This document shows positions 1 through 47,764 of a stretch of DNA of 47,764 nucleotides, in pieces (the stretch's first letter is position 1; each line of letters opens with the position of its first letter). Made by a program: the position numbers and the translations under genes. The stretch covers positions 1 through 47,764 of the forward strand of contig JAIVGZ010000034.1 of the NCBI GenBank assembly GCA_020201335.1, written 5' to 3'. The notes under the pieces were generated by a model. It was given only the letters and a program-made list of their open reading frames with translations. It was not told where the DNA came from and did no database searches. Source of the stretch: Natronospirales bacterium. Lineage in GTDB: Bacteria > Pseudomonadota > Gammaproteobacteria > Natronospirales > JAIVGZ01.

Positions 1-1570
1 ACGGGTATACGCCCCACGCGCCGACGAATCCGGTTGCATCCGACACCGTGAAGGTGTCGAAACGCCCGGTCTCCACGGGCGCAGCCGGGTCGGTGATGTC
101 GAGCACGGTGAGTCCGCGCGAGTAGTTGCTGATGTAGTAGCGGTTGCCGCGCGGATAGCCATTGTGGTCGATCGCGCCGGTCGGCCCGGTCCAAGACCCC
201 GCGGCAATCGGCGCAGCGAGGTTGGCGACATCGAATACATACACGGTCGTATTGAGCCCCGCGTCCCGCTCGTCGAGCTCGTCGTGCACGAAGAGGTATC
301 GGCCGCTTTCGGACCAGGAACCCGAATGTACATAGGTCGCGGTCGCAAACGAACGCACCGACAGCAACGCCGGCGCCGCGGGCGTTGTGACATCCCACAG
401 CGTAAATGTGTCCTCGTTGAAATCAGCGAGCACTTCGCACGCGCCGGCGGCGGGCGCCGCGCATCCGGCGACCTGCGCCGGATCGGTGAGCAACGCGGCA
501 GTGGCGTCGTGCATATAGCCGCTGCCGCCGGCAATCAGCGCTGGCACCACCGGGTTCGACAAACTGAATGCACGGAAGGCGCCACCGTCGCGGTTCGAGC
601 CGGCGAGGTACAGCACCGGCGCACGCCCCGGCAGCGGGATTGCCAGCGCCGGGTCCACGCCGGCGATATTGAGGTTATGGGCCGACAGGTCGTCGGTTGC
701 GCGCGCAGCGAGCGCAATCCGGTTGGGCAGCCCAGTCAGGTCGATGACCGTCAGCCGGTCGTGTACCGCGTCGGCGGTCACATACGCGTACGCCTGCCAG
801 CGGTCCGCGTCGGGGTTGTGGCGCTGCACAACCTTCACATCGCGCCAGCCGGTCCCCTCGCCGGCAATGGTGCCGACTTCGACCGGCGCTGACGGGTCGC
901 TGATATCGACGACCGCGACGCCGTTCTCCAGCCCGACGAGCGCGTACTCGCGGTCGGTGTTGAGATCGACGAAGCCCCAGACGTCGTTTGCACGCGCCGG
1001 CGCACTGCTGAAGTCGCCGAGCGCGATGTGCGACAGCAGGTCGACGCGGTCGCACGGAAATCCGCCCGCATCGCCCGCGACGCACGCGGCCGATGACGCG
1101 CTCGCCTGCATTGGCGCAATTGCCTTCGCGAGCAGCAGCGGGTCGGCGCCGAGGCCGGTTCCGTCCCATTTGGTATCGACGATGACGTGGAAGCCGCGCG
1201 CCTCAAGTGCGTCGCGCAGCGCGTGCGGAACGCCGATCAGGAGCGTCGGATAACGCGTGGGCGCCCGTTCGGAGAAGTCGGGGCTGTACCCACCGGTGAT
1301 GTCCGCGCTCGCGTCCGAGAGAAAGAAGAGGTCCGCCTGCGTATCTACCGGGTAACTGCCGGCCGCGACGCGCACGACGCCGCCCTTGCCGGCCTGCCCC
1401 GCTGCATAGCCGACAGTCCGGCACGCGGTGGCTGGCGTCTCGCAGCCAAAACTGTCGGTACCGTTCGCCGCGACAAAGCGCACATCGTCGTCGCCGTGGG
1501 CCCAGGCGGCGAGTGGCGCCACCGCGGCCAGCGCGATGAGGACCCTAAGGTGCGAGCTTGTAGACCACAT
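1..1570 (-). CDS. Choice-of-anchor B family protein (LVIVD repeats), 3' end beyond window
   Basis: Reading leftward from an ATG at 1570, the frame stays open to the window edge (523 codons visible, C-terminus missing). It begins with a signal peptide (hydrophobic core LRVLIALAAVAPLAAWA, then HGDDD). A Cys-containing N-terminal domain (about residues 25-130) is followed by the family's VDLLSHIAL / DVWGFVDLNTDREYALVG block and LVIVD-type beta-propeller repeats such as VAVVDISDPSAPVEVG and LTVLDITDPAAPVETG. Family members are secreted or surface proteins of unknown substrate. The start overlaps the 3' end of the upstream GNAT gene by 26 bp, so the two are probably co-transcribed. Family assignment is strong; function is unknown. 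Confidence 0.9.
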   Translation of the reverse strand, partial: MWSTSSHLRVLIALAAVAPLAAWAHGDDDVRFVAANGTDSFGCETPATACRTVGYAAGQAGKGGVVRVAAGSYPVDTQADLFFLSDASADITGGYSPDFSERAPTRYPTLLIGVPHALRDALEARGFHVIVDTKWDGTGLGADPLLLAKAIAPMQASASSAACVAGDAGGFPCDRVDLLSHIALGDFSSAPARANDVWGFVDLNTDREYALVGLENGVAVVDISDPSAPVEVGTIAGEGTGWRDVKVVQRHNPDADRWQAYAYVTADAVHDRLTVIDLTGLPNRIALAARATDDLSAHNLNIAGVDPALAIPLPGRAPVLYLAGSNRDGGAFRAFSLSNPVVPALIAGGSGYMHDATAALLTDPAQVAGCAAPAAGACEVLADFNEDTFTLWDVTTPAAPALLSVRSFATATYVHSGSWSESGRYLFVHDELDERDAGLNTTVYVFDVANLAAPIAAGSWTGPTGAIDHNGYPRGNRYYISNYSRGLTVLDITDPAAPVETGRFDTFTVSDATGFVGAWGVYP

Positions 1571-1988
1571 ATCCATCATCAATCCGGTATCCGTTGCGTT
1601 CATACAGTCGCCGTGCCGGGTTGTCGACCGCGGTCTCGAGCATCAGTTCGCAGGCCCCGGTCTCAAGCGCATGCTCGCGCGCCCGGGCGAGCAGTACGCT
1701 GCCGACGCCACGCCCACGCATGCCGTCGTCGACGAACAAGTCGTTCAGCAGCCACAGGCGCGCAACGCGCGTCGATGAGAACAGCGGGTACAACTGCGTA
1801 AACCCAGCTGGCACGCCGTCGGTGCGGGCGAGGAAGACCACGGACTCGCCGGATTCGATGCGCTCCCGGAGAAACGCGCGCGCAGAGTACGCGTCCGGGG
1901 TCTTCCCGTAGAACCGCCGGTACGCGTCAAACAACGGAACCAGGTCATCGAGGTCGGCCAATGTGGCCCGGGACACATCCAGCAGCAT
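1545..1988 (-). CDS. GNAT family N-acetyltransferase
   Basis: A 147-residue single-domain GNAT enzyme. The acetyl-CoA pyrophosphate loop is visible as RGRGVGSVLLARA (about residues 90-103), preceded by the beta-4 strand LNDLFVDDGMRG and followed by LMLETAVDNPARRLYERNGY, the usual motif B region. Length is normal for the family. The start at 1988 is supported by a GGAGG ribosome site about 6 nt upstream, in contrast to the SD-less starts common elsewhere in this window. It is first in a two-gene leftward unit with the choice-of-anchor B gene and divergent from the GumN-like gene. The substrate cannot be inferred. Confidence 0.9.
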   Translation of the reverse strand: MLLDVSRATLADLDDLVPLFDAYRRFYGKTPDAYSARAFLRERIESGESVVFLARTDGVPAGFTQLYPLFSSTRVARLWLLNDLFVDDGMRGRGVGSVLLARAREHALETGACELMLETAVDNPARRLYERNGYRIDDGYVVYKLAP

Positions 1989-2007
1989 CGGCGCCTCCGA
2001 TATCGGT

Positions 2008-2013
2008 TAAATT
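2008..2013 (+). promoter_or_regulatory. Candidate -10 element of the GumN-like gene
   Basis: TAAATT ends 7 nt before the GTG at 2021, so transcription would begin at or next to the start codon. No clear -35 and no Shine-Dalgarno are visible. This is one of sixteen starts with this spacing. Confidence 0.45.
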
Positions 2014-2020
2014 GGTCGCT

Positions 2021-2668
2021 GTGACAGTACGACTGATGATAGCGGTAGTGCTGGTTTTCTGCGCGGGCACGCTGCAGGCGGCCGGCCTGGGCTGGCGGGT
2101 GGCCGACGCCGATGGCGGAACCGCGTACCTCGTCGGCACTATTCACGCAGCGCGCGAAACCCTGTACCCGCTCCCAGACCCCTTACTCGACGCGTTCGCG
2201 CACTCCGAAATACTCGTGGTCGAGGTGGATGTCGGTGCGATAGACCCACGCGCCGCCCAACGCATCTCCGCCGAACACGGGGTGTTCCCCCGTGACGGCT
2301 CGCTGCGCGCACTGCTGACTGACGATGCGTGGACGCGTGCGGCCGCGTGGAGCGAGCGCCTCGGTGTGCCCCGACGCAACCTAAACCGAATGCGGCCGTG
2401 GCTGGCTGCGGTCACGCTGGTATCACTCGAGATTCGCCAGCTCGGCCTCGATCCGGAATTCGGCGTCGAGCGCTATTTCGCGTCGCGGGCACGCGCGCGC
2501 AGCATGCGCATCGTCGAGCTCGAGTCGCTGACCGAGCAACTGACAACGCTGGCAGCACTCCCCCCTGCCACGCAGGTGGCGTTCCTCGAAGGCTCGATCC
2601 CGACGGGCGATGGCTTTCGCTTGGTGAACCTGCTTGAAAAGCGTGGGTACCGAGTTGAACGCCTGTAA
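2021..2668 (+). CDS. TraB/GumN family protein, shortened by apparent internal deletion
   Basis: The start chosen is GTG 2021, which gives a signal peptide (MTVRLMIAVVLVFCAGTLQAA); an ATG also exists at 2036. The N-terminal GumN motif YLVGTIH is present, followed by the usual LEIRQLGLDPEFGVERYF and IVELESLTEQL. After QVAFLEG the sequence jumps to TGDGFRLVNLLEKRGYRVERL, which resembles the family's final strand. The intervening block of about 75 residues, including the conserved GAxH(L) segment, is missing. The product is 215 residues against a usual length near 290. The reading frame is intact but activity is doubtful. The family contains putative metal-dependent peptidase or folding factors; no substrate can be assigned here. 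Confidence 0.8.
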   Translation: MTVRLMIAVVLVFCAGTLQAAGLGWRVADADGGTAYLVGTIHAARETLYPLPDPLLDAFAHSEILVVEVDVGAIDPRAAQRISAEHGVFPRDGSLRALLTDDAWTRAAAWSERLGVPRRNLNRMRPWLAAVTLVSLEIRQLGLDPEFGVERYFASRARARSMRIVELESLTEQLTTLAALPPATQVAFLEGSIPTGDGFRLVNLLEKRGYRVERL

Positions 2669-2675
2669 CGCCCGT

Positions 2676-2840
2676 TCAGATCTCGATCATTTCGAAATCT
2701 TCCTTGCCGGCATCACAGTCGGGGCAACGCCAGTTCAGCGGGATGTCATCCCAGCTCGTGCCGGGCGGGATACCGGTTTCGGGATGGCCTTCGGCTACTT
2801 TGTAGATGAACCCGCAAATCACGCACATGTAAGCTTTCAT
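2676..2840 (-). CDS. Rubredoxin
   Basis: A 54-residue one-iron electron-transfer protein. Both Cys knuckles are present: C6-V-I-C9-G and C39-P-D-C42, with the conserved aromatic core (Y4, F11, W30, W37). The open frame extends far upstream over thiD, but the ATG at 2840 gives exactly a canonical rubredoxin and lies 6 nt downstream of a TACAAT hexamer. The gene is divergent from thiD, a neighbourhood common in gammaproteobacteria. It lies 7 bp from the convergent GumN-like gene. The electron-transfer partner is not apparent. Confidence 0.95.
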
Positions 2841-2846
2841 CCGGCA

Positions 2847-2852
2847 ATTGTA
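2847..2852 (-). promoter_or_regulatory. Candidate -10 element of rubredoxin
   Basis: TACAAT on the minus strand ends 6 nt upstream of the rubredoxin ATG. No SD lies between them, which predicts a leaderless message. Confidence 0.5.
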
Positions 2853-2868
2853 CGACAGGGGTTTAACG

Positions 2869-3669
2869 ATGCGTAATGGATCTCCGCCGCCGGTGGTGCT
2901 CGCGATCTCCGGCAACGACCCATCGGGCGGTGCCGGGATCCAGGCCGACATCGAGGCAATCGTGTCGATGGGCTGCCATGCGGCACCCGTGATTACCGCG
3001 TTGACGGTGCAGGACACGCGCAACGCAACGCGCGTTGTGCCGACAGACCCGGCGCTCGTCGTTGAACAGGCAGAGGCCGTGCTCGCCGATATGCAGGTCG
3101 CCGCAATCAAACTTGGACTGCTACCGAACGCAGCGGTTGCCGGCGCCGTCGCAGAGCTGCTCTCACGGTATCCTGGCATTCCGGTGGTGCTCGACCCGGT
3201 GCTGATTGCCGGCGGTGGCGCGCAACTCGCGGAGGACGAAGTGGTGCAGGTCATGCGTACACGGCTGGTACCACTCGCCCTCGTCGTCACCCCGAACAGC
3301 GACGAGGCCCGCAGCCTCGCTCCCGACGCCGGGTCGCTTGACGAATGCGCGCTGGCACTGGTCGCGCTCGGTGCGCGCTTCGTGCTGCTGAAGGGTGCAC
3401 ACGAGGATACGCCCGTGGTGTTCAACCGGCTCTTCGACCGTAATGGGCTGGTCGAGCGGTTCGAATGGGCCCGGCTGCCGGGGAGTTTCCACGGTTCCGG
3501 GTGCACGCTTGCTTCCGCGCTTGCCGGCTTGATCGCGCGCGGCACCGAGCCGGCGAGCGCGACACACCAGGCGCAGCAATTCGTCCACGATGCATTGGTC
3601 CACGGCTACCGGGTCGGCCGCGGGCAACCAGTTCCGAACCGGATGTTCTGGGCCGGCCAGCGCGAATGA
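2869..3669 (+). CDS. thiD: Hydroxymethylpyrimidine kinase / HMP-phosphate kinase
   Basis: A ribokinase-fold enzyme that phosphorylates HMP and then HMP-P to HMP-PP for thiamine synthesis. The N-terminal substrate motif [14 protein letters not shown] (about residues 12-25), the central [12 protein letters not shown] and the C-terminal anion hole/catalytic [14 protein letters not shown] are all present. At 266 residues it has normal length. ATG 2869 is preferred over the upstream ATG at 2848 because AGGGG lies about 8 nt upstream. The stop overlaps the thiE start as ATGA, so the two are translationally coupled. No TPP riboswitch fits in the 28-bp gap to rubredoxin. Confidence 0.96.
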
Positions 3670-4310
3670 ACGCCGCGCGGCTGCGCGGCCTCTACGCGGT
3701 CACACCCGATACGGCGGCGGACCTGTGCGCGCCGGTCAGCGCAGCGTTGCGCGGTGGCGCACGGCTGGTGCAGTTCCGAAACAAGTCCGGCCCCTCGGAC
3801 CAGCGCATCGACCAAGCCCGTCAGTTAAAGGCGCTGTGTGCGGCGGCAGGTGCGCTGTTCATCGTCAACGACGACATCGAACTCGCGCATGCAATAGGTG
3901 CGGATGGCGTCCACCTCGGCAAGGACGACGTCGGAATCAGTGCGGCGCGTACGCTTCTGGGCGCCGGCGCGATCGTCGGAGCTTCGTGTTACGACTCGCT
4001 TGAGCTGGCCGCAGCGGCTGCCGCTGCCGGCGCTAACTACCTCGCATTCGGCAGCTTCTTTCCATCGCGTACCAAACCCGGCGCCGTACGCGCCGACCCT
4101 ACCCTGTTGCAGACGGCGCACGAACGATTCGATGTTCCGCTATGCGCGATTGGAGGCATCACCACGATGAACGGCGGTGCGCTGGTTGCGGCCGGTGCCG
4201 ACATGCTCGCCATAGTGGACGGCCTGTTCGGCGCGCCCAATGTGGAGGGCGCCGCCGCCGCTTACGCAGCGCTGTGGGCGGACGACCGGAACGGCTGCAC
4301 CCGGCCGTAG
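3666..4310 (+). CDS. thiE: Thiamine-phosphate synthase
   Basis: Condenses HMP-PP with thiazole phosphate to form thiamine monophosphate. A 214-residue TIM barrel with the diphosphate/Mg-binding signature FIVNDDIELA, GVHLGKDD and the phosphate loop FGSFFPSRTK, then CAIGGIT. The start ATG 3666 overlaps the thiD stop by 4 nt. The 3' end overlaps the convergent DUF418 gene by 49 bp. Confidence 0.95.
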   Translation: MNAARLRGLYAVTPDTAADLCAPVSAALRGGARLVQFRNKSGPSDQRIDQARQLKALCAAAGALFIVNDDIELAHAIGADGVHLGKDDVGISAARTLLGAGAIVGASCYDSLELAAAAAAAGANYLAFGSFFPSRTKPGAVRADPTLLQTAHERFDVPLCAIGGITTMNGGALVAAGADMLAIVDGLFGAPNVEGAAAAYAALWADDRNGCTRP

Positions 4311-5509
4311 GTCAGCGTCCGCCATAGCCACTCCATCGGGCCGATACGATACCGCTCCAGCCACCAGCCGCTGAACCAGACCTGGAACGCATACAGCGCG
4401 AGCGCCATCAGCGTAGTCGCCGCCCGCCCGAACTCGCCGTACAAGCCTGCGCCGTAGCCGTAGAACAGCAGCGTGAACACCACGGAATGCATCAAGTAAT
4501 TGGTCAGCGCCATGCGGCCGACCGGCGCGAGCCGCATCAGCCACATTCGCCCACCGCGCAGGAGTGCCACCAGCGTGCCGATGTACGCGAGGCAAAGGCC
4601 CATGTTGGCAATCGCCGCGCTCGTCATCAGCGCCGCGCCCTTGACCGTCGGGAACATCATTTCGATATCGGCGCCGTGGATGCCCCACACCAGTGCGGCC
4701 GGGAGTCCGATTCCGTATCCGAACAGCATCATCCTGCGAAACAGTGGCCAATTCGCATCCAGGGATGAGAAAACACCCGCACGCCCGAACGCGGCACCAA
4801 TCAGGAACATGCCGAGCACCGTCGGCACGAAGAACAGCATGTTGCGGTAGAAGAAACCGAGCTCGTGTGCGCGCCAGGCGACCGCCTCCCAGTAAGTGCC
4901 CGCCGCATACACGAGGTGGCCGTTCGCGATGTCCGCGACCACGCGCTCGCGGTTGGCGGCAAAGTCGCCCAGCATCTCGTCGGCACGACCAGCCTGGATC
5001 GCCGCCTCAATGCTGAACGCGCCGACCCACATCAGCAGCGTCGGTACGACAAAGAAGAACACGCCCCACTTCCATAGGCGCCGCGCCGGCGTGCGCGCGA
5101 AGAACAACAACAGGAAGCCGACGAGCGCGTAATTGAGCAGGATATCGCCCGACCAGACGAGAAATGCGTGTGCGGCCCCAATCGCAAGCAGCACGAGCAG
5201 GCGCCGCGCAAACAGCAACCGCGCCGACGCGCCCTTCTGCAGCGCACGGTCGAGGAACACGACAAAACCCAGGCCGAACAGCAGCGAGAACATCGTGTAG
5301 AACTTGCCCTGCACGAAGGCGTACGAGAACCAGGCAACCGCGTGGTCAATCCCGGCCTGCGTGCTGTCGAAGCCGAACACGATCGCCTGCATCGGCCGCT
5401 GGAAATACTCGATGTTCATCAGCAGGATGCCGAGCAGCGCGAAGCCGCGAATGATGTCGAGCGCGTGGATGCGCTCCCCAGGTGAGAGCGGCGCGTGGTC
5501 GGTGGTCAT
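4262..5509 (-). CDS. DUF418 family integral membrane protein
   Basis: A 415-residue polytopic membrane protein. The N-terminal signature [20 protein letters not shown] and the C-terminal block ([15 protein letters not shown] followed by [19 protein letters not shown]) are diagnostic of the DUF418/YeiB-like family. Around ten hydrophobic helices are visible. The start at 5509 has an AGGGG site nearby; the frame is open further upstream but that part lacks family character. The function of the family is not established; acyltransferase or transport roles have been suggested from fold similarity. It sits on the opposite strand between thiE and hemL, genes that are often adjacent in gammaproteobacteria. 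Confidence 0.88.
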
Positions 5510-5586
5510 GGCAGGCCCCTGATTCTTGTCGTTCTGCGAAATGTATGTCCATGAACGGCGCGCTGCAAGCTGGGCGCGAACGCACC

Positions 5587-5592
5587 TATAAT
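5587..5592 (+). promoter_or_regulatory. Candidate -10 element of hemL (TATAAT)
   Basis: A perfect TATAAT ends 6 nt before the hemL ATG at 5599, leaving no room for a 5' leader or SD. The -35 region (near 5563-5569) is weak. Confidence 0.6.
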
Positions 5593-5598
5593 CCGCGC

Positions 5599-6879
5599 AT
5601 GACTGCGGAACTCCTCGCCGAGGCACGGCGCTACATTCCTGGAGGCGTGAACTCGCCGGTCCGGGCATTCAACGGCGTCGGCGGCGACCCGGTATTCATC
5701 CGCCGTGCGCAGGGCGCATGGATTGAGGACGAGGCCGGCAAGCGGTACCTCGACTACGTCGGCTCATGGGGCCCAATGATTTGCGGGCATGCGCACCCGG
5801 CCGTAATCGCCGCAGTGACCAAGACAGCAGCGGACGGACTGAGTTTCGGCGCCCCAAGCGTGCTCGAAACGACGCTCGCGCGCCGCGTATGTGAACTCGT
5901 ACCGTCTATCGAACTCGTGCGTTTCGTCAGCTCCGGTACCGAGGCGACGATGAGCGCAATCCGCTTGGCACGCGGTTTCACGGGCCGCGACCTGATCGTG
6001 AAGTTCGAGGGTTGCTACCACGGCCACTCGGACTCTCTGCTGGTGAAATCCGGTTCGGGCGCGCTGACGCTCGGCGTGCCGACCTCCGCCGGCGTACCGG
6101 CGGATTTTGCGCGGCACACCATCACGCTCCGCTACAACGACGCGGCTTCGGTGCGGGAGTGTTTCGCAGAGCATGGTGCCGGTATCGCTGGCGTTATCGT
6201 CGAGCCGGTTGCTGGAAACATGAACTGTATACCGCCAGTCGAGGGGTTCCTCGAGACCCTGCGCGAGCAGTGTGACGCGCACGGCGCGTTATTGATATTC
6301 GACGAGGTGATGACCGGCTTCCGCGTCGCGCTTGGCGGCGCGCAGGCGCGCTACGGCGTAACACCGGACCTGACCACGCTAGGCAAGGTGGTGGGTGGCG
6401 GGATGCCCGTCGGCGCCTTTGGCGGTCGCAGCGACATCATGTCGTGCATCGCGCCGCTCGGCCCCGTGTACCAGGCGGGCACGCTATCCGGAAACCCGGT
6501 CGCGATGGCCGCCGGCATCGCGACGCTCGACCTCGTCTCCGCACCCGGTTTCCATGCGCGCCTCGAGGCCACGACGACACGCCTGTGCGACGGGATTAAG
6601 AAAGCCGCGCGCGACGCTGGCGTGCCGCTATCATGCAGCTCGGTTGGCGGAATGTTCGGGGTGTTCTTCTCGGAGGAGCGGGAAGTGCGCTACTACGAGC
6701 AAGTAGTCGCATGCGACATTGACGCGTTCAAGCGCTTCTTCCACCTGATGCTCGAGCGCGGCGTGTATCTGGCGCCATCGGCGTACGAAGCGGGTTTCGT
6801 CTCAAGCGCGCACACCGACGAAGACATAGACAAGACAATCGCCGCGGCCGGCGAGTCCTTCGCCGCACTCAGGCGCTGA
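5599..6879 (+). CDS. hemL: Glutamate-1-semialdehyde 2,1-aminomutase
   Basis: A PLP enzyme that converts glutamate-1-semialdehyde to 5-aminolevulinate in the C5 heme pathway. At 426 residues it has canonical length. Visible features are the N-terminal [13 protein letters not shown], the [18 protein letters not shown]-phosphate site, [12 protein letters not shown], and the Schiff-base lysine K263 in [20 protein letters not shown] 5599 matches the family start; the open frame upstream is not conserved-looking. The 3' end overlaps the convergent LON-domain gene by 11 bp. Confidence 0.97.
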
Positions 6880-7534
6880 CAGCCTCCGGGATGATGCTGT
6901 GCAATGAGTCAAGCCGCGCCAGCGCGTTTGACTCCTCAAGCAGCGTCTGGCGCTGCGTGAGGCTCAAAGGCAACAGCTCGCACAGGCGGTCCGCAAGCCA
7001 GTGCGCGTCGTCCGGCCGCATCGCCCGACCGCTGTAGCTCTTCAGCTCCGAGAGGTACCCGCTCACCAATTCCGCGAGCCGGTGGTGGCGCATCGGGACG
7101 GGCGTCGGCTCTCGGGCATCCGAAATCTCAACTTCACCGACATACAAGCCGTTCGACTCCACCGCGCTATCACGGATTGTCGCGATGTGTTCACCGACAG
7201 CCTGCACATGCAGGATGCCATTGGCACCCTGGTCCCAGTCGACGATGCGCGCGGTGGTGCCCAGCGTGTGGAATTCCGCTTCACCTGACTCCACGCCGCG
7301 TGTGATCAATGCGGCGACGAAGCAGGTTTCCTCACGCAGACAGCGGCTGACGAGATCAAGGTAGCGTGGCTCGAAAATCCTGAGCGGCAGCACGCCGTCC
7401 GGGAAAAGCACCATGTTTAGCGGAAAGATCGGCAGCACGGTCGCGCCAATACTACGACGCGACGGATGCGCTGCCCGCTCGGGCTGCGCGTAGTCACGCG
7501 GGCTGGGCTGGAAGGCGGTCGCGAGTCTGCTCAT
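6869..7534 (-). CDS. LON substrate-binding domain protein
   Basis: A 221-residue stand-alone LON-N domain without AAA+ or protease parts. The domain starts with [26 protein letters not shown] and is followed by the typical beta-rich segment ([15 protein letters not shown]) and a helical C-terminus ending [12 protein letters not shown]. Such proteins are widespread in Proteobacteria and of unsettled function, possibly in substrate recognition. The first 30 or so residues are low-complexity and less certain. It lies downstream of mpl-ubiX on the same strand but appears to have its own -10 element 6 nt from its ATG. Confidence 0.88.
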
Positions 7535-7540
7535 GGGGAC

Positions 7541-7546
7541 ATGCTA
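7541..7546 (-). promoter_or_regulatory. Candidate -10 element of the LON-domain gene
   Basis: TAGCAT (minus strand) ends 6 nt upstream of the ATG at 7534, with no SD in between. Confidence 0.4.
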
Positions 7547-7589
7547 AATGCGGAAAAAGAGAAAATATATCAGGCAATGTCCGTAGCGA

Positions 7590-8189
7590 TTACCCTGAGG
7601 CGCCCCACCGTTTCGTCAACGCATGTTCGACGCGGAGGTGGTCCAGCACCCGTGCGACAACGAAGTCGACGAGGTCGTCAACGCTGGCGGGGTGGTGATA
7701 GAACGCCGGGTTCGCAGGCATGATCGTGACGCCGATACGCGCGAGCTTCAACATGTGCTCGAGATGGATAGGCGAAAACGGCATCTCGCGGACCACGAGC
7801 ACCAGCGGGCGTCGCTCCTTGATCACCACATCCGCGGCCCGCTCAATCAGGCTTCGGCCTGCGCCGGTCGCGACCGCAGCCAGGGTTGCGGTGGTGCACG
7901 GGCACACCACCATCGCCTCAGGCGGATTCGAGCCGCTGGCCACCGGTGCGGTCCACTGCTCCTTGCCGTAAACGGTCAGCTGGCCAGCGGCCGCGCCGGT
8001 GTACTCCACCAGAGTGCCTTCGATCTGCGCGGCGGAGCCCGTCAGCCGCAGGTCCGTCTCCATGTTGACGACGAGCTGCGCGGGGCCAGATATCATCACG
8101 CCGACATCCCGGCCTGCGCCGACCAGGCATTGCAGCAGACGCAGCCCGTACTGTGCGCCGGACGCTCCGGTGAGCGCGACGGCAATCAT
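7590..8189 (-). CDS. ubiX: Flavin prenyltransferase UbiX
   Basis: Makes prenylated FMN, the cofactor of the UbiD decarboxylase in ubiquinone synthesis. The flavoprotein fold starts with VALTGASGAQYGLRLLQ (FMN phosphate loop) and carries MVVCPCTTATLAAVATG, ERAADVVIKERRPLVLVVRE and MPANPAFYHHPASVDDLVDF, all characteristic. The length of 199 residues is normal. Its start overlaps the mpl stop (ATGA-type), which couples it to mpl, as in Pseudomonas. Confidence 0.95.
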   Translation of the reverse strand: MIAVALTGASGAQYGLRLLQCLVGAGRDVGVMISGPAQLVVNMETDLRLTGSAAQIEGTLVEYTGAAAGQLTVYGKEQWTAPVASGSNPPEAMVVCPCTTATLAAVATGAGRSLIERAADVVIKERRPLVLVVREMPFSPIHLEHMLKLARIGVTIMPANPAFYHHPASVDDLVDFVVARVLDHLRVEHALTKRWGASG

Positions 8190-9364
8190 GCCGGGCGCTC
8201 CAGCGCGCTGAGGAGCTTGTCGTGCAGGCCACCGAATGCGCCGTTGCTCATCACCAGCACGTGGTCGCCGTCGCGGAGCTCACCCACAAGGCGTGCGACG
8301 ATTGCATCGGGGTCGGGGGCCGTGGACGCGCGTGTTCCGAGCGGGGCGAGCGCCGCGCCAGCGTCCCACGCAAAGGATGCGGGCGCGTGCAGCACAACCT
8401 TGTCGGCGATTTGCAATGCGCCGGCCAGAGCATCCGCATGGACGCCGGCGCGCATTGAACTCGACCGCGGGTCGACCACCGCGATAATGCGTGCGGCGCC
8501 GACCTTGCGCCGCAGGCCATCCAATGTCGTCGCAATCGCAGTGGGATGGTGTGCAAAGTCGTCCCACACCGACACCCCGCCGACGGTGCCACGCAGTTCC
8601 ATCCTGCGCCGGACGCCGCCGAACTCACACAATGCGGCAACCGCCTGTGCAGGTGGCACACCCGCATGGACCGCGGCGGCAACAGCCGCCAGCGCGTTAT
8701 CGACCATGTGCATACCCGCGTGCGCCCATCGGACCTCACCGATTGCGCGCCCATCCCGGTGGATGGTGAATGCGCTGCCATCTTCGTGAATGAGCGCTGC
8801 AGTCCATGTACCACCGCTCCCGAAGGTTTCAACCGGCGTCCAGCAGCCTTGCGCCAGCACGCGCGACAGGTTCGCGTCTGCATCATTGCTGATGATCAGT
8901 CCGTTACCCGATACCGTGCGCACCAGATGGTGGAACTGGCGCTCGATCGATGCGAGGTCCGGGAATATGTCCGCGTGATCGAACTCGAGGTTGTTCAGGA
9001 CCAGCGTGCGTGCGCGGTAATGCACGAACTTCGAACGCTTGTCGAAGAAAGCCGTATCGTATTCGTCTGCCTCCACCACGAAACACGACCCGCTGCCGAG
9101 GCGTGCCGAGAACTCAAAATCTCGTGGGACACCACCGATCAGGAAGCCCGGCGCGTCGCCGACGCATTCCAGCAACCACGCAATCATGGCTGTGGTCGTC
9201 GTCTTGCCGTGGGTGCCCGCGACAGCGATTACATGACGGCCGTGCAGCACGTGCTCTGCGAGCCATTGCGGGCCAGAGGTGTAACGCGTGTGGCCGGCCG
9301 CCCGCGCCAGTGCGGCGATTCCGCCCATGAAAGTGCCGCAAACGCCTAGTATGTGAAGATGCAT
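8186..9364 (-). CDS. mpl: UDP-MurNAc:tripeptide ligase Mpl, missing about 60 N-terminal-domain residues
   Basis: Recycles murein tripeptide by ligating it to UDP-MurNAc. The start MHLHILGVCGTFMGG (Rossmann loop), the ATP loop VAGTHGKTTTTAM, EADEYDTAFFDKRSKFVHY, LNNLEFDHADIF and WDDFAHHPTAI identify Mpl. The protein is 392 residues against about 457 in E. coli. After ALARAAGH it goes directly to TRYTSGPQWLAEHVL, so the block that normally carries VTGSD, the UDP-binding strands and the NAMSRGNP motif is absent. The frame is kept. Loss of most of domain 1 should impair UDP-MurNAc binding. It is divergent from rnd by only 20 bp. Confidence 0.88.
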   Translation of the reverse strand: MHLHILGVCGTFMGGIAALARAAGHTRYTSGPQWLAEHVLHGRHVIAVAGTHGKTTTTAMIAWLLECVGDAPGFLIGGVPRDFEFSARLGSGSCFVVEADEYDTAFFDKRSKFVHYRARTLVLNNLEFDHADIFPDLASIERQFHHLVRTVSGNGLIISNDADANLSRVLAQGCWTPVETFGSGGTWTAALIHEDGSAFTIHRDGRAIGEVRWAHAGMHMVDNALAAVAAAVHAGVPPAQAVAALCEFGGVRRRMELRGTVGGVSVWDDFAHHPTAIATTLDGLRRKVGAARIIAVVDPRSSSMRAGVHADALAGALQIADKVVLHAPASFAWDAGAALAPLGTRASTAPDPDAIVARLVGELRDGDHVLVMSNGAFGGLHDKLLSALERPA

Positions 9365-9372
9365 CGGATGGG

Positions 9373-9379
9373 TATAGTA
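9373..9379. promoter_or_regulatory. Overlapping divergent -10 elements of rnd (+) and mpl (-)
   Basis: TATAGT (9373-9378, plus) ends 6 nt before the rnd ATG, and TACTAT (9379-9374, minus) ends 9 nt before the mpl ATG. The two hexamers share five base pairs. Both -35 regions would lie inside the neighbouring coding sequence, so the two genes should compete for polymerase. Confidence 0.5.
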
Positions 9380-9384
9380 ACTTA

Positions 9385-10695
9385 ATGTACGAATACATCA
9401 TTGACGACGACGCGCTCGCGAAGTTCTGTGAGCGCATCGCCGAAGCGGACTGGGTTGCGTTCGACACCGAGTTCGTCCGCGAAAGCACCTATTGGCCAAA
9501 ACTCTGCCTGATTCAGCTCGCCGACCGTCACGGCCTCATCGCGTGCGTCGACCCGTTGTCCGGAGCAACGCTCGACCCGCTCCTCGACCTGGTTTGGCGG
9601 CCAGGGCCGACCAAGGTGTTTCACGCCGCGTCGCAGGACTTCGAGGTGCTGTACCGCCTGCGCGGGCCGATGACGGGGCCGTTCTTCGATACGCAAATTG
9701 CCGCAGCGCTGCTCGGGGATGACGACCAAATCGGGTACGCGGCGGCGGTTGAAGCGCACACCGGCATCCGCCTCGACAAGGCGCATACACGGACCGACTG
9801 GTCGCGCCGTCCTTTGCGCGACGGCGAGCTCGAGTACGCGGCCGACGACGTTCGTCACCTGCCCGCGCTGTACGATTTGTTGCACGCTGAACTGGTCGCG
9901 CGCGGCCGCCTTGAGTGGGCGCTGGCCGAATCGGCGGCGCTCGCCGACCCTGCGCGGTACCAGCCGGACCCGGCGGATGCGTGGAAGCGCGTAAAGGGGC
10001 AACGCGACATCGACGCAACCGGGTACGCGGCACTGCAGCAATTGGCGGCGTGGCGGGAGGAAGTTGCCGCAGTGAACGACCGGCCACGGCGCTGGATAGT
10101 CGGGGACGAACAACTCGTCGCGCTCGCGCGTTCGCGCCCGACCGACAGTGCCGGTGTCGCGGCAATCGACGGCATGCCCGCGGCGGTGGTTCGTAAACAC
10201 TCTGCGCGGCTGGTCGAGATCGTGCAGTCGGCAGCGGCGGCCGACGGTCCTGCATTGACGCCCGGCGGGCCGCTCGACCGCGCAGAGCGCGACCGCGTCG
10301 ACAGCATGATGAAGTGGCTCCGCAAGCGCGCGGCCGAATTGTCGATCGCCCCGTCAATGTTGGCGACGCGGCGCGACATTGAAGCGCTGGTCCGGGGCGA
10401 ACAACCGCGTCAATTGCTCGACGGCTGGCGCCGCGAGCTTGTTGCCTTGGGCTTGGCCTTCGGCTTCGGCTTGGCCTTTGCTTTCGGTTTGGCCTTCGCT
10501 TTTGCTTTCGGCTTCGCTGCAGCCTTCGCCGCCGGCTTCTCTTTCGGCTTCGCCTTCTTTGCCGCAGCCGCGACTGCCGCCTGTATCGCTTCGACCGCGC
10601 TGCTCGCCTTCGCCTTCTTCTTGCGCGCGGCCTCGATCACGCTGACGAGCCTGCGAAATATGGTCTGCATTTCTCCAAACCCGTCGACTTCGTGA
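9385..10695 (+). CDS. rnd: Ribonuclease D, 3' end running antisense into adk
   Basis: A 3'-5' exoribonuclease of the DEDDy family. The exonuclease motifs are clear: FDTEF (D27, E29), VFHAASQDFEVL and YAADDVRHL. HRDC-type helical segments follow (AWREEVAAVNDRPRRWIVGDEQL and a second copy). A normal RNase D would end shortly after LLDGWRRELV (about residue 352, near 10440). Here no stop follows, and the frame continues 84 more residues as an Ala/Phe/Leu/Gly-rich run. That run is the antisense of the adk Lys/Ala/Pro tail. The natural stop seems to have been lost; the true C-terminus is uncertain. It is divergent from mpl. Confidence 0.88.
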   Translation: MYEYIIDDDALAKFCERIAEADWVAFDTEFVRESTYWPKLCLIQLADRHGLIACVDPLSGATLDPLLDLVWRPGPTKVFHAASQDFEVLYRLRGPMTGPFFDTQIAAALLGDDDQIGYAAAVEAHTGIRLDKAHTRTDWSRRPLRDGELEYAADDVRHLPALYDLLHAELVARGRLEWALAESAALADPARYQPDPADAWKRVKGQRDIDATGYAALQQLAAWREEVAAVNDRPRRWIVGDEQLVALARSRPTDSAGVAAIDGMPAAVVRKHSARLVEIVQSAAAADGPALTPGGPLDRAERDRVDSMMKWLRKRAAELSIAPSMLATRRDIEALVRGEQPRQLLDGWRRELVALGLAFGFGLAFAFGLAFAFAFGFAAAFAAGFSFGFAFFAAAATAACIASTALLAFAFFLRAASITLTSLRNMVCISPNPSTS

Positions 10696-11270
10696 AGCTT
10701 GCCCTGCTCATCGTAATAGCCGATAAGCGGCCGCGTCTGCGTGTCGTAGACCCGCAAGCGGTTCGAGATGGTTTCCTCATTGTCGTCGGCACGGTGATGC
10801 AGTGAGCCCCCACACTTGTCGCACTGGCCGTCGAGCTTCGGCGGGTTCGTGAACATGTTGTACAGGGTGCCGCAGTTCGTGCAGGTCCGCCGTCCGACCA
10901 TCCGCTGCAGCAGGATGTCGAAATCGACGTCGATCAACAGCGCGAGGTCGAGTGGCTGACCCATGCCGAGCAGCATCTGGTCCAGCGCCTGTGCCTGCGC
11001 AATATTGCGCGGGAAGCCATCAAGCACGAAGCCCGAGCGGGCATCACGCTCGCGCAGCCGCTCCCGGATGATGCCGAGCACAATCTCGTCGGTGACGAGC
11101 TGACCGCTGTCCATGGCCGCCTTGGCCTGGAGGCCCAATGGCGTACCCGCCTGTAACGCGGCGCGCAGCAGGTCCCCGGTCGAGACCTGCGGAATCCCGT
11201 ATTTTTCAACCAACAGCTTGGCCTGGGTCCCTTTTCCTGAACCCGGCGCGCCCAAAAGCACGATTCTCAT
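10410..11270 (-). CDS. adk: Adenylate kinase with zinc-type LID and Lys/Ala/Pro-rich tail
   Basis: Catalyses ATP + AMP = 2 ADP. It has the P-loop LLGAPGSGKGTQA, the AMP-binding STGDLLRAAL, GFVLDGFPRN, and a LID carrying two CxxC pairs (CTNCGTLYNMF and QCDKCGG), the zinc-binding form better known from Gram-positive enzymes. The catalytic core ends near residue 216. About 70 further residues are almost only K, A and P (KPKAKAKAKPKAKAKPKPK), like bacterial histone-H1-like tails. The last ten residues (TSSRRQPSSN) are antisense to the conserved end of RNase D, so the natural tail end is doubtful. AAGGGG about 9 nt upstream supports the start at 11270. Confidence 0.93.
   Translation of the reverse strand: MRIVLLGAPGSGKGTQAKLLVEKYGIPQVSTGDLLRAALQAGTPLGLQAKAAMDSGQLVTDEIVLGIIRERLRERDARSGFVLDGFPRNIAQAQALDQMLLGMGQPLDLALLIDVDFDILLQRMVGRRTCTNCGTLYNMFTNPPKLDGQCDKCGGSLHHRADDNEETISNRLRVYDTQTRPLIGYYDEQGKLHEVDGFGEMQTIFRRLVSVIEAARKKKAKASSAVEAIQAAVAAAAKKAKPKEKPAAKAAAKPKAKAKAKPKAKAKPKPKAKPKATSSRRQPSSN
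10440..10622. repeat. Low-complexity KAP-coding tract in the adk tail
   Basis: A run of short imperfect repeats of the type GCTTTCGGCTTGGCC (plus strand) that encodes the Lys/Ala/Pro tail of Adk on the minus strand and an Ala/Phe/Gly/Leu run in the rnd frame. Such tracts are prone to slippage and to mis-assembly. Confidence 0.7.
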
Positions 11271-11396
11271 CGACGAAGCCCCTTTAAAGGTGTGTTATGG
11301 CGGGGGACAGCCAAGTTAACCGTACGCCCGTGAACCGTCAACGAAGACCTGCGCGGGGGGCAGATTTGGGCTATAGTGACGCCTCCCATAATACGC

Positions 11397-12674
11397 ATGG
11401 TAATCAATCACTTGAAGAAGAATGCCTTTTATGCGCAGTCTGGGGGCGTCACCGCAGTTATTAACGCATCTGCTGCAGGGGTCATCGATGCGTGCAGGCG
11501 GAACCGCAGCCGTATCGGCAGGCTCTATGCCGGCCGTGACGGCATTATCGGCGCGCTGACTGAGGACCTGATTGATACGGGGAAGGAGACTGCGGCCGCA
11601 GTCAAGGCGCTGCGCCACACGCCGTCCGGCGCGTTCGGCTCTTGCCGATACAAGCTGAAGGGTCTCGACGAAAACCGTGCCGAATACGAACGCCTGGTCG
11701 AGGTATTCCGCGCGCATGGCATTGGCTACTTTTTCTACAACGGCGGTGGCGACTCGGCCGACACCTGCCTAAAGGTCTCGCAACTGTCAGAGAGCCTCGG
11801 CTACCCGATTCAGGCAATCCACATCCCGAAGACGGTCGACAACGACCTGCCCGTCACCGACACCTGCCCCGGCTTCGGCTCGGTCGCCAAGTATGTCGCG
11901 GTGTCCATCCGCGAGGCCGGCTTCGACGTTGCATCAATGGCGAAGACCTCGACCAAGGTGTTCGTCCTCGAGGTGATGGGGCGGCACGCCGGGTGGATCG
12001 CGGCGGCAGGCGGGCTCGCAGCCGAGGCCGACGGCGAAGCGCCGCAAATCATCCTGTTTCCGGAAATCGTATTCGACGAAAAGAAATTCCTTGCGAGGGT
12101 CGACCGCACGGTGAAGAAGCACGGCTATTGCGCGATTGTCGTCTCTGAAGGCGTGCGCGATGCCGACGGGCGCTTCCTCGCCGACCAAGGCACGCGCGAC
12201 GCGTTCGGCCACGCGCAGCTAGGCGGTGTCGCGCCGGTCATCGCCGGCCTCGTAAAGCGAGAACTAGGCTACAAGTATCACTGGGCGGTCGCGGACTATT
12301 TGCAGCGTGCCGCGCGCCACATCGCGTCGAAGACAGATGTCGAACAAGCGTTCGCGGTCGGCAAGGCAGCAGTCGACTTCGCGCTGAAAGGCATGAATTC
12401 GGTGATGGTCACGATCGACCGCAAGTCCGACAAACCATACCGGTGGAAAGTCGGCCATGTGCCGCTCGCAAAGGTCGCGAACCACGAGAAGTTCATGCCG
12501 CGAAACTACATCACCCGGGACGGCTTCCACATTACCGACGCGTGCCGCACCTACCTGCAGCCGCTAATCCAGGGCGAGGACTACCCCCCGTACCGTAACG
12601 GGCTGCCGCAATATGTGCGGCTGAAGAACGTCGCGGTGGCGAAGAAACTGCCGGCATTCGCGCTGAAGCGCTGA
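11397..12674 (+). CDS. pfp: Pyrophosphate--fructose-6-phosphate 1-phosphotransferase
   Basis: A reversible PPi-dependent phosphofructokinase. The N-terminal NAFYAQSGGVTAVINASAAG, the nucleotide/PPi site YNGGGDSADT (Asp where ATP-PFKs have Gly), the catalytic HIPKTVDNDLPVTDTCPGFGS and VLEVMGRHAGWIAAA identify the PPi-using clade. At 425 residues it is complete. ATG 11397 is preferred to the upstream GTG 11376 because family members begin just before KNAFYAQSGG. A TATAGT hexamer (11372-11377) could serve as -10 and would leave a leader of about 13 nt without an SD. The functional partner within the window is the membrane pyrophosphatase. Confidence 0.93.
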   Translation: MVINHLKKNAFYAQSGGVTAVINASAAGVIDACRRNRSRIGRLYAGRDGIIGALTEDLIDTGKETAAAVKALRHTPSGAFGSCRYKLKGLDENRAEYERLVEVFRAHGIGYFFYNGGGDSADTCLKVSQLSESLGYPIQAIHIPKTVDNDLPVTDTCPGFGSVAKYVAVSIREAGFDVASMAKTSTKVFVLEVMGRHAGWIAAAGGLAAEADGEAPQIILFPEIVFDEKKFLARVDRTVKKHGYCAIVVSEGVRDADGRFLADQGTRDAFGHAQLGGVAPVIAGLVKRELGYKYHWAVADYLQRAARHIASKTDVEQAFAVGKAAVDFALKGMNSVMVTIDRKSDKPYRWKVGHVPLAKVANHEKFMPRNYITRDGFHITDACRTYLQPLIQGEDYPPYRNGLPQYVRLKNVAVAKKLPAFALKR

Positions 12675-12751
12675 ACCGGGAGTCTTGCGGGTTTCCGGCC
12701 TACGAAGGTACTCTTATGCCCCACAGTAATCGGCGCCTTGGGGGCACCCTT

Positions 12752-13813
12752 ATGACTCTTAGAACCGCGCTTGCGGGCAGCCTGTTGGCCGTTGCCGCGT
12801 TTTTGTTACCTGTGCAGGCGGCCGCCAACGGCTGCATCGTGGTGCGAGCGCCGTCGCCGCATGTCATTGGCCTCGACAGCATGCATGACGGCCACCCGGG
12901 CCGCTTCGAATACACCGCCGGGTACCGCTACCTGTTCTCCAACCGTCATTTCCGCGGCACCCATGAGGAACCGGAGCGCCAGGCCAACAGCACGGACGTG
13001 CGCAACTCCGTGCATACCGTTGACCACACGGTCACCTGGTACAAGAGCGATCTTTGGCGCTTCAGCGCCTCGCTGCCTCAACAGTTCGCGAGACGCTCGT
13101 CGTTATACGAACACGACCGCGTCAACCGCCACACCATGGAGTCGAATGGAATCGGCGACCTGCGTGTCGTAGCGTACCGCGAGTTTTTCCCGGACAACCT
13201 CATGACGCACGGCCTGAGCATCGGGCTGGGATTCAAGGTGCCGACCGGCAGCGATGACATCACTGACATCGCGTTCACAACGACGGGGCCCGAACGGCGG
13301 ACCGTTGACCAGTCAATCCAACCGGGTGACGGCGGCGTAGGGCTGATCGCCGAAATCATTTACTACCGCTCGCTTTCGGAAAACGAGGATACCTACGCGT
13401 TTTTCACCGGCTCGTACCTGATCAATCCGAAAGACACAAACGGGGTTCAGACCTTCCGCAGCCGCGCGAGTGAAGCGATTATGTCTGTGCCCGACACCTA
13501 TGTGGTGCGGACTGGCGTCACGCGGCTCCTCTCGCGGCGCCTCGGCATGACCGGCGACCTCGCGATCCGCGCCGAAGGGGTGCCTGCGGAAGACCTGATC
13601 GGCGACAGCAACGGCTTCCGCCGCCCGGGCTATGCGGTCTACATCGAGCCGGGGCTGAACCTCCAAAAAGGTGCGCACCGCCTGAGCCTGAACGTACCGG
13701 TAACAATCCATCGTAACCGCGTGCGCAGCGTGACGGATCGGCTCGACGACAGGCACGGTGACGCCGCATTCGCAGATTCTCTGTTCCTGATGACATACAG
13801 CGCACGCTGGTGA
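12752..13813 (+). CDS. Probable outer-membrane beta-barrel protein
   Basis: A 353-residue protein with a clear signal peptide (LAGSLLAVAAFLLPVQAAANG) and alternating amphipathic strands ending in an aromatic C-terminus (FLMTYSARW), the outer-membrane beta-barrel signature. Motifs such as GRFEYTAGYRYLFSNRHFRGTHE and GLSIGLGFKVPTGSDD resemble uncharacterised transporter-like barrels; I do not recognise a named family. ATG 12752 is preferred over the ATG at 12716 because GGGGG lies about 8 nt upstream and the signal peptide then has normal length. Its stop overlaps the start of the next thioredoxin-like gene, so the two form a pair. Confidence 0.8.
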   Translation: MTLRTALAGSLLAVAAFLLPVQAAANGCIVVRAPSPHVIGLDSMHDGHPGRFEYTAGYRYLFSNRHFRGTHEEPERQANSTDVRNSVHTVDHTVTWYKSDLWRFSASLPQQFARRSSLYEHDRVNRHTMESNGIGDLRVVAYREFFPDNLMTHGLSIGLGFKVPTGSDDITDIAFTTTGPERRTVDQSIQPGDGGVGLIAEIIYYRSLSENEDTYAFFTGSYLINPKDTNGVQTFRSRASEAIMSVPDTYVVRTGVTRLLSRRLGMTGDLAIRAEGVPAEDLIGDSNGFRRPGYAVYIEPGLNLQKGAHRLSLNVPVTIHRNRVRSVTDRLDDRHGDAAFADSLFLMTYSARW

Positions 13814-14373
13814 GTAAAGCCGGCTGGCGGGACCGGCTCACCGCCGCTGCATTGGCGGCGGCGTTCGCGCTCGGCGCGCCGGGTGCGATCGCGCAGCCCG
13901 CGCCCGGTGACGCGGCGCCGCGTTGGACGTTGCCGGACCTGGACGGCCAACCTGTGAACTTTCCCGATGTCAGCGCCGGGCGGCCTGTAATCCTCATGTT
14001 CTGGGGCACATGGTGCCCCTATTGCAAGGCGCTCATGCCACGTCTCGCAGCGCTCAAGCATGAGTTCGCAGATGCGCGCCTGGAAGTCTACATGGTGGAT
14101 TTCGCGGAGCGCGGAGACCCTACGCCCGCCATACGCGAGATGGACCTGCCGGTCGTGTTCGTGTCCCGAGGCGCGCGCGTCGCACGCCAGTACCGCGTCA
14201 ACATAGTGCCGGCACTGTTCATCGTCGAGGACGGCCGTATCGTGTACGCACTCGACTACCCGCCGGACGACCACCCGTCGCAACAGGTAGCCGGCGGCGC
14301 ACGCCAAGCGGCATTGCTTGCGCCATGGTGGGAAGAACGAATCAGGTCCGTGCTGATCGAGCGTCAGCAGTAG
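13810..14373 (+). CDS. TlpA-like periplasmic thioredoxin
   Basis: A 187-residue secreted redoxin. It has an N-terminal signal (LTAAALAAAFALGAPGAIA), then the TlpA/AhpC-TSA fold with active site FWGTWCPYCKALMPRL and the cis-Pro loop NIVPALFIVEDGRIVY. The start GTG 13810 overlaps the barrel gene stop as GTGA, implying coupled translation. An outer-membrane barrel paired with a thiol oxidoreductase suggests redox handling of an envelope substrate, but this is inference. It lies 1 bp from the convergent GNAT-like gene. Confidence 0.88.
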   Translation: MSKAGWRDRLTAAALAAAFALGAPGAIAQPAPGDAAPRWTLPDLDGQPVNFPDVSAGRPVILMFWGTWCPYCKALMPRLAALKHEFADARLEVYMVDFAERGDPTPAIREMDLPVVFVSRGARVARQYRVNIVPALFIVEDGRIVYALDYPPDDHPSQQVAGGARQAALLAPWWEERIRSVLIERQQ

Positions 14374-14374
14374 C

Positions 14375-15061
14375 CTAGGTTACGCAGGCTACGGGCTCAG
14401 GCTCCGCGTGCCGCACGGACACATCCGGACGACCTCGTCTGCCGATGCGCACGATGCGGAGCGAATCGCGCCGCCCCATCACTGCGTATTTGACCACATC
14501 GTTATAACCCATGCGGTGGACCGATTTCAGCGACGCGCTGTTGGTCCGTTCGACGAACGAAACGAGCCCGCAGAAACCTTCGTCCACCACGGCAGCGAGC
14601 GCCCGCGTCATGCCGATAGCGTGCAGGCGCAGTCCCCGGTGCTCCGTACGGGTGAAGCCCTTGTACATGTACACATAGAGTGGGTCGAAAACGAGAATCA
14701 AACCGTCGTCGATCGCGGTTGGCCTGTTCGAGTACCAGCCGTAGCTGGCCAGCGTGTCGCCTGCGGTAATCACGTAGCATCGGTCGCCGCGTGCGAGCGC
14801 CTCACGGACGAACGCCTCGCTCATGCCGAGTTCCGGGTGACGGGCGGCCTGCTCTATTAACCAATCGCGTTCAGCGAAGCTTCCTGTGTAGCCACCGCTC
14901 AGGCCCAAGTAATTTGTGTCCAGTCGGTCGGCGGTAATCGCCACCACCTGCAGGACCTTAAGCGCCGCGACTCGGCCCACAACCGACAGCCCAATGAACA
15001 ACGCGGCTTCGCCGGGACCGGCCCGGTGGGTGAGTTCAGTTAGGGTGCGCAATCTGGACAT
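14375..15061 (-). CDS. GNAT-fold acyltransferase-like protein
   Basis: A 228-residue protein. The C-terminal half has GNAT features: GDTLASYGWYSNRP, a central strand LILVFDPLYVYMYKGFTRTEHRGLRLHAIGM (acetyl-CoA loop position) and SFVERTNSASLKSVHRMGYNDV. The N-terminal 70 residues have no clear match. Similar proteins occur with polysaccharide or lipid loci; the substrate is unknown. It is last in a leftward operon 18 bp after the DUF885 gene, and its start has a GGAGG site about 9 nt upstream. Confidence 0.72.
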   Translation of the reverse strand: MSRLRTLTELTHRAGPGEAALFIGLSVVGRVAALKVLQVVAITADRLDTNYLGLSGGYTGSFAERDWLIEQAARHPELGMSEAFVREALARGDRCYVITAGDTLASYGWYSNRPTAIDDGLILVFDPLYVYMYKGFTRTEHRGLRLHAIGMTRALAAVVDEGFCGLVSFVERTNSASLKSVHRMGYNDVVKYAVMGRRDSLRIVRIGRRGRPDVSVRHAEPEPVACVT

Positions 15062-15079
15062 TTCTGTATGCCTCCGCGC

Positions 15080-16342
15080 TCACAGGCGCGGCGAGCCCAG
15101 CAGTTCAGCAAAGCGTTGCCAACGCTGGGGGGCAGAGTCCGCGCCGCACTCAATATAGCGGCGAACCATGTCGCGCCCGAGGTTGTAGTTGATTACATAG
15201 CCGCGGTACTTATCGAAGAAGTCGACCCTCTGCGCCGCCCGCTCAGGCGAAACCAGCGTGTAGCGCACCAGCCATTCGACCGCGTCCGCCCGCGAAAATG
15301 AGCCATCGAGGTAACGGCGTGCAGCCGCATTGCCCGCGTCATCCAGGCGCTTGAGCGCCTCTCGCAACGCGCGATATCGGACGGCTTCGGCGGTATCGAG
15401 ACCAGCAAGCGGCATCAGCACTTGTTCCTCGAATGCGTAGTACTCGCCATCCGGAAAAGCAATGTCGATGCCGTAGTTCGCGCTGCCCTCCGCCACCAGG
15501 GATTGCGGGCTGAAGAGCGCGTACAGCGTGAACTCGACCCAGCCGTTACCTTGCGCGAGCTCACTTTCAAGTAGCACGTTATACGCATGGTGCCCCGGGT
15601 AGCCTTCGTGGCAGCCGAGGTCTATCGCGCGACCGATGAATATCGGGAGGTCGGTGTTGATCTGTATCAGGCTGTACGCGTCACCGTGGTACCAGTTGTA
15701 GCCGCTCCACGGTTTGTCGGTCACGAATTCGATCGTAAAGCGCTCGTGTTCCGGCAGCTCGATGCGTGCGAGCGTGCGCGTGCGGCACTCGGCAATCGCG
15801 CGCCCGAACACTGTGGCTAGCCGCTCAGGCGGTATGACGAAGCGACGGTGCATCGCTTCGACGCGTTCGGCGATTGGGCCCGGCCCGGGCACCAGCGCTT
15901 CGATTTCCGCGAGTGCCCGCTCGTACCGCTCGATATCCGGCTGCGGCGCGACCGCGTCGTACAACCGCGCGGTCTCCTCGTCGAACGGGAGCGCCTCACC
16001 AAGCACCATACCGAGCCGGGTCACCATCGCACCGAGTTGGCGGTCCAGGTAGCGTCGGCGCAATTGATCGAGCGGCTCGTCGGACACCGGTAAGGTACCG
16101 AGGTAGACACGCAACGCACGCGCCGCTTCGCGCAATTCCGCCGGGCCGCGCGTGTCCGCGTCCGCGCGCGCCTTTAAATCGTCCGGTCCGTACCACGCGT
16201 CGACGAAGTCCGGGTCATGCCGGCCTGCTGCCAGCGCGAGCACAACATAATCGTGTGCGACTGCGTCAATGCCGCTCGGTAAATCGGTCGGACGGCACGC
16301 GGAGGCGAGCGCCACCAGCAACACCACAACAAGGACGCGCAT
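15080..16342 (-). CDS. DUF885 family lipoprotein, putative metallopeptidase
   Basis: A 420-residue lipoprotein. The lipobox LASAC at the end of MRVLVVVLLVALASAC supports ATG 16342 rather than the upstream ATG at 16381. DUF885 proteins are helical, zinc-peptidase-like; the motif LGCHEGYPGHHAYN and the downstream LVAEGSANYGIDIAFP provide the probable metal-binding and catalytic residues. It starts 1 nt after the Omp85-gene stop and follows an M49 peptidase, suggesting joint work on peptides in the periplasm. Confidence 0.88.
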   Translation of the reverse strand: MRVLVVVLLVALASACRPTDLPSGIDAVAHDYVVLALAAGRHDPDFVDAWYGPDDLKARADADTRGPAELREAARALRVYLGTLPVSDEPLDQLRRRYLDRQLGAMVTRLGMVLGEALPFDEETARLYDAVAPQPDIERYERALAEIEALVPGPGPIAERVEAMHRRFVIPPERLATVFGRAIAECRTRTLARIELPEHERFTIEFVTDKPWSGYNWYHGDAYSLIQINTDLPIFIGRAIDLGCHEGYPGHHAYNVLLESELAQGNGWVEFTLYALFSPQSLVAEGSANYGIDIAFPDGEYYAFEEQVLMPLAGLDTAEAVRYRALREALKRLDDAGNAAARRYLDGSFSRADAVEWLVRYTLVSPERAAQRVDFFDKYRGYVINYNLGRDMVRRYIECGADSAPQRWQRFAELLGSPRL

Positions 16343-16343
16343 G

Positions 16344-17597
16344 TCAGCCCCCACCGGCGAAGAATTGCAGGCCGTCGCCACCTCGCAACGGGTAGGCGAT
16401 TCCGAACTCGAGCTCCAGTCGCATGAAGTAGGTCACGCGGATTCTTACGCCCGCGCCGATGCTCGCATACGGGCCACCACTCTGGACCCCGGTAATCGCG
16501 CCGCCGGTCCAGCCGCCCTCCCCGACGATGAGCAACCGCAGCCAGTCGCGTCCAAAGATTGGGCGCAGGTACTCGGCTGCCGCGTAGCCGTAGCGTTCGC
16601 CCTCGATGAAATCCAATTCATAGCCGCGCAGCATGCTCGAACCGCCGAGTGAGTACTCGCTGACGCGTCGTGGGACTCCGCTGTACAGGCCGGCTGCGCT
16701 AATCAGGTTCAGCGTATGGTGCGGGCGGGCCAGCGGGATGCGTTCGACGAAGCGCGCATCCACCTTCCGGTAGCTGTAACTTGAAAGGAAGCCTTGATGC
16801 GCCAGCTCAATCCGGCTGGACAACATACGACCGCTTTCGCTGTACACGTGGTACCGGACATTCGCGAAGTCTGCGCCGAGCACGAGCGCAGTCGCATGAC
16901 CGTCCGACTGCGGCGCCAATGCCCCTTCCGCGTGTTGGCTATCCCAACGGAGCCCACTCTTAAGGATCCAGCCGCTGCGGGGGCGGCTATCGCGCAGGTC
17001 GTGCGACAGCAGGAACTCGGCGCGCCGGATGGTCTCGTCGAATACGCCACCCGGCACCGGGGCCAAACGGTCGATATACTCGACCTCCGCATGCCAGCCA
17101 TGATTGCCCCATACATACGGCGCGGTGTAACGGATGCGCGCGCTGTCTTCTTCTTCGCGCAGCCTGTCGTCCGGGTAGGTCCCAGTCAAAATACGCGCGT
17201 CAAAGGTATGGTTCGCCCCCCACAGGTTGTCCCAGCGGACGTGCAGGCCGTAACTAAAGTCGCCGTCGGAGCTGCTATCGATACGCGGAATGGCAAGCAG
17301 GAAGCGCTTCTCGCGCGCCTCGACCACAAGTGCGACACCGTCCGTTGCAGGCACCTGCCGGATCCTCACGGACCGGTACAATTCGAGGTCGAGAATCGCC
17401 TGCCGGCTGCGCTCAATCAGCACCGGGTCCGCTGGGTCGCCTACGCCAAGCGCCATCTCGCGCAGAAATACCGCGGGCTGCGTGACTAGGTTATCGGCGA
17501 ACCGGATTTCGACAACCCGCGGGTAGCCGCCATCGGCCGGCGCGACAGGAGCGAATGCGCACAAAAGTGCGGCGGCGACTAGTCTGGATGCAGTCAT
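16344..17597 (-). CDS. Omp85-superfamily outer-membrane protein with one POTRA domain
   Basis: A 417-residue protein: signal peptide (VAAALLCAFAPVAPA), a single POTRA-like domain (about residues 25-100: PRVVEIRFADNLVTQ ... LDLELYRSVRI ... GVALVVEAREK), then a barrel with the conserved Omp85 end (YSLGGSSMLRGYE, AAEYLRPIFG, GAGVRIRVTYFMRLELEFGIAYPL). It is much shorter than BamA or TamA. The start at 17597 is 4 nt after the M49 gene stop. It could translocate or insert a protein encoded nearby; the cargo is unknown. Confidence 0.85.
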   Translation of the reverse strand: MTASRLVAAALLCAFAPVAPADGGYPRVVEIRFADNLVTQPAVFLREMALGVGDPADPVLIERSRQAILDLELYRSVRIRQVPATDGVALVVEAREKRFLLAIPRIDSSSDGDFSYGLHVRWDNLWGANHTFDARILTGTYPDDRLREEEDSARIRYTAPYVWGNHGWHAEVEYIDRLAPVPGGVFDETIRRAEFLLSHDLRDSRPRSGWILKSGLRWDSQHAEGALAPQSDGHATALVLGADFANVRYHVYSESGRMLSSRIELAHQGFLSSYSYRKVDARFVERIPLARPHHTLNLISAAGLYSGVPRRVSEYSLGGSSMLRGYELDFIEGERYGYAAAEYLRPIFGRDWLRLLIVGEGGWTGGAITGVQSGGPYASIGAGVRIRVTYFMRLELEFGIAYPLRGGDGLQFFAGGG

Positions 17598-17601
17598 GGT
17601 G

Positions 17602-19230
17602 TCAGTGCAGCCCCAATACTCCCGGACCTTGCTCGAACACAATATCCACCGGGATGCCGGCCTCCTCCAGCCGGACAAGGTCGCGCTGCAAGTCGGTGCC
17701 AATTACGCCGCGTTCTGCGAGCAGCCGCCCGGCGCCGGCGTGGTCGCCGTCTCCCTGCAATACCAGTAACCTGTTCGCAAGCGCGCCGACAGCATCCTGC
17801 ATCCGCTCGAAGTCGACGCGGTAACGCCCATCGGGGTCGCGCGCGAACGCGCCGCGCTCAGCAAAAAAGTTGAACTGGATCATGTTCGCCCGCCCGTGCG
17901 CACTCGACGCGCCGAAGCGCACCGAGCGGAACAACCCGGCCATGAAAGTTACGTAGTGGTCGAGCAGCACGCCTTCATGCAGTTCGCCGCGCTCAAACAA
18001 CTGCGTGATCATGTACAGGCCCAACACGTCGGCTTTCGCCTCCTCCAGCGCACCCGCGTGCTCGCGCAATGCCTCGCGCACGGTCCGCTCGCCGTCCAGC
18101 GTGTTCTTGATGCCCAGGCCGTGGGCGACCTCGTGGAACATCACGTTCGAGAAAAACGCGTTGAAGGTCACGTTTCCACGCACATCCGACGCGACGAGTT
18201 GGTCGGCAATCGGGATGAGAATCTCGTCATACTTGGCGCGCATCGCATTGCGCAGCTGCAGGCGACGCGTACCCTGCTCGAGCTGCACCGTTTCATCGTT
18301 CGGAAGGTTGATCGCGATCGTTTTCGAGCCAGCGTTCGCGTCGCCGGCATAATAAACGGCGTCGTATGCATTCAGGTCGGCGTCGGTGCCCGGCGTTTCG
18401 GCCTTGTACGCGTCAGGTACCGGCAGGCCACGCTGCAATTCCGGCAGGAACGCCGCAAAGCGAGCCAGGCGCTCCGACCATTCGATGTCTTTTATCAGTA
18501 CGAAAGCTTCGAACGCCGCGCGGTAGCCGAACAGTCGGTCTTCATAATTCTCAATCGGCCCAATCACGACATCGATGCGGTTGTCACGCATCTGCATCCA
18601 CGCGATGTCGGACGCACGGTAGTCATCGCTCAACAACGCATCAGCGCGCGCCTCGAGGTAGCGCCTCAGCTCGGCGTCTTCGGCGAGTGCCGCAGCCTCA
18701 CGCAGCTTGCGCGCGGCGCGGTTGAGCTCCGTGCCATGCATCTGCGAATAAGGTACGAGTATCAAGTCGCCAGCATCGTTACGCCGCACGTACGAATAGA
18801 GCCCGTCTTTCCCTGGCTCATCCCAGGCCTCGAATTCCTCTACCGACATGTCGGCAGGATAGAAATTCGCGCCGAGCGGCTTCTCTCCGACGCCGGGTAC
18901 GAACGAACGGTTGCCGTCCAGGCGGTCCCACGGGCCGTAGTTGATGCGCGCGAACTCGCGCATCTCCGCTTCGTCGAGCGTTTCCAGCAACGCATCGCGG
19001 TCGCCGTACGCGTTGAACCAGAACAGGTCATCCATGATCTCCGCCGCTTCGATCAACAGAGCTACCATGCGCCGCTCCGCGTCGGTTAGCGCGGTAAGGT
19101 CGGCTTCCAAGCGGACCGGCGCGTAGATGTCTACGCGCTGGGCGGCGCCCTCGGCGGCAGGTTCCGGCCGTTCGCAGGCTGTGAGCGCTACGGTACACAA
19201 GGCAACAGTAATCAGGGTTCTTGTATGCAT
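17602..19230 (-). CDS. M49 (dipeptidyl-peptidase III-like) zinc lipoprotein
   Basis: A 542-residue lipoprotein; the lipobox LTAC is visible in LITVALCTVALTACERPEP. The zinc site is HEVAHG (about residue 365), the pentapeptide HExxH form rather than the HELLGH of eukaryotic DPP III, with the third ligand in EEAKADVLGLYM about 30 residues later. This spacing fits bacterial M49 enzymes that release dipeptides from oligopeptides. The open frame extends far upstream over glrK but ATG 19230 is required for the lipoprotein signal and has TGGAG about 9 nt upstream. It is first in the leftward operon with the Omp85, DUF885 and GNAT-like genes. Confidence 0.9.
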   Translation of the reverse strand: MHTRTLITVALCTVALTACERPEPAAEGAAQRVDIYAPVRLEADLTALTDAERRMVALLIEAAEIMDDLFWFNAYGDRDALLETLDEAEMREFARINYGPWDRLDGNRSFVPGVGEKPLGANFYPADMSVEEFEAWDEPGKDGLYSYVRRNDAGDLILVPYSQMHGTELNRAARKLREAAALAEDAELRRYLEARADALLSDDYRASDIAWMQMRDNRIDVVIGPIENYEDRLFGYRAAFEAFVLIKDIEWSERLARFAAFLPELQRGLPVPDAYKAETPGTDADLNAYDAVYYAGDANAGSKTIAINLPNDETVQLEQGTRRLQLRNAMRAKYDEILIPIADQLVASDVRGNVTFNAFFSNVMFHEVAHGLGIKNTLDGERTVREALREHAGALEEAKADVLGLYMITQLFERGELHEGVLLDHYVTFMAGLFRSVRFGASSAHGRANMIQFNFFAERGAFARDPDGRYRVDFERMQDAVGALANRLLVLQGDGDHAGAGRLLAERGVIGTDLQRDLVRLEEAGIPVDIVFEQGPGVLGLH

Positions 19231-19267
19231 CCGGGAAGCTCCAGGCACCGTGTCGGCCCTAGCATCG

Positions 19268-19273
19268 TACAAT
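19268..19273 (+). promoter_or_regulatory. Candidate -10 element of glrK
   Basis: TACAAT ends 8 nt before the ATG at 19282. CGGAGCG overlaps the interval but sits too close to the ATG for a normal SD. Confidence 0.45.
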
Positions 19274-19281
19274 CCGGAGCG

Positions 19282-20691
19282 ATGCGCCTCAATCCGTATT
19301 CGATAACGGTGCTCGTCACCGCAGGTTTCTTGCTCGTCGCACTGCCGCTCGTAGTCGCGATTCTGTCCACCCATGCGCTGACCGGACAACTCGCGCGCAC
19401 TACCGCCGCCGCGTTCAGCGCCGGCGTGGCTTCCGCGCGCGACGCCCAGATCCTTCAGGAACAGATGACCGCCACCGAACGCAACGCGCGCCAGTACCAA
19501 ATCGTCGGCGACCCCGTGCTGATGATGCTGGTGCGTGACCGGCAGACCCGTATGCTGGACATCCTCGACCGGCTCGACGCTCACCTCGGCGAGCCGGCGC
19601 CGGAAGCCGCGGCATTGCGCAGTGGGCTGCCGGCGCTGGTGGATGCCCTCGCACTCGAGCGAGACACCGACCTGTCCGGCTTCGAACGCCTGCACCCGAG
19701 CGCGCGCGCGCTGTCGGCACGCGTCAACGAAGACATCGACGCAGCCGTGGTAGCCGGCATGCGCCAGGCCGAAGAGACACGGGAGATGCTGCTCGGGCAA
19801 ACGGCACTTTTGATTCCTCTCGCCGCGGTAATCGCTTTCATCTTCGTCGTGCTAATCGTGCGACCGATACGCGCGCTCGCGAAGGCGATCCGGCAGCTCG
19901 GGCACGGCGACCGCCAATCTCCGGTGCGCGTGTCCGGCCCAGCGGACTTTCGGCGCCTCGGTGCACAGCTTGAGTGGTTGCGCGTGCGTCTCGCCGAAGT
20001 CGAGCAGGAAAAGGCACGCTTCCTCCGTCACGTCTCGCACGAGTTGAAGACGCCGCTTGCCAACATCCGCGAGGGATCCGAGTTGCTGCTCGACGGCAGC
20101 GCCGGTGCGCTGGGCGCGCAGCAGGCAGAAATCGCGACCATCCTGCGCGACAACGGCGTCAGCCTGCAGACAAGTATTGAAAACCTGCTGAATTTCAATG
20201 CCTGGCAGGACCGCAACGCCCAGGTCGTGCGTACCGATGCCGACATCGGTACCATGCTTGAGCGCGCCTGCGACGCCCACCGCCTCGCAATCCAACGGAA
20301 CGCTATCCAGATGGTCGTTGCGCACGGGCCCGCGACCTGGTGGGTTGATGAGGAGAAGTTGCAGGTGCTGCTGGACAACCTGCTGTCGAATGCGGTCAAG
20401 TATTCGCCACAAGGCGGCACGATCCGGATCCAGATTCGCGCGGACGGAGACGCCGCGATCATAGATGTCGTCGACGACGGCCCCGGCGTCCCACCTGACG
20501 AGCGCGCGCGCATATTCGAGGCGTTCTTTCAGGGTAGTCGGCCGCAACAAGGCCACGTCAAGGGTACGGGCATCGGGCTGTCGGTCGTGCGCGAATGCGC
20601 GCGCATGCATGATGGCCACGCCGAGGTAATTACCGATGAGCGAGGAGGCGGACATTTCCGTGTCACCATTCCAGGCGCGCTGGGCGGTTAG
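19282..20691 (+). CDS. glrK: GlrK/QseE-like sensor histidine kinase
   Basis: A 469-residue membrane kinase. TM1 (ITVLVTAGFLLVALPLVVAIL), a helical periplasmic sensor of about 145 residues, TM2 (ALLIPLAAVIAFIFVVLIV), HAMP starting RPIRALAKAI, phosphoacceptor H253 in VSHELKTPLANI, N-box DNLLSNAVKYSP, and G-boxes DDGPGVP and GTGIGLSVV. The arrangement kinase-lipoprotein-sigma54 regulator matches glrK-qseG-glrR of enterobacteria, which senses envelope state. The 3' end overlaps the lipoprotein gene. Confidence 0.92.
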   Translation: MRLNPYSITVLVTAGFLLVALPLVVAILSTHALTGQLARTTAAAFSAGVASARDAQILQEQMTATERNARQYQIVGDPVLMMLVRDRQTRMLDILDRLDAHLGEPAPEAAALRSGLPALVDALALERDTDLSGFERLHPSARALSARVNEDIDAAVVAGMRQAEETREMLLGQTALLIPLAAVIAFIFVVLIVRPIRALAKAIRQLGHGDRQSPVRVSGPADFRRLGAQLEWLRVRLAEVEQEKARFLRHVSHELKTPLANIREGSELLLDGSAGALGAQQAEIATILRDNGVSLQTSIENLLNFNAWQDRNAQVVRTDADIGTMLERACDAHRLAIQRNAIQMVVAHGPATWWVDEEKLQVLLDNLLSNAVKYSPQGGTIRIQIRADGDAAIIDVVDDGPGVPPDERARIFEAFFQGSRPQQGHVKGTGIGLSVVRECARMHDGHAEVITDERGGGHFRVTIPGALGG

Positions 20692-21179
20692 CCTGCTGTG
20701 CATCCTGCTCGGCGGCTGTGCGCTGCTGCCGACTGGCAAAGTCGCCACGCAGACCTCGTCCGAGGCTATGCTCGCGACGCTGCAAACTTTCGTCGCGGCG
20801 GACGCGGACACGAAGGCGGCGATTTTTTCTGAGGCAACGAGCGCCGCAGCGCTGACGCCCACTGCCGAGAACCGCCTGCGCGTCGCTTTGCTCCAAGGCT
20901 GGCCTGGCCACCGCTACAGCGCCCCGCGCGAGGCTTCCAACCGACTCGACGCGTTGATCGAGTCCGGCGAGCTCGACGCCGACGGCCAGGGCCTGGCGAG
21001 CGTGCTGCATCACTGGCTCGCACAGCGGGGAACCGACCAGCGGTTGCAGCGCTCATTGCGTGAGCGCATTGCGACCCTCGAGCGTGAGCTGGCCGAGACG
21101 CGCCGGCAACTGGATGCACTTGCGGAGCTCGAGCGTCTTACGACCCCTGTACGTGTACCCTGCAATCAGGAGAACGACG

Positions 21180-22544
<1,365 letters not shown>

Positions 22545-22598
22545 TCGTTCCGAATATCAGTCGCTTGCAGGTGTGCTGGCGTAGCGCGTCGTTGCGCG

Positions 22599-22618
22599 GC
22601 GACACATTGCCGTGTCGC
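22599..22618. promoter_or_regulatory. Perfect palindrome, candidate GlrR upstream activating site
   Basis: GCGACAC-N6-GTGTCGC, seven-base-pair arms, centred about 86 bp upstream of the transcription start predicted from the -24/-12 promoter. That is the usual place for an enhancer-binding-protein dyad. The arm order differs from the E. coli GlrR consensus (TGTC-N10-GACA), so binding by this GlrR is inference. Confidence 0.65.
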
Positions 22619-22667
22619 GAACCTGCGTTTACCCCGCAGACCCCCGCGCTACAAGGACCCCGTTTGC

Positions 22668-22684
22668 TGGCACGCGCCTTGCAT
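22668..22684 (+). promoter_or_regulatory. Sigma-54 (-24/-12) promoter
   Basis: TGGCACG-N4-TTGCAT, a full match to the sigma-54 consensus, with GG at 22669-22670 and GC at 22681-22682. The predicted transcription start is near 22694. The first start codon downstream with an SD is the miniprotein ATG at 22722. Confidence 0.85.
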
Positions 22685-22721
22685 CGTCATTCCCGGACCC
22701 TCATCCAACAAGGAGACAGGA

Positions 22722-22826
22722 ATGTTCGACGAACACGATGAAGACCAGATCCTCGCCGGTCTGTTCGCGGCGTTCTTCGCGCTGGCGTTAATCATGACGC
22801 CGGTCGCGGTCTTCGCCTCAGGCTGA
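22722..22826 (+). CDS. 34-residue single-pass membrane miniprotein
   Basis: A short open frame with strong translation and transcription signals: AAGGAG (22710-22715) 6 nt before the ATG, and a consensus sigma-54 promoter immediately upstream. The product has an acidic N-terminus (MFDEHDEDQ), one hydrophobic helix (ILAGLFAAFFALALIMTPVAVFA) and a two-residue tail. I recognise no family. It follows glrR on the same strand and ends 4 bp from convergent hppA. A sigma-54-driven envelope stress or signalling peptide controlled by GlrKR is the natural hypothesis; alternatively the transcript also acts as a small RNA, as GlmY does in E. coli. Confidence 0.72.
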   Translation: MFDEHDEDQILAGLFAAFFALALIMTPVAVFASG

Positions 22827-22830
22827 AGCG

Positions 22831-24849
22831 TCAGTAGGCGAGCAGAGGCGCGATAACCAGCGACACGATCGCCATTACGTTGATCAGGATGTTCATCGAC
22901 GGGCCGGAGGTGTCCTTCAGCGGGTCACCGACGGTGTCGCCGACGACGTTCGCCTTGTGCGTGTCGGAACCCTTGCCGCCGAAATTCCCTTTCTCAACAT
23001 GCTTCTTCGCGTTGTCCCACGCACCGCCGGCGTTCGCCATCGTGAGCGCCAGCAGCACGCAACCAAGCAGCGCACCACCGAGCATGCCGCCAAGCGCCTC
23101 GGCACCAAGGCCGAAACCAACGACCACCGGACCGAGCACCGCCAGCGATGCCGGCAGTACCATCTTCTTCAGCGCTGCCCGCGTCGCGATGTCGACGCAA
23201 CGCACGGTGTCCGGCTTCGCGGTACCTTCGAGCAAGCCGGGGATCTCGCGGAACTGGCGCCGAATCTCCTTGATCATGTCGAAGGCAGCGTCGCCGACCG
23301 CGGTCATCGTGATTGCCGCGACCAGGAACGGGAAGATGCCACCGATGAACATGCCGACCAGTACATCGGGGTCGTTAATCTGAAGCGAGAACTCCGGAAT
23401 CCGGTGCGACACCTCTGCGATATACGCCGAGATGATCGCGAGCGCAGCGAGTGCGGCTGCGCCGATCGCAAAGCCCTTACCGATCGCAGCAGTCGTGTTG
23501 CCGAGTTCGTCGAGCGAGTCGGTGATCTGGCGCGTTTCCTTACCGAGGCCACCCATTTCCGCGATGCCGCCGGCGTTATCGGCCACCGGTCCATACGCGT
23601 CGATCGCCATCGTGATGCCGACCGTCGCGAGCATCCCGACCGCTGCGATGCCCACGCCGTACAGGCCGGTGAGCTTTGACGCGGTGTAGATGATGGCCGA
23701 AATGGTCAGCAACGGTACGACGACCGACTGCATACCGGTCGCCAAGCCGGCGATGATTACGGTCGCCGGACCCGTTTCACCGGCCGCTGCGATCTTCCGT
23801 ACCGGGCCACCCGAGGTGTAGTACTCGGTCGTCAGGCCGATGATGATGCCGCCGACCGCGCCTGCGAGCACCGACCACCAGATGTTGGCGCTGAGCCCCA
23901 TCCACTGGACAACGAAGTACGCGACGACGATGAAGATGATGGTCGTACTGAAGGTACCAATGCGCAGTGCGACCGCGGGTTCGCGGCCGGAGACCAGCTT
24001 CACGAGGATCACGCCGAATATCGAGCAAACCAGGCCCGCCGAGGACAGCAGCAACGGCAGCGCCATCGCCGAAGCGCGCAGCTCGTCGGTGACCACGGTG
24101 CTGCCGAGCAGAGACATCGTCGATGCAATTGCAATGGTCGCGATCATCGCGCCGCAATACGACTCGAAAATGTCGGAGCCCATGCCCGCGACATCGCCGA
24201 CGTTGTCGCCGACGTTGTCGGCAATCACGCCTGGGTTGCGCGGGTCATCCTCGGGGATACCGGCTTCGATCTTGCCGACAAGGTCCGCGCCGACGTCGGC
24301 GCTTTTCGTGAAGATACCGCCACCGACGCGCGAGAACAGCGCGACGACGGACGCGCCGACGCCGAAGCCGTGGATTTTCTCCGCGGTGTCAGGGTCAGTG
24401 CCGAAGAAGTAGTAGAGCGCGCCCAGACCGAGCAGGCCCATCGCGGCGAGCGTCAGGCCCATCACCGACCCACCGAAGAAGGCTACGGTCAGTGCCGTCG
24501 GCGCGCCCTTCGTGTTTGCGGCGACGGTTGTGCGCACGTTCGCCTTAGTCGCGGCATACATGCCGATCCAGCCCGCCAGAGCGGACGCCAGCGCACCGAC
24601 AATCGCGGCCACTGCGGTCATCCAGCCGAGCGGCGAGAGCCATATTGCGACGATGATCACGGCCAGGAACAGGGCCATGATGCTGTATTCGCGGCGCATG
24701 AAGGTCATCGCGCCGATGTGGATCTGTTCCGCGATTTCGGCGACGAGTCCGCTGCCAGCAGGATAGGAGGCGACCATGCGGTAAACGAGGAAGGCCGCAA
24801 TCAGACCGATGACGCCCATCAGGGGCGGCAGGAGATACAGGTTTTCCAT
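22831..24849 (-). CDS. hppA: K+-dependent membrane-bound pyrophosphatase
   Basis: A 672-residue ion-pumping pyrophosphatase with about 16 helices. The catalytic signature [20 protein letters not shown], the acidic PPi loop [20 protein letters not shown] and the C-terminal [18 protein letters not shown] are intact. The motif [11 protein letters not shown] has Ala where K+-independent enzymes have Lys, so K+ dependence is expected; whether it pumps H+ or Na+ cannot be told by eye. AGAGAG about 8 nt upstream supports the start at 24849. It is divergent from the CDF exporter. With pfp it forms a PPi-based energy link. Confidence 0.96.
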
Positions 24850-24898
24850 GTAAATCTCTCTTGTTTTGGGGCGGGGATTACGGGCGAGGATTGTACAT

Positions 24899-24904
24899 TA
24901 CAAT
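24899..24904 (+). promoter_or_regulatory. Candidate -10 element of the CDF exporter
   Basis: TACAAT ends 9 nt upstream of the ATG at 24914; there is no SD. Confidence 0.4.
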
Positions 24905-24913
24905 CCTCCGGAT

Positions 24914-25786
24914 ATGGGAATCCACCACACGCATTCGCACGCACCGCCGCGCGGCAGTTCCCGCGTATTGCTCGCCGCGGTAGGCATTACGGCGGGTTAC
25001 GCGCTGGTCGAGGCCATAGGCGGCTGGCTGTCTGGGTCGCTCGCCCTGTTGGCCGACGCTGGCCACATGGTTTCCGACGCGATGGCGCTGGGGCTGGCCG
25101 CTGGCGCGGCCATCGTCGCGCAACGGCCGGCGACCACGAGCCACACCTTCGGGCTAGGCCGCGTCGAGGTTGTCGCGGCCACCTTCAACGCGTTTTTCTT
25201 GCTCGGTGTCGTCGCCGCCGTCGCATGGGCGGCAATCGGCAGGCTGCAGAACCCGGTGCCGGTCTCGGGGGGCACGGTGTTGTTGATCGCGTCCGCGGGG
25301 CTCGTCATCAATGTCGTGGTCGCGTGGATGCTGTCGCGTGGCGTGCAGTCGCTGAACGTGCGCGCCGCATTCCTGCACGTGCTCGGCGACCTGCTCGGCT
25401 CCGTTGCGGCGCTGGTCAGCGGTGCTGTGATACTGCTTACCGGCTGGACGCCGATCGACCCACTGCTGTCGCTGTTCATCTGCGCGCTGATTGTGGTCTC
25501 GTGTATCCGCCTGCTGCGCGAAGCGCTGCACGTGGTGATGGAAGCCGTGCCGCGCGACTTGGAACTGGAAGAAGTTGGCCGCGCGATGGCGGCCGTCGAC
25601 GGCGTCCGTGAGGTCCACGACCTGCATATCTGGCAGGTCGCATCCGGGAGTGTGATGCTCACCGCGCACCTGATTATCGACTCCTACCGCGACTGGGATC
25701 GGACGCACCTCGCGGTCCGCGAAGTGCTTGAGCGGAATTTCGACATCACCCATGTGACGCTGCAGCCGGAAGCCTTGACGAAATAA
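24914..25786 (+). CDS. Cation diffusion facilitator (CzcD/ZitB type)
   Basis: A 290-residue divalent metal/proton antiporter, most likely for Zn2+. It has a His-rich N-terminus (HHTHSHA), six helices, the TM2 metal site ADAGHMVSDAMAL, the matching TM5 site FLHVLGDLLGS and a cytoplasmic ferredoxin-like domain (VDGVREVHDLHIWQVASG ... LTAHLII). ATG 24914 gives the His-rich start typical of the family. It is 3 bp from the convergent thiC stop. Confidence 0.93.
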   Translation: MGIHHTHSHAPPRGSSRVLLAAVGITAGYALVEAIGGWLSGSLALLADAGHMVSDAMALGLAAGAAIVAQRPATTSHTFGLGRVEVVAATFNAFFLLGVVAAVAWAAIGRLQNPVPVSGGTVLLIASAGLVINVVVAWMLSRGVQSLNVRAAFLHVLGDLLGSVAALVSGAVILLTGWTPIDPLLSLFICALIVVSCIRLLREALHVVMEAVPRDLELEEVGRAMAAVDGVREVHDLHIWQVASGSVMLTAHLIIDSYRDWDRTHLAVREVLERNFDITHVTLQPEALTK

Positions 25787-25789
25787 CGC

Positions 25790-28339
<2,550 letters not shown>

Positions 28340-28343
<4 letters not shown>

Positions 28344-28663
28344 CAGTGGTTGCGGAAGTCACCCCCGCAGAGCTCAAAGCGCGCCTGGATGGCGGCGAGC
28401 CGCCGCTGGTCGTGGATGTGCGCGACGAATGGGAGGTCGAAACGGCGCCCTTTCCCGGCGCGGTCCATATCGAGATGGCCGACCTGGCCGAGGCGCTGAA
28501 CACGCTGCCGCGCGACCGCGAGATAGTTGCGCTGTGCCACCATGGCGGCCGCAGCTTCACGGTCGCGATGATGCTCGAAAGCGCGGGCTTTCGGGCGACG
28601 AACCTTGAGGGCGGCATAGACGCCTGGGCGCGCACCGTTGACCCGTCGGTCCCGTCGTACTGA
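28340..28663 (+). CDS. Single-domain rhodanese
   Basis: A 107-residue rhodanese-like protein: LVVDVRDEWEVETAPFPGAVHI, the active-site loop IVALCHHGGRSFTVAM (catalytic Cys in CHHGGRS) and NLEGGIDAW. No ATG fits; TTG 28340 overlaps the pcm stop (TTGA) and GTG 28346 is the alternative. It probably transfers sulfane sulfur. Coupled with pcm and upstream of tolC, a conserved gammaproteobacterial order. Confidence 0.9.
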
Positions 28664-28800
28664 ACCGGACACTCCGGTCGCGATACCGGGAAACCGGGCA
28701 CCATCGTCTCTGCACAGAATTACCTAACGCGACTGATATCAGGAACTTGGGGATAGGTCGACTGTCTGGAACGGTTCTTGCTCCGGAGTTTTCCGGATGA

Positions 28801-28830
28801 TTGCTTCACCTGATGGTGTGGTGTTATAGT
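28801..28830 (+). promoter_or_regulatory. Sigma-70-type promoter of tolC
   Basis: TTGCTT (28801-28806), 18-bp spacer, TATAGT (28825-28830). The predicted leader is about 38 nt before ATG 28875. This is a conventional promoter with a leader, unlike the leaderless-type starts nearby. Confidence 0.65.
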
Positions 28831-28874
28831 ACACCGCAACACCCAAAACAACCGGTAAAAACGGCGGATAAACA

Positions 28875-30221
28875 ATGAAGATAATGCGAACCCTGACGGT
28901 CAGCCTGCTCGGACTCGGACTGGCCCTCCCTGCGCACGCGGAAGACCTCCTTACCGTCTACCAGGCCGCCGTGGAAAACGACCCGTTGATCCGCGAGGCG
29001 CTCGCCGAGCGCAACGCGCTGCGCGAAGCGCGGCCGCAGTCGCTGGCAGGCCTGCTCCCGGGCCTCGAGGCACGCGGCAGCCGCGAGGACACCACCCGCG
29101 ACGGCACGCAGATCAGCCTGCTACCGGACAACTCGCTGGCACTGGTCGATTTCGCGAGCGACACCGAGGTCACCGCATACAGCCTGGTGCTGAGCCAGCC
29201 GATTTTCCGCTGGGACCGCTGGGTCGCGCTGCGGCAGGCCGGCGACCGCGTCGCGCAGGCGGAGATCAACTACGAGGCCGCGCGCCAGCAACTGATCGTT
29301 CGCGTCGCCGAACGCTACTTCAATGTGTTGGCCGCGCAGGACAACCTTGATTTCGCCGCAGCGAACAAGGAAGCCATTTCACGGCAGCTCGACCAGGCGC
29401 GGCGCCGCTTCGAAGTCGGACTGATTGCGATTACCGACGTGCAGGAAGCGCAGGCTGCGTACGACACCGCGGTTGCCGACGAAATCGCGGCGACGCGGCA
29501 GTTGGCCGCCGCCCGCGAACAGCTGCGTGAGATCACCGGCGATTACTACCGCAATCTTGCGGGCCCCGCTACCGACCTGGCGCTGACGCCACCCGAGCCG
29601 GCGAACGAGAATGCGTGGGTAGAGCGCGCGTTAACCGACAACCTGACGCTGAATGCGCAACGCCTGAGCGTCGACATCGCGCGCAAGGAGATTGGCAGGG
29701 TCCGGGCAGGCCACTACCCGACCATCGACCTCAATGCGTCACGCGGACGGCGTGAGGCGACCGGTTCGAACCCGTTCGACACCAGCAATGTCGACACCGA
29801 GTTCCTGTCGCTGAACGTCGTCGTTCCAATCTTCTCCGGCGGCGCGACCCAATCGCGCGTGCGCGAATCCGCGTACCGGCACGAGGCGTCAAAGTCAGCG
29901 CTGGAGCGTGAGGCTCGCGCCACCGAGCGCACCGCACGCGATGCATACCTTGGTGTCCAGTCGGACATCAGCCGGGTGCGCGCGCTACGCCAGGCGCTTG
30001 AGTCCAACGCAACGGCGCTGCAGGCAACCGAAGCGGGCTTCGAAGTCGGTACCCGCACGACAGTCGATGTGTTGAATGCGCGCAGCCTCACCTTCCGTGC
30101 GCGCAACGAGCTCGCCCGCAGCCGTTACGACTACCTGCTGAACACGCTGCGTCTGAAGCAGGCTGCCGGCGCGCTGACTGAGCGGGATGTGCAGCAGGTT
30201 AACGCGCTGCTCGAAGACTGA
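28875..30221 (+). CDS. tolC: TolC family outer-membrane channel
   Basis: A 448-residue outer-membrane efflux/secretion channel. Signal peptide TVSLLGLGLALPAHA with cleavage before EDLLTVYQAAVENDPLIREA; two repeated alpha/beta halves follow (ERYFNVLAAQDNLDFAAANKE and DAYLGVQSDISRVRALRQALESN), with GFEVGTRTTVDVLNARS, typical of the TolC subfamily used with type I secretion and RND pumps. The position behind pcm-rhodanese and opposite waaA is a conserved arrangement. The stop is 1 bp from the convergent waaA stop. Confidence 0.95.
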   Translation: MKIMRTLTVSLLGLGLALPAHAEDLLTVYQAAVENDPLIREALAERNALREARPQSLAGLLPGLEARGSREDTTRDGTQISLLPDNSLALVDFASDTEVTAYSLVLSQPIFRWDRWVALRQAGDRVAQAEINYEAARQQLIVRVAERYFNVLAAQDNLDFAAANKEAISRQLDQARRRFEVGLIAITDVQEAQAAYDTAVADEIAATRQLAAAREQLREITGDYYRNLAGPATDLALTPPEPANENAWVERALTDNLTLNAQRLSVDIARKEIGRVRAGHYPTIDLNASRGRREATGSNPFDTSNVDTEFLSLNVVVPIFSGGATQSRVRESAYRHEASKSALEREARATERTARDAYLGVQSDISRVRALRQALESNATALQATEAGFEVGTRTTVDVLNARSLTFRARNELARSRYDYLLNTLRLKQAAGALTERDVQQVNALLED

Positions 30222-30222
30222 A

Positions 30223-31485
30223 TCAGCGCAGTATCCCCGCGACGAGGTGGAGCGCACGCTCCACCGCGCCGCGGTTCTGTTCAAGCACCCGCCGCCCGGC
30301 GGCACCGACCCGCCGGCGTGCATCATCGTCGCCGAATAGCCCGACCAACTCCGCGGCAAGGCTGTCTGCGTCCACGACACCTCGAACCGCCCCGCCCTCC
30401 GCCAACAGTCCGTGTATGCGGCGCACCGAATCCACGTGCGGGCCGCACAACAGCGGCAAACCGAACGCGGCGGGCTCCAGCAGGTTGTGTCCCCCGACCG
30501 GCACCAGGGTGCCGCCAATGAACGTAACGTCGGCAAGCCCGTAGAACACAGCCAATTCACCGAGCGTATCGAGCAGATAGACCTGCACACCGGCACCGGC
30601 CGACGCCTTGCTGCTGCGTCGGCCCGAACGGAAACCTGCGGCCTCAATCAACCCGGCGACCGCGTCAGCGCGCCCCGGATGACGCGGTGCGAGCACCAGT
30701 AGCGCGTCCGGGTGCGCGGTGAGCAAAGCGCGGTGCGCGGCGAGCACCGGGCCGTCTTCGCCATCATGCGTGCTCGCCGCAATCCATACCGGGCGTGCGC
30801 CGAGCTGCAGGTCCGCACGCAGCGCGGCCGTACGCTGGTGGATGCCTTCCGGCAGGCGGAAGTCGAACTTGATGTTGCCGCCGATTGTCACGCGCGTCGG
30901 GTCTGCCCCGAGCGCTTGAATGCGCTGTGCGTCAACCTCCGTCTGCGCACTAATCACCTCGGGGATTGAGAGCGTCGCAGCGGTCAGCCGCCGCATGCGG
31001 CCGTATGCTCGCGCGCTGGATTCGGTGACGCGCGCGCTGACGATCACGACCGGGACTTCCGCACGCCTGCACGCAGCGTACAGGTTCGGCCACAATTCAG
31101 TTTCCACGACGATTGCGATGCGAGGCTTAACCCGCTCCAAGAAGCGTCGCACCGCGCCCGGAAAATCGAACGGCAACAGCGCACAGCAGATGTCTTCCGG
31201 CAGCATGCGCAGCGCATGCTCGCGACCGGACGGCGTAAACGAAGTCAGCGTCAACGGCAGGTCGGGGTACTTGAGCCTTAGCGCATTGATTAACGGCAGT
31301 GTGGCCTGGATTTCGCCGACGGAAGCGGCGTGTACCCAGATGCCACGTGGCGCGCGCGTTTTGATCCGCCCCAAACGCTCGCCGAGCCCACGGCGCCACG
31401 CCGGGTCGCGGATTGCCAGCAGCAGCAAGCGCACTGCAATCGCCGGTGCCAGCAGGTACCACGCGAGTGAGTACAGCGTGCGCAC
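30223..31485 (-). CDS. waaA: Kdo transferase
   Basis: A 420-residue GT30 glycosyltransferase adding Kdo to lipid IVA on the inner membrane. Recognisable segments: the N-terminal membrane anchor LAWYLLAPAIAVRLLLLAIRD, WVHAASVGEIQATLPLI, TSFTPSGRE, LPFDFPGAVRRFLERVKP, ETELWPNL and FIGGTLVPVGGHNLLEPAAFG. GTG 31485, 7 bp after the hldE stop, gives the expected N-terminus; the longer open frame is antisense/other-frame hldE. The presence of kdkA suggests it adds a single Kdo. Confidence 0.95.
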   Translation of the reverse strand: MRTLYSLAWYLLAPAIAVRLLLLAIRDPAWRRGLGERLGRIKTRAPRGIWVHAASVGEIQATLPLINALRLKYPDLPLTLTSFTPSGREHALRMLPEDICCALLPFDFPGAVRRFLERVKPRIAIVVETELWPNLYAACRRAEVPVVIVSARVTESSARAYGRMRRLTAATLSIPEVISAQTEVDAQRIQALGADPTRVTIGGNIKFDFRLPEGIHQRTAALRADLQLGARPVWIAASTHDGEDGPVLAAHRALLTAHPDALLVLAPRHPGRADAVAGLIEAAGFRSGRRSSKASAGAGVQVYLLDTLGELAVFYGLADVTFIGGTLVPVGGHNLLEPAAFGLPLLCGPHVDSVRRIHGLLAEGGAVRGVVDADSLAAELVGLFGDDDARRRVGAAGRRVLEQNRGAVERALHLVAGILR

Positions 31486-31492
31486 GCCGGCG

Positions 31493-32902
31493 CTACTTCG
31501 TGCGGCCGCGCAATGCGGCGATGATGCGGCTCGACGACTTTCCCTCGCGGAACGGGAGGATGCGTACGGCACCTGCGCAGCGCCCGCCGGCTACATCATC
31601 GGCGCTGTAGTCGCCCCCTTTGACGAGGATGTCCGGGCGCACCGCGCAGACCAGCCGCTCCGGTGTGTCCTCGCTGAACGGCACCACCCAGTCAACGACG
31701 GCGAGACCGGCGAGCACGGCCATGCGGTCAGCGACAGCGTTCACCGGACGGCCGTCGCCTTTCAGACGCCCCACCGATGCGTCATCGTTCACGGCGACCA
31801 CCAGGCGGTCGCCGAGTCGGCGAGCTTCATCCAGATACCCAACGTGGCCGGCGTGCAGGACGTCAAAGCACCCGTTGGTCATCACGATGCGTTCGCCGGC
31901 AGCGCGCGCGGCGGACACGCGCGCTATCAACGTGGGTTCGTCCAGTACGCTATGGTCGCGGCTGGTGTGCAGCGCAAGCGCGAGCTCCGCAGCACTCACC
32001 GATGCGGCACCCAGCTTGCCAACAACGATGCCGGCTGCGAGGTTCGCGAGGCGCGCCGCATCCTCGAATGACTGTCCACTCGCAAGCGCCGCGCCTGCGG
32101 TCGCAATCACGGTATCGCCGGCGCCGGTCACGTCGTACACCTCGCGCGCCTCCGCTGGCAGATGCAATACACCTGAGCGCGTACAAAGGCTCATGCCTTC
32201 GTCGCTGCGTGTAACCAGTAGTGCATCCAGTTCGAGGTCGCGGCACACGCGCGCAGCGCGGTCGGCCAATTCGGCGTCACCCGCGCACCGACCGACGACC
32301 GCTTCAAATTCACCACGGTTCGGCGTCAGCATCGTCGCGCCGCGATAACGCCTCCAATCGGAACCTTTTGGGTCAACCAATACGCGCTTGCCAGCAGCAC
32401 GCACAGCGGCGATCAGGTCGGGCACCGCGGCCAATGCCCCCTTTCCGTAATCGGACAGGATGACGAGGTCCGCGTCTGCCGCGTGACCCGCAGCGCGCTC
32501 ACCGATGCCCACAGTGAGGCCAGCTGCAACCGGGTCTTCAAAATCCAGACGGATCAATTGTTGGTTACGCGAGATTACGCGCAATTTCGTGATGGTCTGC
32601 CAACCGTCGACTGAAACGAGGTCAGCGGTGACGCCCGCACGCTCGATTGCAGCAGACAGTGAGCGGCCCGCATCGTCCGCCCCGACGAGCGCGACGAGCG
32701 TAGCCTGTACGCCAAGTGCGGTGAGGTTCACAGCGACGTTGCCGGCACCACCAGGCCGTTCCTCTGCGGCGCCGACCCGGACGACCGGCACGGGTGCTTC
32801 CGGCGAAATCCGCGCAGTCTGCCCATACCAGTAACGGTCGAGCATCGCGTCACCTACAACGAGTACGCGCGCTTTATCGAACCGTGGCATGTCAGGGTTC
32901 AT
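31493..32902 (-). CDS. hldE: Bifunctional heptose kinase/adenylyltransferase
   Basis: Makes ADP-heptose for the LPS core. A ribokinase domain comes first (VLVVGDAMLDRYWYGQT, RPGGAGNVAVNLTALG, VTGAGDTVIATAGAAL), followed by a nucleotidyltransferase domain (MTNGCFDVLHAGHVGYLDEAR, VAVNDDASVGRLKG). At 469 residues both halves are complete. ATG 32902 (alternative 32890) is favoured by a TATCAT hexamer 8 nt upstream. It precedes waaA on the same strand and is divergent from lpxL. Confidence 0.96.
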   Translation of the reverse strand: MNPDMPRFDKARVLVVGDAMLDRYWYGQTARISPEAPVPVVRVGAAEERPGGAGNVAVNLTALGVQATLVALVGADDAGRSLSAAIERAGVTADLVSVDGWQTITKLRVISRNQQLIRLDFEDPVAAGLTVGIGERAAGHAADADLVILSDYGKGALAAVPDLIAAVRAAGKRVLVDPKGSDWRRYRGATMLTPNRGEFEAVVGRCAGDAELADRAARVCRDLELDALLVTRSDEGMSLCTRSGVLHLPAEAREVYDVTGAGDTVIATAGAALASGQSFEDAARLANLAAGIVVGKLGAASVSAAELALALHTSRDHSVLDEPTLIARVSAARAAGERIVMTNGCFDVLHAGHVGYLDEARRLGDRLVVAVNDDASVGRLKGDGRPVNAVADRMAVLAGLAVVDWVVPFSEDTPERLVCAVRPDILVKGGDYSADDVAGGRCAGAVRILPFREGKSSSRIIAALRGRTK

Positions 32903-32910
32903 CGCGCAGG

Positions 32911-32920
32911 ATGATAACCT
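32911..32920. promoter_or_regulatory. Overlapping divergent -10 elements of hldE (-) and lpxL (+)
   Basis: TATCAT (minus, 32916-32911) ends 8 nt before the hldE ATG. TAACCT (plus, 32915-32920) ends 9 nt before the lpxL ATG at 32930 but abuts the earlier ATG at 32921. The two hexamers overlap by two base pairs. Confidence 0.4.
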
Positions 32921-32929
32921 ATGCCGCGA

Positions 32930-33865
32930 ATGGCGACTGCATCCACACCGTTTCCCTGGCGCGCGTACCTCGCTCCCCGTTACTGGCGGACTTGGGTGGC
33001 GCTGGGAATGCTGCGTATCGCGGCCATGCTTCCGTTCCGGCTGCAGCTTGCAGTGGGCCGGATTGCCGGCCGCTTCGCGTACCACTTGATGCCACAGCGT
33101 CGTGCGGTTGCAGCCGTCAATTTAGAGCTGTGTTTTCCTGAGCTCGGCGCCCACGCGCGCCGGCGCCTGCTGCGCGCCCACTTCGAATCGCTCGGCATCG
33201 GCCTCGTCGAAGTGGGTTGTAGCTGGTGGACGCCCGACGAGGTGGTGCGCGCACGGGTCGCAGTCTCCGGTCTCGAGTATCTGGAACAGGCGAAGGCGGA
33301 CGGCGTTCCGGCAATCCTGCTGTCCGCGCATTTCACAACGCTTGAAATCGGCGGCCATGTGTTGAGCCAGCTGGCGCCGATCAGCGTGATGTACCGCCGC
33401 AACGATAACGCGCTGCTCGAGGAACTGATTCAGCGTCACCGCCGCCGCCGGGTCGCCAGCGCGATCCACCGCGATTCGGTCAAGGACATGCTGCGCGCGC
33501 TGAAGCGCGGCGAGGCGGTCTGGTACGCACCGGACCAGAACTATCGGCGTTCGAACAGCGCCCTGGTGCCGTTCTTCGGCCATCCGACGCCGACGAATAC
33601 AGCGACATCGAGGCTCGCTCAGATTTCCGGTGCGCGCGTGATCCCGTTTGCAGTCGCGCGCCTTCCCGGTGTGCAGGGTTACCAGCTGACGCTGCACCCA
33701 CCGCTCGCGGACTTTCCGACGGGTGACGCATTCGCCGACACGATTCGCGTGAACGGAATCCTCGAAGAACAGGTGCGCGCGGTGCCGGAGCAGTACCTGT
33801 GGATTCACCGCCGCTTCAAGGTGCCGGTCGGCACCGGCGGCGACCCCTACGAAGACGCCTCGTAG
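32930..33865 (+). CDS. lpxL: Lipid A lauroyl/myristoyl acyltransferase (LpxL/HtrB family)
   Basis: A 311-residue membrane acyltransferase that adds a secondary acyl chain to lipid A. It has an N-terminal anchor, then the catalytic HX4E motif in LLSAHFTTLEIGGH, MYRRNDNALLEELI, the VWYAPDQNYRRSNSALVPFFGHPTPTNT block typical of the family and EQYLWIHRRFK near the end. Two ATGs compete (32921, 32930); the second is preferred from the position of the -10-like element. It overlaps the convergent kdkA 3' end by 19 bp. Confidence 0.93.
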   Translation: MATASTPFPWRAYLAPRYWRTWVALGMLRIAAMLPFRLQLAVGRIAGRFAYHLMPQRRAVAAVNLELCFPELGAHARRRLLRAHFESLGIGLVEVGCSWWTPDEVVRARVAVSGLEYLEQAKADGVPAILLSAHFTTLEIGGHVLSQLAPISVMYRRNDNALLEELIQRHRRRRVASAIHRDSVKDMLRALKRGEAVWYAPDQNYRRSNSALVPFFGHPTPTNTATSRLAQISGARVIPFAVARLPGVQGYQLTLHPPLADFPTGDAFADTIRVNGILEEQVRAVPEQYLWIHRRFKVPVGTGGDPYEDAS

Positions 33866-34569
33866 CCGGCATAGCCATCGAGAAGCGCACGCCATCCCGC
33901 CGGCGTGTAGTAAAGCGCCCGCCCGGTCGCGTGGACTTTCTCGAGCGAGCGACGCAGCCGCCCCAGGTTTTTCCGCGCCCAGCGCCCATCGCGGCGGCGC
34001 CGGCGACCGCGGTCGAAATCAACGAGGTAAACGGCTCCGTCCTGGTCGATCAGGATGTTGTGCGCGTTGAGGTCTGCGTGCCAGATACCGGCGAGATGGA
34101 AGCGCCGCAGCGTGGCACCGACGCGACGCCAGGTCCTTGCGTCGGGTTCGCTATCCGCCAGCAGGGACACGAGCGAACGGGTGCCGGGCAGCCACTCAGT
34201 CAGCAGCTCCGCGCGGTACCAAAATGCGGTGCGTACCACGCGTGCCGCGAGCGGCGCGGGCACGGGCATCCCTTCGGCGTGCAATTCGGCCAGCAGGCGC
34301 CACTCGAGGAACGCGCGCGTGCGCTCTAGCCCGGTCCACAGGTATGCACTTCGGATCAGCCGACGCACCATGCCGCCGCGGCGGTAATGGCGCAACGCGG
34401 CGAGCAAGTCGTTGACGCGCACGCGCCAAACGGTGCCGCGGCCACCGCCGACGACCGGCTCCGGGTCAGCCGATGCGCGGTGGTCAAACGGAATATCGCC
34501 GGGGTGCGGGATGCGGTCGGCATCGTATAGGATGACCCGGGTGCCTTCGCGAAATAGTCTGGGATCCAT
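33847..34569 (-). CDS. kdkA: Kdo kinase (3-deoxy-D-manno-octulosonic acid kinase)
   Basis: A 240-residue small-kinase-fold protein. The catalytic loop IWHADLNAHNILI and the metal motif VYLVDFDRGRRRRRDG, with NLGRLRRSLEK after it, match KdkA, which phosphorylates the inner-core Kdo at O-4 in bacteria with a single Kdo. The surrounding waaA, hldE and lpxL genes support this. The start codon at 34569 is only a few bases from the divergent heptosyltransferase start, so each promoter must lie inside the other gene. Confidence 0.92.
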   Translation of the reverse strand: MDPRLFREGTRVILYDADRIPHPGDIPFDHRASADPEPVVGGGRGTVWRVRVNDLLAALRHYRRGGMVRRLIRSAYLWTGLERTRAFLEWRLLAELHAEGMPVPAPLAARVVRTAFWYRAELLTEWLPGTRSLVSLLADSEPDARTWRRVGATLRRFHLAGIWHADLNAHNILIDQDGAVYLVDFDRGRRRRRDGRWARKNLGRLRRSLEKVHATGRALYYTPAGWRALLDGYAGYEASS

Positions 34570-34577
34570 AGGTGCCT

Positions 34578-35618
34578 GTGTCTAAGCCACGCTCGCTCTG
34601 CGTATTGCGCCTTTCGGCAATCGGCGACGTATGCCATACGGTGCCGGTCGTGCGCACACTGCAGGCCGCGTTCCCCACGGTGCCGCTCACCTGGGTGATC
34701 GGTCGTACCGAAGCCACTCTGGTCGGCGACCTCGACGGCGTCGAGTTTATCACCTTCGATAAGCGCAGCGGTTTGCGCGGTATGCGTGCACTCGGCCGCG
34801 AATTGGCCGGTCGCCGCTTCGACGTGGTGCTGCAGATGCAAGTGGCTATCCGCGCGAGCATTCTGGGCGCCTTCATTCCTGCAGGCCGCCGGCTCGGCTT
34901 CGACCGCGCGCGGGCGCACGACTTCCAGTGGCTGTTCACTAACGAGCGCATCGCCGCGGGCGGCCGCCAGCATGTGATGGACGCGTTATTCGGTTTTGCT
35001 GAGGCGCTGGGCGTCCATGAACGCTTGCTCCGCTGGGACATCCCGGTAGCGGCCGACGACGAGGCGTTCGCGCGCGGGTTGGTATCGGATGACACCTCGG
35101 CACTGGTAATCAGCCCATGCTCGAGTCAGCGCACGCGCAACTTCCGCAACTGGCGTGTGGAGCGCTACGCAGCGGTCGCCGACCACGCGTGGCGCCGCCA
35201 CCGGATGCGGGTGCTGGTCACCGGCGGACCGACCCAGCTCGAACGCGAATACGGCGCCGCACTCGTTGCTGCGTGTCCGCACGCGACTGACCTGACGGGG
35301 CGCACAACGCTGAAGCAGCTGTACGCTTTGCTCCGGCGCGCGCGCGCGCTCGTGGGCCCGGACTCAGGGCCGGTGCACATGGCGACTGCCGCTGGCACGC
35401 CGGTCATCGGCCTCTACGCCACCTCGAATCCCGCGCGTACCGGCCCCTATTTCAGTTCCGAATGGACCGTGGATCGCTACGCCGATGCGCTGGCACGCGA
35501 GCGCGGCACCACGCCAGACGAGGTTGAGTGGGGCGGCCGCGTGCGGAGCCCCGACGCGATGGACTTGATTACCGTCGACGAAGTGACCGTGCGGCTCGAC
35601 CGGCTGATGGAGACCTGA
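34578..35618 (+). CDS. LPS heptosyltransferase (GT9, WaaC-like)
   Basis: A 346-residue glycosyltransferase: N-terminal LCVLRLSAIGDVCHTVPVVRTL, central GFDRARAHDFQWLF and VISPCSSQRTRNFRNW, and the C-terminal donor site DLTGRTTLKQLYALLRRARALVGPDSGPVHMATAAGTPVIGLY. It probably adds the first L-glycero-D-manno-heptose to Kdo. GTG 34578 gives a compact MSKPRSL start; GTG 34572 is the alternative. Neither has a clear SD. Its stop overlaps the sulfotransferase start by one base (TGATG). Confidence 0.93.
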   Translation: MSKPRSLCVLRLSAIGDVCHTVPVVRTLQAAFPTVPLTWVIGRTEATLVGDLDGVEFITFDKRSGLRGMRALGRELAGRRFDVVLQMQVAIRASILGAFIPAGRRLGFDRARAHDFQWLFTNERIAAGGRQHVMDALFGFAEALGVHERLLRWDIPVAADDEAFARGLVSDDTSALVISPCSSQRTRNFRNWRVERYAAVADHAWRRHRMRVLVTGGPTQLEREYGAALVAACPHATDLTGRTTLKQLYALLRRARALVGPDSGPVHMATAAGTPVIGLYATSNPARTGPYFSSEWTVDRYADALARERGTTPDEVEWGGRVRSPDAMDLITVDEVTVRLDRLMET

Positions 35619-36271
35619 TGCTCATTTCGTACCGGTACAACTTCCTGTTCGTCCACATCGCGAAAACGGGTGGCACCTCGGTGCGGGCTGCGCTGCGCCC
35701 GTACCGCTGGGGCGGCTGGTACTCGTTCCCTGCGTGGGTAGGCAGCATGCTCGACCAGGCGACAGGGCACGCAGTACCGGCGAAGTTCCGGCGTCATGCG
35801 AAAGCGATTGTCGCGCAGGAGATGTTGCCCGCAGACCTGTGGAGACGACTGTTCAAGTTTACGGTCGTGCGGAACCCATACGACTTGCAGGTGAGCGCGT
35901 GGCTGCATCTGCAGCGCGAACACCCGCGCCTGGTGGATGGCTTCGCTTCGTTCCCGGAATTCATCGCTTACAAGTTCGACCCGGAGCGCGCACCGGAGCC
36001 GTTGGTCGACATTACGATGCAGCCGATGAGCGAGTACGTCGTCGACCTGCAGGGGAGGGTCATTATCGACTACATCGCGCACACTGAAACCCTGGATGAT
36101 GACTTCGCGACGATCTGCGCGCGCATCGGCCTAAACCCACCCCCGGCGTTGCCGCGCGCCCGCGCGGCGCAAGGCCGAAAGCCGTACCGCGCGTACTACG
36201 ATGACGCATCGCGCGCTGCTGTCGCGCGCCATTACGCACGGGACCTCGAGGTATTCGGCTACGAGTGGTGA
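35618..36271 (+). CDS. PAPS-dependent sulfotransferase family protein
   Basis: A 217-residue protein with both PAPS motifs of carbohydrate sulfotransferases: the 5'-phosphosulfate loop FVHIAKTGGTSVRAAL near the N-terminus and the 3'-phosphate site FTVVRNPYDLQVSAW about 75 residues later. The C-terminus ends DLEVFGYEW, as in this family. It is translationally coupled to the heptosyltransferase, which suggests that the acceptor is LPS core or another surface glycan; this is inference. It is 1 bp from the convergent zinc-finger gene. Confidence 0.88.
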   Translation: MLISYRYNFLFVHIAKTGGTSVRAALRPYRWGGWYSFPAWVGSMLDQATGHAVPAKFRRHAKAIVAQEMLPADLWRRLFKFTVVRNPYDLQVSAWLHLQREHPRLVDGFASFPEFIAYKFDPERAPEPLVDITMQPMSEYVVDLQGRVIIDYIAHTETLDDDFATICARIGLNPPPALPRARAAQGRKPYRAYYDDASRAAVARHYARDLEVFGYEW

Positions 36272-36272
36272 A

Positions 36273-36467
36273 TCAGTCGATGAGGGTGTATTCAGCGCCG
36301 CAGTACATGCACTTCGCGGTTCCACCTGCTGCTTCAATCGGCAGGTATACGCGCGGGTGCGAATTCCAGAGGGTCTGGTCCGGCATAGGGCAATGCAGCG
36401 GCAGGTCCGCCTGCGTGACTTCGTAGCGGCGCTGCGCGTTCGGGGTTCGTTCCATTTTCGCTGCCAT
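36273..36467 (-). CDS. CHCC-type zinc-finger protein (NDUFS6-like)
   Basis: A 64-residue protein. The zf-CHCC pattern is seen in LPLHCPMPDQTLWNSHPRVYL followed by GGTAKCMYCGAEYTL: Cys, His, then CxxC as zinc ligands. It is common in Proteobacteria and related to a complex I accessory subunit; the bacterial function is unclear. TATAAT lies 7 nt before its ATG and contains the glnE stop codon. Confidence 0.92.
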   Translation of the reverse strand: MAAKMERTPNAQRRYEVTQADLPLHCPMPDQTLWNSHPRVYLPIEAAGGTAKCMYCGAEYTLID

Positions 36468-36474
36468 GGCGCGG

Positions 36475-36480
36475 ATTATA
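36475..36480 (-). promoter_or_regulatory. Candidate -10 element (TATAAT) of the zinc-finger gene
   Basis: A perfect TATAAT on the minus strand, 7 nt before the ATG at 36467. It overlaps the glnE stop TAA (36478-36476), so the promoter sits on the end of the upstream gene. Confidence 0.55.
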
Positions 36481-39289
36481 CCTCAAGGTACTGCTGCCAC
36501 AGCCCAATGACGAACGCCCGTTCGGAGACGAATTCGTCATCGGGGGCCAGCGCCGGCAGCCCCTGCAGGCCGAGCCGGTGCACACGCTCTCGCAGTGCGC
36601 GGTAGGCGTCGGCGAGCCGCTCTCCAGTCACCGCGTCTAGTATCCCGGTCGCGACCAATCCATCCAACTGGCGGATGTTGTCGCTCCATTCGAGCAATGC
36701 CGGGTGCGTGTGTGCGTTTGCAAGCACCAGGAATTGCACCAGGAACTCGATGTCCGCGGTGCCGCCGCGCTCCTGCTTGATGTCGAAAACGCCGGGCCGC
36801 GTCCAACGCAACTCGTCGCGCATGCGTGCGCGCATCGTTGCGACGTCGGCGCGCAAGCCGGCAAGCTCGCGGGGTCGTGACAGCACTTCATCGCGCACAG
36901 CGCGGAATTCAGCGCCGATTTCGGCGCTGCCGGCCACCGGACGCGCGCGCAGCAGCGCCTGGTGTTCCCAGGTCCACGCGTCATTGCGCTGGTACGACGC
37001 GAACGCGGCGAGGCTGGAAACCAGCAAACCGCTCGACCCGCTCGGGCGTAGCCGGGTATCGACCTCATACAGCTTGCCTGCCGCGGTCGGGGTTGCGAGC
37101 AAGTGAACAACGCGTTGCCCAAGGCGCGCGAAGAATACGGTGTTGTTGATCGGACGCTCGCCTTCCGTCTGCCCGACACCGTCGTCGGCGTCGTGCAGGA
37201 ATACGAGATCCAGGTCCGAGCCGTACGCGAGCTCCCAGCCGCCGAGCTTGCCGTACGCGACGACAGAAAAACCGCGTTCGCGCCGCGGGCCTGCCGCGCC
37301 GCGCAACGGGCGGCCATGCTTCGCGACCAGTTGGTCCCACGCAAGCCGCAACGCGCTGCCGAGCACGACCTCCGCCAGTTCGGTCAGGCGGTCGGACACC
37401 TTCATCAGCGGTATCAATCCAGTCAGGTCGGCGACGGCAATCCGCAGCACCGCTGCCTGCTGGAAGGTGCGAAGCGTATCCATCTGCCGCTCAAGGTCAT
37501 CCGGCGCGATGCCATGGAGCATCTGCGCCAGCTCGGCCTCGAACGCGGCGCGCTCGGGTGGCTCGGTGAAGATGCGCGAGTCCAGCAGTTCGTCCAGTAA
37601 CAGCGGCGCGCGCGCGACGCGGTCCGCGACCAGCGTACTTGCGCTGCACAGCCGCGCGAGGTGCTCGAGCGCGCGCGGATTCTCGGTCAGCAACGCGAGG
37701 TAGCTGATACGTCGGTCGATTGCCTCGACCACACGTAATAGTCGCAAGAGAACGGCGTCCGGGTTCGGATGCACGGCCGCCGCACGCAATACGGCGGGGA
37801 GCAACTGCTCGAGCCGCGCGCGTCCGTCATCGCCGATGCTGCGCCAGTACGCGCCGCGGCGTAGTTCCACCAGGCGGGTGAGCGCTGCCTCCGGTTCGAC
37901 GAAACCTGCGGCGCCCAACGCCGCTGCGGCGCCCTCCGCGTCTTCGTGGTGCCAGACCATACCAACCGGGTCGCCTGCGTCCTCCGCCTGATCCGGCGAC
38001 GCAAACACTGCGTCGAAGTGCTCGGCGACTGATGCGCGCACCGCCGCCAGCGCATCGGCAAACGTGTCCCAGTCGTTGAAGCCCATCGCGGCGGCAAGGC
38101 GCAAGCGGGCCAACGGATCTTCGGGCAAGTCGTGCACCTGCTGGTCCGCCAGCGCCTGCAGGCGGTTCTCGACGCGGCGCAGGAACTTGTACGCATCTTG
38201 TAATGCCGTGGCAGCGGCGACGCCGATGTGCCGGCTCGCGGCCAGCAGCTCAAGTACGCGCAGGATGCGCCGCTCCTGCAACTCAGGGTCGCGGCCGCCC
38301 CGTATCAGCTGGAACGCCTGGCCGACGAACTCGACTTCCCGGATGCCGCCGGGGCCAAGCTTGATGTTGTCAGCGAGTTCGCGCCGCGTAACCTCGCGCT
38401 CGATCTTCGCCTTCATGCGCCGTAGCTGTTCGAAGCTGCCGTAATCGAGGTAACGCCGGAACACGAACGGGCGCAAAAGGCCGAGCAGTCGCTGCCCTTC
38501 ATCCGGGTCGCCGGTCACCGGCCGCGCCTTGATTAACGCGTAGCGCTCCCAGTCGCGCCCCTGCTCCTGGTAATACGATTCGAACGCACCGAACGAGAGC
38601 GCGAGCGGGCCCGCGCCGCCGAACGGGCGCAAGCGCATGTCGACGCGGTACACGAATCCGTCCGGCGTCGGCGCGTCGAGAAGCTGGATCAGTCTCCGCC
38701 CGCAGCGGGTGAAAAACTCCTCGTTGCTGATCGAGCGCTCACCGTCGGTCGCGCCGTTCTCCGGCCACGCGAAAATCAGGTCGATATCCGAAGAGAAATT
38801 GAGTTCGTGCGCGCCGAGCTTGCCCATCGCCACGACCACGAGGTGCTGCGCGCGGCCGCCGGCGTCCCGCGGCGTGCCGAAGCGCGCGACGAGTTCCGCC
38901 TCCGCGTGTCGGTACGCCGCCTGGATGCACGCATCCGCGAGGTCCGAGAGTTCATTGATTACCGATTCGAGGTCCGCAAGCCCGGCCAGGTCGCGCCACC
39001 CGATGCGCGCGGCCTCGGTGCGCCGTACGCGTCGCAGCACCGCCTCGGGCTCGGCGCCGAGGTCAGCGATGAGCGCATCGTATTCGGCGCGGCCGCGCGG
39101 ACGTTCGAGTTCGGAGAACACACCCGGGTCCGCCGCGGCAGCCGCGGCCACAAAGTCGCTGCAGGCCATCACGAGCGCAGCACCCGGGACCTTCGGCGGA
39201 TCGGGTACGCGCGCCCAGTTCCGCTCCGCAATCTCGCGCAAGGGCGCGGGCAGCGCCTCGATCGAATCGAGCTTGTGGGTGACGGCCAT
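36476..39289 (-). CDS. glnE: Glutamine synthetase adenylyltransferase/adenylyl-removing enzyme
   Basis: A 937-residue bifunctional enzyme that adenylylates or deadenylylates glutamine synthetase in response to PII. Two nucleotidyltransferase domains carry the GSDxD-type motifs: VAMGKLGAHELNFSSDIDLI in the N-terminal half and VAYGKLGGWELAYGSDLDLV in the C-terminal half, each followed by an RPxGxxG-like segment (RLRPFGGAGPL, RLRPSGSSGLL). Length and domain order are normal. The start at 39289 is 7 nt downstream of a TAGCAT hexamer. Confidence 0.97.
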   Translation of the reverse strand: MAVTHKLDSIEALPAPLREIAERNWARVPDPPKVPGAALVMACSDFVAAAAAADPGVFSELERPRGRAEYDALIADLGAEPEAVLRRVRRTEAARIGWRDLAGLADLESVINELSDLADACIQAAYRHAEAELVARFGTPRDAGGRAQHLVVVAMGKLGAHELNFSSDIDLIFAWPENGATDGERSISNEEFFTRCGRRLIQLLDAPTPDGFVYRVDMRLRPFGGAGPLALSFGAFESYYQEQGRDWERYALIKARPVTGDPDEGQRLLGLLRPFVFRRYLDYGSFEQLRRMKAKIEREVTRRELADNIKLGPGGIREVEFVGQAFQLIRGGRDPELQERRILRVLELLAASRHIGVAAATALQDAYKFLRRVENRLQALADQQVHDLPEDPLARLRLAAAMGFNDWDTFADALAAVRASVAEHFDAVFASPDQAEDAGDPVGMVWHHEDAEGAAAALGAAGFVEPEAALTRLVELRRGAYWRSIGDDGRARLEQLLPAVLRAAAVHPNPDAVLLRLLRVVEAIDRRISYLALLTENPRALEHLARLCSASTLVADRVARAPLLLDELLDSRIFTEPPERAAFEAELAQMLHGIAPDDLERQMDTLRTFQQAAVLRIAVADLTGLIPLMKVSDRLTELAEVVLGSALRLAWDQLVAKHGRPLRGAAGPRRERGFSVVAYGKLGGWELAYGSDLDLVFLHDADDGVGQTEGERPINNTVFFARLGQRVVHLLATPTAAGKLYEVDTRLRPSGSSGLLVSSLAAFASYQRNDAWTWEHQALLRARPVAGSAEIGAEFRAVRDEVLSRPRELAGLRADVATMRARMRDELRWTRPGVFDIKQERGGTADIEFLVQFLVLANAHTHPALLEWSDNIRQLDGLVATGILDAVTGERLADAYRALRERVHRLGLQGLPALAPDDEFVSERAFVIGLWQQYLEV

Positions 39290-39296
39290 CGGCGCG

Positions 39297-39302
39297 ATGC
39301 TA
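39297..39302 (-). promoter_or_regulatory. Candidate -10 element of glnE
   Basis: TAGCAT (minus) ends 7 nt before the glnE ATG. On the plus strand the same bases contain the first possible ATG of the DUF3095 gene. Confidence 0.4.
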
Positions 39303-40481
39303 CCAGACGTGAATGACGACGGATTCTATGCATCACTTGAGCCGGTGGAGCGCTTCGAAGGGCTCACCGACCCGGCGTGCTACCGACCGCTCCCGGACGA
39401 TTGGCATGTCGCGGTCGCCGACATTTCGGGGTCAACCCGTGCCATCGCCGACGGCCGCTACAAGGCGGTGAACACGGTCGGCGTGTCGGTGATTGCCGCG
39501 ATTACCAACGCGCTGCGGCCGCTGGACCTCCCGTACCTGTTCGGCGGCGACGGCGCAGTGGTATGCGTGCCCGACCACGGCGCGGCAGCCGCACGCCGCG
39601 CGCTCGCCGGTACCGCAGCGATGTCACGCAAGGCATTCGGGCTCGAGCTACGCGCAGCGCTGGTGCCAGCAGCATGGCTGCGCGAACGCGGCCAGGAAGT
39701 GCTCGTCGCGCGACACCGAGTTTCGCAACACTACGACCAATGCGCGGTGCAGTGTGCGCTGCACGGCGGTGGTGCGCCGCTGGCCGAAGCGCTGCTGAAA
39801 TCTGGCGGGCTACCCGTCGAATTCCGCGTGGAGGCAGACCCGACGATTGATGCCGATTATTCAGGTCTGGAGTGCCGCTGGCGCGAGATCCCCAGCCCTG
39901 CCGACGAGACCATCGCGGTAATCGTGCAGGTAGGCGACGATGCCAATAACCCGCTGGATATCTATCGCGCGGTGATGCGCCGGATCGAAGAAATCTACGG
40001 CGACGGCGATACCTGCCGCCCGGTCGCGGAGCGCGGCATGCAGGTGACGCTGTCATCGTTCGCACTCGGTCACGAGGCAAGCGTGCGGACCTGGCGTGCC
40101 ACCCGCTTGCAGCGACTACGCTATGCGGCAATCCAGCGTCTGCAGGTGATGCTGGGCTGGGTACTCTTCGCGACGGGCGCGAAGACCGAAGATACCGACT
40201 GGGCCAGGTACAAGGGCGACGCGGTCGCGAATACCGACTTCCGCAAATTCGACGGCTGCTTGCGGTTGGTGCTCGCAGGGACGCCGGCGCAGCGCGAATC
40301 TCTGGCTGAGTTCCTCGAAGGCCTGCGTGCGACCGGCGCGGCGACATACGGCATCCACGTCTCGGACGCGGCGATCATGACCTGCCTCGTGCGCCAGCGG
40401 CAACACGAGCATGTGCACTTCGTCGACGCCGCGGGCGGTGGTTATGCGGCAGCGGCAAAGCATATGAAAGCCCAGTGGTAA
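39297..40481 (+). CDS. DUF3095 (nucleotide-cyclase-like) protein
   Basis: A 394-residue protein matching DUF3095: HVAVADISGSTRAIADGRYKAVN, LPYLFGGDGAVVCVPDHG, DWARYKGDAVANTDFRKFDG and the final VHFVDAAGGGYAAAAKHMK. The ADISGST and FGGDGA segments resemble class III nucleotide cyclase metal-binding motifs, but no product is established for the family. ATG 39297 and GTG 39309 are both possible starts; the open frame upstream is antisense to glnE. Confidence 0.85.
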   Translation: MLPDVNDDGFYASLEPVERFEGLTDPACYRPLPDDWHVAVADISGSTRAIADGRYKAVNTVGVSVIAAITNALRPLDLPYLFGGDGAVVCVPDHGAAAARRALAGTAAMSRKAFGLELRAALVPAAWLRERGQEVLVARHRVSQHYDQCAVQCALHGGGAPLAEALLKSGGLPVEFRVEADPTIDADYSGLECRWREIPSPADETIAVIVQVGDDANNPLDIYRAVMRRIEEIYGDGDTCRPVAERGMQVTLSSFALGHEASVRTWRATRLQRLRYAAIQRLQVMLGWVLFATGAKTEDTDWARYKGDAVANTDFRKFDGCLRLVLAGTPAQRESLAEFLEGLRATGAATYGIHVSDAAIMTCLVRQRQHEHVHFVDAAGGGYAAAAKHMKAQW

Positions 40482-40484
40482 CAT
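40479..40484 (+). promoter_or_regulatory. Candidate -10 element of the AhpD-like gene
   Basis: TAACAT, including the DUF3095 stop codon TAA (40479-40481), ends 6 nt before the ATG at 40491. Confidence 0.4.
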
Positions 40485-40490
40485 CCCGGC

Positions 40491-41081
40491 ATGACCCACA
40501 TGAAACCGTTACCGAAGGATGCGACCCCCGCGCTCGCCGAGACCTTTAAGCTGTTCGAGGACATACTCGGCTTCGTGCCGAACAGCCTGCTCACGATGCA
40601 GCGGCGCCCGGCAATCGTCGAAGGATTCGGCGCGCTGACGCGCGCGGTGATGGACCTGCAGGGCGCGGTCGACCCCGGGTTCAAGCGTTTGATTGCGCAT
40701 TTCGCGAGCACCGCCGCGGGCTGCCGCTACTGCGAGGCGCACTCGCTCGTCGCTGCGCGCATCCACGGCATTGATGACGAAAGACTGGCCGCGCTGTGGG
40801 AGTACGAGACGAGTCCGTTGTACACCGAAGCGGAGCGCGCCGCGCTGTCGTTCGCGCTCGCCGCGGGCAGCGTGCCGAACGCGGTCACCGAAGAACACTT
40901 CACCGCGCTACGCGAGTACTGGTCCGACGACGAAATCGTCGAGATCCTCGCCGCCGTGTGCCTGTACGGATTTTTGAACCGATGGAACGACTCGATGGCA
41001 ACAGATCTGGAGGACGCGCCGAAGGCGCTTGCGGATGAAGTGCTGAAGGGTGGGTGGAGTCCGGGTAAGCATCGGACCTGA
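40491..41081 (+). CDS. AhpD-like/carboxymuconolactone decarboxylase family protein
   Basis: A 196-residue helical protein. The redox motif CRYCEAHS (CxxCxxH, about residue 81) in GFKRLIAHFASTAAGCRYCEAH is the alkylhydroperoxidase active site; ILGFVPNSLLTMQRRPAI and FLNRWNDSMATDLE are typical of peroxidase-related family members. It is likely a thiol-dependent peroxidase or related oxidoreductase; the physiological reductant is unknown. Confidence 0.88.
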   Translation: MTHMKPLPKDATPALAETFKLFEDILGFVPNSLLTMQRRPAIVEGFGALTRAVMDLQGAVDPGFKRLIAHFASTAAGCRYCEAHSLVAARIHGIDDERLAALWEYETSPLYTEAERAALSFALAAGSVPNAVTEEHFTALREYWSDDEIVEILAAVCLYGFLNRWNDSMATDLEDAPKALADEVLKGGWSPGKHRT

Positions 41082-41091
41082 CCCCTAAAAA

Positions 41092-41115
41092 AAAGGCCCC
41101 GCAAGCGGGGCCTTT
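41092..41115. terminator. Intrinsic terminator between the AhpD-like gene and groEL
   Basis: A hairpin with an 11-bp stem (AAAGGCCCCGC / GCGGGGCCTTT) and an AA loop, with A- and T-rich flanks (eight A before, T run after). It can work in both directions for the two convergent genes. It is the only clear intrinsic terminator seen in the window. Confidence 0.85.
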
Positions 41116-41157
41116 CAATCGCGGTGCGGAGCACCGCTCCTACATTTCTGCAGGTTG

Positions 41158-42810
<1,653 letters not shown>

Positions 42811-43098
42811 TTAATCCAGTACGGCCATGACGTCTTCTTCGCGCATCACCAGGTATTCCTGGCCATCAATCTTGACCTCGGTACCCGAGTACTTGCCGAA
42901 GAGAACCTTGTCTTTCACTTTGAGATCCAGCGGACGGATGTCGCCGCTCTCGAGAATCTTGCCCTTACCGACGGCCATGACCTCACCACGGATGGGCTTC
43001 TCGGTCGCTGTGTCCGGGATGACGATGCCGCCCGGGGAAGTGCGTTCTTCCTCGAGCCGCTTGATGATCACGCGATCGTGGAGTGGACGAATCTTCAT
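42811..43098 (-). CDS. groS: Co-chaperonin GroES
   Basis: A 95-residue co-chaperonin: [29 protein letters not shown] (mobile loop), [11 protein letters not shown] and [24 protein letters not shown] 43098 matches the family and has AAGGAG about 8 nt upstream; an upstream in-frame ATG at 43116 adds six residues and is not expected. First gene of the groESL operon. Confidence 0.97.
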
Positions 43099-43153
43099 CA
43101 AACTTCTCCTTAACAATAACGGGTTGATAACCTGAGTCCGGTCCGGCGAATTG

Positions 43154-43180
43154 TTAGCACTCGCTCGGAATGAGTGCTAA
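43154..43180. promoter_or_regulatory. CIRCE operator (HrcA binding site)
   Basis: TTAGCACTC-N9-GAGTGCTAA, a perfect match to the CIRCE consensus, covering the predicted transcription start of groESL. HrcA repression is therefore expected, although hrcA itself is not in the window. Confidence 0.95.
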
Positions 43181-43207
43181 TTATGGGGGCAGAAAACCTG
43201 AAGTCAA
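43180..43207 (-). promoter_or_regulatory. Sigma-70 promoter of groES-groEL
   Basis: On the minus strand TTGACT (43207-43202), 16-bp spacer, CATAAT (43185-43180). The predicted start falls inside the CIRCE operator, so HrcA would block initiation directly. Confidence 0.75.
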
Positions 43208-43252
43208 GGCAGGGAATACCCTATATTTTCGGCTCGGCGGGCAACCGAGTGG

Positions 43253-43258
43253 TAAAGT
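43253..43258 (+). promoter_or_regulatory. Candidate -10 element of cutA
   Basis: TAAAGT ends 9 nt before the ATG at 43268; no SD is visible. Confidence 0.35.
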
Positions 43259-43267
43259 GTCCGGCCG

Positions 43268-43591
43268 ATGAAATCCAACGAATTCATGCTGGTCTGGTCG
43301 ACTTGCCCGGACCGCCCGACCGCGGACCTCCTGGCCCGCCACCTGGTAGAGCAGCGGCTGGCCGCGTGCGTGACGGTGCTGCCGGCCGCCGCATCGACCT
43401 ACCGCTGGCGCGCCGCGGTTGAGACGGCTGATGAATTCGTGCTGATGATCAAGACCCGGCAAGCCCTGTGGGTCGAAGTCGAAGCGGCCGTCCAGGCGCT
43501 GCACCCATACGAGGTGCCCGAACTAATTGCGGTGCCGCTGGCCGCCGGATCCGGGCCCTATCTCGACTGGCTCGAGGAATCGACCGAATGA
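43268..43591 (+). CDS. cutA: Divalent-cation tolerance protein CutA
   Basis: A 107-residue trimeric ferredoxin-like protein: LVWSTCPDRPTADLLARHLVEQRLAACVTVLP, STYRWRAAVETADEFVLMIKT and HPYEVPELIAVP are the conserved CutA segments. Linked to copper tolerance and to dsbD in enterobacteria, though its biochemical function is debated. The stop overlaps the dsbD start (ATGA). Confidence 0.95.
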   Translation: MKSNEFMLVWSTCPDRPTADLLARHLVEQRLAACVTVLPAAASTYRWRAAVETADEFVLMIKTRQALWVEVEAAVQALHPYEVPELIAVPLAAGSGPYLDWLEESTE

Positions 43592-45157
43592 ACCGCTGGG
43601 TCGTCGCGCTGGTTGCAGGTTTGTCAGTGGTATTACTTACGGCCTCCGCACCCGCGCCACGCTCATTGTCCGAACTTTTCCCGGCGCAGGCGGATCCGTT
43701 CTCGCGCTTCCTGCCGGTGGACGAGGCGTTCCGGGCGGACGCCCGTGCGCTCGATGCCAACACCGTGTCCGTCCGCTGGGTCGTCGCCGATGAGTACTAC
43801 CTGTACCGCCACCGCTTCTCGTTTGCGGTGGTCGACGTCGGCGCCGGCGACCTTGCGCTTGGCGAACCGGTCATCCCGCCAGGGGAATCGCACACCGACG
43901 AGTTCTTCGGCACGGTCCAGATCCACCGCGGCACCGTTTCGATCCGCATCCCGGTCCAACGCGCCGACACCGGCGCGCGCGACATCGGACTCGAGCTCGG
44001 CTACCAGGGCTGTGCGGACGCCGGGCTGTGCTACCCACCCGAGATGCGCCGCATCAGCGTACGGCTGCCCGAGGTCGGCTCCGTGCCGGTCGAGCCGGCC
44101 GCCGCGTTCGTTTCTGACCAAGACCGCCTCGCCGGCATGCTCGCAGACGGCCGCTTCTGGCTAGTCCTGCTGACGTTCTACGGGCTCGGGCTCTTGCTCA
44201 CCTTCACACCGTGCGTACTGCCGATGGTGCCGATCCTGTCCGGCATCATCATCGGTCACGGACCGGGCATCACCGCGCGCAAGGGCTTCCTGCTGTCGCT
44301 CGTGTACGTACTCGCAATGGCGCTCACCTATACCGCGGCCGGCGTCGCGGCGGCGCTGCTCGGCCGCAACCTGCAGGCGTTCTTCCAGCACCCGGCGGTG
44401 CTGGTCGGTTTTGCTGCGGTGTTCGTACTGCTCGCGCTCGCGATGTTCGGCTTCTACCGGCTTGAGATGCCGGCGGCGATCCAGTCGCGACTCGCCGATG
44501 CATCGAACCGCCGCCGCGGCACCGGCTGGACCGGCGTCGCGGTGATGGGTGTGCTGTCCGCGCTGATTGTCGGACCGTGCGTCGCCGCACCGCTCGCCGG
44601 CGCGCTGATTTACATCGGCCAGACCGGCGACGCGGTGCTCGGCGGCAGCGCGTTATTCGCGCTGAGCATGGGCATGGGCACGCTGCTGCTCGTCATCGGC
44701 GCGTCGGCCGGCAAGCTGCTGCCGAAGGCCGGGCCGTGGATGAACGCGGTGAAGTCGGCGTTCGGCGTGCTGATGCTGGCGGTCGCAATTTGGCTGCTCG
44801 AGCGCATCCTGCCGCCTGCGGTGACGATGATGTTGTGGGCCGCGCTCGCAATCGGCAGCGCGATGTTCCTCGGCGCGTTCGACGGGCTGCCGCCGGGGGT
44901 AAGCGGCTGGCGGCGGCTCTGGAAAGGCGTCGGACTGCTGCTGTTCGCGTGGGGCCTGCTGTTGCTCGTCGGGGCGGCATCGGGCGCACGTGACCAACGA
45001 CGCGGTCGACCGGGAACTGATGCAGGCATTCGGCATACTGGGGCCGCCGAGCATCCTGTTCTTCGGGACGGACGGCGAAGAACGGCGCCGCTTCCGCGTC
45101 GTTGGATTCATGCCTGCGCCGCAGTTCGCGGCGCTCACGGAGATTGCATTCGAATGA
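43588..45157 (+). pseudogene. dsbD: dsbD, disrupted: thioredoxin-like gamma domain lost with frameshift
   Basis: DsbD passes electrons from cytoplasmic thioredoxin to the periplasm. The alpha domain (about residues 25-150, with Cys pair in GCADAGLCYPPE) and the whole eight-helix beta domain with TFTPCVLPMVP and VGPCVAAPLAG are intact up to GLLLLVGAASGARD (near 44990). Then the frame shifts. A different frame continues VTNDAVDRELMQAFGILGPP and VVGFMPAPQFAALTEI to a stop at 45157, which is the end of a DsbD gamma domain. The segment of about 80 residues with the catalytic WCxxC is gone. The original frame instead runs on into tlpA, giving one open frame from 43588 to 45717 (709 residues). Confidence 0.88.
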
Positions 45158-45717
45158 AACGCATCGTGCTGCTCGCCATCGTCGCCGTCGTCGCCGCCGC
45201 AATCGGGGCCGCGGCCGCGATATGGTGGCAGCCACACACACCGCACGAACGAACTGCGCCGGAGGTCACCGCCGAACCCGCGCGCACGCCAGAGTACGCG
45301 CCGGACTTCGCGCTCACCGACCTCGACGGCACGATGCGCGCGTTCAGCGAATGGGATGGCCGCATCGTCGTGCTCAACTTCTGGGCGACTTGGTGCGCGC
45401 CCTGCCGGCGCGAAATCCCCGCGCTTGTCGCATTGCAGGCGCAGCACCCCGTGGAGCGATTGTCCGTGCTCGGCGTCGCGATCGACGAGCCGGATGCAGT
45501 GCGCGAATACGTCGCCGAGATCGGCATGACCTACCCGACGCTCGTCGGCCAACTCGATGCGGTCCAGGTCGTCTCGCGCTACGGCAACCACATCGGCGCG
45601 TTGCCTTACACCGTAATCGTCGGTCCCGACCGGAAAATCGAGTGGATCCATGCCGGCGAGGTCACCGCACCGATGCTAGTCGATGCGCTCACGCCGCTAT
45701 TGATGGGTTCCAACTAA
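45154..45717 (+). CDS. TlpA/ResA-like membrane-anchored thioredoxin
   Basis: A 187-residue protein: N-terminal anchor (IVLLAIVAVVAAAIGAAAAIWW), then a TlpA fold with active site NFWATWCAPCRREIPAL and cis-Pro loop GALPYTVIVGPD. ATG 45154 overlaps the dsbD remnant stop (ATGA), indicating it was translationally coupled to dsbD, its likely electron donor. Because of the dsbD frameshift it is now in frame with the dsbD beta domain. It overlaps the convergent 7TM gene by 4 bp. Confidence 0.92.
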   Translation: MKRIVLLAIVAVVAAAIGAAAAIWWQPHTPHERTAPEVTAEPARTPEYAPDFALTDLDGTMRAFSEWDGRIVVLNFWATWCAPCRREIPALVALQAQHPVERLSVLGVAIDEPDAVREYVAEIGMTYPTLVGQLDAVQVVSRYGNHIGALPYTVIVGPDRKIEWIHAGEVTAPMLVDALTPLLMGSN

Positions 45718-46988
45718 CTGACTGACGAGGGCAGTATTCTGTCGACGACTCGGTCGGCCCAGCCGGACAAACGCTTCCACAGCGGGCCGAACACCGCTGC
45801 GGCGGTGGCACTCGCTGCATAGGCACCGCTGTTCTCGGGCAGACCTAACCATTCGGTGAGGAGTTCCGAAACGAAAGTTTCGACCGCTGCGAACACCAAG
45901 GTCAGCAAGAAAATAATGGCGCCCAGCACGATGCTGCGACGCATCACTAGCGCAGGATCTAGCGCACCGAACCGGAACACTGCCACCGCAAGACAACTGA
46001 TGAAGGCGAGCGCACCGCAACCGAGGATGATTGGCGCCATCCCCAGCCGCAATGGAGTATCCAGTACGACGCTGATAAAGAGCACCGGAACGAACAGGCT
46101 GGCGCAGATGTACCCGATGACTAATGCCTGAAGAAGCCAAAGCCCGCGCGTCCTGTCTTCCGGGCCCTCAAGTGCTAGATAGCGCTCCCGTGCCGTAATC
46201 ATTGCCAACGCGATGTATAGGGTCGGGAGCATGACAACGACAATGACAGGATCTCCGCTCGTAAAGCCGGCGAGCAGGAGGATCACTGCAATCAACACGC
46301 CAAGTATCGGCCATGGTCGGATCATCACATCGCCGACGCGAGCCAGCACGCGTCGGTGCCGTTCAGACGCCCTATCCCGCGCGATTCGATCGCGTTCGCG
46401 TTCCACGCTACGAAGCACCCAGTTCCGATAACGCTCCTGACCGACGATTCGCGCATTCAGGCGTGACATCCAATTGACCGGGGCATCGAAGTACGCACCC
46501 GGGTCGTGAACTCCACCGTTCGCGTCCGGCATTCCTACCATCTTTCTGTGGGTCGAATCCAGGGTCCGTTGGCGCATCTGAAAGAAAACATCACGCAACG
46601 CCTCGGGGGACGGTCGTGCCGGGAACACCACATAGAAATTGGCAACGGCAACCGCTGCGGTTAGCCAGGCAGCAGGTAGGATCGCGACGCCGACCGGGTC
46701 GGCGCTGAGCCATGGTGACGTCCAGATTCCCCAAGCGGTGACTGCGGCACACAACCCGATTCCCAGAGACCAAGCCCGTCGGAATGCGTCGGCACGGAGC
46801 ACCATCGCGAGTGTGATGACAATTGCCATCGCGGCGGTGAGGTTGCCGATGACAAGCGTCGGGAGAATCGCCCAATCGCCCCACCATATGGACCAAGTGA
46901 AGCCTTCGGACGGCAGGGCCGCCAAGGTGGCCGCGGTCAGCGCGAATAGGCCCAGAGCGGTACGAAATAACGGGTATCGTCGTTCCAT
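45714..46988 (-). CDS. Polytopic membrane protein resembling a 7TM sensor module
   Basis: A 424-residue protein with two helix groups (about residues 10-125 and 220-400) separated by a charged cytoplasmic stretch (LNARIVGQERYRNWVLRSVERERDR). The C-terminal part, VMRRSIVLGAIIFLLTLVFAAVE followed by AAAVFGPLWKRLSGWADRVVDRI, resembles membrane sensor domains that usually precede a histidine kinase or cyclase, but no output domain follows. Its base composition looks lower in GC than its neighbours. It separates tlpA from aroQ, genes often close together. Function unknown; an acquired gene is plausible. A weak AGGG lies 7 nt before the start. Confidence 0.75.
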   Translation of the reverse strand: MERRYPLFRTALGLFALTAATLAALPSEGFTWSIWWGDWAILPTLVIGNLTAAMAIVITLAMVLRADAFRRAWSLGIGLCAAVTAWGIWTSPWLSADPVGVAILPAAWLTAAVAVANFYVVFPARPSPEALRDVFFQMRQRTLDSTHRKMVGMPDANGGVHDPGAYFDAPVNWMSRLNARIVGQERYRNWVLRSVERERDRIARDRASERHRRVLARVGDVMIRPWPILGVLIAVILLLAGFTSGDPVIVVVMLPTLYIALAMITARERYLALEGPEDRTRGLWLLQALVIGYICASLFVPVLFISVVLDTPLRLGMAPIILGCGALAFISCLAVAVFRFGALDPALVMRRSIVLGAIIFLLTLVFAAVETFVSELLTEWLGLPENSGAYAASATAAAVFGPLWKRLSGWADRVVDRILPSSVS

Positions 46989-47200
46989 CTTGGCCCTACT
47001 CGTGCGGGACTGGTCCAGTGTCGCCGAATCCCTTTCCGGAAGAAAGCGCGGCCATCAGCTCTCAAACATTGTTCGAATCCGCGTCGAACTGGGGGGCAAC
47101 TCCGGCGATATTCGCCTTAGCTCACCTCCAGCGGTGGACAATGGCCACTGCATTGGACAAAATGGCCGTCCGCTCTGCTGCGAACGGCACCGAAACAACC
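46989..47200. other. Intergenic segment between the 7TM gene and aroQ
   Basis: 212 bp with no recognisable gene. It holds an imperfect direct repeat, TGGACAATGGCC (47135-47146) and TTGGACAAAATGGCC (47153-47167). The aroQ frame is open through it with ATGs at 47141 and 47162, but the extra residues do not look like AroQ. No TANNNT hexamer is placed 6-9 nt before GTG 47201. Confidence 0.5.
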
Positions 47201-47641
47201 GTGAATGTGCTGGTAATTAACGGCCCCAACCTCAACCTGCTCGGTTCACGGGAGCCGCAAATCTATGGGGCCGACACGCTGGCCGTGCTGGCTGACCGGC
47301 TGGCCGCCGCCGCGCAGAAAACCGGGGTCACGGTCGAGATGTTCCAGTCGGATTCGGAGCGCGAGCTGATCGCCAGGGTCCAGGCGGCCGGCGGCGACGG
47401 CACCGATTTCATCATTTTGAACCCCGCTGGCCTCACCCACGCAAGCGTGCCGTTTCGCGACGCGTTCGCAGCTGTTAGCATCCCGTTCATAGAAGTTCAT
47501 TTGTCGAACCCCTATGCGCGCGAGCCGTTCCGGCACCGCTCGCTGTTCTCCGACCTCGCGGTCGGGGTGGTGGCAGGGTTCGGCATCCGCTCATACGAAT
47601 TCGCGCTCGAGGCGGCCGTCAGCCACCTCGCCGCACGCTAA
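47201..47641 (+). CDS. aroQ: Type II 3-dehydroquinate dehydratase
   Basis: Third step of the shikimate pathway. The protein starts with [22 protein letters not shown], has the lid loop and catalytic tyrosine, the [15 protein letters not shown] helix, [19 protein letters not shown] (Asn and His of the active site), [17 protein letters not shown] and [18 protein letters not shown] 47201 gives 146 residues, the canonical size. It lies 22 bp before accB, a conserved pair. Confidence 0.95.
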
Positions 47642-47663
47642 CCGACGACAAGGCAGGCGCACG

Positions 47664-47764
47664 ATGGACATTCGAAAGGTCAAAAAACTGATCGAGCTGC
47701 TGGAGGAATCCGGTATCGCAGAAATCGAGATCAGCGAGGGCGAAGAGTCGGTGCGCATCAGCCG
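47664..47764 (+). CDS. accB: Biotin carboxyl carrier protein of acetyl-CoA carboxylase, N-terminal part
   Basis: The first 33 residues are visible: [20 protein letters not shown], then [13 protein letters not shown]. This is the typical AccB N-terminus, and its place directly after aroQ is conserved in gammaproteobacteria. The rest, with the biotinyl domain, lies beyond the window. Confidence 0.93.

Follow-up and report, generated by a model that had tools for sequence, protein, structure and literature searches.

The GlrKR two-component system is well studied only in enteric bacteria, where GlmY and rpoE are known as sigma-54 targets of the system. In the QseEGF/GlrKR-GlmY module of the Enterobacteriaceae (PMC6075780, PMC8745638), a three-gene sensor operon goes together with TGTC-N10-GACA operators and with a sigma-54 promoter that adjoins the operon and drives a short transcript. 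The same parts can be recognized, as predictions from the DNA, in the window analysed here, by which we mean a stretch of 47,764 nucleotides from a bacterium of the order Natronospirales. Their arrangement differs, however: the promoter lies downstream of glrR in the window and upstream of glrK in the enteric module, the operators are two at a fixed 65 bp as against three UAS, and the transcript carries an ORF for a miniprotein in place of GlmY, with no match to the Rfam GlmY or GlmZ covariance models in the window. The consensus of the QseF (GlrR) site is TGTC-N10-GACA (PMC8745638), and the site has also been given as TGTN12ACA (PMC6075780).

A further point of reference is MgrB (PMC8404706), which has 47 aa and inhibits PhoQ by feedback. 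Like MgrB-type regulators, the window product is predicted to be a small, single-span membrane protein in a two-component regulon. The likeness is one of size and of the single span, and a relation in sequence is not expected.

The gene order glrK-qseG-glrR is present in the window (Table 1), with the actual start of glrK probably at 19282. The QseG assignment rests on the lipobox and on a weak score against NF007997 (E 4e-4, 19.6 bits, under the cut-off of 234). For the window GlrR, the best NCBIfam model is that of GlrR (NF011695; 567.8 bits, under the cut-off of 763), and identity to GlrR of other genomes is 50–61%. The miniprotein ORF sits between glrR and the convergent hppA, with its stop 4 nt short of the hppA end.

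Table 1. Features of the glrK-qseG-glrR locus and of the predicted transcription unit that follows it.
Feature	Position	Strand	Basis or remark
glrK (qseE)-like sensor histidine kinase gene	19225..20691	+	HisKA, HATPase_c and HAMP in Pfam
qseG-like lipoprotein gene	20636..21220	+	Lipobox LLGGC; weak match to NCBIfam QseG NF007997
glrR (qseF), sigma-54 activator response regulator gene	21180..22544	+	Response_reg and Sigma54_activat
Predicted GlrR operator 1, GGTCGCCAAGCAACGACA	22522-22539	+	7/8 of TGTC-N10-GACA; inside the 3' end of glrR
Predicted GlrR operator 2, CGTCGTTGCGCGGCGACA	22587-22604	+	7/8 of TGTC-N10-GACA
Dyad GCGACACATTGCCGTGTCGC (GCGACAC-N6-GTGTCGC)	22599-22618		Shares only the right half-site of operator 2
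Predicted sigma-54 promoter TGGCACGCGCCTTGCAT	22668-22684	+	Full-consensus -24/-12 element
Shine-Dalgarno AAGGAG	22710-22715	+	6 nt before the ATG at 22722
Probable gene for a 34-aa membrane miniprotein, encoding MFDEHDEDQILAGLFAAFFALALIMTPVAVFASG	22722..22826	+	Codon usage, ribosome-binding site, predicted helix

A sequence-only reading of this stretch had claimed a full-consensus sigma-54 promoter after glrR, and our search bears this out: the pattern TGGCACG-N4-TTGCW has a single match in the window, compared with 0.04 expected from shuffles. In the 1.83-Mb genome assembly, which is incomplete (84.75%), the strict pattern is matched three times, versus twice for a reversed control pattern. 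The other two strict promoters (loci L002 and L003, on contigs C40 and C68 of genome G000) lie upstream of a secreted protein to which no function was assigned and of a type IV pilin-like gene. The gene for RpoN is present in the genome, and transcription from the window promoter would be expected to start at about 22695.

Upstream of the promoter are the two putative GlrR operators, each with one mismatch, which in both lies in the left half. They are 65 bp apart, and the promoter follows 81 bp after operator 2, as in relatives. With both strands scanned, this is the single place in the window where two operators and a promoter are so configured. The operator alone is not enriched in the genome (97 matches versus 108 in the control) and was discarded as a genome-wide predictor; a relaxed composite pattern is also at chance level genome-wide.

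The dyad to which the sequence-only reading had drawn attention is present. It precedes the expected transcription start by about 86 bp and the ATG by 113 bp. As a regulator site it fares less well: because the window holds 67 perfect 7-bp inverted repeats with 3–8 bp spacers, the dyad is not significant alone, and relatives have the opposite orientation, TGTC...GACA. We therefore rejected the everted dyad as a GlrR site. It was probably mis-parsed, and the tandem TGTC-N10-GACA copies, which are better supported, are the likelier regulator sites.

For 76 GlrR-type genes in the class, the DNA on the 3' side was compared with that 3' of 71 other NtrC-type genes. An operator with at most one mismatch follows glrR in 25 of 74 cases and other NtrC genes in 5 of 68. 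Perfect operators are found in 17/74 and 0/68 cases, respectively, and an operator with at most one mismatch combined with a good sigma-54 promoter in 20/74 and 0/68. Tandem operators with a sigma-54 promoter occur in 13 of 82 GlrR rows, the window's own included, compared with none of the 71 other NtrC-type genes and none of 1640 shuffles. Some of the GlrR rows are duplicates; L013 and L092 represent a single locus. The full tandem arrangement is absent from 69 of the 82 GlrR loci examined. In the same order, one relative (G005) combines a sigma-54 promoter with two perfect operators at locus L195, and the other GlrR-bearing relative (G001, L194) has no such arrangement.

The distance between operators in the tandem loci is 62–70 bp, most often the 65 bp of the window, and the promoter lies 70–105 bp after the second operator in many loci. 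Between operator 2 and the promoter, the distances fall into clusters at 71, 80–84, 92–94 and 102–103 bp, with the window at 81. These clusters are close to multiples of the helical turn, a pattern that we spotted afterwards; the loci behind it are the window (22522-22684), L006, L010, L012, L013, L090, L107, L108, L114, L126, L129 and L195.

Given the counts of tandem arrangements in GlrR rows, in controls and in shuffles, the comparison gives good support to local control by GlrR. The earlier proposal that GlrR governs a sigma-54 promoter adjoining its own gene thus gains strong support, at the level of DNA sequence, from the operator consensus and from an architecture conserved in relatives. 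The sequence-only reading had named lack of conservation of the ORF or of the -24/-12 element as grounds for refutation. What relatives keep is the promoter; the ORF is not kept, in a comparison that contains no close relative.

The product found in the slot after glrR is not conserved: it can be an EF-hand protein, a BON-domain protein, a small membrane protein, or an ORF-less transcript that ends in a terminator. Among the loci read, the GlrR-adjacent promoter most often serves a small EF-hand protein, in most cases a secreted one. In L005, L006, L087, L090, L098, L103, L107, L112 and L116, the promoter is followed by a small EF-hand protein that scores above the Pfam cut-off, and the same-order locus L195 encodes an 85-aa secreted EF-hand-like protein whose EF-hand score is under that cut-off. 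In L173 and L176, a GlrR-type operator and sigma-54 promoter are located upstream of, and divergent from, the glrK side, where they appear to drive EF-hand proteins. Other slots hold a BON-domain protein (L010), a YgaP-like membrane protein (L187) and membrane proteins without family assignment (L012). In L134, an operator and sigma-54 promoter after glrR are followed by a secreted protein that, judged by eye, looks like OpgG/MdoG of periplasmic glucan biosynthesis. The GlrR-adjacent EF-hand proteins of other Proteobacteria have the slot, the operators, the sigma-54 promoter, a small envelope product and acidic residues in common with the window. They differ in being about 63–141 aa long and mostly equipped with a signal peptide, whereas the window product has 34 aa, a membrane span and no EF-hand. 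A search of the open-access literature, a scope outside which most subscription journals fall, found nothing on GlrR/QseF together with EF-hand proteins or ybgC.

This variety bears on what the window product might do. By analogy with MgrB (PMC8404706), it could be a feedback regulator, made when GlrR is active and binding the membrane part of the sensor so as to damp or boost signalling; its size and single span, the proximity of its gene to glrKR and the GlrR-type promoter would all suit such a role. We nevertheless regard this as unlikely, as a slot product that changes from EF-hand to BON to membrane protein, or to no ORF, behind the same GlrR is unexpected for a dedicated sensor partner. 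As the products differ greatly among relatives with the same sensor, a role as an effector of the response would be likelier than feedback on the sensor.

Some relatives have transcripts in this slot that resemble small RNAs. L111, L114, L126 and L129 have no evident ORF and a strong terminator, whose T-run ends 118–184 nt after the expected start. Candidate GlrR-dependent small RNAs are L111, L126/L209, L205-L208 (the G155 family), L114, L129 and L178, the last of which is a longer and weaker candidate. After glrR, these loci have operators and a sigma-54 element, which is sometimes degenerate, and would give transcripts of about 100–185 nt that show no evident ORF and end in a strong intrinsic terminator; several lie before ybgC. 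In the G155 family, a CU-rich 3' motif, CTCCCCC, precedes the terminator in five of six loci, with a shorter form in L208. The -12 element of this family is degenerate (TTGA/TTGT) in most loci, so its sigma-54 dependence is less certain. No convincing Rfam family match was found among the loci submitted.

The window transcript could likewise be a small RNA with an incidental ORF, an alternative already raised by the sequence-only reading. It would agree with the control of GlmY by GlrR in enterics (PMC6075780) and with the ORF-less, terminator-ended transcripts of several relatives. Against it, no + strand terminator was found after the ORF, the fold z-score of the transcript is only -1.9, and Rfam gave no match at gathering score in the window and none at E<=1 for the stretch around glrR (L085). 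On these grounds we rejected a GlmY-like RNA in the window, and the strong in-frame codon signal described below further disfavours a small RNA, which we consider highly improbable here.

The claimed ribosome-binding site and 34-codon ORF with one predicted transmembrane helix are confirmed. When the intergenic stretch is shuffled, 1.5% of the shuffles contain a Shine-Dalgarno element with an ORF of 30 aa or more, and 0 of 5000 contain one whose ORF has a membrane-helix-like segment. With glrK, glrR, hppA and thiC of the window as reference, the frame of the ORF scores a codon log-likelihood of +18.5 and the two other forward frames score -20.4 and -17.4, over only 34 codons, and the synonymous codon choice alone exceeds 3000 of 3000 random synonymous versions. 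AlphaFold2 predicts a single helix over residues 4–33 (mean pLDDT 91), and the hydropathy peak is 2.4. Codon usage and the ribosome-binding site both back the ORF as coding, and we take it for a probable gene. Its product has a strongly acidic N-terminus that lacks K and R altogether; by the charge rule, this tail could face the periplasm.

In line with the earlier reading, which recognised no described family, the peptide has no match in Pfam or NCBIfam, and Pfam detects no EF-hand loop in it. The remaining 18 genomes of the order yielded no homologue, and the 369 genomes of the class gave chance-level matches only; those at E 0.07–1 were set aside as chance. Four of the genomes with such weak matches have a listed orthologue of GlrR (G083, G102, G156 and G262), and in each of them glrR and the match are on separate contigs. 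This genome is the sole representative of the window's family. With no homologue in the 369 and 18 genomes, the gene is therefore without comparative support of its own.

An orphan of this size might be a decaying remnant, such as the signal-peptide end of an EF-hand gene lost from behind the GlrR promoter. The same-order slot holds a secreted EF-hand-like protein with a hydrophobic signal-peptide N-terminus, the end of the window ORF (...VFASG), 4 nt away from the hppA end, resembles a cleavage region, and a confident EF-hand gene was not found in this incomplete genome. However, an acidic N-terminus devoid of positive residues is unlike a signal peptide, and the ribosome-binding site, promoter and codon usage are all intact, so that we hold decay to be distinctly unlikely. 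That promoter and ORF are there by coincidence would be consistent with a peptide known from a single genome, but the shuffles and controls, both for the tandem-operator configuration and for the Shine-Dalgarno element with a membrane-like ORF, leave very little room for chance.

We infer the following sequence of events. GlrK, with QseG, would phosphorylate GlrR, and GlrR-P would bind the tandem operators and activate RpoN polymerase at the -24/-12 promoter. The resulting short mRNA would be translated into a 34-residue miniprotein, predicted to span the inner membrane once and to carry an acidic N-terminal tail. The miniprotein would fill the local output slot of GlrR, which in relatives is taken by other small envelope proteins or by a terminator-ended RNA, and would most likely serve the GlrKR response as an envelope effector rather than as a conserved sensor partner. 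We consider it probable that this account is right as a whole, that is, that a GlrR-driven sigma-54 promoter expresses a membrane miniprotein that is an orphan envelope effector of the GlrKR regulon. A bolder version is possible, although we find it doubtful: the peptide would be a new lineage-specific membrane regulator, acting back on GlrK/QseG or tuning an envelope machine, and the 3' side of glrR a plug-in slot in which small proteins and small RNAs are swapped behind an unchanged switch.

The orphan miniprotein joins the list of possible envelope-stress effectors, but the conserved local output slot is a more general result than the miniprotein itself. A conserved GlrR promoter adjoining glrR in many other Proteobacteria would provide a built-in reporter of the pathway. 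The variety of products behind it suggests that one regulator may keep its local promoter while swapping what that promoter expresses, be it an EF-hand protein, a membrane miniprotein or an RNA.
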